Assembly: GCA_003104905.1 (NCBI GenBank)
Contig: PQAS01000044.1
Location: 1-42,985, forward strand
Direction of reading: 5' to 3'
DNA: 42,985 nucleotides
Source of the DNA: Candidatus Methanoperedentaceae archaeon
GTDB lineage: Archaea > Halobacteriota > Methanosarcinia > Methanosarcinales > Methanoperedenaceae
Shown: positions 1 to 42,985 of the stretch, in pieces
How the letters are laid out: each line of letters opens with the position of its first letter
How positions within the stretch are numbered: position 1 is the first letter of the stretch
Translations under genes and position numbers: made by a program
The notes under the pieces: generated by a model
Databases searched by the model: none
What the model was told of the DNA's origin: nothing
What the model saw: only the letters and a program-made list of their open reading frames with translations

Positions 1-41
1 AGTAAACCTTATCATGCACCAGTTCCTCTGCGCCGACTGCC

Positions 42-2681
42 ATGCCTATACAAAACAGGAACCAGAAATCCCAATTCCTCAGGGACGACTCTGCCCGCGT
101 CCCCTTTGTTGTGATCGGAATATTTTTCGTGATTCTGTCCACAATTGTTTCCCTCAATCTTACCCGCATGGATATAAAAATGGCAAGAACAATGTCATCA
201 GATCCGGAAATATCAGCACCGGACCAGGCATTATCCTATGCAAAGGCAGACCTTGCAAGAGTACTTAACTATGCAGGAATGGAAGCGCTAAAATCACTCG
301 GCCAGACACCTGTCATACAACCGGATAACACAAGTGAATACAATGACGGCCCCTACCAATTCAACATGAATTGGGCACTGGCCATGACAAATAATACTTT
401 TAACAGGTACCTGGAATCAAATTACATGTACGACACTTTCACATACGGCGGATATTCCGTGAACGTAGAACCCACGTATTCCTGGAAGGCAATGACAATC
501 ACGCCAATAAGAATGAAGCTCAACAGGACTATAAACCCGCCGCTGTTTGAGCCGGGATACAACGGCTATGAAACATACTGGAAATTATCCATGCCAGTCA
601 GGGTCCATCTTAAAAATCTTGATATGAATTCAGAACTCCTGAGCGAGGACATAAACGTAGAAACATTGATAACATCACGCTATCCGCTTTTGCATGACCT
701 GACCGAAGAATATGGCATGAGAGTAAACGGCACAAATGCCGTGATGACAGAGACAACAGCGTTTGCCATGGCATACACATGGGGCAGGGGATATATGCAA
801 TATGGAAAAGGAACACCCATTAACATAGTGGATAACCCGGATCTTGCCCTGATCCTTAATGGTGCGCTGCTTCTTGACCAGGGTTTTGTGTTCAATTCAA
901 TTGATCCCAGAAGCCTTGTGGAATATGCAAACCAGACAGCTGAAACGCTTTCAAAAAAGAAAAAGAAATATGAGGATGTGATGCTTGATAACAATTCCCT
1001 TAAAGTTGATCCCAGGGAGGACGCATATATTTCAACTGGTGATCCTGAAAAGGCCGAGGAGGAATCACAGAAGGGAAAATATGATTTCAATACTACGATA
1101 ATCACGGATTATCTTAACAACAATTCCAAACCGGGCGGTTCTATTGTGAACGTGGAAATAAAGAAAGTGATTCCTCAGGTTTACAGCGCTTCATTTGCGA
1201 CCGGGGTTGCAAGGGTGGTTTCTGAAAATACCGGGGATCACAGCGGATATGAAGAAAGTTACAGCACTGATGCATGGGGTGAACCTGACAGCATGACCCA
1301 AACAGGAACGATAGCAAGAGATTCGTATGTTCCCGGAAACCTGTATGGTGAAACATGGGAGCTGGCATGGACGCGAAACCATGTATGGCGGCATACTTAC
1401 TGGGTCATGGAATCATGCGGGGAAAAGTGCACGATGAAGGTGCCGCATTATAATTATGTGACGGCACAGGATTCGAGGATGGATAAGGTGGCAATTACCC
1501 TGAAGGCGATTGAAAATTCGAATACGAATATTGGTCTTGATTTTGCAGGAAGGGCTCTTGCTTCTAAGAATGACGTGTATAGGCCATTTAATCCAGAGAA
1601 TGTGTCTGGCCGTAATGACCCGAATCTTGAAGCTGCGTACCTGCAATACAGGGAATTTTTTAATGCTACTAAAATTCCGAACCTGAAGAACATCGATCTG
1701 AATGGCGATACCGGCGCAAAATCCTATACATTGGATGCACCCGCATGGGTCATTGAGGAGGCGCAGTTTGCTGTGGATGATATTACCGGCATGATGAAAA
1801 ATGAAATCCGTCTTGACCCCGGGATTAATTATGAGAATTATCCTGTTCCTTCTGATCTGATTAATGCGGTGCGAAATGACCTGATTAAGAAGGTCTCGGA
1901 GAAGGAGATTGAATATGCAAATAAGTCCGGTTATTTTTCAGGCAAGTACAACAGCGCAAGCGCAAAGGTAATATCGGTCATTCGCGAGTGGTATGTGGAT
2001 CAGGTGAAGTACCAGGTACATGAGAAATTTTCTCAGGGAAGTAAACAGATAGATGATGAGATAAAGAAGAATTTCTCGGAACCTGAGAAGATAAAGCAGG
2101 CGAACAGGGATGCAGGAACTTTCCTCTCCCGCGGGTTCAAACTGCCGCTGGCTGTGAGTATGAGGGCATTTCATGTGGATGAGAATGGAAATATTTATCT
2201 GCCGCAGAAGCTACAGGCATGGAATGAGAGTGTGACGTTGTTGATAAACCAGGAGCCGGATTATCTGGATGAGCAAGTGCCTTATGGTGAGGAGAAGCTT
2301 TATACATTGAAGTTAAGGAATAGCAATCTGCTAGGTGTGACCGGGATTCATATTTTGCCGAATTTTGAACCATGGATAGCGACTTTCAATATGTGGTCGA
2401 TAGATGTGGAAGGAGAGTTCGTGAAATTAGAGGTGCAGGATGTGGATAATGAAGTGCATCCTGACCCGATTTTCGGACATGAGGCGCAGGTATATGTGAG
2501 GGAACAGAAATTTGGTGTCATAGATCCTATTACTGAATTACCTTTTGGTGATAATTTGCCCATCAAATTCATTTTTACGACGGGTACTTTTATTATTGTA
2601 CCTCCTGGTAAAATTGAAGGAGTGGGTGATAAAGATGGAGAAATCATTGAAGAGACAATCGGGTTTAAATCGATAAAATGA
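42..2681 (+). CDS. Large membrane-anchored extracytoplasmic protein, unknown function
   Basis: The protein has 879 residues. One hydrophobic segment lies near the N-terminus (about residues 23-45), preceded by a short charged stretch (RDDSAR) and followed by a long hydrophilic region. This is the layout of archaeal secreted or pilin-like surface proteins held by an N-terminal helix. The C-terminal quarter is rich in beta-type sequence, and there is a lysine/glutamate-rich stretch near residues 305-345. I do not recognise a catalytic motif. The start at 42 is the first in-frame ATG after a stop, but no clear Shine-Dalgarno sequence precedes it and the window edge is near. It overlaps the next gene by four bases (ATGA), so the two are probably co-transcribed. 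The reading frame is secure; the function is unknown. Confidence 0.8.
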   Translation: MPIQNRNQKSQFLRDDSARVPFVVIGIFFVILSTIVSLNLTRMDIKMARTMSSDPEISAPDQALSYAKADLARVLNYAGMEALKSLGQTPVIQPDNTSEYNDGPYQFNMNWALAMTNNTFNRYLESNYMYDTFTYGGYSVNVEPTYSWKAMTITPIRMKLNRTINPPLFEPGYNGYETYWKLSMPVRVHLKNLDMNSELLSEDINVETLITSRYPLLHDLTEEYGMRVNGTNAVMTETTAFAMAYTWGRGYMQYGKGTPINIVDNPDLALILNGALLLDQGFVFNSIDPRSLVEYANQTAETLSKKKKKYEDVMLDNNSLKVDPREDAYISTGDPEKAEEESQKGKYDFNTTIITDYLNNNSKPGGSIVNVEIKKVIPQVYSASFATGVARVVSENTGDHSGYEESYSTDAWGEPDSMTQTGTIARDSYVPGNLYGETWELAWTRNHVWRHTYWVMESCGEKCTMKVPHYNYVTAQDSRMDKVAITLKAIENSNTNIGLDFAGRALASKNDVYRPFNPENVSGRNDPNLEAAYLQYREFFNATKIPNLKNIDLNGDTGAKSYTLDAPAWVIEEAQFAVDDITGMMKNEIRLDPGINYENYPVPSDLINAVRNDLIKKVSEKEIEYANKSGYFSGKYNSASAKVISVIREWYVDQVKYQVHEKFSQGSKQIDDEIKKNFSEPEKIKQANRDAGTFLSRGFKLPLAVSMRAFHVDENGNIYLPQKLQAWNESVTLLINQEPDYLDEQVPYGEEKLYTLKLRNSNLLGVTGIHILPNFEPWIATFNMWSIDVEGEFVKLEVQDVDNEVHPDPIFGHEAQVYVREQKFGVIDPITELPFGDNLPIKFIFTTGTFIIVPPGKIEGVGDKDGEIIEETIGFKSIK

Positions 2682-3271
2682 ATTTAAGAAGATTAGTGTT
2701 GATATTGATTATTATAATTTCATTTAATTTTCAAATTGCATTTGGTTCTGAAAATGAGTTTGGTATTGTAAATGCATGGTTCAATACTGAAAATGCAACT
2801 GTCGATGGAATTGAATTAAAAATTCATGAACCGTCTGAAATTAAAGTAGAAGTTATATCTAAAGTCGATGGACATGTTTTTGTTGCACTAACAGAAACGG
2901 GAGTTACAAAAGGTTTTGATATTTTGAATGGCCCAAGCAAACAAGATGAAAGAATAGATAATTTGAATATAGAAAAAGGTTGGTCAAAAACATTCATTTG
3001 GAACATTGCACCGAACGGAGCATGGAAAAATGGGAATGCACCAATAAATGTTTATGTTGGTTTTTATAATAAAAAATCCAAAATAGATAAGAAAATCCAA
3101 TTCACCATCGCCAACCCTTACATCCTCGACGAACAATATTCCGGCGCCGTCCCCGCAACTGAAACGACCGCCTCTCCGGCGGGAACCCCGGCGAAGACGA
3201 CGCCGTTCCTTTCGCTGATATTTGCGGCCTGCGCACTGATCCTGGCATGGTGCTGGAGAAGGAAACAATAG
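2678..3271 (+). CDS. Secreted surface protein with C-terminal membrane anchor
   Basis: The 197-residue protein has a signal peptide (MNLRRLVLILIIIISFNF, cleavage likely near residue 23), a soluble domain of about 120 residues, a Thr/Pro/Ala-rich linker (about 155-172) and a C-terminal hydrophobic helix ending in WRRKQ. That tail is the usual architecture of archaeal surface proteins anchored or sorted at the C-terminus. It is translationally coupled to the preceding large extracytoplasmic protein. Base composition changes sharply within the gene: the first 430 bases are very AT-rich, while the last 160 bases encoding the linker and anchor are GC-rich. The anchor may therefore be native and the exported domain acquired, or the reverse. 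The domain itself is not recognised. Confidence 0.8.
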   Translation: MNLRRLVLILIIIISFNFQIAFGSENEFGIVNAWFNTENATVDGIELKIHEPSEIKVEVISKVDGHVFVALTETGVTKGFDILNGPSKQDERIDNLNIEKGWSKTFIWNIAPNGAWKNGNAPINVYVGFYNKKSKIDKKIQFTIANPYILDEQYSGAVPATETTASPAGTPAKTTPFLSLIFAACALILAWCWRRKQ

Positions 3272-3373
3272 TGAGATAGCACAAATACGCACGGATTCGT
3301 GAAAATCGGTCTTATCCTCTTTTTCACGGACTTGAGAAAATTATATTTCAACCTGTGAGATAAAGTAAATGTA

Positions 3374-3637
3374 ATGGTCGAAATAATAATTAAAAGAAAA
3401 ATAGTTACAGAAAGAATAACTGCAAAATTGAAAAATATTGCAGTTTGTGCACCGGATGGGAGCTGCATACCCATAGCCCTTCCTAATGGTGATTTTACTT
3501 TTGATGTTACTGAAAATATTAAGACTTATTGGGATTCCTTAAATGAGTCACAACAAAAATCAATTATTAGAAGATATGTAGAGGGAAATTGGAGTTTAGA
3601 AGATGTTATTAAAGAAGAATTGAATAAGGAGAGATAA
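3374..3637 (+). CDS. Small hypothetical protein (87 aa)
   Basis: The 87-residue protein starts with a basic beta-like N-terminus, has a CAPDGSC motif near residues 29-35, and ends in an acidic helical tail (EDVIKEELNKER). No family is recognised. The gene is AT-rich like the 5' half of the preceding surface-protein gene. No strong ribosome binding site is visible upstream. The same reading frame continues after the TAA stop for about 42 further codons, up to the marker 8 gene, so a longer ancestral protein broken by a stop is possible. Moderate confidence that it is expressed. Confidence 0.5.
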   Translation: MVEIIIKRKIVTERITAKLKNIAVCAPDGSCIPIALPNGDFTFDVTENIKTYWDSLNESQQKSIIRRYVEGNWSLEDVIKEELNKER

Positions 3638-3766
3638 AATGAAGAATGTGTTTCGGAAGAAATAAGCATACTGTTAACACTTACATCCAACTATGTCATA
3701 ACGGCGAGGATATCAAAAGTAAAAGCTGCTGAATTGCTTGAACTCTATGAATTAGCGAGTGATTAA
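3638..3766 (+). other. Open in-frame continuation of the 87-aa gene, possible gene remnant
   Basis: After the stop of the 87-residue gene the same frame stays open for about 42 codons and would end in a helical segment (ARISKVKAAELLELYELASD) before a TAA just upstream of the marker 8 gene. There is no ATG early in this stretch. The sequence looks protein-like rather than random and ends in a helix of the type seen in small antitoxins, but I cannot assign a family. It may be the 3' part of a gene interrupted by a nonsense mutation. Confidence 0.25.
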
Positions 3767-3767
3767 A

Positions 3768-4616
3768 ATGCCGCATATCATGGAACTTTTCGGGAAAACG
3801 CGTGTGGTTGTAAAAGATGGAAAGGTTGCGGAAGTAGGAGAACCTGTCGCAGATTGGTGCCTTGTTTTCAGCAAGTTTTCAAATGTCTCAAGACTAACTG
3901 CTGATGAAGCAAAAAAGAATATGGAGTACAGGATTCATGAACTGGGTATGTTCACTCCCCAGAGGAGGTTTGATTATGGGGTTTTTGTTAATTTCGGCGC
4001 GACTGAAATAATGATGACCGCACTTGCCCGCGGGCTTATCGATTCCACGGTCACTGTATGTGATGGCGCCGGAACGGTAATCACTAATAATCCAACATTG
4101 GTACAGGGGATGGGAGCATTGATGTCAGGGCTTATTGAAACCGAGCCTATCACGGAAATTATTGCCGGAATCGAATCGCGGGGAGGCATCGTACTTGATA
4201 AGGAAAAAGCAGGGATAGACCAGAAAGGCGGTCTTATAAAAGCATATGAACTTGGTTTTAAGAGAATTGCGGTCAGTGTTGTCTCTCCGGCAGAGGCGGA
4301 AAAACTTCGTTTGTTCGAGAAAGAAAATGACATTGATCTTACACTGATCGGCGCTCATCTCACAGGCATCAAATGCAGGGAGGCCGAAGAACTCATTCAA
4401 AAAATGGATATTATCACAGGCTGCGCTTCAAATATGGTGCGCCGCCTCATACATCCGCTTCTTCAGGCAGGCACCTCTGTTCCGGTTTTTGCGATGACCC
4501 AAAAAGGAAAAGAGCTGATTATGGAGAGAGCAAAAGAAATTGATTCACCAATACTTGTCAGCACAGCAGAATTACCTGTGCTTCCGGAGCATAAGCAACC
4601 AAGACCGCTAAGATAG
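3768..4616 (+). CDS. Methanogenesis marker protein 8 (DUF2099)
   Basis: The 282-residue protein matches the methanogenesis marker 8 family as I know it: an N-terminal HIMELFGKTRVVVKDGKVAEVG hairpin, a WC motif (residues 30-31), an ELGMFTPQRRFDYG segment, and a Gly-rich central region (CDGAGTVITNNP) followed by ESRGGIVLDKEKAGIDQKGG. The family is restricted to organisms with methyl-coenzyme M reductase; its biochemical role is unknown. I chose the ATG at 3768 because family members begin close to HIMEL; a GTG three codons upstream is the alternative. No strong ribosome binding site is visible. It supports methanogenesis or reverse methanogenesis in this organism. Confidence 0.85.
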   Translation: MPHIMELFGKTRVVVKDGKVAEVGEPVADWCLVFSKFSNVSRLTADEAKKNMEYRIHELGMFTPQRRFDYGVFVNFGATEIMMTALARGLIDSTVTVCDGAGTVITNNPTLVQGMGALMSGLIETEPITEIIAGIESRGGIVLDKEKAGIDQKGGLIKAYELGFKRIAVSVVSPAEAEKLRLFEKENDIDLTLIGAHLTGIKCREAEELIQKMDIITGCASNMVRRLIHPLLQAGTSVPVFAMTQKGKELIMERAKEIDSPILVSTAELPVLPEHKQPRPLR

Positions 4617-4865
4617 AAACTTATGTTTGATCCGGAATGCTGAATCATAAATTGAAATGGTATTTATTTAGAATCCGAGAATAGTTTTTATCCTCTGGAA
4701 CTTAATTTAGCATGTGTCTTTATTTTGCGAGAAAAAACGAACAATCGAATTTTTCACCCTCGGAGTGGTTGTTCTTATTTCATTACCGCTTGCTTCCAGC
4801 ATGAAATTTCAATAGCAGTAAAATAAAAATCAAAACAAATTATTCTCCGATCAGATTATTCTTCT

Positions 4866-5363
4866 TTAGGTTTTCAAATACCTCTGTTCCTTTTTCTGTG
4901 AGAATAAACTTCTTCCAGGTTTTTTTCCAGGGGTTAGAGACTGAATCAGCCCACGCTTTTCCAGTTCCCGCATTGCATAACTGATGTTCTGTAATGATCT
5001 ATCTGTCGAAACTGCTATATCCGATGCTTGTATCATCCTTTTTTCATGCATCATTTTTAATACGACCAGTCTTCTATCCACTCCCAGAACCCACATTGTC
5101 AGCCCGTCTATATTGACTATCCCCAGAACAAATAATTTATACAGTTCTTTATTTGAATCGGATGAGCATTCCAATGGATCCTGGATTTTTTCCTCTTGGG
5201 ATTTCTGTGGTTTCAATGAAATACCTTCAAGATCGGCACAGAGCTTATTAGTTTGAATTTCACTTTTTGAGGAGAGAGGCGTTATGGCTGCTATGGAAAA
5301 TAAAACTAATAATATGACTACCATGATTCGTAGGTTTTTATTAGGTCGTTCATTATCATTCAT
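4866..5363 (-). CDS. Membrane-tethered winged-helix regulator, probable 3' frameshift
   Basis: The N-terminus has one transmembrane helix (about residues 12-30), then a linker and a winged helix-turn-helix domain (about 95-150: RRLVVLKMMHEKRMIQASDIAVSTDRSLQNISYAMRELEKRG, split here by recognition helix and wing). This suggests a membrane-anchored transcription regulator. The readable frame ends in a basic, non-family tail. In the frame reached by adding one base at the run of seven A (plus-strand T run at about 4920-4926), the protein would continue WKKFILTEKGTEVFENLKK and stop at 4840, a typical winged-helix ending. So the intact protein probably spans 4840-5363. Whether the shift is real, programmed or a sequencing error cannot be told here. 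Confidence 0.7.
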   Translation of the reverse strand: MNDNERPNKNLRIMVVILLVLFSIAAITPLSSKSEIQTNKLCADLEGISLKPQKSQEEKIQDPLECSSDSNKELYKLFVLGIVNIDGLTMWVLGVDRRLVVLKMMHEKRMIQASDIAVSTDRSLQNISYAMRELEKRGLIQSLTPGKKPGRSLFSQKKEQRYLKT

Positions 5364-5606
5364 ACTATTTGCATGAATTCTTTTTCCTTCGTATTATGTT
5401 TTCCCCGAATACAATCTAAATTATTTTCATCTTCTATTTTTCGTTTTAATTTAAAAGAATAAAATTATATAAAATCGATAACAACTTATCACAAATTAGA
5501 AAGATTTATAAGATTTGAAAATTATTGTTCATTTAACAGACCCAATTATGTTGGTTGTGGTTTGCAGGTTAACAGGGTATAATGAGAATCTGATCGGAAA
5601 AGATAC
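5364..5606. other. AT-rich intergenic region with promoter-like sequences
   Basis: This stretch separates the divergent membrane-tethered regulator and the downstream microprotein. It is very AT-rich and holds several TATA-like sequences, notably around 5461-5475 (AAAATTATATAAAATC) and 5508-5516 (TTTATAAGA). I see no gene, and no repeat or RNA structure that I can name. Confidence 0.4.
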
Positions 5607-5738
5607 ATGAAAATAGAATTCATTGAAAGAATAAAGGATTTGGGAATAGGAGCATATATGATGGTTTTAGGAACATTCTTTATTCTATTAATGATAGGAT
5701 GGTTAATATATAATATTTTTATTTCTTCTAAAGGTTAG
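5607..5738 (+). CDS. Single-helix membrane microprotein (43 aa)
   Basis: An ATG at 5607 opens a 44-codon frame including the stop. The product starts with an amphipathic, charged segment (MKIEFIERIKDLG) and then one strong transmembrane helix (about residues 17-38), ending in SSKG. The start has only a weak purine-rich upstream region (GGAAAAGA). Clean amphipathic-plus-helix architecture in an otherwise non-coding region supports a real gene. Its stop codon lies inside the left arm of a 9-bp inverted repeat. Function unknown; small membrane regulators or type I toxin-like peptides look similar. Confidence 0.45.
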   Translation: MKIEFIERIKDLGIGAYMMVLGTFFILLMIGWLIYNIFISSKG

Positions 5739-5795
5739 GCATCATAAAATTTTTTCAATTGAAAAAATATCTTCCTAAACAATTGGTGCCTAACC
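5733..5795. repeat. Nested inverted repeat (9-bp outer arms, 20-bp inner palindrome)
   Basis: Outer arms GGTTAGGCA (5733-5741) and TGCCTAACC (5787-5795) are perfectly complementary. Between them lies a perfect 20-bp palindrome, ATTTTTTCAATTGAAAAAAT (5749-5768). It sits at the 3' end of the membrane microprotein and overlaps its stop codon. It could be a transcription terminator, the ends of a small mobile element, or a structured RNA. Confidence 0.6.
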
Positions 5796-6414
5796 GGAAT
5801 TTTAATAAAAATATATCCTGACATTAAGGATTTTGCAGGTTTTAAAGACAGAAGACTGAAAAATGAAAATAATAGACTAAGCTTTGAATTTAGAATAATA
5901 ATCCCCTCGAAAAAATCCCTAAAAAGCATCCGTCTTAAACTATTGCAGATGTGGGCAGACTACCAAAGACGTAGTGATGTTCTCCCCACCTTCACCCTTT
6001 TACAAATGAGGTAAGGAAGATGGCCATCTACAATTGTTTCTCCGAAGTAAGTTGTTTAGAGCGTAAAATTCGTATCGATTAGTCCCTTCATTGAAAGAAC
6101 ATACTTTTTTGTTTCCCATGCAAGAAATCTATAAAACAACACCGATAATTGCATGGAAACCAGGGACTCTGATATTGAAATCTTTCTCAACTGGCAGAAG
6201 TAGTTCATCTTAAAAAAAAATCATCTTCCACGAGATATTTATTATTATATGTCCGAACGATTTTTTTAGAATGGCCAGTCGATTTTGCACCGATACCGAA
6301 TCGAGTGATGATTTTCTGAAAGGATAAGCTAAAAGACAAATACAAAAAATCTTAAAATGAGCAAATATGTGTATTGCTCATGTCATTTTCTCAAGATATA
6401 ATACTCACTGGGAA
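5796..6414. other. AT-rich region without a confident gene
   Basis: On the plus strand a frame is open from about 5763 to a TAA at 6009-6011 but has no early start codon; its translation includes PDIKDFAGFKDRRLKNE and LQMWADYQRR. A second short open stretch around 6066-6212 is in another frame. Near 6170-6270 a frame beginning METRDSDIEIFLNWQK is interrupted by stops. These look like decayed coding sequence, perhaps of a mobile element, but no family can be named and no intact gene is present. Confidence 0.35.
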
Positions 6415-7512
6415 TTATATTTTCAACCAGAACAGGATTATGTAATAAACTACCATTATTACAGCGCCGAGGGGCAAACCGAGTTTTGCCCATTCTTTGC
6501 TTGTAATACCAAGTTTATTTGCGGAGATAATATTGGGAATGTTCCCTGGAATCAACATACCTCCTGCTATCAAAAGACCCATGAGGGCCGCATTGATCTG
6601 TAATGTTGCCATTCCTTTTGTTATTTCTGCTGAAGCAAGTGTGGCATTATCAAGTATAGCTGAGGTTGTATTAACCCAATACAGGATTTCAGGTGATAGC
6701 GCTTTTATGTACCATTCTATTATCGGAGTGAATCCTATTCCAAGGAAAACGAGTGCCATCACAAAAATATACACTTTGAAAGCACGGATTCCCACATCTT
6801 TTAAAGTTTCCTTCTCCTCTGCTGAAGTGAGTGAATCTTTTGCTTTTTCCTTTTGTCCTACAAAGAACATACTTAATATTCCGAGTGCAATTATACCTGG
6901 GATTATATATTTTCCAATTTGTTCAAACAAAAACCAGAAGTTCTCCTGTAATTTTGTTTTTATCACGATCGTAGAAAGTGGCTCTCCAATTGGGGTGAGT
7001 GCTGCTCCAAGACCGATTGCAAAACAGGCAATAATTACAAGATTAATCTCAGTTTTGCGGTTTAATTTCAGGGCACTGACCAATTCAACAAGAAGCAAAG
7101 CTGCAATAATTGCTGTTATGATACTTGATAATATTCCAAGGATGACTACGATAAGAAATACGAAAATTTTTAACGGAACTTTATTAAGTATTGAATCTGT
7201 AAAGCCTTTCAGACTAGCTCGACCATAGTGAAAAATCAGCCCAGCTATAAGAACAGCCAGTGTGATTTCAATAGGATCTATAATTGCTTTTTCTATCAGT
7301 TTGAGATTCCATATGGGTAATAGCTCATCTGCTACATTCGAAGTCACCTTAAATAAAAAGTGGTCAACTGTAACTGCAATAACGCCCATTGTAAAAAGAA
7401 AAACTTCGAGATTATGTTCGATTTTTTTAACTAAGAACGGTCCTAATAATACTATTAAGAAGATGACAAACAATAATGCTGAGAGTGTCATATCCACCGG
7501 TGGTAATATCAT
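6415..7512 (-). CDS. DUF1646 family predicted cation transporter
   Basis: The 365-residue protein is almost entirely membrane-embedded, with about ten to eleven hydrophobic segments. It matches the DUF1646 'predicted cation transporter' family, related to the NhaD/ArsB ion transporter superfamily. Visible signatures are TPIGEPLSTIVI in the first half and PGNIPNIISANKLGI near the C-terminus, which correspond to the discontinuous-helix regions of this superfamily. It likely moves Na+ or another cation, possibly in exchange for protons, but the substrate is not shown by sequence. It is divergent from the mtr operon across 313 bases, so it may act on the sodium gradient that Mtr makes or uses. 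The ATG at 7512 is used; an ATG seven codons inside is an alternative. Confidence 0.85.
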   Translation of the reverse strand: MILPPVDMTLSALLFVIFLIVLLGPFLVKKIEHNLEVFLFTMGVIAVTVDHFLFKVTSNVADELLPIWNLKLIEKAIIDPIEITLAVLIAGLIFHYGRASLKGFTDSILNKVPLKIFVFLIVVILGILSSIITAIIAALLLVELVSALKLNRKTEINLVIIACFAIGLGAALTPIGEPLSTIVIKTKLQENFWFLFEQIGKYIIPGIIALGILSMFFVGQKEKAKDSLTSAEEKETLKDVGIRAFKVYIFVMALVFLGIGFTPIIEWYIKALSPEILYWVNTTSAILDNATLASAEITKGMATLQINAALMGLLIAGGMLIPGNIPNIISANKLGITSKEWAKLGLPLGAVIMVVYYIILFWLKI

Positions 7513-7576
7513 AAAATGCCTCCTATAAAGATACTTTTTCTTTCCAGAACTTAGTAGTTCTTAACTTTTTTGGTTT

Positions 7577-7600
7577 GATTCTACAGTTGATTCTACAGTT
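7577..7600. repeat. Tandem 12-bp repeat, two copies
   Basis: GATTCTACAGTT occurs twice back to back in the space between the DUF1646 transporter and the mtr operon. It may be a simple duplication or a pair of binding sites for a regulator. Confidence 0.6.
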
Positions 7601-7728
7601 TGATTTACATCCCAGCAGAATTGCCGCTGCTTCCGAGGCATAAGCAGCCAAAGCCTCTAATTTAAAAATCCATTTTTTCGCAGGTGGTTTCTTATCTGGC
7701 CACATTGTGCAAATAGCCCGACAATATT

Positions 7729-7752
7729 CGAAAGATTTATAATGTATAATAA
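7729..7752 (+). promoter_or_regulatory. Predicted archaeal promoter (BRE/TATA) of the mtr operon
   Basis: A purine-rich CGAAAG element is followed directly by TTTATAATG and a second TATAATAA. This is the expected BRE plus TATA arrangement, and would place transcription start near 7763-7770. mtrE then has a clear ribosome binding site, GGAGGA at 7811-7816, nine bases before its ATG. Confidence 0.55.
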
Positions 7753-7825
7753 GGTAGTCCGTTAAAAACTAATCTATAATAGTTTTTTATGGTGATTTGA
7801 ATTCAATATAGGAGGACATAATAAA

Positions 7826-8728
7826 ATGGTATTAGATTTAACCATGAGTATGGCTATATTGGCACTCATGGGAGCGCTTGCTACTATTGCAGGATGCCTT
7901 GAGGATCTTGAATCCGATGTAGGTTCCCAGAGCAACCCGAACTCCCAGGTACAATTAGCACCCCAGATGGGGTTTTTGCATAGAATATTTAATAAAGCGA
8001 TTTCAGGTGAACCAATCAGCAACGGCCTTTCAGCAGTAATCGGGGGTACAGTTGCTTCAGTACTTCTGAGCGCAGAGTTCTACCCATTGACTGCAATCGT
8101 AATTGGCGCTTTTGTCGCAGCGATCATATTGGGCATCTTTGCCACAACCTCATATGCGGGAAGGGTTGCAAGCCAGACGAGGTTCAAGCAACCCCTCTAC
8201 ATGGATATTATGAGGTATACAACCCCATCGATCATAGCGCATAATTTCATTATGAATTTCTGCCTTGTAGCAATATCTTATATTCAATATGAAATTCTCG
8301 GATATCCTTTCACGATTCCTTTCCTCGCTTTGATATGGGGCATTTCTGCCGGTGCCATTGGTTCGTCGGTGGGCGATGTTCATTATGGTGGCGAGCGGGA
8401 ATTCCAGAATCGGGAATTCGGATGCGGTCTTAATACGGCGCTTTCAGGACGAATTGTACGAAAGGCTGAATCAGGCTTGCGCAACAGCATAGATAATGTC
8501 TGGTTCTGCGCAAAGTTCGGAGGACCCGCAACAGGTATCGCTCTTGGTCTTACTGTATTCTTTTCAAGCTGGCCAACAACCATCTGGGGATATACCTGGA
8601 AAGCGATCGGAATCGGGATTTTAATTGTTGTAGTGTTCATTGTTTTGAACAGGTTTTTAGAAATCAACGCAAAGAATGCATACGGTCCCTATAAAGAAGA
8701 GAAAAATGAAACGGAGGCTAAAGCATAA
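7826..8728 (+). CDS. mtrE: Tetrahydromethanopterin S-methyltransferase subunit E
   Basis: This 300-residue integral membrane protein is subunit E of the Na+-translocating methyl-H4MPT:coenzyme M methyltransferase. The N-terminal region contains the family sequence EDLESDVGSQSNPNSQVQLAPQ (two pieces of a conserved loop), followed by about six transmembrane helices. An Asp at residue 184 in GSSVGDVHYG is a candidate for the acidic residue proposed to take part in sodium movement. It is first in the operon, has a strong ribosome binding site, and its TAA shares one base with the mtrD ATG. In methanogens the complex exports Na+; in methane oxidisers it is thought to run in reverse, using the sodium gradient. 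Confidence 0.97.
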   Translation: MVLDLTMSMAILALMGALATIAGCLEDLESDVGSQSNPNSQVQLAPQMGFLHRIFNKAISGEPISNGLSAVIGGTVASVLLSAEFYPLTAIVIGAFVAAIILGIFATTSYAGRVASQTRFKQPLYMDIMRYTTPSIIAHNFIMNFCLVAISYIQYEILGYPFTIPFLALIWGISAGAIGSSVGDVHYGGEREFQNREFGCGLNTALSGRIVRKAESGLRNSIDNVWFCAKFGGPATGIALGLTVFFSSWPTTIWGYTWKAIGIGILIVVVFIVLNRFLEINAKNAYGPYKEEKNETEAKA

Positions 8729-9462
8729 TGGTAGCAATTGATCCAATTTTATTACATATTCTGTTAATAGCTATAAGTGGCACACTAATTTGCACGGCCG
8801 TCCACTTTATTCCGGTAGGAGGAGCCCCTGCAGCTATGGCTCAGGCGACAGGCATAGGAACGGGAACAGTTGAACTTGCCGCAGGTTCGGGTCTTGTAGG
8901 ATTGATAACGGCAAGTTATATGTATGCAAATGGTCCGGCTCCAGGTATACCGCCTTCTATGGTTATGGTGTTGGCTGCAGGAGCCATGGGTTCCATGGTA
9001 ATGCTGGCAAGCACTATGTTTGCAGGTTCATTGGTCTATGCTTATGGTGTCGCAGTTCCTTTTGCCTCAGCCCAGGTCAAGAAAGACCCGATAACAGGTG
9101 AGCGGCAGGATCTTTATATGTCGAAAGGCACACAGGGGCATGGCCTCCCAACAATATGTTTTGTGAGCGGAGTGATCGGCGCGGCCCTAGGAGGAGCAGG
9201 TGGAGGACTTATTTATTATGTTCTCATGCAGATATACAGTCCATATATAGCAGCCAGTGCGGCCGCTGTGGCAGGCGTTTTCACGATGGGTGTTTTTTAT
9301 GTAAATGCAGTTATCCCGTCCTATGGTGTAGGTGGAACAATTGAAGGTGTCCATGACCCCAAATTCAGGAGAGTCATAGGTAAAGACGTTATCACAAGCT
9401 TTTTTGTGAGCCTTATCTGTGGAGTCGTGGCTGTGTTCATAGCACAGGGGATGATCGCATGA
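8728..9462 (+). CDS. mtrD: Tetrahydromethanopterin S-methyltransferase subunit D
   Basis: A 244-residue polytopic membrane protein with about six helices, very rich in Gly and Ala, with the family segments HFIPVGGAPAAMAQATGIGTG near residue 26 and YGVGGTIEGVHDPKF near the C-terminus. MtrC, D and E are held to form the membrane part of the complex that moves sodium. The start overlaps the mtrE stop by one base and the end overlaps mtrC by four bases, so translation is coupled. Length and position in the operon are those expected. Confidence 0.97.
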   Translation: MVAIDPILLHILLIAISGTLICTAVHFIPVGGAPAAMAQATGIGTGTVELAAGSGLVGLITASYMYANGPAPGIPPSMVMVLAAGAMGSMVMLASTMFAGSLVYAYGVAVPFASAQVKKDPITGERQDLYMSKGTQGHGLPTICFVSGVIGAALGGAGGGLIYYVLMQIYSPYIAASAAAVAGVFTMGVFYVNAVIPSYGVGGTIEGVHDPKFRRVIGKDVITSFFVSLICGVVAVFIAQGMIA

Positions 9463-10286
9463 GCGATATAAAAGAAAGATCACCCAACCAATTAATGATA
9501 TTCGGGATCATTGGGGGACTTCTGGGAATATACCTTACATTTCTCTTGCCTTTAATCGGTGATAAAATTCACGGCACAATTGGGGAAATCATCAATACTA
9601 TTGCCCCTGTCGCAGGTGCTCTGGGTGCAATATGTGCGGTTATGTGGGGTGCAGATGCTGTAAGACGTGTTGCCAAATACGGTCTTGGAACCGGTGTACC
9701 TTCAATCGGGCAGATAGCTATGGGAATGGGTATCATTGCAGCCATGTTCGGTCTTGCAATTGTGAAAAAGAATATCATCGCTGGTCCCATCGTTGCGGTG
9801 GCTACGGCATCTATCATTGGATTCATAATAGGCTGGTTTGCACAGAATGTTATTAAAATGAAAATACCTGTTATGATCCGCTGTATGACTGAAATCGCCG
9901 CTTCGGGAACGATAATTATTATTGGCTTTTCCGCGGCAGTGGCAGGTAACTTTGAGTTCGGGAACATAGTAAATCTGGTTTTCGATAACGGTATAATGCT
10001 TGTAGTTTTCTGGGTAGGGGCAATGGCGATACTTCATCCATTCAATGCATGTCTTGGTCCTGATGAAAAGCAAAAGAGGCTTCTTTATCTTGCTGGCTCA
10101 ACAGGAGCCATAACAATGGCAATAGTAGGTCTTGCAGCCATTATGACACTGGGAGCATCGGGAGTAATTACCATGCTCCTTGGAATAGTCCTGTGGCTTA
10201 TCTTCTATAAGAAATTCTGGGATGAAGTCTATAATGACGCTTCTTCGGTCGTTGGAACCGGATTGATCCCCAAGACGGAGGCATAA
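9459..10286 (+). CDS. mtrC: Tetrahydromethanopterin S-methyltransferase subunit C
   Basis: This 275-residue membrane subunit has about seven hydrophobic helices, with family-typical features such as CAVMWGADAVRRVAKYGLGTGVPSIG near residues 53-78 and HPFNACLGPDE near residue 193. It belongs to the membrane-embedded part of the Mtr complex together with MtrD and MtrE. The ATG overlaps the mtrD stop (ATGA), and mtrB follows after two bases. Nothing is missing compared with other members. Confidence 0.97.
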   Translation: MSDIKERSPNQLMIFGIIGGLLGIYLTFLLPLIGDKIHGTIGEIINTIAPVAGALGAICAVMWGADAVRRVAKYGLGTGVPSIGQIAMGMGIIAAMFGLAIVKKNIIAGPIVAVATASIIGFIIGWFAQNVIKMKIPVMIRCMTEIAASGTIIIIGFSAAVAGNFEFGNIVNLVFDNGIMLVVFWVGAMAILHPFNACLGPDEKQKRLLYLAGSTGAITMAIVGLAAIMTLGASGVITMLLGIVLWLIFYKKFWDEVYNDASSVVGTGLIPKTEA

Positions 10287-10288
10287 AC

Positions 10289-10600
10289 ATGAGCCATATA
10301 AGAGTTGCCCCGGAATTGCATCTGATATTGAATCCCACAACAGGCGTGATCGCAGAAGAGAGGGACGATGTTGTAGAATATTCACTCGATGCTGTGAAAA
10401 CACAACTGGATGAGCTGGATAATGTCGCTACGGATATGATGAACCAGCTTGATCCCAATGCAAAATTGTTGAACATGTTCCCCGGGAGAGAGAAAGCTTC
10501 CTATAACGCAGGAATTGTAACAAATGCATTCTACGGCGCAGTAATAGGATTTATTGTATCCTTTTTATTGCTTATAATGAAGAAGCTTGGAGGGATATAA
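10289..10600 (+). CDS. mtrB: Tetrahydromethanopterin S-methyltransferase subunit B
   Basis: The 103-residue subunit has a soluble N-terminal part (IRVAPELHLILNPTTGVIAEERDD), a helical middle, and one C-terminal transmembrane helix (about residues 78-98). It is a small, single-span subunit of the Mtr complex whose exact task is not established. It lies two bases after mtrC and is directly followed by the mtrA ATG, which is the conserved arrangement. Confidence 0.95.
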   Translation: MSHIRVAPELHLILNPTTGVIAEERDDVVEYSLDAVKTQLDELDNVATDMMNQLDPNAKLLNMFPGREKASYNAGIVTNAFYGAVIGFIVSFLLLIMKKLGGI

Positions 10601-11326
10601 ATGGCAAATAAAGTTAAACCGGCAGCAGGATGGCCTGTTGTTAAAGGTGAATACGATGCTGGAAACCCGGAAAATTGCGTTGCTGTTACAACATGCGGTT
10701 CCCATCTTAAAGGCGCACCGCAATTAGCAGCGGGCGCTTGTATCACGGGACCGCATAAGACTGAAAACCTGGGCATCGAAAAAATAGTTGCGAACATCAT
10801 TTCCAATCCCAATATACGCTTCCTCCTCGTTACTGGCTCGGAAGTAAAAGGTCACATATCAGGTGAAGCAATAATAATGCTTCACAAAAATGGGATAAAG
10901 GATAACAGGATAGTAGGTTCAACTGGCGCTATTCCTTACATTGAAAACCTGCCCGATGATGCAATAAAGAGATTCCAGGCACAGATCGAGATAGTTGAAA
11001 TGATAGGCACTGAAGTTGAAAGTGACATCATCGGAAAGATAAAGGAACTCGCAGCAAAAGATCCAGGTGCCTTTGCCGGCGAACCCATGATTATCCAGGT
11101 TGGCGAGAAAAAAGAGGCCGAGGAGTTAGGTGGGGTCAAACCCATGTCTGCTGAGATTGCCACTATCCAGTCAAGGATAAAAAACATACAACTGCAGACC
11201 ATCGACATCGGAAATATGAATAAATTAATGTCAGGTATCTATGCTGGAAAGATCGAAGGTATAATGATCGGTCTTGTCTTTGGATTGACCATTCTTGGTA
11301 TACTGATATTCGGCGGAGGTCCTTAA
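10601..11326 (+). CDS. mtrA: Tetrahydromethanopterin S-methyltransferase subunit A (corrinoid protein)
   Basis: MtrA carries the cobamide that receives the methyl group before it is passed to coenzyme M. The 241-residue protein has the conserved GWPVVKGEY start, the [11 protein letters not shown] segment, and His85 in [14 protein letters not shown]. His85 corresponds to the histidine that is the lower cobalt ligand in characterised MtrA (His84 in Methanothermobacter). A single C-terminal membrane helix (about 218-238) tethers the soluble domain to the inside of the membrane. GGAGGG at about 10589-10594 serves as ribosome binding site. The key ligand is present, so the subunit should be functional. 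Confidence 0.97.
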
Positions 11327-11327
11327 A

Positions 11328-11552
11328 ATGGCTGAGAAAGAATACGAATATGGAAAAGGCGTGCCAATGGTATTAACTCCTTCAATGGTTGCCATAGAAT
11401 CGCTTGTAGAGGATATCAGATACAGGGGTCAGCTAATTGCAAGAAATCAGAAACTTGAATCCGGTGTGGGCTCAACAGGAGTTATCGGTATTTCGATCGG
11501 ATTCGTGATCGTTATGCTGGCGGTTCTTATTCCTCCTTATGTGATGGGGTGA
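11328..11552 (+). CDS. mtrF: Tetrahydromethanopterin S-methyltransferase subunit F
   Basis: A 74-residue subunit with a soluble N-terminal segment ([30 protein letters not shown]) similar to the MtrA-related family consensus and one C-terminal membrane helix (about 51-72). It lies one base after mtrA in the conserved operon order. Role in the complex is structural or unknown. Confidence 0.95.
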
Positions 11553-11556
11553 CAAA

Positions 11557-11826
11557 ATGGCAGAAAAAATTCCAATAGTTATCGTAGACCCTGAGGACTA
11601 TAAAAACATCCTCCAGAAATTGGATGATATAGAAGAAAAGATTGAGTTCACAAATTCTGAGATTCACCAGAGATACGGAAAGAAACTGGGAAGAGATATC
11701 GGAATTCTGTATGGTGCTTTGGCTGCGCTTATGATAGTTGTAATATACCTATTACTGCTTCTTTCACCAGCGCTATCAAACCCGTTATTGCTCAATGCCG
11801 TGAAGAAAGCATTAGGATTAGATTAA
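11557..11826 (+). CDS. mtrG: Tetrahydromethanopterin S-methyltransferase subunit G
   Basis: An 89-residue subunit with a helical, probably coiled-coil N-terminal half (DYKNILQKLDDIEEKIEFTN), the family-typical YGKKLGRDIGILYG turn, and one membrane helix (about 57-76). It is a small single-span Mtr subunit, in the normal position between mtrF and mtrH. The spacing to mtrF is four bases. Confidence 0.95.
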   Translation: MAEKIPIVIVDPEDYKNILQKLDDIEEKIEFTNSEIHQRYGKKLGRDIGILYGALAALMIVVIYLLLLLSPALSNPLLLNAVKKALGLD

Positions 11827-11844
11827 TTTAAGTGAGGTGCCAAG

Positions 11845-12795
11845 ATGTTCAGATTTGATAAGAAACAAGAAGTGTATGAGTTCGGTAAAATAAAAGTGGG
11901 CGGACAGCCCGGAGAATATCCAACAGTACTTGTCAGTACGATGTTCTATTTGAAACACAAGATCGTATCTGATGAAGATAAGGGAGTATTTGACAAGGCC
12001 GCAGCAGAGAAGCTGTGGAATACCCAGGAAGTGATGGGAGATACAACAGGAAATCCATATTTCAATCAGCTTGTTGGTGAAACACCTGAAGCTATCAAGA
12101 AATATATTGACTGGTTCGTAAATATCTGTGATGATGTACCATTCCTTGTGGACTCATCTGACGGTCATGTCAGGGCTGTCGCTGCAAAGTATGCAAAAGA
12201 GATCGGTGTTGAGAAACGTGCCATACACAATTCCATCAATGCCAGCATTGGTGCTGAAGAGATCAAAGCCCTGAAAGACAGCAAGTTGACCTCAGCAATT
12301 ATCCTTGCATTCAATGCTACGAACCCGAGCGTTGAAGGCAAACTGGAAATACTTGAGAAAGGAGGAACAGGACAGACAAAAGGCATGCTTGATGTGGCAA
12401 AAGAAGTCGGGATAACAAGACCGCTTGTGGATGTAGCAGCAACACCTCTCGGAGCAGGCTCGGGAGCAACGATCAGATCCATCCTTGCCATAAAAGGAAA
12501 GCTCGGATTGCCAGTAGGTGGAGGCTTCCATAACATGGCTTCAGCATGGGACTGGATGAAGAAATATAAGAAATCCGATCCTGATGCAAAGACAGAGTCA
12601 TGGCCACCGGTGGATATAGGCACAAACCTTGTCGCACAGATAATGGGTGCCAATTTCCTGCTGTATGGTCCAATTGAGAACGTCAAGAAAGTTTTCCCGG
12701 CAGTAGCAATGACAGATATTATGCTGGGTGAAACCGCTAAGGATCTTGGCCTCAGTGTTCTTGCTGAAGCCCATCCCATAAAGAAATTGGTGTGA
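11845..12795 (+). CDS. mtrH: Tetrahydromethanopterin S-methyltransferase subunit H
   Basis: MtrH is the soluble TIM-barrel-type methyltransferase that moves the methyl group between tetrahydromethanopterin and the corrinoid of MtrA. The 316-residue protein starts MFRFDKKQEVYEFGKIKVGGQPGEYPTVL and contains PFLVDSSDGHVRA and PVGGGFHNMASAWDW, all family-typical. It has a ribosome binding site GTGAGGTG before the ATG. It ends the operon; its stop lies within a terminator-like hairpin followed by a long T-rich run. Confidence 0.97.
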   Translation: MFRFDKKQEVYEFGKIKVGGQPGEYPTVLVSTMFYLKHKIVSDEDKGVFDKAAAEKLWNTQEVMGDTTGNPYFNQLVGETPEAIKKYIDWFVNICDDVPFLVDSSDGHVRAVAAKYAKEIGVEKRAIHNSINASIGAEEIKALKDSKLTSAIILAFNATNPSVEGKLEILEKGGTGQTKGMLDVAKEVGITRPLVDVAATPLGAGSGATIRSILAIKGKLGLPVGGGFHNMASAWDWMKKYKKSDPDAKTESWPPVDIGTNLVAQIMGANFLLYGPIENVKKVFPAVAMTDIMLGETAKDLGLSVLAEAHPIKKLV

Positions 12796-12831
12796 ATTTA
12801 CACCGATTTTTTCTTTTTTTTACAATAAGTT
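12789..12831 (+). terminator. Terminator of the mtr operon
   Basis: GGTGT (12789-12793) and ACACC (12800-12804) form a short hairpin around the mtrH stop, followed at once by GATTTTTTCTTTTTTTTT. The long T tract is the usual archaeal termination signal. Confidence 0.65.
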
Positions 12832-12925
12832 TCTGCATCTGCGGTTTCATTTTGATAGAAGCATTTCAATTAGACCTTTCGTTAGAAAACAATTTAAGCA
12901 ATAGGATAATGTTTGGCTCTGAAAT

Positions 12926-13834
12926 ATGGATGAAGTCAACCGGATAAAACAGTTAAAAAAAGAGAGAAATGCAATAATACTTGCCCATAATTATCAGCGG
13001 GGAGATGTGCAGGACATCGCCGATTTTGTAGGCGATTCATTTGGCCTGAGCCAAAAAGCAGTTTCAAGCGGCGCAGATACTATTGTTTTTTGCGGTGTGG
13101 ATTTCATGGCTGAAAGTGCGGCCATACTTAATCCGGAAAAGACTGTCCTTATGCCGGAAACAAATGCCCAATGCCCAATGGCAGCCATGATTACACCTGT
13201 CTCACTGAAGCTTGAAAAAGAGAAATATCCTGATGCTGCGGTTGTCTGCTACGTGAACACACCCGCATCGGTCAAAGCGCAAAGTGATATATGCTGCACA
13301 TCGGCAAATGCGGTTAAAGTAGTAAATTCACTCCCTGAGGAGGAAATAATCTTTGTCCCCGACAGGAATCTTGCCCTTTATGTTGCGGCTCATACCACCA
13401 AAAAAATAATTCCATGGAATGGCTATTGCCCCACTCATCACCTTATACTTCCAGGCGATATACTGCTTGAAAAAGAAGAACACCCTGACGCGCTAATTCT
13501 TGTTCATCCCGAGTGCAGGCCTGAAGTGGTAGCACTCGCTGACCAGGTACTGAGTACAGCCGGAATGTTAAATTATGCAAAACAATCAAAATCCAGAGAA
13601 TTTATTATAGGTACGGAGATCGGGCTTTTGCACAGGTTGCGCAAGGAAAATCCCGAAAAGACTTTTTTCCCCGGGACAAAATATGCAGTCTGTCCAAACA
13701 TGAAAATGAATACCCTCGGCAGCATAATCATGGCTCTTGAAAACAATGAACATATAATTAAGGTCCCTGAAAATATCAGGATAAAAGCAAAAAGATCGCT
13801 TGACAGGATGCTGGAAGCGGGGCGAAGTGATTAA
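12926..13834 (+). CDS. nadA: Quinolinate synthase
   Basis: NadA condenses iminoaspartate with dihydroxyacetone phosphate to quinolinate in de novo NAD synthesis, using one [4Fe-4S] cluster. The 302-residue protein has the AHNYQ motif (20-24) and the three cluster cysteines at 83 (AQCPMA), 168 (GYCPTHH) and 256 (AVCPNMK), with other family motifs such as YVNTPASVKA. The partner genes nadB/aspartate dehydrogenase and nadC are not in the window. Its stop overlaps the start of the prenyltransferase gene by one base, so the two are likely co-transcribed. No clear ribosome binding site precedes the ATG. Confidence 0.95.
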   Translation: MDEVNRIKQLKKERNAIILAHNYQRGDVQDIADFVGDSFGLSQKAVSSGADTIVFCGVDFMAESAAILNPEKTVLMPETNAQCPMAAMITPVSLKLEKEKYPDAAVVCYVNTPASVKAQSDICCTSANAVKVVNSLPEEEIIFVPDRNLALYVAAHTTKKIIPWNGYCPTHHLILPGDILLEKEEHPDALILVHPECRPEVVALADQVLSTAGMLNYAKQSKSREFIIGTEIGLLHRLRKENPEKTFFPGTKYAVCPNMKMNTLGSIIMALENNEHIIKVPENIRIKAKRSLDRMLEAGRSD

Positions 13835-14682
13835 TGGTCCTGCTTGAACTCATGCGATACAAGAACTGCGCCATGGCAGGACTTGCTGCCGTTATCGGAG
13901 CTGTCATCGCACATAGCGCGGCCCCGGGAGCGCTTGTCTGGATGGGTTTGATCTTCATCACTGTTTTTTTGATCACCGGTGCCGGGAATGCCATCAACGA
14001 TTATTTCGATGCCGGTATCGATGCTATTAATCGTCCTGGCCGCCCCATACCTTCAGAAAGAATTACCGGGAATTGCGCTTTTCGGTTTTCAATTGTATTA
14101 TTTGCCGCAGGCATCATGATCTCATATTTTATCGGCACAAATCTCATCCCTTTTTTTATTGCGGTATTCAACTCAATCCTTTTGTATTTATATGCATCTT
14201 ATCTTAAAAAAAAAGTCCTTGTGGGAAATCTCAGCGTGAGTTATCTTACAGGCTCCACCTTCCTTTTTGGCGGTGCAGCTTATGGGGGAAAAGGAATCCA
14301 GGTAACTTTGATCCTTTTTTTCTTATCAATGCTTGCCACATTCGCACGTGAGATAGTAAAAACTATTGAGGATATAGAAGGGGACAGGAAAGATGGTGCA
14401 AGGACTATTCCCATGAAGATTGGGGAAAAGCGGGCAGCATATCTTGCCTGCGTTTTTGGGGTTCTTGCTGTTTTCCTGAGCCCTCTTCCATATCTTATGG
14501 ATATGTTCAATGAATATTATCTGGCTGTTGTGGGAATTGCGGATATGGTTTTTCTATATGCCATGCTGCAGATATTGAGAAGAAATCCAACTATGTCTTC
14601 AAAATATTTTAAAGTCGCCATGTTCCTGGCAATGCTTGCATTTATTGCAGGGAGCATCTTCAATATGATCCCCATCGTTTGA
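13834..14682 (+). CDS. UbiA family prenyltransferase, probable digeranylgeranylglyceryl phosphate synthase
   Basis: This 282-residue membrane protein of the UbiA superfamily has about eight helices and both Asp-rich motifs: NAINDYFDAGIDAINRPGRP (about 50-69) and ETVKxIEDIEGDRKDGARTIP-like sequence near residues 172-190. The best fit in archaea is (S)-2,3-di-O-geranylgeranylglyceryl phosphate synthase, which adds the second geranylgeranyl chain during archaeal ether-lipid synthesis. A menaquinone-type prenyltransferase is an alternative, since members of the superfamily are hard to separate by eye. It is translationally coupled to nadA. Confidence 0.85.
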   Translation: MVLLELMRYKNCAMAGLAAVIGAVIAHSAAPGALVWMGLIFITVFLITGAGNAINDYFDAGIDAINRPGRPIPSERITGNCAFRFSIVLFAAGIMISYFIGTNLIPFFIAVFNSILLYLYASYLKKKVLVGNLSVSYLTGSTFLFGGAAYGGKGIQVTLILFFLSMLATFAREIVKTIEDIEGDRKDGARTIPMKIGEKRAAYLACVFGVLAVFLSPLPYLMDMFNEYYLAVVGIADMVFLYAMLQILRRNPTMSSKYFKVAMFLAMLAFIAGSIFNMIPIV

Positions 14683-14703
14683 GGAATTCATTATTCAAAG
14701 CTT

Positions 14704-15279
14704 CTACAGCATTCCTTTTGTGCTTGGCACGCCTGTGCCTGTTATTTTTACTGCTCTTTTCAATGCGATCCCGAATGCCTTGAAGAGCGCTTCAGCCTTA
14801 TGATGGTCATTCTCTCCTGTTACTTCAAGGTGCACATTGATCCCGGCATTGTTTGTTAATGATTCGAAAAAATGGCGCGTGTTCTGGGAGTTAAATCCGC
14901 CGATCTTCGGATTTGTAAATGATGCATTAAAGACAAGAAAACTGCGCCCGCTGATATCTACAGCTGCAGCTGCAAGCGCTTCGTCCATGGGGATGCGCAC
15001 ATCTGCGAATCGTTCTATACCTGACTTATCTCCAAGTGCTTTTTTAATGGCACTTCCAAGTGTAATACCCACATCTTCAACAGTGTGATGATCATCAACT
15101 GTAATGTCTCCGAGCGCTTTGATCGTGAGGTCAAAGAAGCCGTGTTTTGAAAAAGAATTAAGCATGTGGTCAAAGAATGCAATACCTGTATTGATATCGG
15201 TATTTCCTGAACCGTCCAGATTGATCTTTATTTCTATATCGGTCTCGTTTGTTTTTCTCGATACTTTCGCTTCCCTCAT
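14704..15279 (-). CDS. hisB: Imidazoleglycerol-phosphate dehydratase
   Basis: HisB removes water from imidazoleglycerol phosphate in histidine synthesis, using manganese ions bound by repeated histidine motifs. The 191-residue monofunctional protein shows FFDHML (35-40), [10 protein letters not shown] (62-71) and the second-half copies [16 protein letters not shown] and [14 protein letters not shown]. No phosphatase domain is fused, as usual for archaea. The gene is convergent with the prenyltransferase and has its own AT-rich promoter with an inverted repeat just upstream. hisF and hisS lie within 5 kb. Confidence 0.96.
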
Positions 15280-15288
15280 GGTGCGATA

Positions 15289-15308
15289 ATATTAATTGGA
15301 ATTAATAT
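15289..15308 (-). promoter_or_regulatory. 20-bp inverted repeat in the hisB promoter, candidate operator
   Basis: ATATTAATTGGAATTAATAT has two perfect 9-bp arms around a central GG, 10 bases upstream of the hisB ATG. It overlaps the TATA-like sequence, so a dimeric repressor bound here could block transcription of hisB. Confidence 0.45.
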
Positions 15309-15358
15309 AAAGCTATTGCATGTACTTTTTCCAGATCAACTTTGGAATATTTGATTAT

Positions 15359-15640
15359 TTACAGGTTTGCAAGCACTTTGACAAGAGGATGTATTGACTC
15401 CTGGCTTACCATGTCTTCTTTATTCTCGAATGTGGATTCAGTTCTCACACGTCTTGATTCTTTCACTTTTGTTAGTATATCTTTCGCGCGGGCTGAATAG
15501 AATTCTTCTTCGCATTCACAGCATTTTACGTATGGCTCGGAACCCTTATCCACCAGAACATGGAAATAAAAATGTTTTACATCGCTATTCCCACATACTT
15601 CACACGGAATAAATTCCTGTATCACTTCACGAATTTTCAT
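15359..15640 (-). CDS. Small zinc-ribbon protein
   Basis: From the ATG at 15640 the product has 93 residues. It contains a four-cysteine zinc-binding unit: CEVCGN near residue 13 and CCEC near 38, followed by a charged helical tail. No enzyme family is recognised. I prefer this start because GAGG lies seven bases upstream and a TATA-like AATTATAAATAT is placed correctly for it; the 39-codon upstream extension would encode an unlikely isoleucine-rich stretch that runs through the promoter. Confidence 0.65.
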   Translation of the reverse strand: MKIREVIQEFIPCEVCGNSDVKHFYFHVLVDKGSEPYVKCCECEEEFYSARAKDILTKVKESRRVRTESTFENKEDMVSQESIHPLVKVLANL

Positions 15641-15835
15641 GATAATCCTCGATGTTTGAATGTGGTTCGTATATTTATAATTTATCACTGTGTTAATATA
15701 AATAATTATGATGATTATTACGCCAATGAGCCTGATCTTTCCGGACGTTGAGAACAAGCTAAAGCTTTTTATGTTTACATGAGAATGATATTAATAAAAA
15801 GCAAATAAATCCGGATATAATATTTAATAAAAAAT

Positions 15836-16531
15836 ATGATACGACAGAGATTTGTTCTTGATACAAGTGCACTGACCGATACACAGACACGTGAGCTTGA
15901 GGGTGGAAATCTTGACACTGCAATGGGCGGTATCCTTGATATCATTGCAGAGGCGCGCCTCCATCTAGGCATCAGCTGCTATATTCCTTATCCTTCCGTA
16001 TATACCGAGATGAGAGAATTTGCAAAGAATAACGGATGCGGTGAGGATACACTTGCTAAGATCGATACATGGCTCGTAAAAAAGACACCTGACAGGTATG
16101 AGGTGAAGATCCCCTCAAAGATTTTTTACGATTATGTGGATTTCATGCGCGGGCGCATCAATAAAGGAATGAATGTCGCGGAGGATGCGATATGGGAATC
16201 GGCAACAGAATGCCTTTTTCGAACTACCAAGGCTAAAACAAGAAAGGAGATAGAACCTGATATCGAGCGAAATGTGATCGGGGGTGTAATAAATTCTTTC
16301 CGGGATAAATACAGGAATGCATTGCGTTATGGTATTCTTGACAGCGCTCCTGATATTGATGTCCTTCTGCTTTCCAAAGAGCTTGATGCGGCTGTGGTGG
16401 CAAGCGACATGGGAATTCAAAAATGGGCGGAACAGCTAGGGCTTCGTTTCGTTGAGGCAAAATCTTTTCCTGCAATGATAAAAGAATATCTGAAGAGAAT
16501 TAAACCTGAGAAAGTGGCAAGTATGATATGA
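15836..16531 (+). CDS. RNA-free ribonuclease P (HARP; also named RNA ligase partner protein)
   Basis: The 231-residue protein belongs to the PIN-domain family first called 'RNA ligase partner' and later shown to be homologs of Aquifex RNase P (HARP), which trim tRNA 5' ends without RNA. The PIN fold begins with FVLDTSALT (Asp9) and ends with acidic residues in [21 protein letters not shown] (Asp173, Asp175, Asp184, Asp191). The long helical insertion between residues 55 and 165 is the part that makes the family distinct. It overlaps the next gene by four bases. Most archaea that carry HARP also have the RNA-based enzyme. Confidence 0.88.
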
Positions 16532-16833
16532 CTATTTCCATATATATTGCAGCATTCGGATTTATTTCGATAATCTTCCTTACTCTGCGTGATATCAGGA
16601 TTTTTCGCCGCACAAAACTTGATTCATACAGGAAAGGAGCACTTCGCGGAATGATTACGGGGGGCCTTGCATGGTTGGGAATGATTTTTGCAGGAAATTC
16701 AGGTAGTGAACAAATAGGGCTTGTGATAGTGCTGGTGGCTATCTATTTTAACAAAAAAGGCAAACGTGAGGATGTATTCGGGGATGCACCCGTGATGAAA
16801 AGAGTGCTTGGGGAAACAGCATTTAAGAAATAG
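16528..16833 (+). CDS. Small membrane protein coupled to HARP
   Basis: This 101-residue protein has an N-terminal transmembrane helix (residues 4-20), a basic loop ([21 protein letters not shown]) and two further short hydrophobic stretches (about 42-57 and 62-76), then a polar tail. The family is not recognised. Its ATG overlaps the HARP stop (ATGA), so the two are translated together, but a shared job is not obvious. Confidence 0.75.
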
Positions 16834-16915
16834 AGTGAACTAAGGGCATGAGTTTTCGTCATCCCCCAAACGCTAATACAAAACTATTTCATTCTTAAAC
16901 TACTAAAAAAGGTCA

Positions 16916-17734
16916 ATGCTCACAAAACGAATAATCCCATGCCTTGACGTGACTCTGGATAAAGCAGGAGGCTGTGTTGTAAAAGGCATTGAATTTGTTA
17001 ATTTGAAAGAGGCAGGGGACCCTGTGCAGCTTGCGAAAAGATATAACGAACAGGGTGCTGATGAGCTTGTTTTCCTGGACATTACAGCTTCACATGAACG
17101 CAGGGGAACCATGATAGATGTGATCGAAAGAACTGCGGATGAAGTTTTTATCCCTCTTACCGTAGGCGGCGGCATTAGCAGCACAGAATCCATAAGGAAC
17201 ATCCTGCGGGCGGGGGCGGATAAGGTATCTATCAATACTGCAGCAGTCAAGAACCCTGATTTCATTAAGGAATCCTCCGATATCTTCGGTTCGCAATGTA
17301 TAGTTACAGCTATCGATTGCAGGCGAAATACCGACATAAGAGACAATACTAAGACTATAATAGAGCTTGAAAATGGCACAAAAGCATGGTATGAGGTGGT
17401 GATTTATGGGGGAAGGACCCCGACAGGTCTTGATACTGTGCAGTGGGCCCAAAAAGTCGAAAAACTCGGTTCAGGGGAAATACTGCTTACCAGCATGGAT
17501 AAGGACGGCACGAAGGACGGATATGACCTCCCCATCACAAGGACCCTTTCAGAAACGCTTGATATCCCGATAATAGCATCAGGCGGAGCCGGAAATATCG
17601 AACATATGTACGATGCATTCACCAGAGGCAAAGCAGATGCGGCGCTGGCTGCGAGTATTTTCCATTTCGGTGAGTACACGATACATGAGGCCAAGGAATA
17701 TTTGAAGAAAAAAGGCGTAGCTGTCAGGATTTGA
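16916..17734 (+). CDS. hisF: Imidazole glycerol phosphate synthase cyclase subunit
   Basis: HisF uses ammonia from HisH to turn PRFAR into imidazole glycerol phosphate and AICAR. The 272-residue TIM barrel has the catalytic Asp11 (PCLDV) and Asp134 (TAIDCRR), the phosphate-binding loops LTVGGGI (81-87) and ASGGAGN, and the usual start [11 protein letters not shown]. hisH is not in the window. No strong ribosome binding site is seen. The protein lies in a loose cluster with hisB and hisS. Confidence 0.97.
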
Positions 17735-17787
17735 CCTGGCCACTTCTACCGAAAACATTTTGGAAAATAAAATCCGGTAAGATAATC

Positions 17788-17836
17788 AACCACAGAGTTG
17801 TAATGATTCTCTATGTCCTCTGGGAACTCTGTGGTT
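17788..17836. repeat. 12-bp inverted repeat of the CACAGAG type
   Basis: AACCACAGAGTT (17788-17799) and AACTCTGTGGTT (17825-17836) are perfect inverted copies, separated by 25 bases, between the convergent hisF and fae genes. A related sequence occurs at 28846-28875, so this belongs to a dispersed repeat. As a hairpin it could also end transcription. Confidence 0.65.
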
Positions 17837-17923
17837 CACTCGTACAAGAAGTTAATAAAAGACTACTGCAATGCAAGTACATTAGCTATATAAAAAAATG
17901 GGAAAAAAAACTTCCCCAAAAAT

Positions 17924-18427
17924 TCACGCGAAGGGATGGCTTGCTTTTTCTTTCCTCGCGAGAGCTTCACTTACGGATGGTTCGCCTGCCATTGCTCTTT
18001 TTATTGCCAGTTTGGTGGCTTCATAATTGTATTCATAGATCTTTTGCTTATCTTTGGCTTCCCAATGAATGAAAACCGATACGATCACAAGGAGGTCTTC
18101 AGCATCGTCCTTTGCAATTACTCCGTCCTCGACACTGTCAATAACTGCTTTTGCGACTGCCGCTTGTCCTGCCCCAAACATTAACAAAGCCTGGTTCGCA
18201 TTCTTGATGGTCACTTTGTTTATCATCAATGTGCATGGTTTTGGCTGGAGATTGGGTTCAAGCACCGCAAGAAGCGGCGTATGTCCTTCCCTTGGCATTG
18301 CAAGCGAGTTCATAAATGCATTTTCAACTGGCCCTCCTCTTGGCCCTATTACGAGGTCGATATGTGCAATTTCGGCTCCGTCGCCAACAAGTGCCTCACC
18401 GATCATACTTCTGACTATATGTACCAT
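17924..18427 (-). CDS. fae: Formaldehyde-activating enzyme
   Basis: Fae speeds the condensation of formaldehyde with tetrahydromethanopterin to methylene-H4MPT. The 167-residue protein begins with a VGDGAEIAHIDLVIGPRGGPV segment in which His22 matches the active-site histidine of the characterised enzyme, and includes FMNSLAMPREGHTPLLAVLEPN and the C-terminal HWEAKD-type sequence. It is a stand-alone Fae, not fused to hexulose-6-phosphate synthase. The ribosome binding site is excellent (GGAGGCGGGTGAT ending four bases before the ATG). In this setting it probably detoxifies or recycles formaldehyde into the Mtr pathway. Confidence 0.95.
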   Translation of the reverse strand: MVHIVRSMIGEALVGDGAEIAHIDLVIGPRGGPVENAFMNSLAMPREGHTPLLAVLEPNLQPKPCTLMINKVTIKNANQALLMFGAGQAAVAKAVIDSVEDGVIAKDDAEDLLVIVSVFIHWEAKDKQKIYEYNYEATKLAIKRAMAGEPSVSEALARKEKASHPFA

Positions 18428-18497
18428 TTAAATCACCCGCCTCCACTAGGACATTAATGATATTTAGGGATTTCTAACTTTTTCTGATAAAAAGGAG

Positions 18498-18516
18498 ACG
18501 CCGCTGTGGGCGGCGT
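18498..18516. promoter_or_regulatory. GC-rich hairpin upstream of fae
   Basis: ACGCCGC and GCGGCGT form a perfect 7-bp stem with a five-base loop, about 70 bases upstream of the fae start in an otherwise AT-rich region. It may terminate the upstream cysteine-rich microprotein transcript (minus strand) or act in the fae leader. Confidence 0.45.
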
Positions 18517-18554
18517 GGCGATGCATGTTGCTAAATTGTGGCTTATTAAATCAA

Positions 18555-18683
18555 TTAAGATAAATTTACTATTTTTTTATCCATGTAATTACAGGATATA
18601 CCATATTCACAACCACGGACCTCTTCCCATTCCCGGTTGATAATTCGCGTTACACAATTGATTTCAGAGTGTTTGCATTTCAT
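18555..18683 (-). CDS. Cysteine-rich microprotein (42 aa), possible zinc knuckle
   Basis: A minus-strand frame encodes a 42-residue protein with Cys3, His5, Cys10, Cys25 and Cys31 (MKCKHSEINC ... RGCEYGISC). GGAG sits nine bases before the ATG, which favours this start over a further ATG seven codons upstream. The spacing of Cys/His residues suggests one bound metal ion. It lies upstream of fae on the same strand, with a GC-rich hairpin between them. Family unknown. Confidence 0.5.
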   Translation of the reverse strand: MKCKHSEINCVTRIINREWEEVRGCEYGISCNYMDKKIVNLS

Positions 18684-18933
18684 TTTTTCTCCATCTGATA
18701 ACATTTTACCAGATGTCACTATTATTCACACTTTAATTAATTTTGGTGTGAAAAAAGTGTGGGCTGCAATTCTTCCCTCTGACTCCTGTTTTTGCGCTCC
18801 AGCAATATCCTCGAAGTAATTGCCCGTCTCTTAAATTTCCTTGCTAATACCATAATCGATCCCGACACCCGTAATCTTTTCACATGATAATGAAGATTGG
18901 TGTGAAAAAGGTGTGAAAGCGATGTGAAACATT
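18684..18933. other. Intergenic region with repeated TTGGTGTGAAAAA
   Basis: No gene is visible between the cysteine-rich microprotein and hisS. The 13-base sequence TTGGTGTGAAAAA occurs at 18743-18755 and again at 18897-18909, with further GTGTGAAA units right after the second copy. These could be regulator sites or a repeat remnant. Confidence 0.45.
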
Positions 18934-20166
18934 CTATTTGTTTATTCGTTTCACAACTTCTTCCATAGACACAAGCTCCTGCTCCCCTGTTTTCATGTCT
19001 TTAAGCGCCAATTTTCCCGCATCGAGCTCGTTTCTTCCCACAATAATAACATGACTTGCACCGATAGTATTAGCATAAGCTATCTGGTCTTTTAACTTGC
19101 GCCCCATCACATCAAGATAGGTATCAATGTGTTCCCTGAGCCTATTTGCAATAACTATCGCCTCTTTGCGCGTGTCCTCAAAAGAGACCACGACAATTCT
19201 TTTGGCAGGTTCGGGGTATACCTCACAGATCTCCATGATCCTGTCAAATCCGATGGCATACCCGGTTGATGGCGTATCCTCACCGCCGAATAGGGCAGCA
19301 AGACGGTATGAACCTCCGCCGCACACCTGGTTCTGCGCGCCAAGACCTTCACAGTATATCTCAAAAACCATGCCGGTATAATAATCAAGACCTCTTGCGA
19401 TCCCGAAATCAACCTGGTATTCCAGGCCATATACATCCAGGAGTTCAAGAAGCGCTTTGAATTGCTTGATCGCTTCGATATCTCCCACCAGCTCCCTGGC
19501 CTCATGAGTGGCATTTTCACCATGCAGCCCTATCAGGCGAAACAATTTTCCTTTTATATCATCCGGGGCATTAATCGTATCAAGAAATTCCTCAAGCCCT
19601 TTATCATCTTTTTTATCCACAAGGCGCATGATCTTGCTCTGGTGTTCCGGCCCGATCTCATTTATAAGGGCGCGCACAATCCCCAGGTTTCCAACATGCA
19701 AGTCTCCCCTGACTCCCGCACTTTTTAGCATTTCCACTGCGAGTGCGATCACTTCCGCATCGGACTCTGGCCTTGCGCTTCCGATAATCTCAACCCCGAA
19801 CTGGAAAAACTCGCGGAAACGTCCTTTCTGGGGGCGTTCATACCTGAAGCAATTATCAAAATAAAAGAATTTGAGAGGCTTTGGCGATCTCTGGAGCTCT
19901 TCCACATACATTCTTACCACAGGCGCGGTCAGTTCAGGACGAAGCGCTATCTCACGCTCTCCCTTATCCTTGAAATTGTATATCTCACCGAGGATACCTT
20001 CTCCCGATTTCATTGTAAAAAGCTCTATATGCTCAAATGTCGGGGTTTTGATTTCCCCGTATCCCCAATGTCCGGCAACCCCGCGCAGTTTATTCTCAAT
20101 GTATCTTCGTTTGTTCATTTCCTCAGGCAGGAAATCACGTGTGCCTCGGGGTTTCTGGAGTTCCAT
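18934..20166 (-). CDS. hisS: Histidyl-tRNA synthetase
   Basis: The 410-residue class II synthetase charges tRNA-His. Visible features are the [13 protein letters not shown] start, motif 2 ([30 protein letters not shown]), the histidine-specific [17 protein letters not shown] segment, the second histidine motif region with [13 protein letters not shown], and a C-terminal anticodon-binding domain. I use the ATG at 20166 because it matches the normal N-terminus; an upstream ATG adds 19 residues that do not fit the family. The gene stands alone. Confidence 0.96.
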
Positions 20167-20325
20167 AGTAATTCTTCCTTTTGCCTTGAATATATTTTTG
20201 GTATTAATAAACCTGTATGTCATTTCATGTCATAAAATACTTCTAATTGACACAAAACACGAATGCCTTTACAAATACTCTTTTAAGATTGTCAGAAGAT
20301 AGGTTAAATAGCGTGGGGAAGGAAA

Positions 20326-21765
20326 ATGAATATTACGAGGCATATCTCTCTCGAAGATGAATACGTCGAGAAATTAAAACCCTATGTAGACAAGCACGAT
20401 GGGAATTTTGGTGCCGCATTAAGGGATATGATCAGCCGGGCGGGAAAATATGATACCCTCAATTCATCGGCGATCGATAACTCATTATTGAACTGGATAT
20501 TAAAGGAAAACGACGAAAAACTTGTTCCTTCTGATATCCTCAATGAATTCATAGATCCTGTGATGATGAATTCCATGGATAATCTGGAAATTTATCTCAA
20601 TCGCAGGTTCGGCGAACTTAAATGGGGAGTTCACATCACACTGAATTATGATAATGATCTTCTTCCGGGTGAAGTTTTGATGGAAATAAGCGGCGACCAT
20701 CAAAAAATAAGATTTATTACAAGTTTACTTACCCAGTATCTGGTTATCAATTCGCTCAGGCATATTCCCCTTGAAGTCAGGTCGGTCATTAACACCAACA
20801 AGGGGATAAAAGTAGAATTATCAGGTTCAAATAATAAAGATGCACTTATTAGCCTTGAGACTTTTTTTGGAAAGACAGATGAGCTTATCAGGACCGTAAA
20901 GAGTTATCCTGCGTTCTGGAAAGCTATTGTAAACAGGCATCTTTTGAGTAATTATAATATGGTCACAGTGCACAAGAATTATTTTGAGGATCTTCTTGAT
21001 GGAAAAATACCGGAATGGGAAGTAACGATAGAAAATCATGCAAAGAAGCCCATCAGGGAAATTCCTTTAAAAGACATGCTTGCGCTTATGAAAGAGGTCT
21101 TTGAGACATCAAGGATAGTGGACAGGGTGGAGATAGATAAAGATACCATGATATTATTCCATAGTTACAGGTCTAAGGGAGCTATTGAAAAACTAAGAAA
21201 GAGCTGCCATGCGCTTCTGGAAGCAAATGGCCACATGTATGATGCCAGGGCAACAGCAAACATCATAATAATGACCCACAGGTCTGATGTTGGCAGGAAA
21301 ATCAATGAGGTCGTAGACGCATTAAAAAACAGTTCAAACCGGCTGGACCAGGAGCTCCTTGTATTCTTTGGTTATCTAAAAGGATTAAAGGAAATACCTG
21401 ATATTCCCATGTCATTGACATCCCTGGGCAGAAGGACCGGCAAATCCTTAATGCAGGGATATGAACAGGAGACCCTTATCAAGACATGGACACTGGATAA
21501 TTTCCAGCAGGCGTTACACAGCATCGATACCAGAATCCATCGGGAGAGCGAATGGAAATTGGAGGGGAAGGATCTGCTATACACAGTAAGGAAATGTAAT
21601 ATTGCAGGAAACGGAAATGAATTTGATAATTATGTATGTCATACTGTGAGAGAAACCTTCAAAGGCGCACTGAGTTATGCTTTTGGAAATAAGGCAGAAA
21701 TGTACACAAAATACCTGCTGAGCCATGGGGATAATTTCTGCGAGGTGGTTATAAGAATGCTCTGA
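20326..21765 (+). CDS. Unknown protein with RHH-like N-terminus, paralogue 1
   Basis: The 479-residue soluble protein opens with a segment (residues 3-45: ITRHISLEDEYVEKLKPYV followed by a second helix) that resembles a ribbon-helix-helix DNA-binding domain: a short strand, then two helices. The rest is of mixed alpha/beta character without known motifs, ending in C-HTVRETFKGAL and a SHGDNFCEVVIRM tail that recalls the end of V4R-like sensor or methanogen output domains. This last likeness is weak. It is closely similar along its whole length to the protein at 22253-23695. A purine-rich GGGGAAGGAAA precedes the ATG. Function unknown; a transcription regulator with a ligand-sensing C-terminus is one possibility. 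Confidence 0.85.
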   Translation: MNITRHISLEDEYVEKLKPYVDKHDGNFGAALRDMISRAGKYDTLNSSAIDNSLLNWILKENDEKLVPSDILNEFIDPVMMNSMDNLEIYLNRRFGELKWGVHITLNYDNDLLPGEVLMEISGDHQKIRFITSLLTQYLVINSLRHIPLEVRSVINTNKGIKVELSGSNNKDALISLETFFGKTDELIRTVKSYPAFWKAIVNRHLLSNYNMVTVHKNYFEDLLDGKIPEWEVTIENHAKKPIREIPLKDMLALMKEVFETSRIVDRVEIDKDTMILFHSYRSKGAIEKLRKSCHALLEANGHMYDARATANIIIMTHRSDVGRKINEVVDALKNSSNRLDQELLVFFGYLKGLKEIPDIPMSLTSLGRRTGKSLMQGYEQETLIKTWTLDNFQQALHSIDTRIHRESEWKLEGKDLLYTVRKCNIAGNGNEFDNYVCHTVRETFKGALSYAFGNKAEMYTKYLLSHGDNFCEVVIRML

Positions 21766-21927
21766 TATTTTAAGATCGTTTGCCAAACTTTGCATTTCAC
21801 AGGCCATTCAATGGCATATTATGTCTCTTTTATGTCAAACCATGTCTATTCATGACTTTTCATGCTATCTTTCCGTCAAATATTCTTTTAACATTGGCAT
21901 TGGATAATCATATTTGGGTGAAGCAAT

Positions 21928-22209
21928 ATGAACAATTGGAAAAGGTATGTTGCAGCCGGGATCGTGATAGGAAGTGTCTATTTCCTGCCGTCAGAAAGTT
22001 TTATGGCTTTCATAACAGGATGGGTCATTCTTTTGCCGATCACAGCAGCTGTTTTTCTCGCCGTTGGACTGCGGGAATATATGAAGGACAGGAAGAACAG
22101 GATCATGGTTTCAATAAAGAGAACTGATGCCATGAACTCGCTTGCACGCAGGGAAGAAGAATTAATAAGGGAAAAGGAACTTCTTTATGAGCAATTTGGG
22201 AAAGTGTAA
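21928..22209 (+). CDS. Small membrane protein with C-terminal coiled coil
   Basis: The 93-residue protein has two transmembrane segments (about residues 6-25 and 28-46) followed by a basic stretch and a strongly helical, charged tail (ARREEELIREKELLYEQFGKV) likely to form a coiled coil in the cytoplasm. It lies between two paralogous RHH-like proteins on the same strand and may be a membrane anchor for one of them. No family recognised. Confidence 0.75.
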   Translation: MNNWKRYVAAGIVIGSVYFLPSESFMAFITGWVILLPITAAVFLAVGLREYMKDRKNRIMVSIKRTDAMNSLARREEELIREKELLYEQFGKV

Positions 22210-22252
22210 ATGAAGATTCCGAATAAATCGAACAAGGGACAGTGGGATTATT

Positions 22253-23695
22253 ATGATTGTTACAAGACATATCTCTCTTGACAATGATTGCATACAAAAG
22301 ATGGAGCCTTATGTTGAAAAACATAAAGGGAATTTCAGCGCCGCAATAAGAGAAATCATAGACCGGGCCGGGAAAAACAGTGAACTTGAGAACATATCCA
22401 CAATCGACAATACATTGTTCAAATGGATGCTCAACGAAACCGATGGTTTGCTTGTCCCGGATAATGTACTGGATGATCTGATAGATCCCATGCTGATAAA
22501 TTCGATGGGAAAACTTGAAGATTATCTCAAGAAGAAATTCAGTGAACTGGAGTGGGATGTTGACATATCTCTAAAATGCGATAATGATGTCTCGGCATCA
22601 GATGTATTGATAGAGGTCAAAGGTTCACCCCAGAAAATAAGGTTCATTTCAAGGATACTTGCCCAGTATATTGTGAAAAATTCACCTGAGCATTCTCCTC
22701 TTGAGATATCTTCGGTTTTTAATCTTGATGGATGTATAAGGGTCGAATTATCAAAATCGAACAAGAAGCAAGGATACAATAGCCTGATAGCTTCTTTTGG
22801 CGGTTTAAATGAAGTGATCCAGGCCATCAGGAGCCGTCCTGTATTCTGGAAATCAATAATCAACGGCCATCTTCTGAGCAATTACAATATGGTGACAGTT
22901 CACAGGAATTACTTTGAGGATCTTCTGTCAGGCAAAGTCCCGATGGGTGAGATAACAATAGAAACGCTTGCCAAGAAACCTATAGGGGAAATACCTCTTA
23001 AAGAAATGCTTTCCCTGATAAAGGAAGTATATGAAACTTCAAGAGTTGTGGACCGGGTGGAAGTGGACCGGGAGAATCTCATATTATTTCATAATTACAG
23101 GAACAAGGAGGTAATTGACAAACTAAAAACAAGCATTGTCACACTACTTGAAGCGAATGGCCACCTGTACGATGCCAAATCCACTGCCAATATGGTAGTG
23201 CTGACACACAGGCCTGATGTGGGCATCAGGATAAATGAGATAGTAAGCAACCTCAAGATCAGCAACAGCAGGGTGGACCAGGACCTGATCATGTTCATGG
23301 CTTTCTTAAAAGGGCTAAAGAACATTCCGGATATACCTGTATCCCTGACAGCACTTGGAAGAAGGATCGGGGTATCCCTGATGCATGAGTACGAAAAAGA
23401 GAACAATATTAAGAGCTGGGAGTTTCAAAATTTCCAGAAAGCTCTTGAAATAATTGATACTAAACTCCACAGGGAAAGCGAATGGAAAGCTGATGGGAAG
23501 AATTTACTATATACCGTCAAGAAATGCAATATTGTCGCGGAAGGTAATACAGTCGATAAATATATCTGCCACACAATAAGGGAAACTTTCAAAGGGGCAA
23601 TGAACCACGCTTTTGGGAACAGGGCAGAGTTAGACATTAAAAAATTATTGTCACACGGGGACAACTGTTGTGAGGTGTTAATACGAGTGCCATAA
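22253..23695 (+). CDS. Unknown protein with RHH-like N-terminus, paralogue 2
   Basis: This 480-residue protein is a full-length paralogue of the product at 20326-21765. Shared blocks include VTRHISL at the start, HLLSNYNMVTVH near residue 205, EIPLKEML, and a CHTIRETFKGAM ... LSHGDNCCEVLIR ending. The N-terminal 45 residues again look like a ribbon-helix-helix domain. The gene lies 43 bases after the small membrane protein and 82 bases before the cytochrome gene. Two diverged copies flanking a membrane protein suggest a duplication kept for different signals. No enzymatic motif is visible. Confidence 0.85.
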   Translation: MIVTRHISLDNDCIQKMEPYVEKHKGNFSAAIREIIDRAGKNSELENISTIDNTLFKWMLNETDGLLVPDNVLDDLIDPMLINSMGKLEDYLKKKFSELEWDVDISLKCDNDVSASDVLIEVKGSPQKIRFISRILAQYIVKNSPEHSPLEISSVFNLDGCIRVELSKSNKKQGYNSLIASFGGLNEVIQAIRSRPVFWKSIINGHLLSNYNMVTVHRNYFEDLLSGKVPMGEITIETLAKKPIGEIPLKEMLSLIKEVYETSRVVDRVEVDRENLILFHNYRNKEVIDKLKTSIVTLLEANGHLYDAKSTANMVVLTHRPDVGIRINEIVSNLKISNSRVDQDLIMFMAFLKGLKNIPDIPVSLTALGRRIGVSLMHEYEKENNIKSWEFQNFQKALEIIDTKLHRESEWKADGKNLLYTVKKCNIVAEGNTVDKYICHTIRETFKGAMNHAFGNRAELDIKKLLSHGDNCCEVLIRVP

Positions 23696-23777
23696 AATTA
23701 GAAATTCTGGATAAAAATTGGATAGCAGGAGAAATAATGAAAAAAATTGATGTAAATATTAAAATAGGAGGGTGAAA

Positions 23778-24581
23778 ATGAACACATTACTTGAATTCAT
23801 AACATTTGTAAAGGGGGTGGAATACATGATAGTCATAGCATTTTGTTTTGGGTTTATCGCCCTCTGGATACTGGTAAACTCAAAAGACAAAATGGCAATG
23901 TCAAAAATCGTCTCTTTTGTTATTCCACTATCTCTTGTATTCGGCGGGGGAGCGATCTTGCTTTCTTCAAGCGAACCTTCCGATATTCCCTCAGTTACGA
24001 ATGCGACAGAAGTAGCAGCTACTGCCCTTCCTGGAAATGTGCAAGAAGTCACCCTGTCTTCAAACACATGGCCGACAGTTAATAAAACAGAATATCTGTC
24101 TATCAAATACGGGCCTGCGACTGCATTCCATACAGTGATGAGCGAGAAAGTAAGTTGTACAACATGCCATCACAATAGCGGGGATGAAATACATGCCTGC
24201 AAGGACTGCCATGATAGTCCGACAAATCCGCATGATTCAACAAAGCCCGGCCTTAAGGCTGCCTATCACGAGCGATGCATATCATGCCATAAAGAAGAAA
24301 TAAGCGGTCCTGACAGCTGCAAGAAATGTCATACAGGGGAGGCAAAAGCAGCTTCTGTAGTTGCAGCTCCGGCACGGCCTCACCAGCTAACATGGGACAC
24401 TTGCAGTAAGTGCCACAAGGACGGCATACCCAATGGAGGTGTGGAGTCAAAGATCGTGTATCATGACAGCTGTGTCAAATGCCATTCAAAAGGAATTGCA
24501 GGGGCGGCCCTGATACCGGAAGACCACGCAGGAAGAGCAGGCAGCACATGCCAGGGATGCCATAAGCCTGTGGGAGGATAA
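23778..24581 (+). CDS. Membrane-anchored heptaheme cytochrome c
   Basis: The 267-residue protein has two N-terminal hydrophobic helices (about 16-34 and 44-62), then an extracytoplasmic domain with seven CxxCH haem motifs at residues 127, 141, 167, 181, 209, 232 and 258. Spacing and many extra histidines recall class III / cytochrome c7-type folds with bis-His haems. I start at the ATG at 23778, six bases after GGAGG; a GTG two codons upstream is too close to that site. It is the first gene of a cytochrome/FeS/NrfD module and is likely the part that exchanges electrons outside the membrane. Confidence 0.92.
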   Translation: MNTLLEFITFVKGVEYMIVIAFCFGFIALWILVNSKDKMAMSKIVSFVIPLSLVFGGGAILLSSSEPSDIPSVTNATEVAATALPGNVQEVTLSSNTWPTVNKTEYLSIKYGPATAFHTVMSEKVSCTTCHHNSGDEIHACKDCHDSPTNPHDSTKPGLKAAYHERCISCHKEEISGPDSCKKCHTGEAKAASVVAAPARPHQLTWDTCSKCHKDGIPNGGVESKIVYHDSCVKCHSKGIAGAALIPEDHAGRAGSTCQGCHKPVGG

Positions 24582-24585
24582 AAAT

Positions 24586-25500
24586 ATGGTAAAAAGAAGA
24601 GATCTGATCAAGATAGGCGCAACAGTCGTTGCGGCAGGCGTTCTTGGAGCCCAGAATGTTCTTGGCTCAACGGATTTTGAAGGTAATCCCGAACGCCTGG
24701 GAATGCTGACAGATACCACAAGATGTATCGGATGCAGACGCTGTGAAGCGGCGTGTAATAAGGCAAACAATCTTCCTGCTCCGAAAACCTCATTTGAAGA
24801 TACCTCGGTTTTTGAAGAAGAGAGAAAACCATATGTTGCAGATGTCGGGTCGTATACTGCGGTAAACAGGTTCGAGGGAGAGGATGGAAAACCTGTATAT
24901 CGTAAAGTGCAGTGCATGCACTGTGATGAGCCGGCATGCGTTACAGCCTGTCCTGTGGCAGCATTGACCAAATCAGAAGCAGGGCCTGTGGTCTGGGATG
25001 AAACAATCTGTATTGGATGCCGTTATTGCATCACAGCATGCCCATTCTATGTCCCGGCTTTTGAATATTCAAGCGCTTTTGATCCCAAGATACAGAAATG
25101 CTTCATGTGCAACCAGAGGATCAAAGACGGTCTTGTACCGGCATGTGCCGAAGCATGTCCTGTTGAAGCCATTCAATTTGGAAAGAAAAAAGATCTGCTC
25201 AAAATGGCGAAGTTGAGAATATGGGGTTCACCAGATAAATATATCGACCATGTCTATGGCGAAACCGAAGCAGGCGGGACAGGATGGATGTATATTTCAA
25301 AACTGGAATTTGAAAAAATGGGATTTCCGGAAAATATCGGGACTACATCATTTCCGAAATTGACCAAGGATTTCCTGTCCATGGTAAATCTGACGCTTGT
25401 CTCATGGCCTGCATTGCTTGGAGGTTTCTATATGGCGTCACATAAGAAACCGCATGGTGAACATGATGAAGAACCAAAGGAGGAAATAAAACATGAATGA
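24586..25500 (+). CDS. Tat-exported iron-sulfur protein (NrfC/HybA/DmsB type)
   Basis: The 304-residue protein begins with a twin-arginine signal (KRRDLIKIGATVVAAG) and carries four [4Fe-4S] cluster motifs: CIGCRRCEAAC, CMHCDEPACVTACP, CIGCRYCITACP and CFMCNQ with CAEACP. A C-terminal hydrophobic helix (about 268-286) anchors it, as in HybA. It would relay electrons between the quinone-reactive NrfD-type protein and the heptaheme cytochrome on the outer face of the membrane. The gene is four bases after the cytochrome gene and overlaps the next by eight bases. Confidence 0.93.
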   Translation: MVKRRDLIKIGATVVAAGVLGAQNVLGSTDFEGNPERLGMLTDTTRCIGCRRCEAACNKANNLPAPKTSFEDTSVFEEERKPYVADVGSYTAVNRFEGEDGKPVYRKVQCMHCDEPACVTACPVAALTKSEAGPVVWDETICIGCRYCITACPFYVPAFEYSSAFDPKIQKCFMCNQRIKDGLVPACAEACPVEAIQFGKKKDLLKMAKLRIWGSPDKYIDHVYGETEAGGTGWMYISKLEFEKMGFPENIGTTSFPKLTKDFLSMVNLTLVSWPALLGGFYMASHKKPHGEHDEEPKEEIKHE

Positions 25501-26761
25501 ATTTGGAGATGAATCAGCGGAAAGACATGTATATCCCGCTGATGAACTGACAGGTGCGGAAATAATTTCTAACTGGTTCAGAGATAAGATATTTTTGGGG
25601 CTTTCGTTTAAGGAATATATGAAAACCCTCATCACTCCTCTTAATATTGCTGCGGGTATTGTAGTAATGGCGGGTCTATTCCTGATAGCTGTGAGGTTTA
25701 TTTTCGGACTTGACCAGATAACTGAAGCATCGAATGAACAGCCATGGGGTCTTTTCCTGACATGGGGATTATTCAGCGGAGTGCCATTCTCAGGATCCGG
25801 ATTTGTGGTAGGGACAGGGGTATATATTTTCGGGGTTAAGAGATACCAGCCTATTGTCAAGAACGCCATATTGCTGGGTTTTCTGGGCTATCTGTTTGCG
25901 GTAATTTTCCTCTTGATCGACCTTGGCCGTCCATGGAGGATATATTATCCCATGATAATCTCTTTCGGGACTGCATCAGTCATGTTCCTTGTAGCATGGC
26001 ACGTGGCTCTTTACTTGACGGTGCAGTTGTTTGAATTCAGTCCCTCGATTTTTGCATGGCTGAATCAAAAATACCTTCGAAAAGTGGCTGTCAGCGCGAC
26101 TCTGGGGCTTACAATATTCGGCGTAATGCTCTCCACTCTTCATCAGTCCGCACTTAATGCCATGTTCCTTCTTGCTCCCGGTAAGGTGCATCCGCTATGG
26201 TATACATCGTACCTCCCGTGGCTTGCGTTCATATCTGCTATAGGGGCGGCAATGGCCCTGATGATAGTTGTCAGCAAGCTCACGACCATCTATTTCAGGA
26301 ACAGGGCATCCCCTGAATATCTTGCAAGCATAGATGATGTTACGATCGGTCTTGGAAAAGCATCTTCGTTCGTTCTTTTCACCTATCTTGGAATGAGATT
26401 GATAAGCATCACACATGAGGGCTCGTGGGGTTATCTAAATTCGCCAATAGGATACTGGTTCCTGGTAGAAATAGGGCTCTTTGCGATAGTCCCCCTGATG
26501 TATTATTATGGGGTATTGAAGAAAAATGTGAAACTTATCCAGGTGACAGGGGTATTCACAATGATTGCAATAATACTCAACAGGTTCAACCTGACTCTGA
26601 TAACCTTCAATTATCAGCTTCCCAACAGGGAACTTTTCTTCTGGAAGGAAGCTCTAGTGGTAATATCAGTGATTATTATTGAGATATTGATATACCGATG
26701 GATCATTAACAGGATGCCGGTTCTTCGGGATCATCCCGATTTCCCGAATGATGGGCATTAA
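25493..26761 (+). CDS. nrfD: NrfD/PsrC family quinone-interacting membrane protein
   Basis: The 422-residue integral membrane protein has about ten helices and fits the NrfD/PsrC family: LFLTWGLFSGVPFSGSGFVVG, DLGRPWRIYYP and LSTLHQSALNAMFLL (a histidine in the last is typical). Members oxidise or reduce membrane quinones and pass electrons to a partner FeS protein. The start overlaps the FeS gene by eight bases, with AGGAGG eight bases upstream. With the cytochrome and the FeS protein it forms a quinone:cytochrome c oxidoreductase-like unit. No molybdopterin catalytic subunit is present. Confidence 0.92.
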   Translation: MNEFGDESAERHVYPADELTGAEIISNWFRDKIFLGLSFKEYMKTLITPLNIAAGIVVMAGLFLIAVRFIFGLDQITEASNEQPWGLFLTWGLFSGVPFSGSGFVVGTGVYIFGVKRYQPIVKNAILLGFLGYLFAVIFLLIDLGRPWRIYYPMIISFGTASVMFLVAWHVALYLTVQLFEFSPSIFAWLNQKYLRKVAVSATLGLTIFGVMLSTLHQSALNAMFLLAPGKVHPLWYTSYLPWLAFISAIGAAMALMIVVSKLTTIYFRNRASPEYLASIDDVTIGLGKASSFVLFTYLGMRLISITHEGSWGYLNSPIGYWFLVEIGLFAIVPLMYYYGVLKKNVKLIQVTGVFTMIAIILNRFNLTLITFNYQLPNRELFFWKEALVVISVIIIEILIYRWIINRMPVLRDHPDFPNDGH

Positions 26762-26779
26762 GTGGATCGGAGGAAATGT

Positions 26780-26813
26780 CCGGATAAAGCCGTAATATAG
26801 CGGTTTTATCCGG
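26780..26813. terminator. Strong hairpin terminator after the NrfD-type gene
   Basis: CCGGATAAAGCCG (26780-26792) pairs with CGGTTTTATCCGG (26801-26813), a 13-bp stem with one G-U pair and an eight-base loop. It is followed by a T-rich stretch. It closes the cytochrome/FeS/NrfD operon and separates it from the accessory island. Confidence 0.75.
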
Positions 26814-26818
26814 AATTA

Positions 26819-26890
26819 TTATCTTTTTATTTTGCATATCCATTCATCTTTGCATTGAGGACAGACCTCAACGGTAGACCATACGCCTTT
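26819..26890 (-). pseudogene. Remnant encoding a short zinc-ribbon end
   Basis: In one minus-strand frame the sequence reads GVWSTVEVCPQCKDEWICKIKR and stops at 26819. A CxxC pair of this type is typical of a small zinc ribbon. A stop codon lies just upstream and there is no start, so it is probably the 3' end of a broken gene. Short and therefore uncertain. Confidence 0.25.
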
Positions 26891-26908
26891 TCAGTATTTC
26901 TGGAGGAG

Positions 26909-27142
26909 TCACAATTTCTTCAAATACTCATCGTATTTCTCAACACTAAGTTCTATCTCCATTAATATTTCTTTTATAAGTGGGCGTGCTAAATCTCTTC
27001 CGGGATGATGCGGTACGCTTGTGGTTCTCCCATCCGGATGCCTATAAAACACATGACTCCCTTTTTGACGAACCCTCTCAAAGCCAAGCTTGAACAACAA
27101 CTTTTCCATTTTTCTTGCATCGATTATCCGAAGCCTGCTCAA
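26909..27142 (-). CDS. hicA: HicA-type mRNA interferase toxin
   Basis: The 77-residue protein has the HicA double-stranded-RNA-binding-like fold signatures: GFERVRQKGSHVFYRHPDGR, with the catalytic His30, and VPHHPGRDLARPLIKEIL. It cuts translated mRNA when free of its antitoxin. It overlaps the upstream hicB by four bases on the same strand, so translation is coupled. The antitoxin gene comes first, the less common but well-known order. It sits next to a decayed AlbA_2-type gene in an accessory island. Confidence 0.9.
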   Translation of the reverse strand: MSRLRIIDARKMEKLLFKLGFERVRQKGSHVFYRHPDGRTTSVPHHPGRDLARPLIKEILMEIELSVEKYDEYLKKL

Positions 27143-27360
27143 ACATTCACCTCAATCTGTTGAATTCCTACAAATTGAGGTAAATATTGCTTATTTTCAG
27201 GCTCCATTTCTTCCAGGCACAGTTCCAATACTTCTATAAGGTTCTCTTGAAGCTCATCGAGAGTCTCTGCCTGAGTATGAGCACCGGGAATTCCCGGGAC
27301 TATAGCCACATACAATCCAGTTTCCGAATCTTTTTCGATATACGCTGTTAGTGTAGTCAT
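27139..27360 (-). CDS. hicB: HicB-type antitoxin
   Basis: The 73-residue protein has the HicB partial RNase H-like fold: TAYIEKDSETGLYVAIVPGIPGAHTQAETLDELQENLIEVLELCLEE. It neutralises HicA. It lacks the C-terminal DNA-binding helix-turn-helix or RHH domain of longer HicB proteins and so may not regulate its own promoter. A short leader follows a TATA-like sequence at 27397-27406. Confidence 0.9.
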   Translation of the reverse strand: MTTLTAYIEKDSETGLYVAIVPGIPGAHTQAETLDELQENLIEVLELCLEEMEPENKQYLPQFVGIQQIEVNV

Positions 27361-27396
27361 TTGAGATCTCTATATCAGTGTTGTTTGTCTTATGAT

Positions 27397-27406
27397 GTAT
27401 TATACA
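27397..27406 (-). promoter_or_regulatory. Predicted TATA box of hicBA
   Basis: On the minus strand TGTATAATAC lies about 37 to 46 bases before the hicB ATG, which would give a leader of about 10 to 15 bases. It partly uses sequence at the broken 3' end of the AlbA_2-type gene. Confidence 0.4.
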
Positions 27407-27426
27407 GCTAAGAAGTATATACTTTT

Positions 27427-28060
27427 TCAATAGCCACGACATAATTCAATATTTCCATTTCTAAATATTTGTAAATATCCTGAATTAGCAAAACTCAAGT
27501 AACCATCGAAATTGTGTCTGCTGTTCCAACCTATTCAGATATTGGCTGAAGTTTCCCGACATCATTTGCAAGAGAAGATACATCGAATCTTGATGCAGGA
27601 TTGAATGCACCAAAAGGTATGATATGAAGAATAATTTTCGGAGCCGGGCTCAACCTTACTGGCGTCTCCCCGGCAGCAATTTTACTCAGACGTTCTATAC
27701 GAAAGTTTCTGATACGTTCTGTAGTTGTTTCTTCCCAGAGGGATACCCCAGGAATCCTTGGTTTTATACCATCTCGGATAATATTTTCAAGGCGTCTGAT
27801 TTCTGCATCAGCATTGACATTTTCCAAACCACAGACCTCTGATGCAATGCCACTGTTTTCTCGCATGCCATAGATCAGATAACCACCGGCAGCGTTTGCA
27901 AATGACGACACATCTGCAAGGAATTCTTTTTGTCAGAATCAGAATTACCAGGTAAGAATCCCTTGTAGTCAAGAGTTTTACCCTCAGGAACTTGATTATC
28001 CACTAAAGCCTGGATATCATTTTCTTCTTCTAATTTTAGTTGGTCGAAATTTGGTGGCAT
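27427..28060 (-). pseudogene. Frameshifted AlbA_2-domain (schlafen-like) putative DNA-binding protein
   Basis: The first part (from the ATG at 28060, with GAGGTG upstream) reads through residue about 50, ending in DSDKKNSLQ; adding one base at the A run near 27929-27933 restores KEFLADVSSFANAAGGYLIYGM, the classic AlbA_2 core. The second part runs to a stop at 27531. Beyond it another one-base shift gives GWNSRHNFDGYLSFANSGYLQIFRNG before a stop at 27427. The intact family binds nucleic acid or nucleotides and is common in mobile and defence contexts. At least two frame breaks plus a missing 3' end point to decay, although sequencing errors could explain the shifts. Confidence 0.75.
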
Positions 28061-28204
28061 GGTACACCTCTAATATGCATCTAATGATTTATTGTATAAT
28101 ATTATTGTGATATAATCTTTATAGTTTCATTCGTGCCCCATACCTTAGTAATACGATTGTTATACCCCGGACAAACAGTAAGGGGCCTGTAGCTATTGAT
28201 TTCA

Positions 28205-28753
28205 TCACCCCTCTCTTCTATCAAGTATATAGTTAATGATGCAAACACAGGCTGAGGCAAGATACGCTTTTTCCCCGATCGAGACTTTTTTTCCATACCT
28301 CAACACGAAATCTTCATCTTTTTTTGGCAATCCCACCTGGTCCCCCAGGATAAAAACAGGGTCGCTTCCAAGGTCTATGGTGTTTATACTCTCTCCCGAT
28401 TCTTCAAGCACAAACAAGTTGTTTTTCTCTTTTACCAGGTGTTGAAGACTATTTTTCCTGAGGGTTATGCCGGGATGTTCCCTGCCCGAAAGTACTCTTC
28501 GCAAAATGTCTTCCCATGTTTTTTCATCTGTCCGGACATCCCTGAGTTTTTCTCCTTCGACTATCAGTTCAAGCGGCGGGCTGGGCGGTCCTCCCAGGAA
28601 TGCATGGAATGTGACGTCTCTTCGTATCGCATGGGAGCGAAACAGCGACATTAAGATCGACTGGTAAACCACATCGAGCCTGCCCCCTTCCCTCAGGTTG
28701 GGAAATCTCGAATCAGTTCTTCCTGTTCTTGAATATAATATGAATTCGCGCAT
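28205..28753 (-). CDS. trmY: tRNA (pseudouridine(54)-N1)-methyltransferase
   Basis: TrmY methylates pseudouridine 54 in the T-loop of archaeal tRNAs, using SAM. The 182-residue SPOUT-family protein starts MREFILYSRTGRTD and includes FRSHAIRRDVTFHAFLGGPPSPPLELI, DPVFILGDQVGLPKKDED and a C-terminal ASACVCIINYILDR, all typical. I use the ATG at 28753, which matches the family start; a TTG two codons upstream is the longer option. The gene is divergent from mtnA. Confidence 0.93.
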   Translation of the reverse strand: MREFILYSRTGRTDSRFPNLREGGRLDVVYQSILMSLFRSHAIRRDVTFHAFLGGPPSPPLELIVEGEKLRDVRTDEKTWEDILRRVLSGREHPGITLRKNSLQHLVKEKNNLFVLEESGESINTIDLGSDPVFILGDQVGLPKKDEDFVLRYGKKVSIGEKAYLASACVCIINYILDRREG

Positions 28754-28845
28754 TATCAATTCTCTTCGTGGGGAATTCTTGCCCCTCTATTGGTGTTGAT
28801 GTATCTTTTCATTTAAAGATTATATGTTTTTACAAAGCCCTTTTC

Positions 28846-28875
28846 TCTGTGTACTCCGTGAACTCTGTGGTTTCT
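28846..28875. repeat. Dispersed CACAGAG-type repeat
   Basis: The minus strand reads AACCACAGAGTTCACGGAGT followed by ACACAGAG, a sequence type found scattered between genes in many prokaryote genomes. Its AACTCTGTGGTT part is identical to the arm of the inverted repeat at 17825-17836. It lies between the divergent trmY and mtnA genes. Confidence 0.6.
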
Positions 28876-28944
28876 CAAACCAGAAGATAATAAAATTAAC
28901 GGCAGTATTTTATTACAAGGCCACATGATACGAATACGATTTCA

Positions 28945-29970
28945 ATGAGAACAATAGACTGGAATGATAATAAGAATAATATTGTAATGATAGATCAAAC
29001 CCTTTTACCTGTGGAATATAAAGTCATAGAATGCGCCACGGTAGATTCACTATGCGAAGCCATTAAATCCCTTCGCGTTCGGGGAGCACCTGCTCTTGGC
29101 GCAGCAGGGGGATTTGGCGTTGCTGTTGCTGCTTTTCAAAGTAAGGCCGGATCCATGGATAAGTTACTGGATGATATTCAAAATGCCGCAAACACCATAA
29201 TCGCTACAAGACCCACGGCAGTAAACCTTTCATGGGGAGTAAAACGCGTATTGGGGGCATTAGAAGATGCAAAAAACATCAAAGAAGTAAGAATGTTCGC
29301 CCTTGATGAGGCAAAAGCGATTGCTGATGAGGATGTGGAAAAGAACATGCAGCTCGGAGAGCATGGCTCCGGGCTTCTTGAAGACGGGGATACGGTCATG
29401 ACGCACTGCAACGCAGGCCGTCTTGCCTGTGTGGACTGGGGCACTGCCCTCGGGGTAATCCGTTCTGCCCGTGCCCAGGGAAAAGACATCAAAGTAGTTT
29501 CATGCGAGACTCGTCCGCTCAACCAGGGAAGCCGCATAACAACATGGGAATTGATGGAAGATAAGATCCCGGTGACTCTCATAACCGACAGTATGTCCGG
29601 TCATGTGATGAGAAAAGGATTGATAGATAAGGTCATTGTAGGCGCCGACAGGATCACCCAGGATGCAGTGTTCAATAAAATCGGTACTTATACACATTCG
29701 GTCATTGCAAAAGAACATCATGTGCCGTTCTATGTTGCTGCGCCTGTTTCCACGTTTGATTTTGAAAGACTTGAAGATGAGATCGAGATCGAATTGAGAA
29801 AATCTGAAGAACTGAAGTTTTTTGGGAAATATCAGATAGCTCCACTTGGAGTAAATGTTTATAATCCTGCATTTGATGCAACCCCCATGGAAAATGTGAC
29901 TGCATTAATCACAGAAAATGGAGTATTTTACCCCCCGGTTCTTCTGGATGAGGTTAAGATAAAAGCATAG
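28945..29970 (+). CDS. mtnA: S-methyl-5-thioribose-1-phosphate isomerase
   Basis: The 341-residue protein is of the MtnA / eIF2B-alpha-like family and has the catalytic pair Cys155 (THCNAGRLA) and Asp235 (GADRI), plus the RVRGAPALG motif near residue 44 and RPTAVNLSWGV. It isomerises methylthioribose 1-phosphate in methionine salvage or the archaeal methylthio shunt. The related ribose-1,5-bisphosphate isomerase is less likely because of the THCNAGRLA context, but cannot be fully excluded by eye. Confidence 0.92.
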   Translation: MRTIDWNDNKNNIVMIDQTLLPVEYKVIECATVDSLCEAIKSLRVRGAPALGAAGGFGVAVAAFQSKAGSMDKLLDDIQNAANTIIATRPTAVNLSWGVKRVLGALEDAKNIKEVRMFALDEAKAIADEDVEKNMQLGEHGSGLLEDGDTVMTHCNAGRLACVDWGTALGVIRSARAQGKDIKVVSCETRPLNQGSRITTWELMEDKIPVTLITDSMSGHVMRKGLIDKVIVGADRITQDAVFNKIGTYTHSVIAKEHHVPFYVAAPVSTFDFERLEDEIEIELRKSEELKFFGKYQIAPLGVNVYNPAFDATPMENVTALITENGVFYPPVLLDEVKIKA

Positions 29971-30091
29971 TTTTTTTGTGACATAATACAGCACAAAAAA
30001 TAATTAAAAAGCAATTTTATAAAAACGAATTATTTTTGAAAGACCCGAAAGAATTATAACATCACAGGTATATAACTTATTGGGGTAATGT

Positions 30092-30457
30092 ATGAGAGAG
30101 ACGAAAATGTCGGATGTATATAACAATATTCTATTGGATATGAAGAGACTTAAGGGAGTGAAAAGGATTGCACTTGCAGGTCGTGATGGTTACCTGATCG
30201 GTGATCATGCAACCGAAGGGTCGGAAACCCTGACCCTGATGTCGGCAAACATGTTACAGGCTGCAGAAACTGTCACTACTACACTTGAAAAAGTTAATCC
30301 CAATCGCATAATAGTTGATTATCAGGGCGGAAAACTCATTACTACTTCAGTGGGTTCAAAAGCGCTAATTTCAGTCATGACCGAAAAGGATGCAAGTATC
30401 GACCCTATCATCAAAGAACTTGACAAAACAGCAGGAAAAATAAAGGAAATCCTTTGA
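30092..30457 (+). CDS. Roadblock/LC7 domain protein
   Basis: The 121-residue protein is a single roadblock/LC7 domain, with GVKRIALAGRDGYLIGDH and a central helix (TLTLMSANMLQAAETV) followed by strands VDYQGGKLITTSV and ALISVMT. Such proteins usually act as partners or regulators of small GTPases. Downstream lies the GTPase gene ychF, separated by 48 bases. Two ATGs are possible (30092 and 30107); TATA-like sequences at about 30051-30058 and 30067-30075 could serve either, giving a very short leader. Confidence 0.85.
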   Translation: MRETKMSDVYNNILLDMKRLKGVKRIALAGRDGYLIGDHATEGSETLTLMSANMLQAAETVTTTLEKVNPNRIIVDYQGGKLITTSVGSKALISVMTEKDASIDPIIKELDKTAGKIKEIL

Positions 30458-30505
30458 TTTTTTAGAAAAGATTAAAGTTAAGTTTGATTAAATGATATTA
30501 GCAGC

Positions 30506-31678
30506 ATGACTATTTCAATAGCTCTTGCTGGGAAACCAAATTCGGGGAAATCAACTTTTTTCAAAGCTGCAACACTTGCGAATGTTGAGATTGCAAATTA
30601 TCCTTTTACGACTATCGATGCAAATCATGGGGTAGCATATGTGAGAACGCCATGTCCTTGCAGGGAATTTAAACTTGATTGCGGGAATTGCCGGGAAGGG
30701 GTCAGGTTCGTACCCATCGAAATGATAGATGTGGCCGGGCTTGTCCCGGATGCACATAAAGGACGCGGTCTTGGCAATGAATTCCTTGATAATTTAAGAC
30801 AGGCAAAAGCAATAATCCATGTAATAGACGCATCGGGCACAACGGATATTGAAGGTAATCCTGTGGCTGCCGGGTCGCATGACCCTCTTGGTGATATAGA
30901 ATTTCTTGAGCATGAGATAACTATGTGGATGGCAGGCATATTAAACCGAAACTGGGAGAGGCTGTCAAAAAAGGTAAATGCTGAGGGCCTGAAGATCGAA
31001 GAGACAATTGCAAATCAGCTTGAAGGTGCTGGAATAACTGAAACCCACGTCAGGACTATTCTTTCAAGAATGAGACTTCCGCGGGATAAACCACAGGTAT
31101 GGACGCAAGAACAGATAATAGAACTTTCCGACATGCTAAGGGCAGAAAGCAAACCCTTCATTATTGCAGCAAATAAGATCGATATTGCTTCACAGGAGAA
31201 TATCGAACGCCTGGTAAAAAAGGGTGCAATCCCGGTCAGCGGCGCAACAGAAGTAGTTCTTCGCATTGCAGATAAGAGCGGAGCCATTAAATACATTCCA
31301 GGCGATGCTGATTTTCTGGAATCTCAAAATCTTTCCGATGCACAAAAACAGGCATTATCAAAGATTCGCCTGCTAATGAAGAAGAATAGCGGCACAGGCA
31401 TCCAGAAATGCATCAATGAAACGGTTTTCAAGCTTCTTGACCTTATAGTGGTTTATCCGGTAGAGGATGAGAACAGATTCACGGATAAAAAAGGCAACAT
31501 ACTTCCCGATGCATTTCTGATGAAAAAGGGCAGCTCACCAAAAGACCTTGCTTTCATGGTGCATACTGATATCGGAAAGAGTTTCCTTTTTGCAGTGGAT
31601 GCCCGCACCAGGATGAGGCTCGGGGAAAAACACGAACTGAAGAATGGGGATATAGTGAAAATAGTGTCAGTGAAATAA
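30506..31678 (+). CDS. ychF: YchF/Obg-like GTPase family, archaeal type
   Basis: The 390-residue P-loop NTPase has G1 (AGKPNSGKST, 8-17), G3 (DVAGL, near residue 75) and G4 (AANKID, near residue 222), and a C-terminal TGS domain (VYPVEDENRFTDKKGNILPDAFLMKKGSSPKDLAFMVH, split over that region). A small Cys-rich insertion CPCREFKLDCGNC at about 50-62 is seen in archaeal members and may bind metal. The family binds ribosomes. There is no clear Shine-Dalgarno sequence. Confidence 0.92.
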   Translation: MTISIALAGKPNSGKSTFFKAATLANVEIANYPFTTIDANHGVAYVRTPCPCREFKLDCGNCREGVRFVPIEMIDVAGLVPDAHKGRGLGNEFLDNLRQAKAIIHVIDASGTTDIEGNPVAAGSHDPLGDIEFLEHEITMWMAGILNRNWERLSKKVNAEGLKIEETIANQLEGAGITETHVRTILSRMRLPRDKPQVWTQEQIIELSDMLRAESKPFIIAANKIDIASQENIERLVKKGAIPVSGATEVVLRIADKSGAIKYIPGDADFLESQNLSDAQKQALSKIRLLMKKNSGTGIQKCINETVFKLLDLIVVYPVEDENRFTDKKGNILPDAFLMKKGSSPKDLAFMVHTDIGKSFLFAVDARTRMRLGEKHELKNGDIVKIVSVK

Positions 31679-31718
31679 CAAAAAATAAATCAGATAAAAA
31701 AGGAAGAAAAAAAGATGC

Positions 31719-32450
31719 CTAATGGCCTTTTCTTCTCTTAAATAGATACAGACCTATTGCACCTGCAATTAACAATCCTATTATTAGAGAATTTCGTATT
31801 GATGACAGCCTGAAACATATAAATCTATCGGCATTATTATCTGCTGCCGCCGCCTCAGGACTTACAGCCACAGTTGCTTGTGTTATTGGATTGGAACTTA
31901 TAGATCCAACGGCATCTATATCTGCTCCTGCGGTAGGAGAATCGCTCTCATGTGGCAGCCTGTCCACAAGTTTTACATAATTATATTGTTCACCTGAAAC
32001 AACTCCTCCAGGGCCTATATATGCATCGATATCGATACCTGTTGTATAATTGGATGTGTTTCCTGTGTATATCCAATTTATTCCATCTTTGCTTATAAAA
32101 ACATCTGTTGATTCAAACTTCTCACCAATTTCAAAAATCATCAAATCATTATTTTCATTTCCGGAGGTTGTCAGGGAGTTATCTGTAAACTTTAATACCA
32201 GAGTCCCCTCGTCACCCAAAGAAACATAATTGGTATTATTTGCATAATCCGGAATGCCTAATGCCATTGATGCATTATCATGACCCGAAACTCCAGCGGA
32301 TGGATTATAACTAACTACCTCATCGGCGAAAGAACTTGCTCCACCGGGAAAATCAACTCCTTCATATAATACTGCGCTGCCTGGGACTACCAATAAAATT
32401 ATACCCAGGATGAAAGTAGTTAAACCTCTAATTATCGATATTTTATTCAT
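31719..32450 (-). CDS. Cell-surface protein with signal peptide and C-terminal anchor
   Basis: This 243-residue protein has an N-terminal signal peptide (to about residue 27), a secreted domain with ADEVVSYNPSAG, YVSLGDEGTLVLKF, ISKDGINW and GADIDAVGSI segments, which recall a domain common in PEP/PEF-CTERM-sorted surface proteins, and a C-terminal helix followed by FKRRKGH. Several NxS/T sites (for example NNTN and NTSNYT) may be glycosylated. Its tail fits membrane retention on the outer face. The promoter region carries a near-duplicate TATA-rich repeat. Confidence 0.82.
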   Translation of the reverse strand: MNKISIIRGLTTFILGIILLVVPGSAVLYEGVDFPGGASSFADEVVSYNPSAGVSGHDNASMALGIPDYANNTNYVSLGDEGTLVLKFTDNSLTTSGNENNDLMIFEIGEKFESTDVFISKDGINWIYTGNTSNYTTGIDIDAYIGPGGVVSGEQYNYVKLVDRLPHESDSPTAGADIDAVGSISSNPITQATVAVSPEAAAADNNADRFICFRLSSIRNSLIIGLLIAGAIGLYLFKRRKGH

Positions 32451-32539
32451 TTCATACCTCTTTTAATTTTTTTAGGAAATTTTGACCTAATTTTCAGATA
32501 TATTACACTTTTCAGGATACTTTCATGAAATGTAAAAAT

Positions 32540-32577
32540 AATCCATTACTATATAAATAATCTATTACTATATAATG
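32540..32577. repeat. Tandem TATA-rich repeat upstream of the surface-protein gene
   Basis: ATCCATTACTATATAAATA is followed directly by ATCTATTACTATATAATGC, two near-identical 19-base units. Each contains a TATATAA core, so this may be a doubled promoter or a binding site, in the divergent space between the surface protein and the NIF3-family gene. Confidence 0.5.
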
Positions 32578-32680
32578 CTTATGATGTAAATAATTATCAT
32601 ACCACGCAGTAGCTCATAGATTCTGGCAAATGTAGAAACAAATAAAAATTATATCAATAAGAATGTAACGCTTTCCTAAG

Positions 32681-32689
32681 CCTTAAATA
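32681..32689 (+). promoter_or_regulatory. Predicted TATA box for a leaderless NIF3 transcript
   Basis: CTTAAATAT lies 23 to 31 bases before the ATG at 32712 and no ribosome binding site is visible. The transcript may therefore start at or very near the start codon. Confidence 0.4.
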
Positions 32690-32711
32690 TCCCTCCGGCC
32701 AACAAACAACC

Positions 32712-33440
32712 ATGCATATCAAAGAAATAATCCTGCTCCTTGAATCAATTGCTCCTCCCGCACTTTCAGAAGATTTTGATTATGGAAAAATAGGGCTTGT
32801 TCTTGACCGGGACAGCGACATCCGGAAGATCGCAGTCGCACTTGACCCAACTGACCTTGTTCTTAAGGAAGCAGCACGTATGGGCGCCGATTTGCTGATA
32901 ACGCATCATACGCTGATATTTGACCCCATAAATCTTATATCGAAACGATTGTCAGATACCCTGAAAATTGCGATAGATAACGATATTTCCATATACACGA
33001 TGCACACCAATTATGATAAAGCAGACGGCGGTGTGAATGATGTGCTTGCCGGATTACTAGATTTGAACCGCATCGTTCGTCTTCCACTTGGAAGGATCGG
33101 AGAGATACATCCAATGAAGGCGCACGAATTTGCATCTTTCGTAGCTAAAAAACTGGATACTCATGTCCAATATAAAGGAGATGGCGATATCAAGAAGGTT
33201 ATGGTTGTGGGCGGAAGCGGATTCAGGCGCGAATATATCGATGTCGCAATAGAGAAGGGCGCTGATGCTCTTGTTTCAGGGGAGATGCGCCATGATGCCC
33301 AGCGATATGCAGACGGGTTATGCCTCATTGATGCAACCCATTATGCAACAGAAGCGCCTTCGATGAGAAAAATATGTGAGAGATTGCCTGTGGAATCTTT
33401 TTTTATTGAGGATAAGCCCGATGTCAGGGTATGTTTATAG
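32712..33440 (+). CDS. NIF3-family dinuclear metal protein
   Basis: The 242-residue protein belongs to the Nif3/YbgI family, with metal-binding motifs LITHHTLIF (residues 62-70), TMHTNYDKADGGVND and the C-terminal DATHYATEAPSMRKI. Members form hexamers with two metal ions; the substrate is unknown, though they are sometimes annotated as GTP cyclohydrolase I type 2 homologues. Length is as expected for the short form without the insertion domain. Confidence 0.92.
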   Translation: MHIKEIILLLESIAPPALSEDFDYGKIGLVLDRDSDIRKIAVALDPTDLVLKEAARMGADLLITHHTLIFDPINLISKRLSDTLKIAIDNDISIYTMHTNYDKADGGVNDVLAGLLDLNRIVRLPLGRIGEIHPMKAHEFASFVAKKLDTHVQYKGDGDIKKVMVVGGSGFRREYIDVAIEKGADALVSGEMRHDAQRYADGLCLIDATHYATEAPSMRKICERLPVESFFIEDKPDVRVCL

Positions 33441-33562
33441 GCTGCACATTTATTCGTATTTATATGAACGAAATGTTTATCCGAGAATAAATGCAACTTA
33501 ATTGTTAGATAGGGATATTGTGAATAAGAAATCCATATCTGAAAGATAAAGGTGGGAAAAAT

Positions 33563-33997
33563 ATGCCAAAATTAGTAGTCGTATATCTAAGCACATCAGG
33601 TAACACAAAGGCGATGGCCGATGCAATCGTTGAAGGCGCAGTATCAAGAAACGTCGATGCCCATGCTGCAAACTTTCATGAAGCAAAAATAGAAGACATA
33701 AAATCCGCTGATGCGATCGCGATCGGCTCATCAACATTCCATTACAAGATGCTTCCGCCGATGGAAAAGTTCTTAGAGAGTTTAGACAAGGCTAATGTAA
33801 AGGGAAAAACCGGAGCAGCTTTCGGATCTTACGGATGGAGCGGCGAAGCTCCGGTGATGATAGCGCAAAAGATGCGAGATCTCGGGATTAAGGTCATTGA
33901 TCCGGTGCTTCGAGTCCAGTATGCGCCTTCTGAAAAAGACCTCGATGAATGCAAGCGCCTGGGAAAGGACCTCGCAAATAAGATCAAAAAAGCATAA
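33563..33997 (+). CDS. Flavodoxin-like protein
   Basis: The 144-residue protein is a single flavodoxin domain that binds FMN through the loop LSTSGNTKAMA (residues 9-19), with the further FMN-loop segments GSSTFHYKMLPPM and FGSYGWSGEAP. It resembles the C-terminal half of FprA-type flavodiiron proteins, but no diiron domain is encoded here. It may carry electrons between redox enzymes in the cytoplasm. GGTGGG sits upstream of the ATG. Confidence 0.9.
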   Translation: MPKLVVVYLSTSGNTKAMADAIVEGAVSRNVDAHAANFHEAKIEDIKSADAIAIGSSTFHYKMLPPMEKFLESLDKANVKGKTGAAFGSYGWSGEAPVMIAQKMRDLGIKVIDPVLRVQYAPSEKDLDECKRLGKDLANKIKKA

Positions 33998-34030
33998 ACA
34001 TTAGTATCAAAAATTACTATATTAATACTG

Positions 34031-34534
34031 ATGTGGACTATCATCCAGGAAAAATTTAAAAACCATCCAGCCCAGGAAAAAGTCATCCGATTGCTATTGG
34101 AGCGGGGATTCCAGATAAAACCTCCGGGCAGAGTAGTTTCAGGCGGTATAGAAATACCCCATACCCAGATCGCTAATGAGATAGAAGTGGACAGGAGAGT
34201 GGTTGATGCCACCTGTGAAACGATATCAAAGAATGAGAAATTGATGCAGATATTCCAGAATGTTCGCACCATACCTTTCTTAAGAGAGGTGGCGCCATTG
34301 CTCGGCCTTGGGGTAATAGTTATTTCGCCTGACAATGCTGCCCGCAAAGGTCTCCTCGGTGCCGTGGCAACAGCCGTGTCAGAGCATGGGATAACCATCA
34401 GGCAGGCCGTATCTGATGACCCGTATCTCACAGAAAATCCCCAGCTTACAATAATAACAGAAGGAAAAGCAAGCGGTGATCTTTTAGATTCGCTTACTAG
34501 AATAAAAGGCGTAAAAAGCGTGACTGTTAGTTAA
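34031..34534 (+). CDS. Predicted amino-acid metabolism regulator with ACT domain
   Basis: The 167-residue protein matches the archaeal COG2150 type: an N-terminal helix-turn-helix part (HTQIANEIEVDRRVVDATCETI at about 43-64) and a C-terminal ACT-like domain (LGVIVISPDNAARKGLLGAVATAVSEHGITIRQAV and LTIITEGKASG). ACT domains usually bind amino acids, so it may sense one and regulate its use. Targets are unknown. It follows the flavodoxin after 33 bases. Confidence 0.85.
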   Translation: MWTIIQEKFKNHPAQEKVIRLLLERGFQIKPPGRVVSGGIEIPHTQIANEIEVDRRVVDATCETISKNEKLMQIFQNVRTIPFLREVAPLLGLGVIVISPDNAARKGLLGAVATAVSEHGITIRQAVSDDPYLTENPQLTIITEGKASGDLLDSLTRIKGVKSVTVS

Positions 34535-34541
34535 TTCTCTT

Positions 34542-35387
34542 TCAAATATCTTCAAACATCAAAAATCCATAGAACAACTTTATTTCGTTATCGCTGAATC
34601 CTTCGAGGTCATCCTTTTCTATCTCAATGCTGTTGGGCGCGGTCGTTCCATCTGTTTTTGAGGTCTCATGGAGAAGGATCGAATCTGCCGTAATTTTTCC
34701 AAGAATTATACTGTTTCGTCCCACACTGACTTTTCCCTTTTTGGAATAGAGATTCCCGTGGATGGTGCAGCCATTGCCAATGGTTATATCCCCGGTAGTG
34801 CGGATGCTTCCAAACAATGTATCATGGTTTCCCATCAGTAATGACCTTGAACGGAAATTCCCAAGCAGGCGGCAATGGCTTCCCACGGTAGCCCTCGTAT
34901 TTGCTCTTATGGTATCAAGGTCTATCTTCGCCCTGTTCGGAATGGACATAAGGTTATTATCCGGCATTTCATCTGAGAAAAGCTCCTGGAGCGCTTTTTC
35001 TACTTCTTCTTCGCTGCCAAGCTGAAGCAGCGCCATCAAATATACGAAAATGAACATTACTACCGGCAATGGTTTTCGCACAACAAGCCATCCTTTCACA
35101 TCATAGCCACCGCTGATCTTTACATTATTCCCTACATCAAGATTCCCGGTCGCAAAGAGTTTTCCTGCAATTTTGACAAATTCACCGAGATATGCATCAG
35201 ATTTTGTCCTGACTTCACCCTGGATCTCAGACCACATATCGATGCGGACATCATTCTGGGAAATGATATTGCCATTTATTTTAACATGCTCGCCAGCGAC
35301 TATCATATCAGCTATCAGACCGTAGCCAAGCTCGGCGTAATTACCTACAATTACATCTCCCCTGACTACTATGGAGTGCTCTTCCAT
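34542..35387 (-). CDS. Bactofilin-like polymer-forming protein with central hydrophobic segment
   Basis: The 281-residue protein has two runs of short beta-strand repeats (about 5-95 and 165-240; for example VRGDVIVGNYAELGYG and GSIRTTGDITIGNGCTIHGNLYS), typical of right- or left-handed beta-helix, bactofilin-like scaffold proteins. A hydrophobic segment (RKPLPVVMFIFVYLMALLQLG, about 104-123) lies between them, which may place it at the membrane. The frame is open for 16 codons upstream of the ATG, with protein-like sequence (LKGLIIPDHTV) but no standard start, so the true N-terminus is uncertain. Confidence 0.75.
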   Translation of the reverse strand: MEEHSIVVRGDVIVGNYAELGYGLIADMIVAGEHVKINGNIISQNDVRIDMWSEIQGEVRTKSDAYLGEFVKIAGKLFATGNLDVGNNVKISGGYDVKGWLVVRKPLPVVMFIFVYLMALLQLGSEEEVEKALQELFSDEMPDNNLMSIPNRAKIDLDTIRANTRATVGSHCRLLGNFRSRSLLMGNHDTLFGSIRTTGDITIGNGCTIHGNLYSKKGKVSVGRNSIILGKITADSILLHETSKTDGTTAPNSIEIEKDDLEGFSDNEIKLFYGFLMFEDI

Positions 35388-35502
35388 TACGGTATGATCG
35401 GGAATTATAAGTCCTTTCAGTTCGGGTATAGCTTAAGCCTCCACTTCAGTATAGTTGCAGGGGATGATAAATATTAATATTGAATAGACTTATTAAACAA
35501 TC

Positions 35503-35676
35503 ATGTGTGAACTGAAGGTAATCCTGAAAGGAAAAACGATCATGGAAGATGTGGTGCGAATAACACAACAAAAGGAAAATATCATGCTCCAGAGCCTGCT
35601 TGGTGAAACCAGGACCATTCCAGGCAGGATCCGGGATATAAATCTGACAAAACAGGAAGCTATAATAGAAAGCTGA
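35503..35676 (+). CDS. CooT family small protein, possible nickel-binding
   Basis: This 57-residue protein starts MCELKVILKG and has VMED-type and IPGRIRDINL segments that match the CooT family. In the founding member Cys2 binds nickel on the way to carbon monoxide dehydrogenase; the Cys is kept here. It lies 22 bases before the GAPDH gene on the same strand. A TATA-like ATAAATATTAAT is at about 35467-35478. The gene is short, but the family match is good. Confidence 0.8.
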   Translation: MCELKVILKGKTIMEDVVRITQQKENIMLQSLLGETRTIPGRIRDINLTKQEAIIES

Positions 35677-35698
35677 ATAATTTTACAAAGGGAAAATC

Positions 35699-36724
35699 AT
35701 GAAGGCAAAAGTTGCAATCAACGGTTACGGGACGATTGGAAAACGTGTAGCAGATGCAGTGGCTGCACAGGATGACATGGAAATCGCGGGCGTCGTTAAG
35801 ACAAGACCAAGTTTTGAGGCTCGCATCGCGATGGAAAAAGGGTTCGACCTGTATGCATCGATAGAAGAAAATATTCCAGAATTCAAGAAATCAAAAATCG
35901 AAATTAGCGGAACTCTTGAAGACCTTCTGGAAAAAGTAGATATCGTTATTGACGCAACACCCGGAGATACGGGTGAGGAATATAAGAAACTCTATGATAA
36001 ACATGGTGTGAAGGCCATCTGGCAGGGCGGCGAGGATCATGAACTTACAGGTTTTTCTTTTAACTCCGAGGCGAATTATTCTGATGGGATGGGGCGCGAT
36101 TTTGCGCGGGTGGTTTCCTGCAATACCACCGGGCTTGTAAGGATTTTGTATGCCCTTGATAATGCATTCGGTGTAAAAAAGGCGAGGGTCACCTTGATGC
36201 GGAGGGCTGCTGATCCCAACGATATAAAAACAGGACCGATAAATGCTCTTATTCCTGATCCCATCAAATTGCCCTCACACCACGGCCCAGATGTAAACTC
36301 AATACTCCCGGATATTGATATTACGACAATGGCAGTCAAGACTTCCACCACACTTATGCATTTGCATGCCCTTAATATTGAACTGAAAAATAATTGCATT
36401 GAGTCCGATGTTATTGGTGTTTTTGAAAAGAGACCCCGCATCAGACTCGTTTCCAGCAAGGACAGGATAAAATCAACTGCTGAAGCCATGGAATTTGCCA
36501 AAGACCTGGGAAGGCCAAGGGGAGACATGTGGGAGAATGTGGTATGGAAGGACTCAATTGCATTCAGCAAAGGTGAGTTGTATTTCTTCCAGGCTATTCA
36601 CCAGGAATCTGATGTAGTCCCTGAGAATGTCGATGCTATCAGGGCGCTGCTTGAAATGGAAAAGGATGGGGCAAAGTCTATAAAGAAGACGAATAAGGCT
36701 ATTGGATTAATGAAATCCTCATGA
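35699..36724 (+). CDS. gap: Type II glyceraldehyde-3-phosphate dehydrogenase
   Basis: The 341-residue archaeal-type enzyme oxidises or forms glyceraldehyde 3-phosphate; in archaea like this it mostly serves gluconeogenesis. Visible are the nucleotide-binding AINGYGTIGKR (6-16), the catalytic Cys141 in VSCNTTGL, and RRAADPNDIKTGPINALIPDP. Start MKAKVAINGYG is canonical. It is downstream of the CooT-like gene and begins a run of central-metabolism genes. Confidence 0.96.
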   Translation: MKAKVAINGYGTIGKRVADAVAAQDDMEIAGVVKTRPSFEARIAMEKGFDLYASIEENIPEFKKSKIEISGTLEDLLEKVDIVIDATPGDTGEEYKKLYDKHGVKAIWQGGEDHELTGFSFNSEANYSDGMGRDFARVVSCNTTGLVRILYALDNAFGVKKARVTLMRRAADPNDIKTGPINALIPDPIKLPSHHGPDVNSILPDIDITTMAVKTSTTLMHLHALNIELKNNCIESDVIGVFEKRPRIRLVSSKDRIKSTAEAMEFAKDLGRPRGDMWENVVWKDSIAFSKGELYFFQAIHQESDVVPENVDAIRALLEMEKDGAKSIKKTNKAIGLMKSS

Positions 36725-36817
36725 ATTCAGGCCAAAAGAAATGTGATGGGGAGTTTTTCAAATCCTTCATCAACGCCAATTTCATATAGCATCAGGCATA
36801 TTACAAACATAGATATT

Positions 36818-37858
36818 ATGGCCAACGTTGCAATTATAGGAAGCGAAAAATCAGGCAGGACAGGCCTTGCAGGAAAGCTCGGGAAAAAAGGCACTGAGTC
36901 CGATATTACACTATACAATTTTGTAAAAGGGGACAGGATATATTCATTCGTGGATGCAAATGGTTACCCGTCTTCTTTTAAAACACTCATACAGGCGATA
37001 AATCTCTCGGATATCGCGCTAATATGTGTTCCCTCAAGCGGTCTTAATGCGCAGGTGGGAGAGTGTATCGTTGCTCTTGACCTGCTGGGTAATAAACGCG
37101 GATTATTTGTGATCACGATGTCGGATAAGTCCAATCCGAATGCGATTTCTGAATTATCGGATAAAATAAAAGCCATCACAAAAGGCACAAACCTTGAAAA
37201 TTGGGAGATTATGGCAGTTTCGAACACTACATTCGAGGGTCTTGAGAGTCTCAAGGAGAAAATTTTCACGCTAGGGGAAGAAACAAGGACTGCAAATGCC
37301 GCCAGGAACGAACTTCCGACAAGGATTATTGTGGACCATTTCTTTAATGTCACGGGAATGGGATGCGTGGTGCTCGGAATAATAACGCAGGGTACGATAA
37401 AGGAACATGACAAGCTGACTTTATATCCAACTGAAAGACCTGCCGAGATACGTTCAATCCAGAGCAATGATGTTGATATGAAATCAGCGCCTGCCGGAAC
37501 AAGGGTGGGACTTGCTCTAAAGGGTGTGCAGTCAAAGGAATTTGATCGTGGGTATTTGCTCTCACAGAAAGAGGAAGTTTCATCGAAATTCAATTTGAAA
37601 TGCCATCTCACAAAATTCACACCTGGATTGGGTATAGGCGATGCGGTCCATCTTTTTGCCGGACTGCAGGATATTCCTGCAACGATAACAGGCATGACCC
37701 TGGGCGGGAAAGATGCGACACAGGCGCCTGCGGGCTCTGAATGCAATGTTATGCTTACGACGCAGAAAAATATTGCTTACAGCAAAAATGACCGTCTCCT
37801 GATCGTCCAGTTAAATAATCCCAAACAGAGGCTGGTAGCGGGTTGCGATATAGCATAG
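36818..37858 (+). CDS. EF-Tu/SelB-like protein with degenerate GTP-binding motifs
   Basis: From the ATG at 36818 the 346-residue protein has the outline of a translation GTPase: an N-terminal G-like domain followed by EF-Tu domain 2 (residues about 165-245, MGCVVLGIITQGTIKEHDKLTLYP) and a domain 3-like end. The P-loop is altered (GSEKSGRTG instead of GxxxxGKS/T), the DxxG motif is not recognisable (DANGYP) and the NKxD position reads MSDKSNP. It may therefore not hydrolyse GTP. SelB-like paralogues with unknown role occur in methanogens. A GTG/ATG 75 bases upstream would add an unlikely N-terminus. Confidence 0.75.
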   Translation: MANVAIIGSEKSGRTGLAGKLGKKGTESDITLYNFVKGDRIYSFVDANGYPSSFKTLIQAINLSDIALICVPSSGLNAQVGECIVALDLLGNKRGLFVITMSDKSNPNAISELSDKIKAITKGTNLENWEIMAVSNTTFEGLESLKEKIFTLGEETRTANAARNELPTRIIVDHFFNVTGMGCVVLGIITQGTIKEHDKLTLYPTERPAEIRSIQSNDVDMKSAPAGTRVGLALKGVQSKEFDRGYLLSQKEEVSSKFNLKCHLTKFTPGLGIGDAVHLFAGLQDIPATITGMTLGGKDATQAPAGSECNVMLTTQKNIAYSKNDRLLIVQLNNPKQRLVAGCDIA

Positions 37859-37869
37859 AGCTTACGAAA

Positions 37870-38655
37870 ATGACACGATCCCAGTTTTTCAACCTGTGCA
37901 ATGATGTGGCTGCCGAAATAAAAATGGCTGTTTCAGGCCTGATTGGAAAACCTGAAGCTGGTGTAACCTTGAAGATAGGAGCTGACGGGACGCCTACCGA
38001 GAAAATTGATCAGGTAGCTGAAAATGCCGCTCTCTCGGTGCTTGAAGCAGATGGCAGGTCAATGCTATTCGTGAGTGAGGAACTGGGTGAGAAAAGAATA
38101 GGGGGAAAACCCGAATTTACATTTGTGCTTGACCCGGTGGATGGTACATTCAATGCCGTGAACAATATCCCATTTTTTTGTGTACCGATAGCTATTGGAA
38201 ACTCTAATTTATCGGATATAAGATATGGTTTTGTCAGGAATCTTGTTAATGGGGATATTTATTCGGCAGAAAAAGGAAAAGGTGCGTTTCGTAACGACAC
38301 GAAAATTCATGTATCCGGGATATCGGAGCTATCTAAACTCAGTGTGCTGTCATACAGCCACCGTCCTCATGCGGTACCGATAAATAACCACAATGTCAGG
38401 AGAGTAAGAGTATTCGGGTGTGCAGCACTTGAACTCTGCTACGTTGCTTCAGGGATATTCGATGCTTTTTTCGATATGCGTGGGATGCTTCGTGTAACCG
38501 ATATAGCTGCTTCAAAGGTAATTGTAGAAGAAGCAGGAGGTAAAATTACTGATGAAAAAGGAATGCCGCTCAAAACTCCATTGGATGTTAGAGAACGTGT
38601 AAATATCATAGCGAGTAACGGAATAGCTCATGATAAATTACTTGAGCTTGTGTAG
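37870..38655 (+). CDS. Inositol monophosphatase / fructose-1,6-bisphosphatase family enzyme
   Basis: The 261-residue enzyme has the metal-binding motifs of the family: a SEELGEKR segment (residues about 70-77), LDPVDGTFNAV (about 89-99) and DIAASKVIVEEAGG near the C-terminus. Archaeal members often act on both inositol 1-phosphate and fructose 1,6-bisphosphate, fitting the nearby gap gene. The ATG at 37870 is used; a TTG further upstream overlaps the previous gene and adds nine residues. NAD kinase follows closely. Confidence 0.92.
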   Translation: MTRSQFFNLCNDVAAEIKMAVSGLIGKPEAGVTLKIGADGTPTEKIDQVAENAALSVLEADGRSMLFVSEELGEKRIGGKPEFTFVLDPVDGTFNAVNNIPFFCVPIAIGNSNLSDIRYGFVRNLVNGDIYSAEKGKGAFRNDTKIHVSGISELSKLSVLSYSHRPHAVPINNHNVRRVRVFGCAALELCYVASGIFDAFFDMRGMLRVTDIAASKVIVEEAGGKITDEKGMPLKTPLDVRERVNIIASNGIAHDKLLELV

Positions 38656-38670
38656 CGGAGCTGGAAAAGA

Positions 38671-39492
38671 ATGAGAAAGATCGGAATAATTTCAAGATGC
38701 GATAGGGATGAAATAGTCTCTCTTGTTGAGAAAATAATTAACCGGTTGAAATCCAGGGTTGAGGTATTGCTCGACCCGAAAACTGCACAAAAGTTACATT
38801 TGACGGGGACCCAGATGGCTGATATGAGAAAAAGTGGCGCTGAATTCATCATATCCATAGGTGGTGACGGTACCGTTTTACGTGGGATCCAGAAAATGGA
38901 TGACCCACTACCCATCCTTGGAATAAATATGGGAACAATTGGTTTTCTTGTGGATGTGTCGCCGGAAGATTCTCTTTCTGTCATTGATAAGGTGTTGTCG
39001 GATTTTGAGGTTGAGGAACGCTCTCGCCTCTCAATTGTGGTGAATGATGAGATACTCCCCTGTGCAACCAATGAGGTGGTCATCCTTACTGCCAATCCTG
39101 CTAAAATGTTGTCCTATCGGATCTTTGTGGATAATAGCTTTCTTGAAGAGCTGCGCGCAGATGGCGCTGTATTTGCAACACCAACTGGCTCAACGGCTTA
39201 TGCGATGAGCGCAGGCGGCCCGATCATTGATCCGCGAGTGGACGGCACAGTTATAGTGCCGCTTGCTCCTTTTAAATTATCATCCCGTCCCTGGGTGGTT
39301 CCCGCCATGAGTGAAATAAAAGTGGAACTGACTGTTCCGAAAAAGGAAGCGGTACTTGTAATCGATGGGCAATACACACGGAATATTAAAGAGGATGACA
39401 CGATCATTATTACGAAGGCTGATAGACCCGCAAGGTTCGTGAAGACACGTGAAGATGGATTTTATGAGAAAGTCAGGAGTAAGCTGGCTTAA
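38671..39492 (+). CDS. nadK: NAD kinase
   Basis: NAD kinase makes NADP from NAD. The 273-residue protein has the signature GGDGT at residues 64-68 with Asp66, the TNEVVIL segment (about 131-137), and the Gly-rich ATPTGSTAYAMSAGGPI. It follows the IMPase/FBPase gene after 15 bases; in some archaea the two are fused, so the pairing is meaningful. GGAGC precedes the ATG. A hairpin with T-rich flanks follows. Confidence 0.95.
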   Translation: MRKIGIISRCDRDEIVSLVEKIINRLKSRVEVLLDPKTAQKLHLTGTQMADMRKSGAEFIISIGGDGTVLRGIQKMDDPLPILGINMGTIGFLVDVSPEDSLSVIDKVLSDFEVEERSRLSIVVNDEILPCATNEVVILTANPAKMLSYRIFVDNSFLEELRADGAVFATPTGSTAYAMSAGGPIIDPRVDGTVIVPLAPFKLSSRPWVVPAMSEIKVELTVPKKEAVLVIDGQYTRNIKEDDTIIITKADRPARFVKTREDGFYEKVRSKLA

Positions 39493-39495
39493 TCC

Positions 39496-39515
39496 GAATC
39501 AATTTTACTTGATTC
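39496..39515 (+). terminator. Hairpin after nadK
   Basis: GAATCAA (39496-39502) pairs with TTGATTC (39509-39515) around TTTTAC, just after the nadK stop. AATCAATTTT is repeated right after it. Likely ends the gap-to-nadK transcript. Confidence 0.45.
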
Positions 39516-39581
39516 AAAATCAATTTTCCTGATTGAACATATTTAAGTATTAGCGCCACATTTCGAAAACAGGTAATTTTT

Positions 39582-40862
39582 ATGAGTCTTATAATTGAAG
39601 CAAGAAACGGCATTATTACTGACGAAATGAAAAAAGTAGCGGAAATTGAAGGTGTTGAACCTGAATTTGTGCGGCGCGGGATAGAAAACGGGCGGATAGT
39701 AATTCCGGTCAGCCCATATCGCTATACAAAGCCTTGCGGGATCGGAAAAGGCCTTCGGACAAAAGTGAATGCATCAATCGGAACTTCATCCGATATTGTT
39801 GATATTGATATGGAAATTGAGAAGGCAAGGATTGCTGAAGCGACAGGCGCCGATACCCTGATGGAACTTTCAACAGGTGGGGATTTTTTCGATATAAGGA
39901 AGAAAGTCATTGACTCTACGACACTATCTGTTGGAAGCGTGCCCCTGTACCAGGCTTTCATAGAAGCGATCCGTAAATATGGTTCAGTTGTAGATATGAA
40001 AGAGGATGACCTTTTCAAAATAACTGCCGAGCAGGCAAAACTTGGCACGAATTTCATGGCTATCCATACGGGAATTAACCTTTTCACAGTGGAGAGACTA
40101 AAGAAACAGGGCCGCTTCGGGGGTCTGTGCTCACGCGGCGGGGCTTTCATGACTGCATGGATGCTGCATAATGGGAAAGAGAATCCCCTTTATAGTGAAT
40201 TTGATTATCTTCTTGAGATAATGAAAGAACATGAAGTTACACTAAGCATGGGTAATGGTATGCGCGCCGGGGCGATCCACGATTCCACTGACAGGGCCCA
40301 GATCCAGGAACTGATTATTAACTCGGAATTATCCGACATATCACATGAAGCTGGTGTTCAGACCATTGTTGAAGGGCCAGGCCATATTCCTGTTGACGAA
40401 ATTGAAGCCAATGTAATACTCATGAAACGGTTGAGCGGGGAGAAACCTTTCTATATGCTCGGGCCGCTTGTTACCGATATCGCGCCAGGATTTGACCATA
40501 TTGTGGCAGCTATCGGTGCATCTCTTTCAAGTGCTTATGGGGCTGATTTCATATGTTATGTTACACCGGCTGAACACCTTGCGCTTCCGAATTTAGAAGA
40601 TGTCAGGCAAGGTGTGGTCACTGCAAGGATCGCGGCGCATATAGGTGATATGGTCAAGAACAAGGACCGTCAGCAAGACCTTGATATGGGAAGAGCAAGA
40701 CGTGATCTTCAATGGGAAAAGATGTATGAGCTTGCTATCGACCCCAAATATGCAAGATCAGTAAGGGACAGCCGCTCTCCAAATGATGAAGAAGCATGCA
40801 CTATGTGCGGCAATTATTGCGCTCTTAAGATCGTGAAACAAAATTTCAATTTTGAACGCTGA
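39582..40862 (+). CDS. thiC: Phosphomethylpyrimidine synthase ThiC
   Basis: ThiC turns aminoimidazole ribotide into hydroxymethylpyrimidine phosphate for thiamine synthesis, by radical SAM chemistry. The 426-residue protein is the short type without the extra N-terminal domain. It has ELSTGGDF near residue 93, VEGPGHIP near residue 264 and the C-terminal cluster motif CTMCGNYC (406-413; C-x2-C-x3-C). A TATA-like ATATTTAAG lies at about 39539-39547, giving a short leader, with no riboswitch that I can recognise. Confidence 0.95.
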
Positions 40863-40870
40863 AAACAAAA

Positions 40871-40888
40871 GTAGGAATTAATTCCTAC
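40871..40888. terminator. 18-bp palindrome between convergent thiC and ftsZ
   Basis: GTAGGAATTAATTCCTAC is a perfect palindrome, with A-rich sequence before and T-rich sequence after it, so it can terminate transcription from both sides. The ftsZ stop codon lies within it. Confidence 0.65.
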
Positions 40889-41994
40889 CTTTCTTTACTG
40901 AATACCGCAGCTCTTGATATTTTTTCATGCGGTAACGATTCAACCATTTGTTCCATAGCCTGACGGAGAGGTTTTGCTACTTCTTTTGGAATTGCAGGAG
41001 ATGGTGCAGGTTTTTGTATGCCGCTCAGGAACGGGCATGTGACTCCCGTAACTACAGCCATCACTCGTACCCTGCCTGAAAGTTCAGGGTCTACTTTTGC
41101 ACCCCAAATAACGCGTTTGGTACCGGGAATCCTGTCCATTATCTGTTCCCCGGTCACTGCTACTTCCTCAAGGGTCATATCCTCACCTCCAACTATGTGG
41201 ATCAGGACACCGTATGCGGTGGAGATGTCGGTAATATCAAGCAATGGTGTTGACAATGCCTGAGACACTGCTTTTTCCACACGGGTTGGTCCATCACCTT
41301 CACCGATTCCAATTGAGGAAATACCTCCGCGTTCCATGACTGCACGAAGGTCAGCATAGTCAAGATTTACAAGACTTGGCTGGGTTATAGTATCTGTTAT
41401 GTTCTTAACGAACGCTCCAACAAGAGCGTTCGCAACAGAAAGCGCCTCTTTCAGTGGCAGGTTTCCTGCTACTTCTCTGAGTTTTGAGTTGTCTATGACT
41501 ACTATTGAATCACAACTTTCAGCAAGCGATGTTATAGCTTCACGTGCTTTTTCACGCCTGGTCATTTCGATTGTGAATGGAATAGTCACACATGCGATAG
41601 TAAGAGCGCCGACTTCTTTTCCCACGCTTGCAAAAACAGGTATTGCTCCTGTACCTGAACCTCCTCCCAGGCCTGCTACCAGGAAAAGAAGATTTGTACC
41701 TTTTAATTCTTCTTTTATTTCGCCCAGATTCTCTTTTGCTGCTTCGGCACCTCTTTCGGGGTATCCTCCGCATCCATGTCCTTTGCACAACTTTTCACCG
41801 AGCAGTATTATCTTATCCGCTCTTGTCATTGTGCTAAGATGTCCGGCATCTGTATTAGCTCCGATTATCTTACCACCTGCAAGTTTCTTGTCTGATATCC
41901 ATGTTGTGATATTACAGCCAGCACCACCAAGACCGACCACTGTTACGGCCGGGCGTGATAACCTTAATTTCTCAAGCAATTCTTCTCTAGTCAT
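40885..41994 (-). CDS. ftsZ: Tubulin/FtsZ family cell-division GTPase
   Basis: The 369-residue protein has the FtsZ nucleotide-binding sequences GLGGAGCNI (21-29), the tubulin signature GGGSGTG (110-116) and the NLDYADLRAVM loop that completes the neighbour's active site. A cysteine-containing insertion, GEKLCKGHGCGGYPERG (66-82), is archaeal. It polymerises at the division site. The gene has GGAGG nine bases upstream of the ATG and a TATA-like CTTTAAATA further on. Archaea often have two FtsZ proteins; which one this is cannot be settled by eye. Confidence 0.92.
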   Translation of the reverse strand: MTREELLEKLRLSRPAVTVVGLGGAGCNITTWISDKKLAGGKIIGANTDAGHLSTMTRADKIILLGEKLCKGHGCGGYPERGAEAAKENLGEIKEELKGTNLLFLVAGLGGGSGTGAIPVFASVGKEVGALTIACVTIPFTIEMTRREKAREAITSLAESCDSIVVIDNSKLREVAGNLPLKEALSVANALVGAFVKNITDTITQPSLVNLDYADLRAVMERGGISSIGIGEGDGPTRVEKAVSQALSTPLLDITDISTAYGVLIHIVGGEDMTLEEVAVTGEQIMDRIPGTKRVIWGAKVDPELSGRVRVMAVVTGVTCPFLSGIQKPAPSPAIPKEVAKPLRQAMEQMVESLPHEKISRAAVFSKER

Positions 41995-42065
41995 AATCAG
42001 CCTCCGTTATTAAAGTCGTTCTTTTACTATTTAAAGCTTTTTTAGGGGCAAAATAGAATCAGGAT

Positions 42066-42081
42066 ACTATATTTATATATC
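42066..42081. promoter_or_regulatory. Predicted promoter of the IscA-like gene
   Basis: CTATATTTATATATCT lies about 33 to 48 bases before the ATG at 42114, followed by AAGGAGAAAG as ribosome binding site (ending five bases before the ATG). The space also contains the divergent ftsZ promoter. Confidence 0.45.
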
Positions 42082-42113
42082 TCCTTAACATAGAGGAAAA
42101 AAGGAGAAAGCAA

Positions 42114-42434
42114 ATGATCGAGATTACAGACGCTGCTGCGGCAGAACTAAAAGAATTGCTTGAAAAAGAAAAGAAAACCGACCATGGATTACGTGTTTTT
42201 GTAGCCGGAAGCGGCTGCAGCGGGATACAATATGGTCTCACACTGGAGAAAACTCATAATAATGAAGATGCTGTATCGGAAAGTAACGGGGTAAAGATCA
42301 TCTTTAATAAAGATATCCAGGAGGATATTGAGGATTTCAAAATCGATTTCATAGATAATGAATATGGCAAAGGTTTTGTTATAGATAATCCTCATGCTTC
42401 AAAATGCGGCTCAGGATGCAGCAGTTGCGGGTGA
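42114..42434 (+). CDS. IscA/HesB family iron-sulfur assembly protein
   Basis: The 106-residue A-type carrier has the family start ITDAAAAELKELL and Cys35 in GSGCSGIQYGL, with a C-terminal CGSGCSSCG (98-106). The usual C-terminal motif is CGCGxSF, so this tail is a variant with three cysteines in a row of nine residues. It probably binds iron or [Fe-S] clusters and delivers them to targets such as ThiC and NadA. The end overlaps no gene; NAC begins four bases later. Confidence 0.88.
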   Translation: MIEITDAAAAELKELLEKEKKTDHGLRVFVAGSGCSGIQYGLTLEKTHNNEDAVSESNGVKIIFNKDIQEDIEDFKIDFIDNEYGKGFVIDNPHASKCGSGCSSCG

Positions 42435-42438
42435 GAAA

Positions 42439-42792
42439 ATGTTTCCCGGCCTTGGTAAAGGTTTGAATCCACGCAAGATGGCTTCAATGATGAAGCAGAT
42501 GGGAATTGATGTCAATGAAATTGAGGGAGTGGAAGAAGTAATAATCCGCACACCTCAAAAAGACATTATCTTCAAGGATGCCCAGGTCACAATAATGGAT
42601 GCGAGGGGCATGAAAACCTATCAAGTAACGGGAACACCGCAGGAAATTCTCCGTGAAGCGATTATACCTGAAGAAGATGTTAAGCTTGTGGTGGAACAGT
42701 CAAAATCCAATGAAATCGATGCCCGCAATGCACTTAAAGAAACAAAAGGAGATATTGCGGCAGCTATTATGAAATTGAATAAAACTGATTGA
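42439..42792 (+). CDS. nac: Nascent polypeptide-associated complex protein
   Basis: The 117-residue archaeal NAC-alpha homologue binds ribosomes and emerging chains. It has the KMASMMKQMGID start, the NAC barrel (VEEVIIRTPQKDIIFKDAQVTIM) and a C-terminal UBA domain (DARNALKETKGDIAAAIMKL). I use the ATG at 42439; an in-frame ATG at 42394 would overlap the IscA-like gene and add 15 unlikely residues. The spacing of four bases to the IscA-like gene indicates an operon. Confidence 0.95.
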   Translation: MFPGLGKGLNPRKMASMMKQMGIDVNEIEGVEEVIIRTPQKDIIFKDAQVTIMDARGMKTYQVTGTPQEILREAIIPEEDVKLVVEQSKSNEIDARNALKETKGDIAAAIMKLNKTD

Positions 42793-42985
42793 TTCCATAT
42801 TTCTTTTTCGTGCACAACTCTTAAATACGATACTGTAGTAGCTGGGGACGCTCGATATCTAACTTATCAAGCACTATATAATACGCATGATTTATACTTG
42901 ATTCTGAAATTTTTCAGACCATGAATAATTTAACAATGATCTTGTTCATAAAATAATGTGCAAGGGAAAGTGTTATATACGGAAA
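42793..42985. other. Downstream intergenic sequence at the window edge
   Basis: No gene is visible. Promoter-like sequences include CTTAAATACG at about 42821-42830 and CACTATATAATACG near 42872-42885, which probably serve a gene beyond the window. Confidence 0.35.

Follow-up and report, generated by a model that had tools for sequence, protein, structure and literature searches.

A predicted RHH- and V4R-like regulator family with a membrane partner upstream of a menaquinone:cytochrome c oxidoreductase operon in Candidatus Methanoperedens

Introduction

Nitrate, iron, manganese or electrodes can take up the electrons that Methanoperedens obtains from methane, and the species of Methanoperedens differ in the menaquinone:cytochrome c oxidoreductases that they express with different acceptors (PMC7327174, PMC7082337). 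The available text of these two reports names no regulator of the oxidoreductases. A related cluster, Metp_01713-01722, consists of C-B-A, three unknown proteins, cytochrome b, a heme protein and two further unknowns; it is partly upregulated on an electrode relative to nitrate, not in all of its genes, and part of it is expressed in both conditions (PMC10874420). As far as the accessible portions of the three reports extend, the unknown proteins are given no function and no regulator or operator is described. Among archaeal regulators, MsvR of M. acetivorans and M. thermautotrophicus is a one-component protein that joins a DNA-binding domain to a C-terminal V4R domain and regulates its own gene through several operator boxes (PMC3729527). 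The N-terminus of MsvR is a winged-helix/HTH unit, and its V4R domain contains three conserved redox cysteines (C206, C232 and C240 in MaMsvR). The V4R/Bet3-type fold is also found in the DmpR/MopR/XylR-type phenol sensors, which possess a sigma54 AAA+ domain. A second relevant group, the RHH/CopG/MetJ/omega repressors, bind repeated short operators at helical spacing and are either small or fused to other sensor domains.

Here, a locus is described in which two paralogous proteins, RHH-1 and RHH-2, surround a small membrane protein and precede a respiratory operon. They are best read, with a probability of about 0.7, as autoregulated one-component regulators (RHH plus V4R) that act with a membrane partner and control a menaquinone:cytochrome c oxidoreductase operon. 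Relative to MsvR, they have an RHH-like N-terminus, an additional middle region of ~280 residues, the membrane partner and linkage to electron-transfer operons; autoregulation through several operator boxes, the other point of likeness, is only predicted for them. What is new at the DNA level is a set of helically phased TGNCA sites that overlap a composite element at the promoters of RHH-1 and the membrane gene.

Results and Discussion

A three-gene cassette directly precedes a respiratory operon

The window, which refers to the whole 42,985-nucleotide stretch of DNA that was analysed, belongs to the 2.9-Mb genome of a Candidatus Methanoperedens (ANME-2d) archaeon. RHH-1 (20326-21765, 479 aa), the membrane gene (21928-22209, 93 aa) and RHH-2 (22253-23695, 480 aa) share the forward strand with the genes that follow them, which encode a 7-heme c-type cytochrome with an HmcA/TmcA-like motif region (23778-24581; a GTG at 23772 is also possible as the start), an HmcB-like 4Fe-4S protein (24586-25500; NF045715, 369.5 bits against a cut-off of 420) and an HmcC-like integral membrane protein of the NrfD family (25493-26761). 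An 82-bp gap separates RHH-2 from the cytochrome gene, the first gene of the probable target operon. RHH-1 and RHH-2 are 59% identical over a full-length alignment, which, together with the open reading frames, bears out the preliminary description of two ~480-residue paralogues that enclose a membrane protein of two helices and immediately precede a respiratory module. The operon is of the same kind as the menaquinone:cytochrome c oxidoreductase described in Methanoperedenaceae (PMC7327174), and of the clusters in the available parts of PMC7082337 and PMC10874420; the gene order of Metp_01713-01722 agrees with that of the loci found here. Judged by gene order, the only point of match in the text at hand, the unknown proteins of Metp_01713-01722 most likely belong to the same family, and upregulation on the electrode relative to nitrate would fit acceptor-dependent control.

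None of RHH-1, the membrane protein and RHH-2 has a Pfam or NCBIfam match above cut-off. No Rfam element was found between 19900 and 24000, and no description of the RHH-1/RHH-2 family was found in the open-access literature. RHH proteins are common antitoxins, and each genome holds many paralogues of the family, as might be seen if the cassette were a mobile or defence-type element, such as a toxin-antitoxin system, and lay beside the respiratory operon by chance. This explanation is hardly credible: PADLOC returned nothing for the cassette, PHROG gave a single uninformative match, a search of viral contigs recovered no relative, and the family occupies stable orthologous positions in its tree.

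The C-terminus is predicted to be a V4R/Bet3-type sensor domain

An AlphaFold2 model of RHH-1 (mean pLDDT 71.6, pTM 0.45) ends in a helices-ββ-helix-ββ unit at residues ~340-479. The top Foldseek match for this unit is TRAPP Bet3 (E 2.9e-4, probability 1.00), followed by CeSD, H-NOX and Thorarchaeal TRAPPC3, with TM-scores normalised by target of ~0.5 at most; TRAPPC3 was found independently in a profile search of PDB sequences by hmmsearch. Against Pfam V4R (PF02830), the best score in the family is 18.5 bits (E 0.006, for a paralogue in the window genome), and the other matches have sub-threshold E values of 0.12-0.3; because the curated cut-off of 31 is not reached, the family is classed as V4R-like and kept outside the Pfam family. 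When aligned with MsvR by profile, it matches over residues 343-477 (P 0.007 for this single comparison). Three Cys residues, C424, C438 and C472, are invariant among 33 family sequences. Two of the three MsvR cysteines are thereby matched, as C438 and C472 align with C206 and C240 at an identical spacing of 34 residues, whereas the position of C232 is a leucine and C424 is an addition. From the model and the profile comparisons, the C-terminus is thus assigned as a V4R/Bet3-type sensor domain, a match at the level of fold that stays sub-threshold by sequence. The weak likeness to ligand-binding output domains noted previously for the last 50 residues corresponds to the end of this ~140-residue domain. 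DmpR appears as a weak Foldseek match of the middle-region model only, the Zn-site pattern of the DmpR/MopR/XylR sensors is not kept in RHH-1 and RHH-2, and the two proteins lack a sigma54 AAA+ domain. The window genome also encodes a separate HTH-V4R protein that resembles MsvR (G000:C7:16778-16954, L205).

The N-terminus has a plausible RHH pattern and precedes an α/β middle region

Residues 1-45 follow an R/K-H/N-I-S-L pattern with helices at 11-23 and 28-40 and a GN(F/L)SAA turn between them, similar to the short strand-helix-helix pattern of the RHH/CopG/MetJ/omega repressors. N27, A30, R33 and I36 are invariant, and the strand residues T4-R/K5-H6-I7-S8 are shared by RHH-1 and RHH-2, which fits one common type of DNA site. 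The best Pfam RHH_1 match (E 0.026) is below cut-off, and no RHH protein was among the matches when the PDB was searched with the N-terminal profile; no HTH family matches RHH-1 or RHH-2 above cut-off. In the RHH-1 model, two short N-terminal helices are present, and the strand region has a pLDDT below 50 and is not called by DSSP. The suggestion that the N-termini are RHH units is therefore retained as plausible on the sequence pattern and the two predicted helices, and is not carried by the strand or by the profile and PDB searches.

The middle region of RHH-1 (residues ~46-325) is α/β in the model and possibly represents a new or degenerate fold. The corresponding DNA (20461-21300) is predicted to encode two α-ββ-α-ββ units, with weak and inconsistent matches to YajQ and I-DmoI; there is no internal repeat at the sequence level, and the two halves fail to align by profile. 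A LAGLIDADG assignment was rejected, as the I-DmoI probability is 0.4-0.8 but the rmsd is ~22 Å and the TM-score ~0.17-0.26. YajQ is the best match, and a second model and search supported neither a LAGLIDADG nor a YajQ-like fold.

Family members are inherited together with their neighbours

The family is widespread in its order: relatives occur in 50 of 60 nearby genomes and in 111 of the 238 genomes of the class, Methanosarcina included. In 25 Methanoperedens genomes, a family member lies directly upstream of every NrfD-like locus (26/26), a linkage that is not due to chance and that provides the repeated association with nrfD genes by which the preliminary description had proposed to check its reading. 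Other copies precede a 6-heme cytochrome/cytochrome b pair and are almost contiguous with these genes. In a tree of 81 family copies, the neighbour label changes 19 times, compared to 45.5 when labels are shuffled, and 17 of the 19 pre-cytochrome copies, RHH-2 among this group, fall in one clade. From the tree, a family copy and its neighbour appear to be inherited together. In the ANME-2 relatives, copies are found beside Rnf plus a 9-heme cytochrome, the Mtr operon or an Mrp-like antiporter. That some family copies adjoin an Mtr operon, archease/RtcB genes or an Mrp-like antiporter counts against the operon-control reading.

This steady linkage to menaquinone:cytochrome c oxidoreductase genes, along with a membrane protein that has a cytoplasmic tail, could also be expected if the family were cytoplasmic or membrane-peripheral assembly or regulatory subunits of the oxidoreductases, held by the small protein, and the operator array belonged to another regulator. 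The V4R/Bet3 fold is used by membrane-peripheral scaffolds such as TRAPP as well. We consider subunits of this kind unlikely, given the N-terminal RHH pattern with its invariant residues, the Methanosarcina members beside genes unrelated to cytochromes, and DNA elements (see below) that stand almost exclusively before family genes even away from cytochrome genes.

In the one Methanosarcina genome examined (5,751,492 bp), the copies lack the C-terminal domain, and matches stop near residue 320. Three short-form copies without the V4R-like domain are arranged in tandem (L165, 6569-10300), and one copy has archease/RtcB genes on one side and the Mtr operon on the other (L166, 6586-7716); an archease/RtcB neighbourhood of a family copy is also present in the genome of the window (L040). 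At four ANME-2 loci (L106-L108, L057), a long-form copy is tail-to-tail with Rnf genes together with genes for a 9-heme cytochrome and a cytochrome-b-like protein.

Phased TGNCA sites overlap a composite promoter element

Upstream of RHH-1, TGNCA sites are located at 20218, 20228 and 20248 (20218-20252; spacings of 10 and 20 bp), and a fourth, at 20290, lies inside a composite promoter/operator element, ACAAATACTCTTTTAAGATTGTCAGAAGATA, on the forward strand at 20271-20301, 25 bp before the ATG. Before the membrane gene, a candidate operator array (21781-21866) has TGNCA sites at 21781, 21812 and 21833 (spacings of 31 and 21 bp) and, between 21811 and 21856, degenerate copies of ATGNC at intervals of 10-11 bp; the next site, a TGGCA at 21895 (+62 bp), is within the composite element TCAAATATTCTTTTAACATTGGCATTGGATA (21876-21906, forward strand, 22 bp before the ATG). 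The sites that overlap the general form of the element, CAAATATTCTTTTAnnnTTGnCAnnnGATA, are in helical register (10/20/30 bp), and the phased array is conserved in relatives. Across 16 non-redundant regions, the density of TGNCA is 34.3 per kb before the membrane gene, relative to 3.4 per kb before other genes and 3.2 in shuffled sequence. Over all loci, the spacings of site pairs peak at 10, 20/21, 30/31, 40/41, 50/51 and 60/61 bp. In 1.05 Mb, 31 chains have at least four sites in phase, and every one of them stands before a family gene, although these represent fewer than 31 independent cases because the loci overlap in part; five Markov controls gave 0, 0, 0, 0 and 1 chains, and out of phase there were none. 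A simple three-site TGNCA pattern was too weak across the genus, with scattered matches; it is the longer chains and the composite element that are specific.

With up to three mismatches, the composite element TCAAATATTCTTTTANNNTTGNCANNNGATA has three sites in the 2.9-Mb genome, each of which precedes a family gene. In 24 genomes of the genus it has 40 sites, compared to none for a reversed control. Among 32 distinct sites whose surroundings were examined, 31 stand in front of a gene for a membrane protein or an RHH protein; the exception (L202) has three mismatches. Since the element was read off the two window promoters and their relatives, its presence at those promoters is by construction, and its specificity is tested by its absence elsewhere in the genomes. 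The phased array and the composite element are accordingly placed near-exclusively before family genes. The regulators are therefore expected to bind at 21781-21906, before the membrane gene, and at 20218-20301, before RHH-1. The preliminary description had instead looked for DNA binding upstream of 23778, a location that is abandoned here: the 17 non-redundant regions upstream of cytochrome genes, this one included, have no TGNCA sites, and the predicted sites are now those of the two promoters near 21900 and 20300.

The empty cytochrome upstream regions, together with the 82-bp gap and the part of the PMC10874420 cluster that its available text describes as expressed under both conditions, favour a narrower scheme in which regulation by the proteins is confined to the genes that encode them and to the linked membrane gene, and the cytochrome operon is a neighbour with its own promoter. 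As no array directly precedes the cytochrome genes, a promoter inside the 23696-23777 gap would not come under this control. This scheme is nevertheless judged quite unlikely, as it sits poorly with the linkage at 26/26 loci, where strand and gene order are constant, with the single regulator clade tied to the cytochrome operon and with the near-contiguity of other copies with their 6-heme/cytochrome b genes.

A proposed route from sensor to promoter

In the favoured reading, control of the oxidoreductase operon by RHH-1 and RHH-2, a dimeric N-terminal RHH unit would bind TGNCA half-sites on one face of the DNA, spanning the promoters of RHH-1 and the membrane gene and the stretches upstream of both. 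The C-terminal V4R/Bet3-type domain would take the signal, possibly the cytoplasmic redox state via the invariant cysteines as in MsvR, and thereby alter DNA binding. With the operon promoter before the membrane gene, the regulators would jointly control the membrane gene, RHH-2 and the 7-heme cytochrome/HmcB/NrfD genes, themselves included. The overlap of the sites with the core promoter suggests repression that is released by the signal, with activation as the alternative. This model proposes that RHH-1 and RHH-2 bind the array, and the direction of control, the signal and the part played by the membrane protein are likewise proposals, and the phased array could be bound by some other factor. 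The regulators and their membrane partner probably decide when the outward electron route turns on. More tentatively, with less than even confidence, this unnamed archaeal family (RHH, new middle domain, V4R) and its dedicated partner may constitute a membrane-to-DNA redox switch that chooses the menaquinone:cytochrome c oxidoreductase of Methanoperedens via cooperative binding on phased TGNCA arrays. Work on acceptor-dependent respiratory control can now start from named candidate regulators, a precisely defined promoter element and a type of sensor domain, which makes regulation testable in DNA-binding assays with recombinant protein, without the need to culture Methanoperedens.

The small membrane protein is a candidate partner

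The two hydrophobic segments and the charged tail of the membrane protein are kept in ~50 relatives. The tail is predicted to be helical, of the R-I-x-V-x-I-K-P-T-E-A-M-x-A-L-A-R-R-E type, and from hydropathy and charge it and both termini are predicted to lie in the cytoplasm. In the proposed mechanism, the tail probably holds or releases the regulators, so that the promoter would respond to the state of the electron chain in the membrane. The earlier notion of a membrane-linked sensory pair that controls the electron-transfer genes gains from the V4R-like domain, the linkage to NrfD-like loci and the family-specific promoter element, and its term "membrane-linked", like the partnership suggested here, denotes genetic linkage only. 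The window genome has four full-length family copies in addition to shorter forms; the two besides RHH-1 and RHH-2 lie on either side of genes for a membrane protein and an 844-aa P-type-ATPase-like protein (G000:C34:38339-44894, L039), before the 6-heme cytochrome/cytochrome b pair, an arrangement that a second Methanoperedens shares (L091). Copies located before the 6-heme cytochrome are preceded by a shorter membrane protein variant of ~60 aa (L046:13477-13665, L051:8130-8312 and similar), which has the two helices and no cytoplasmic tail.
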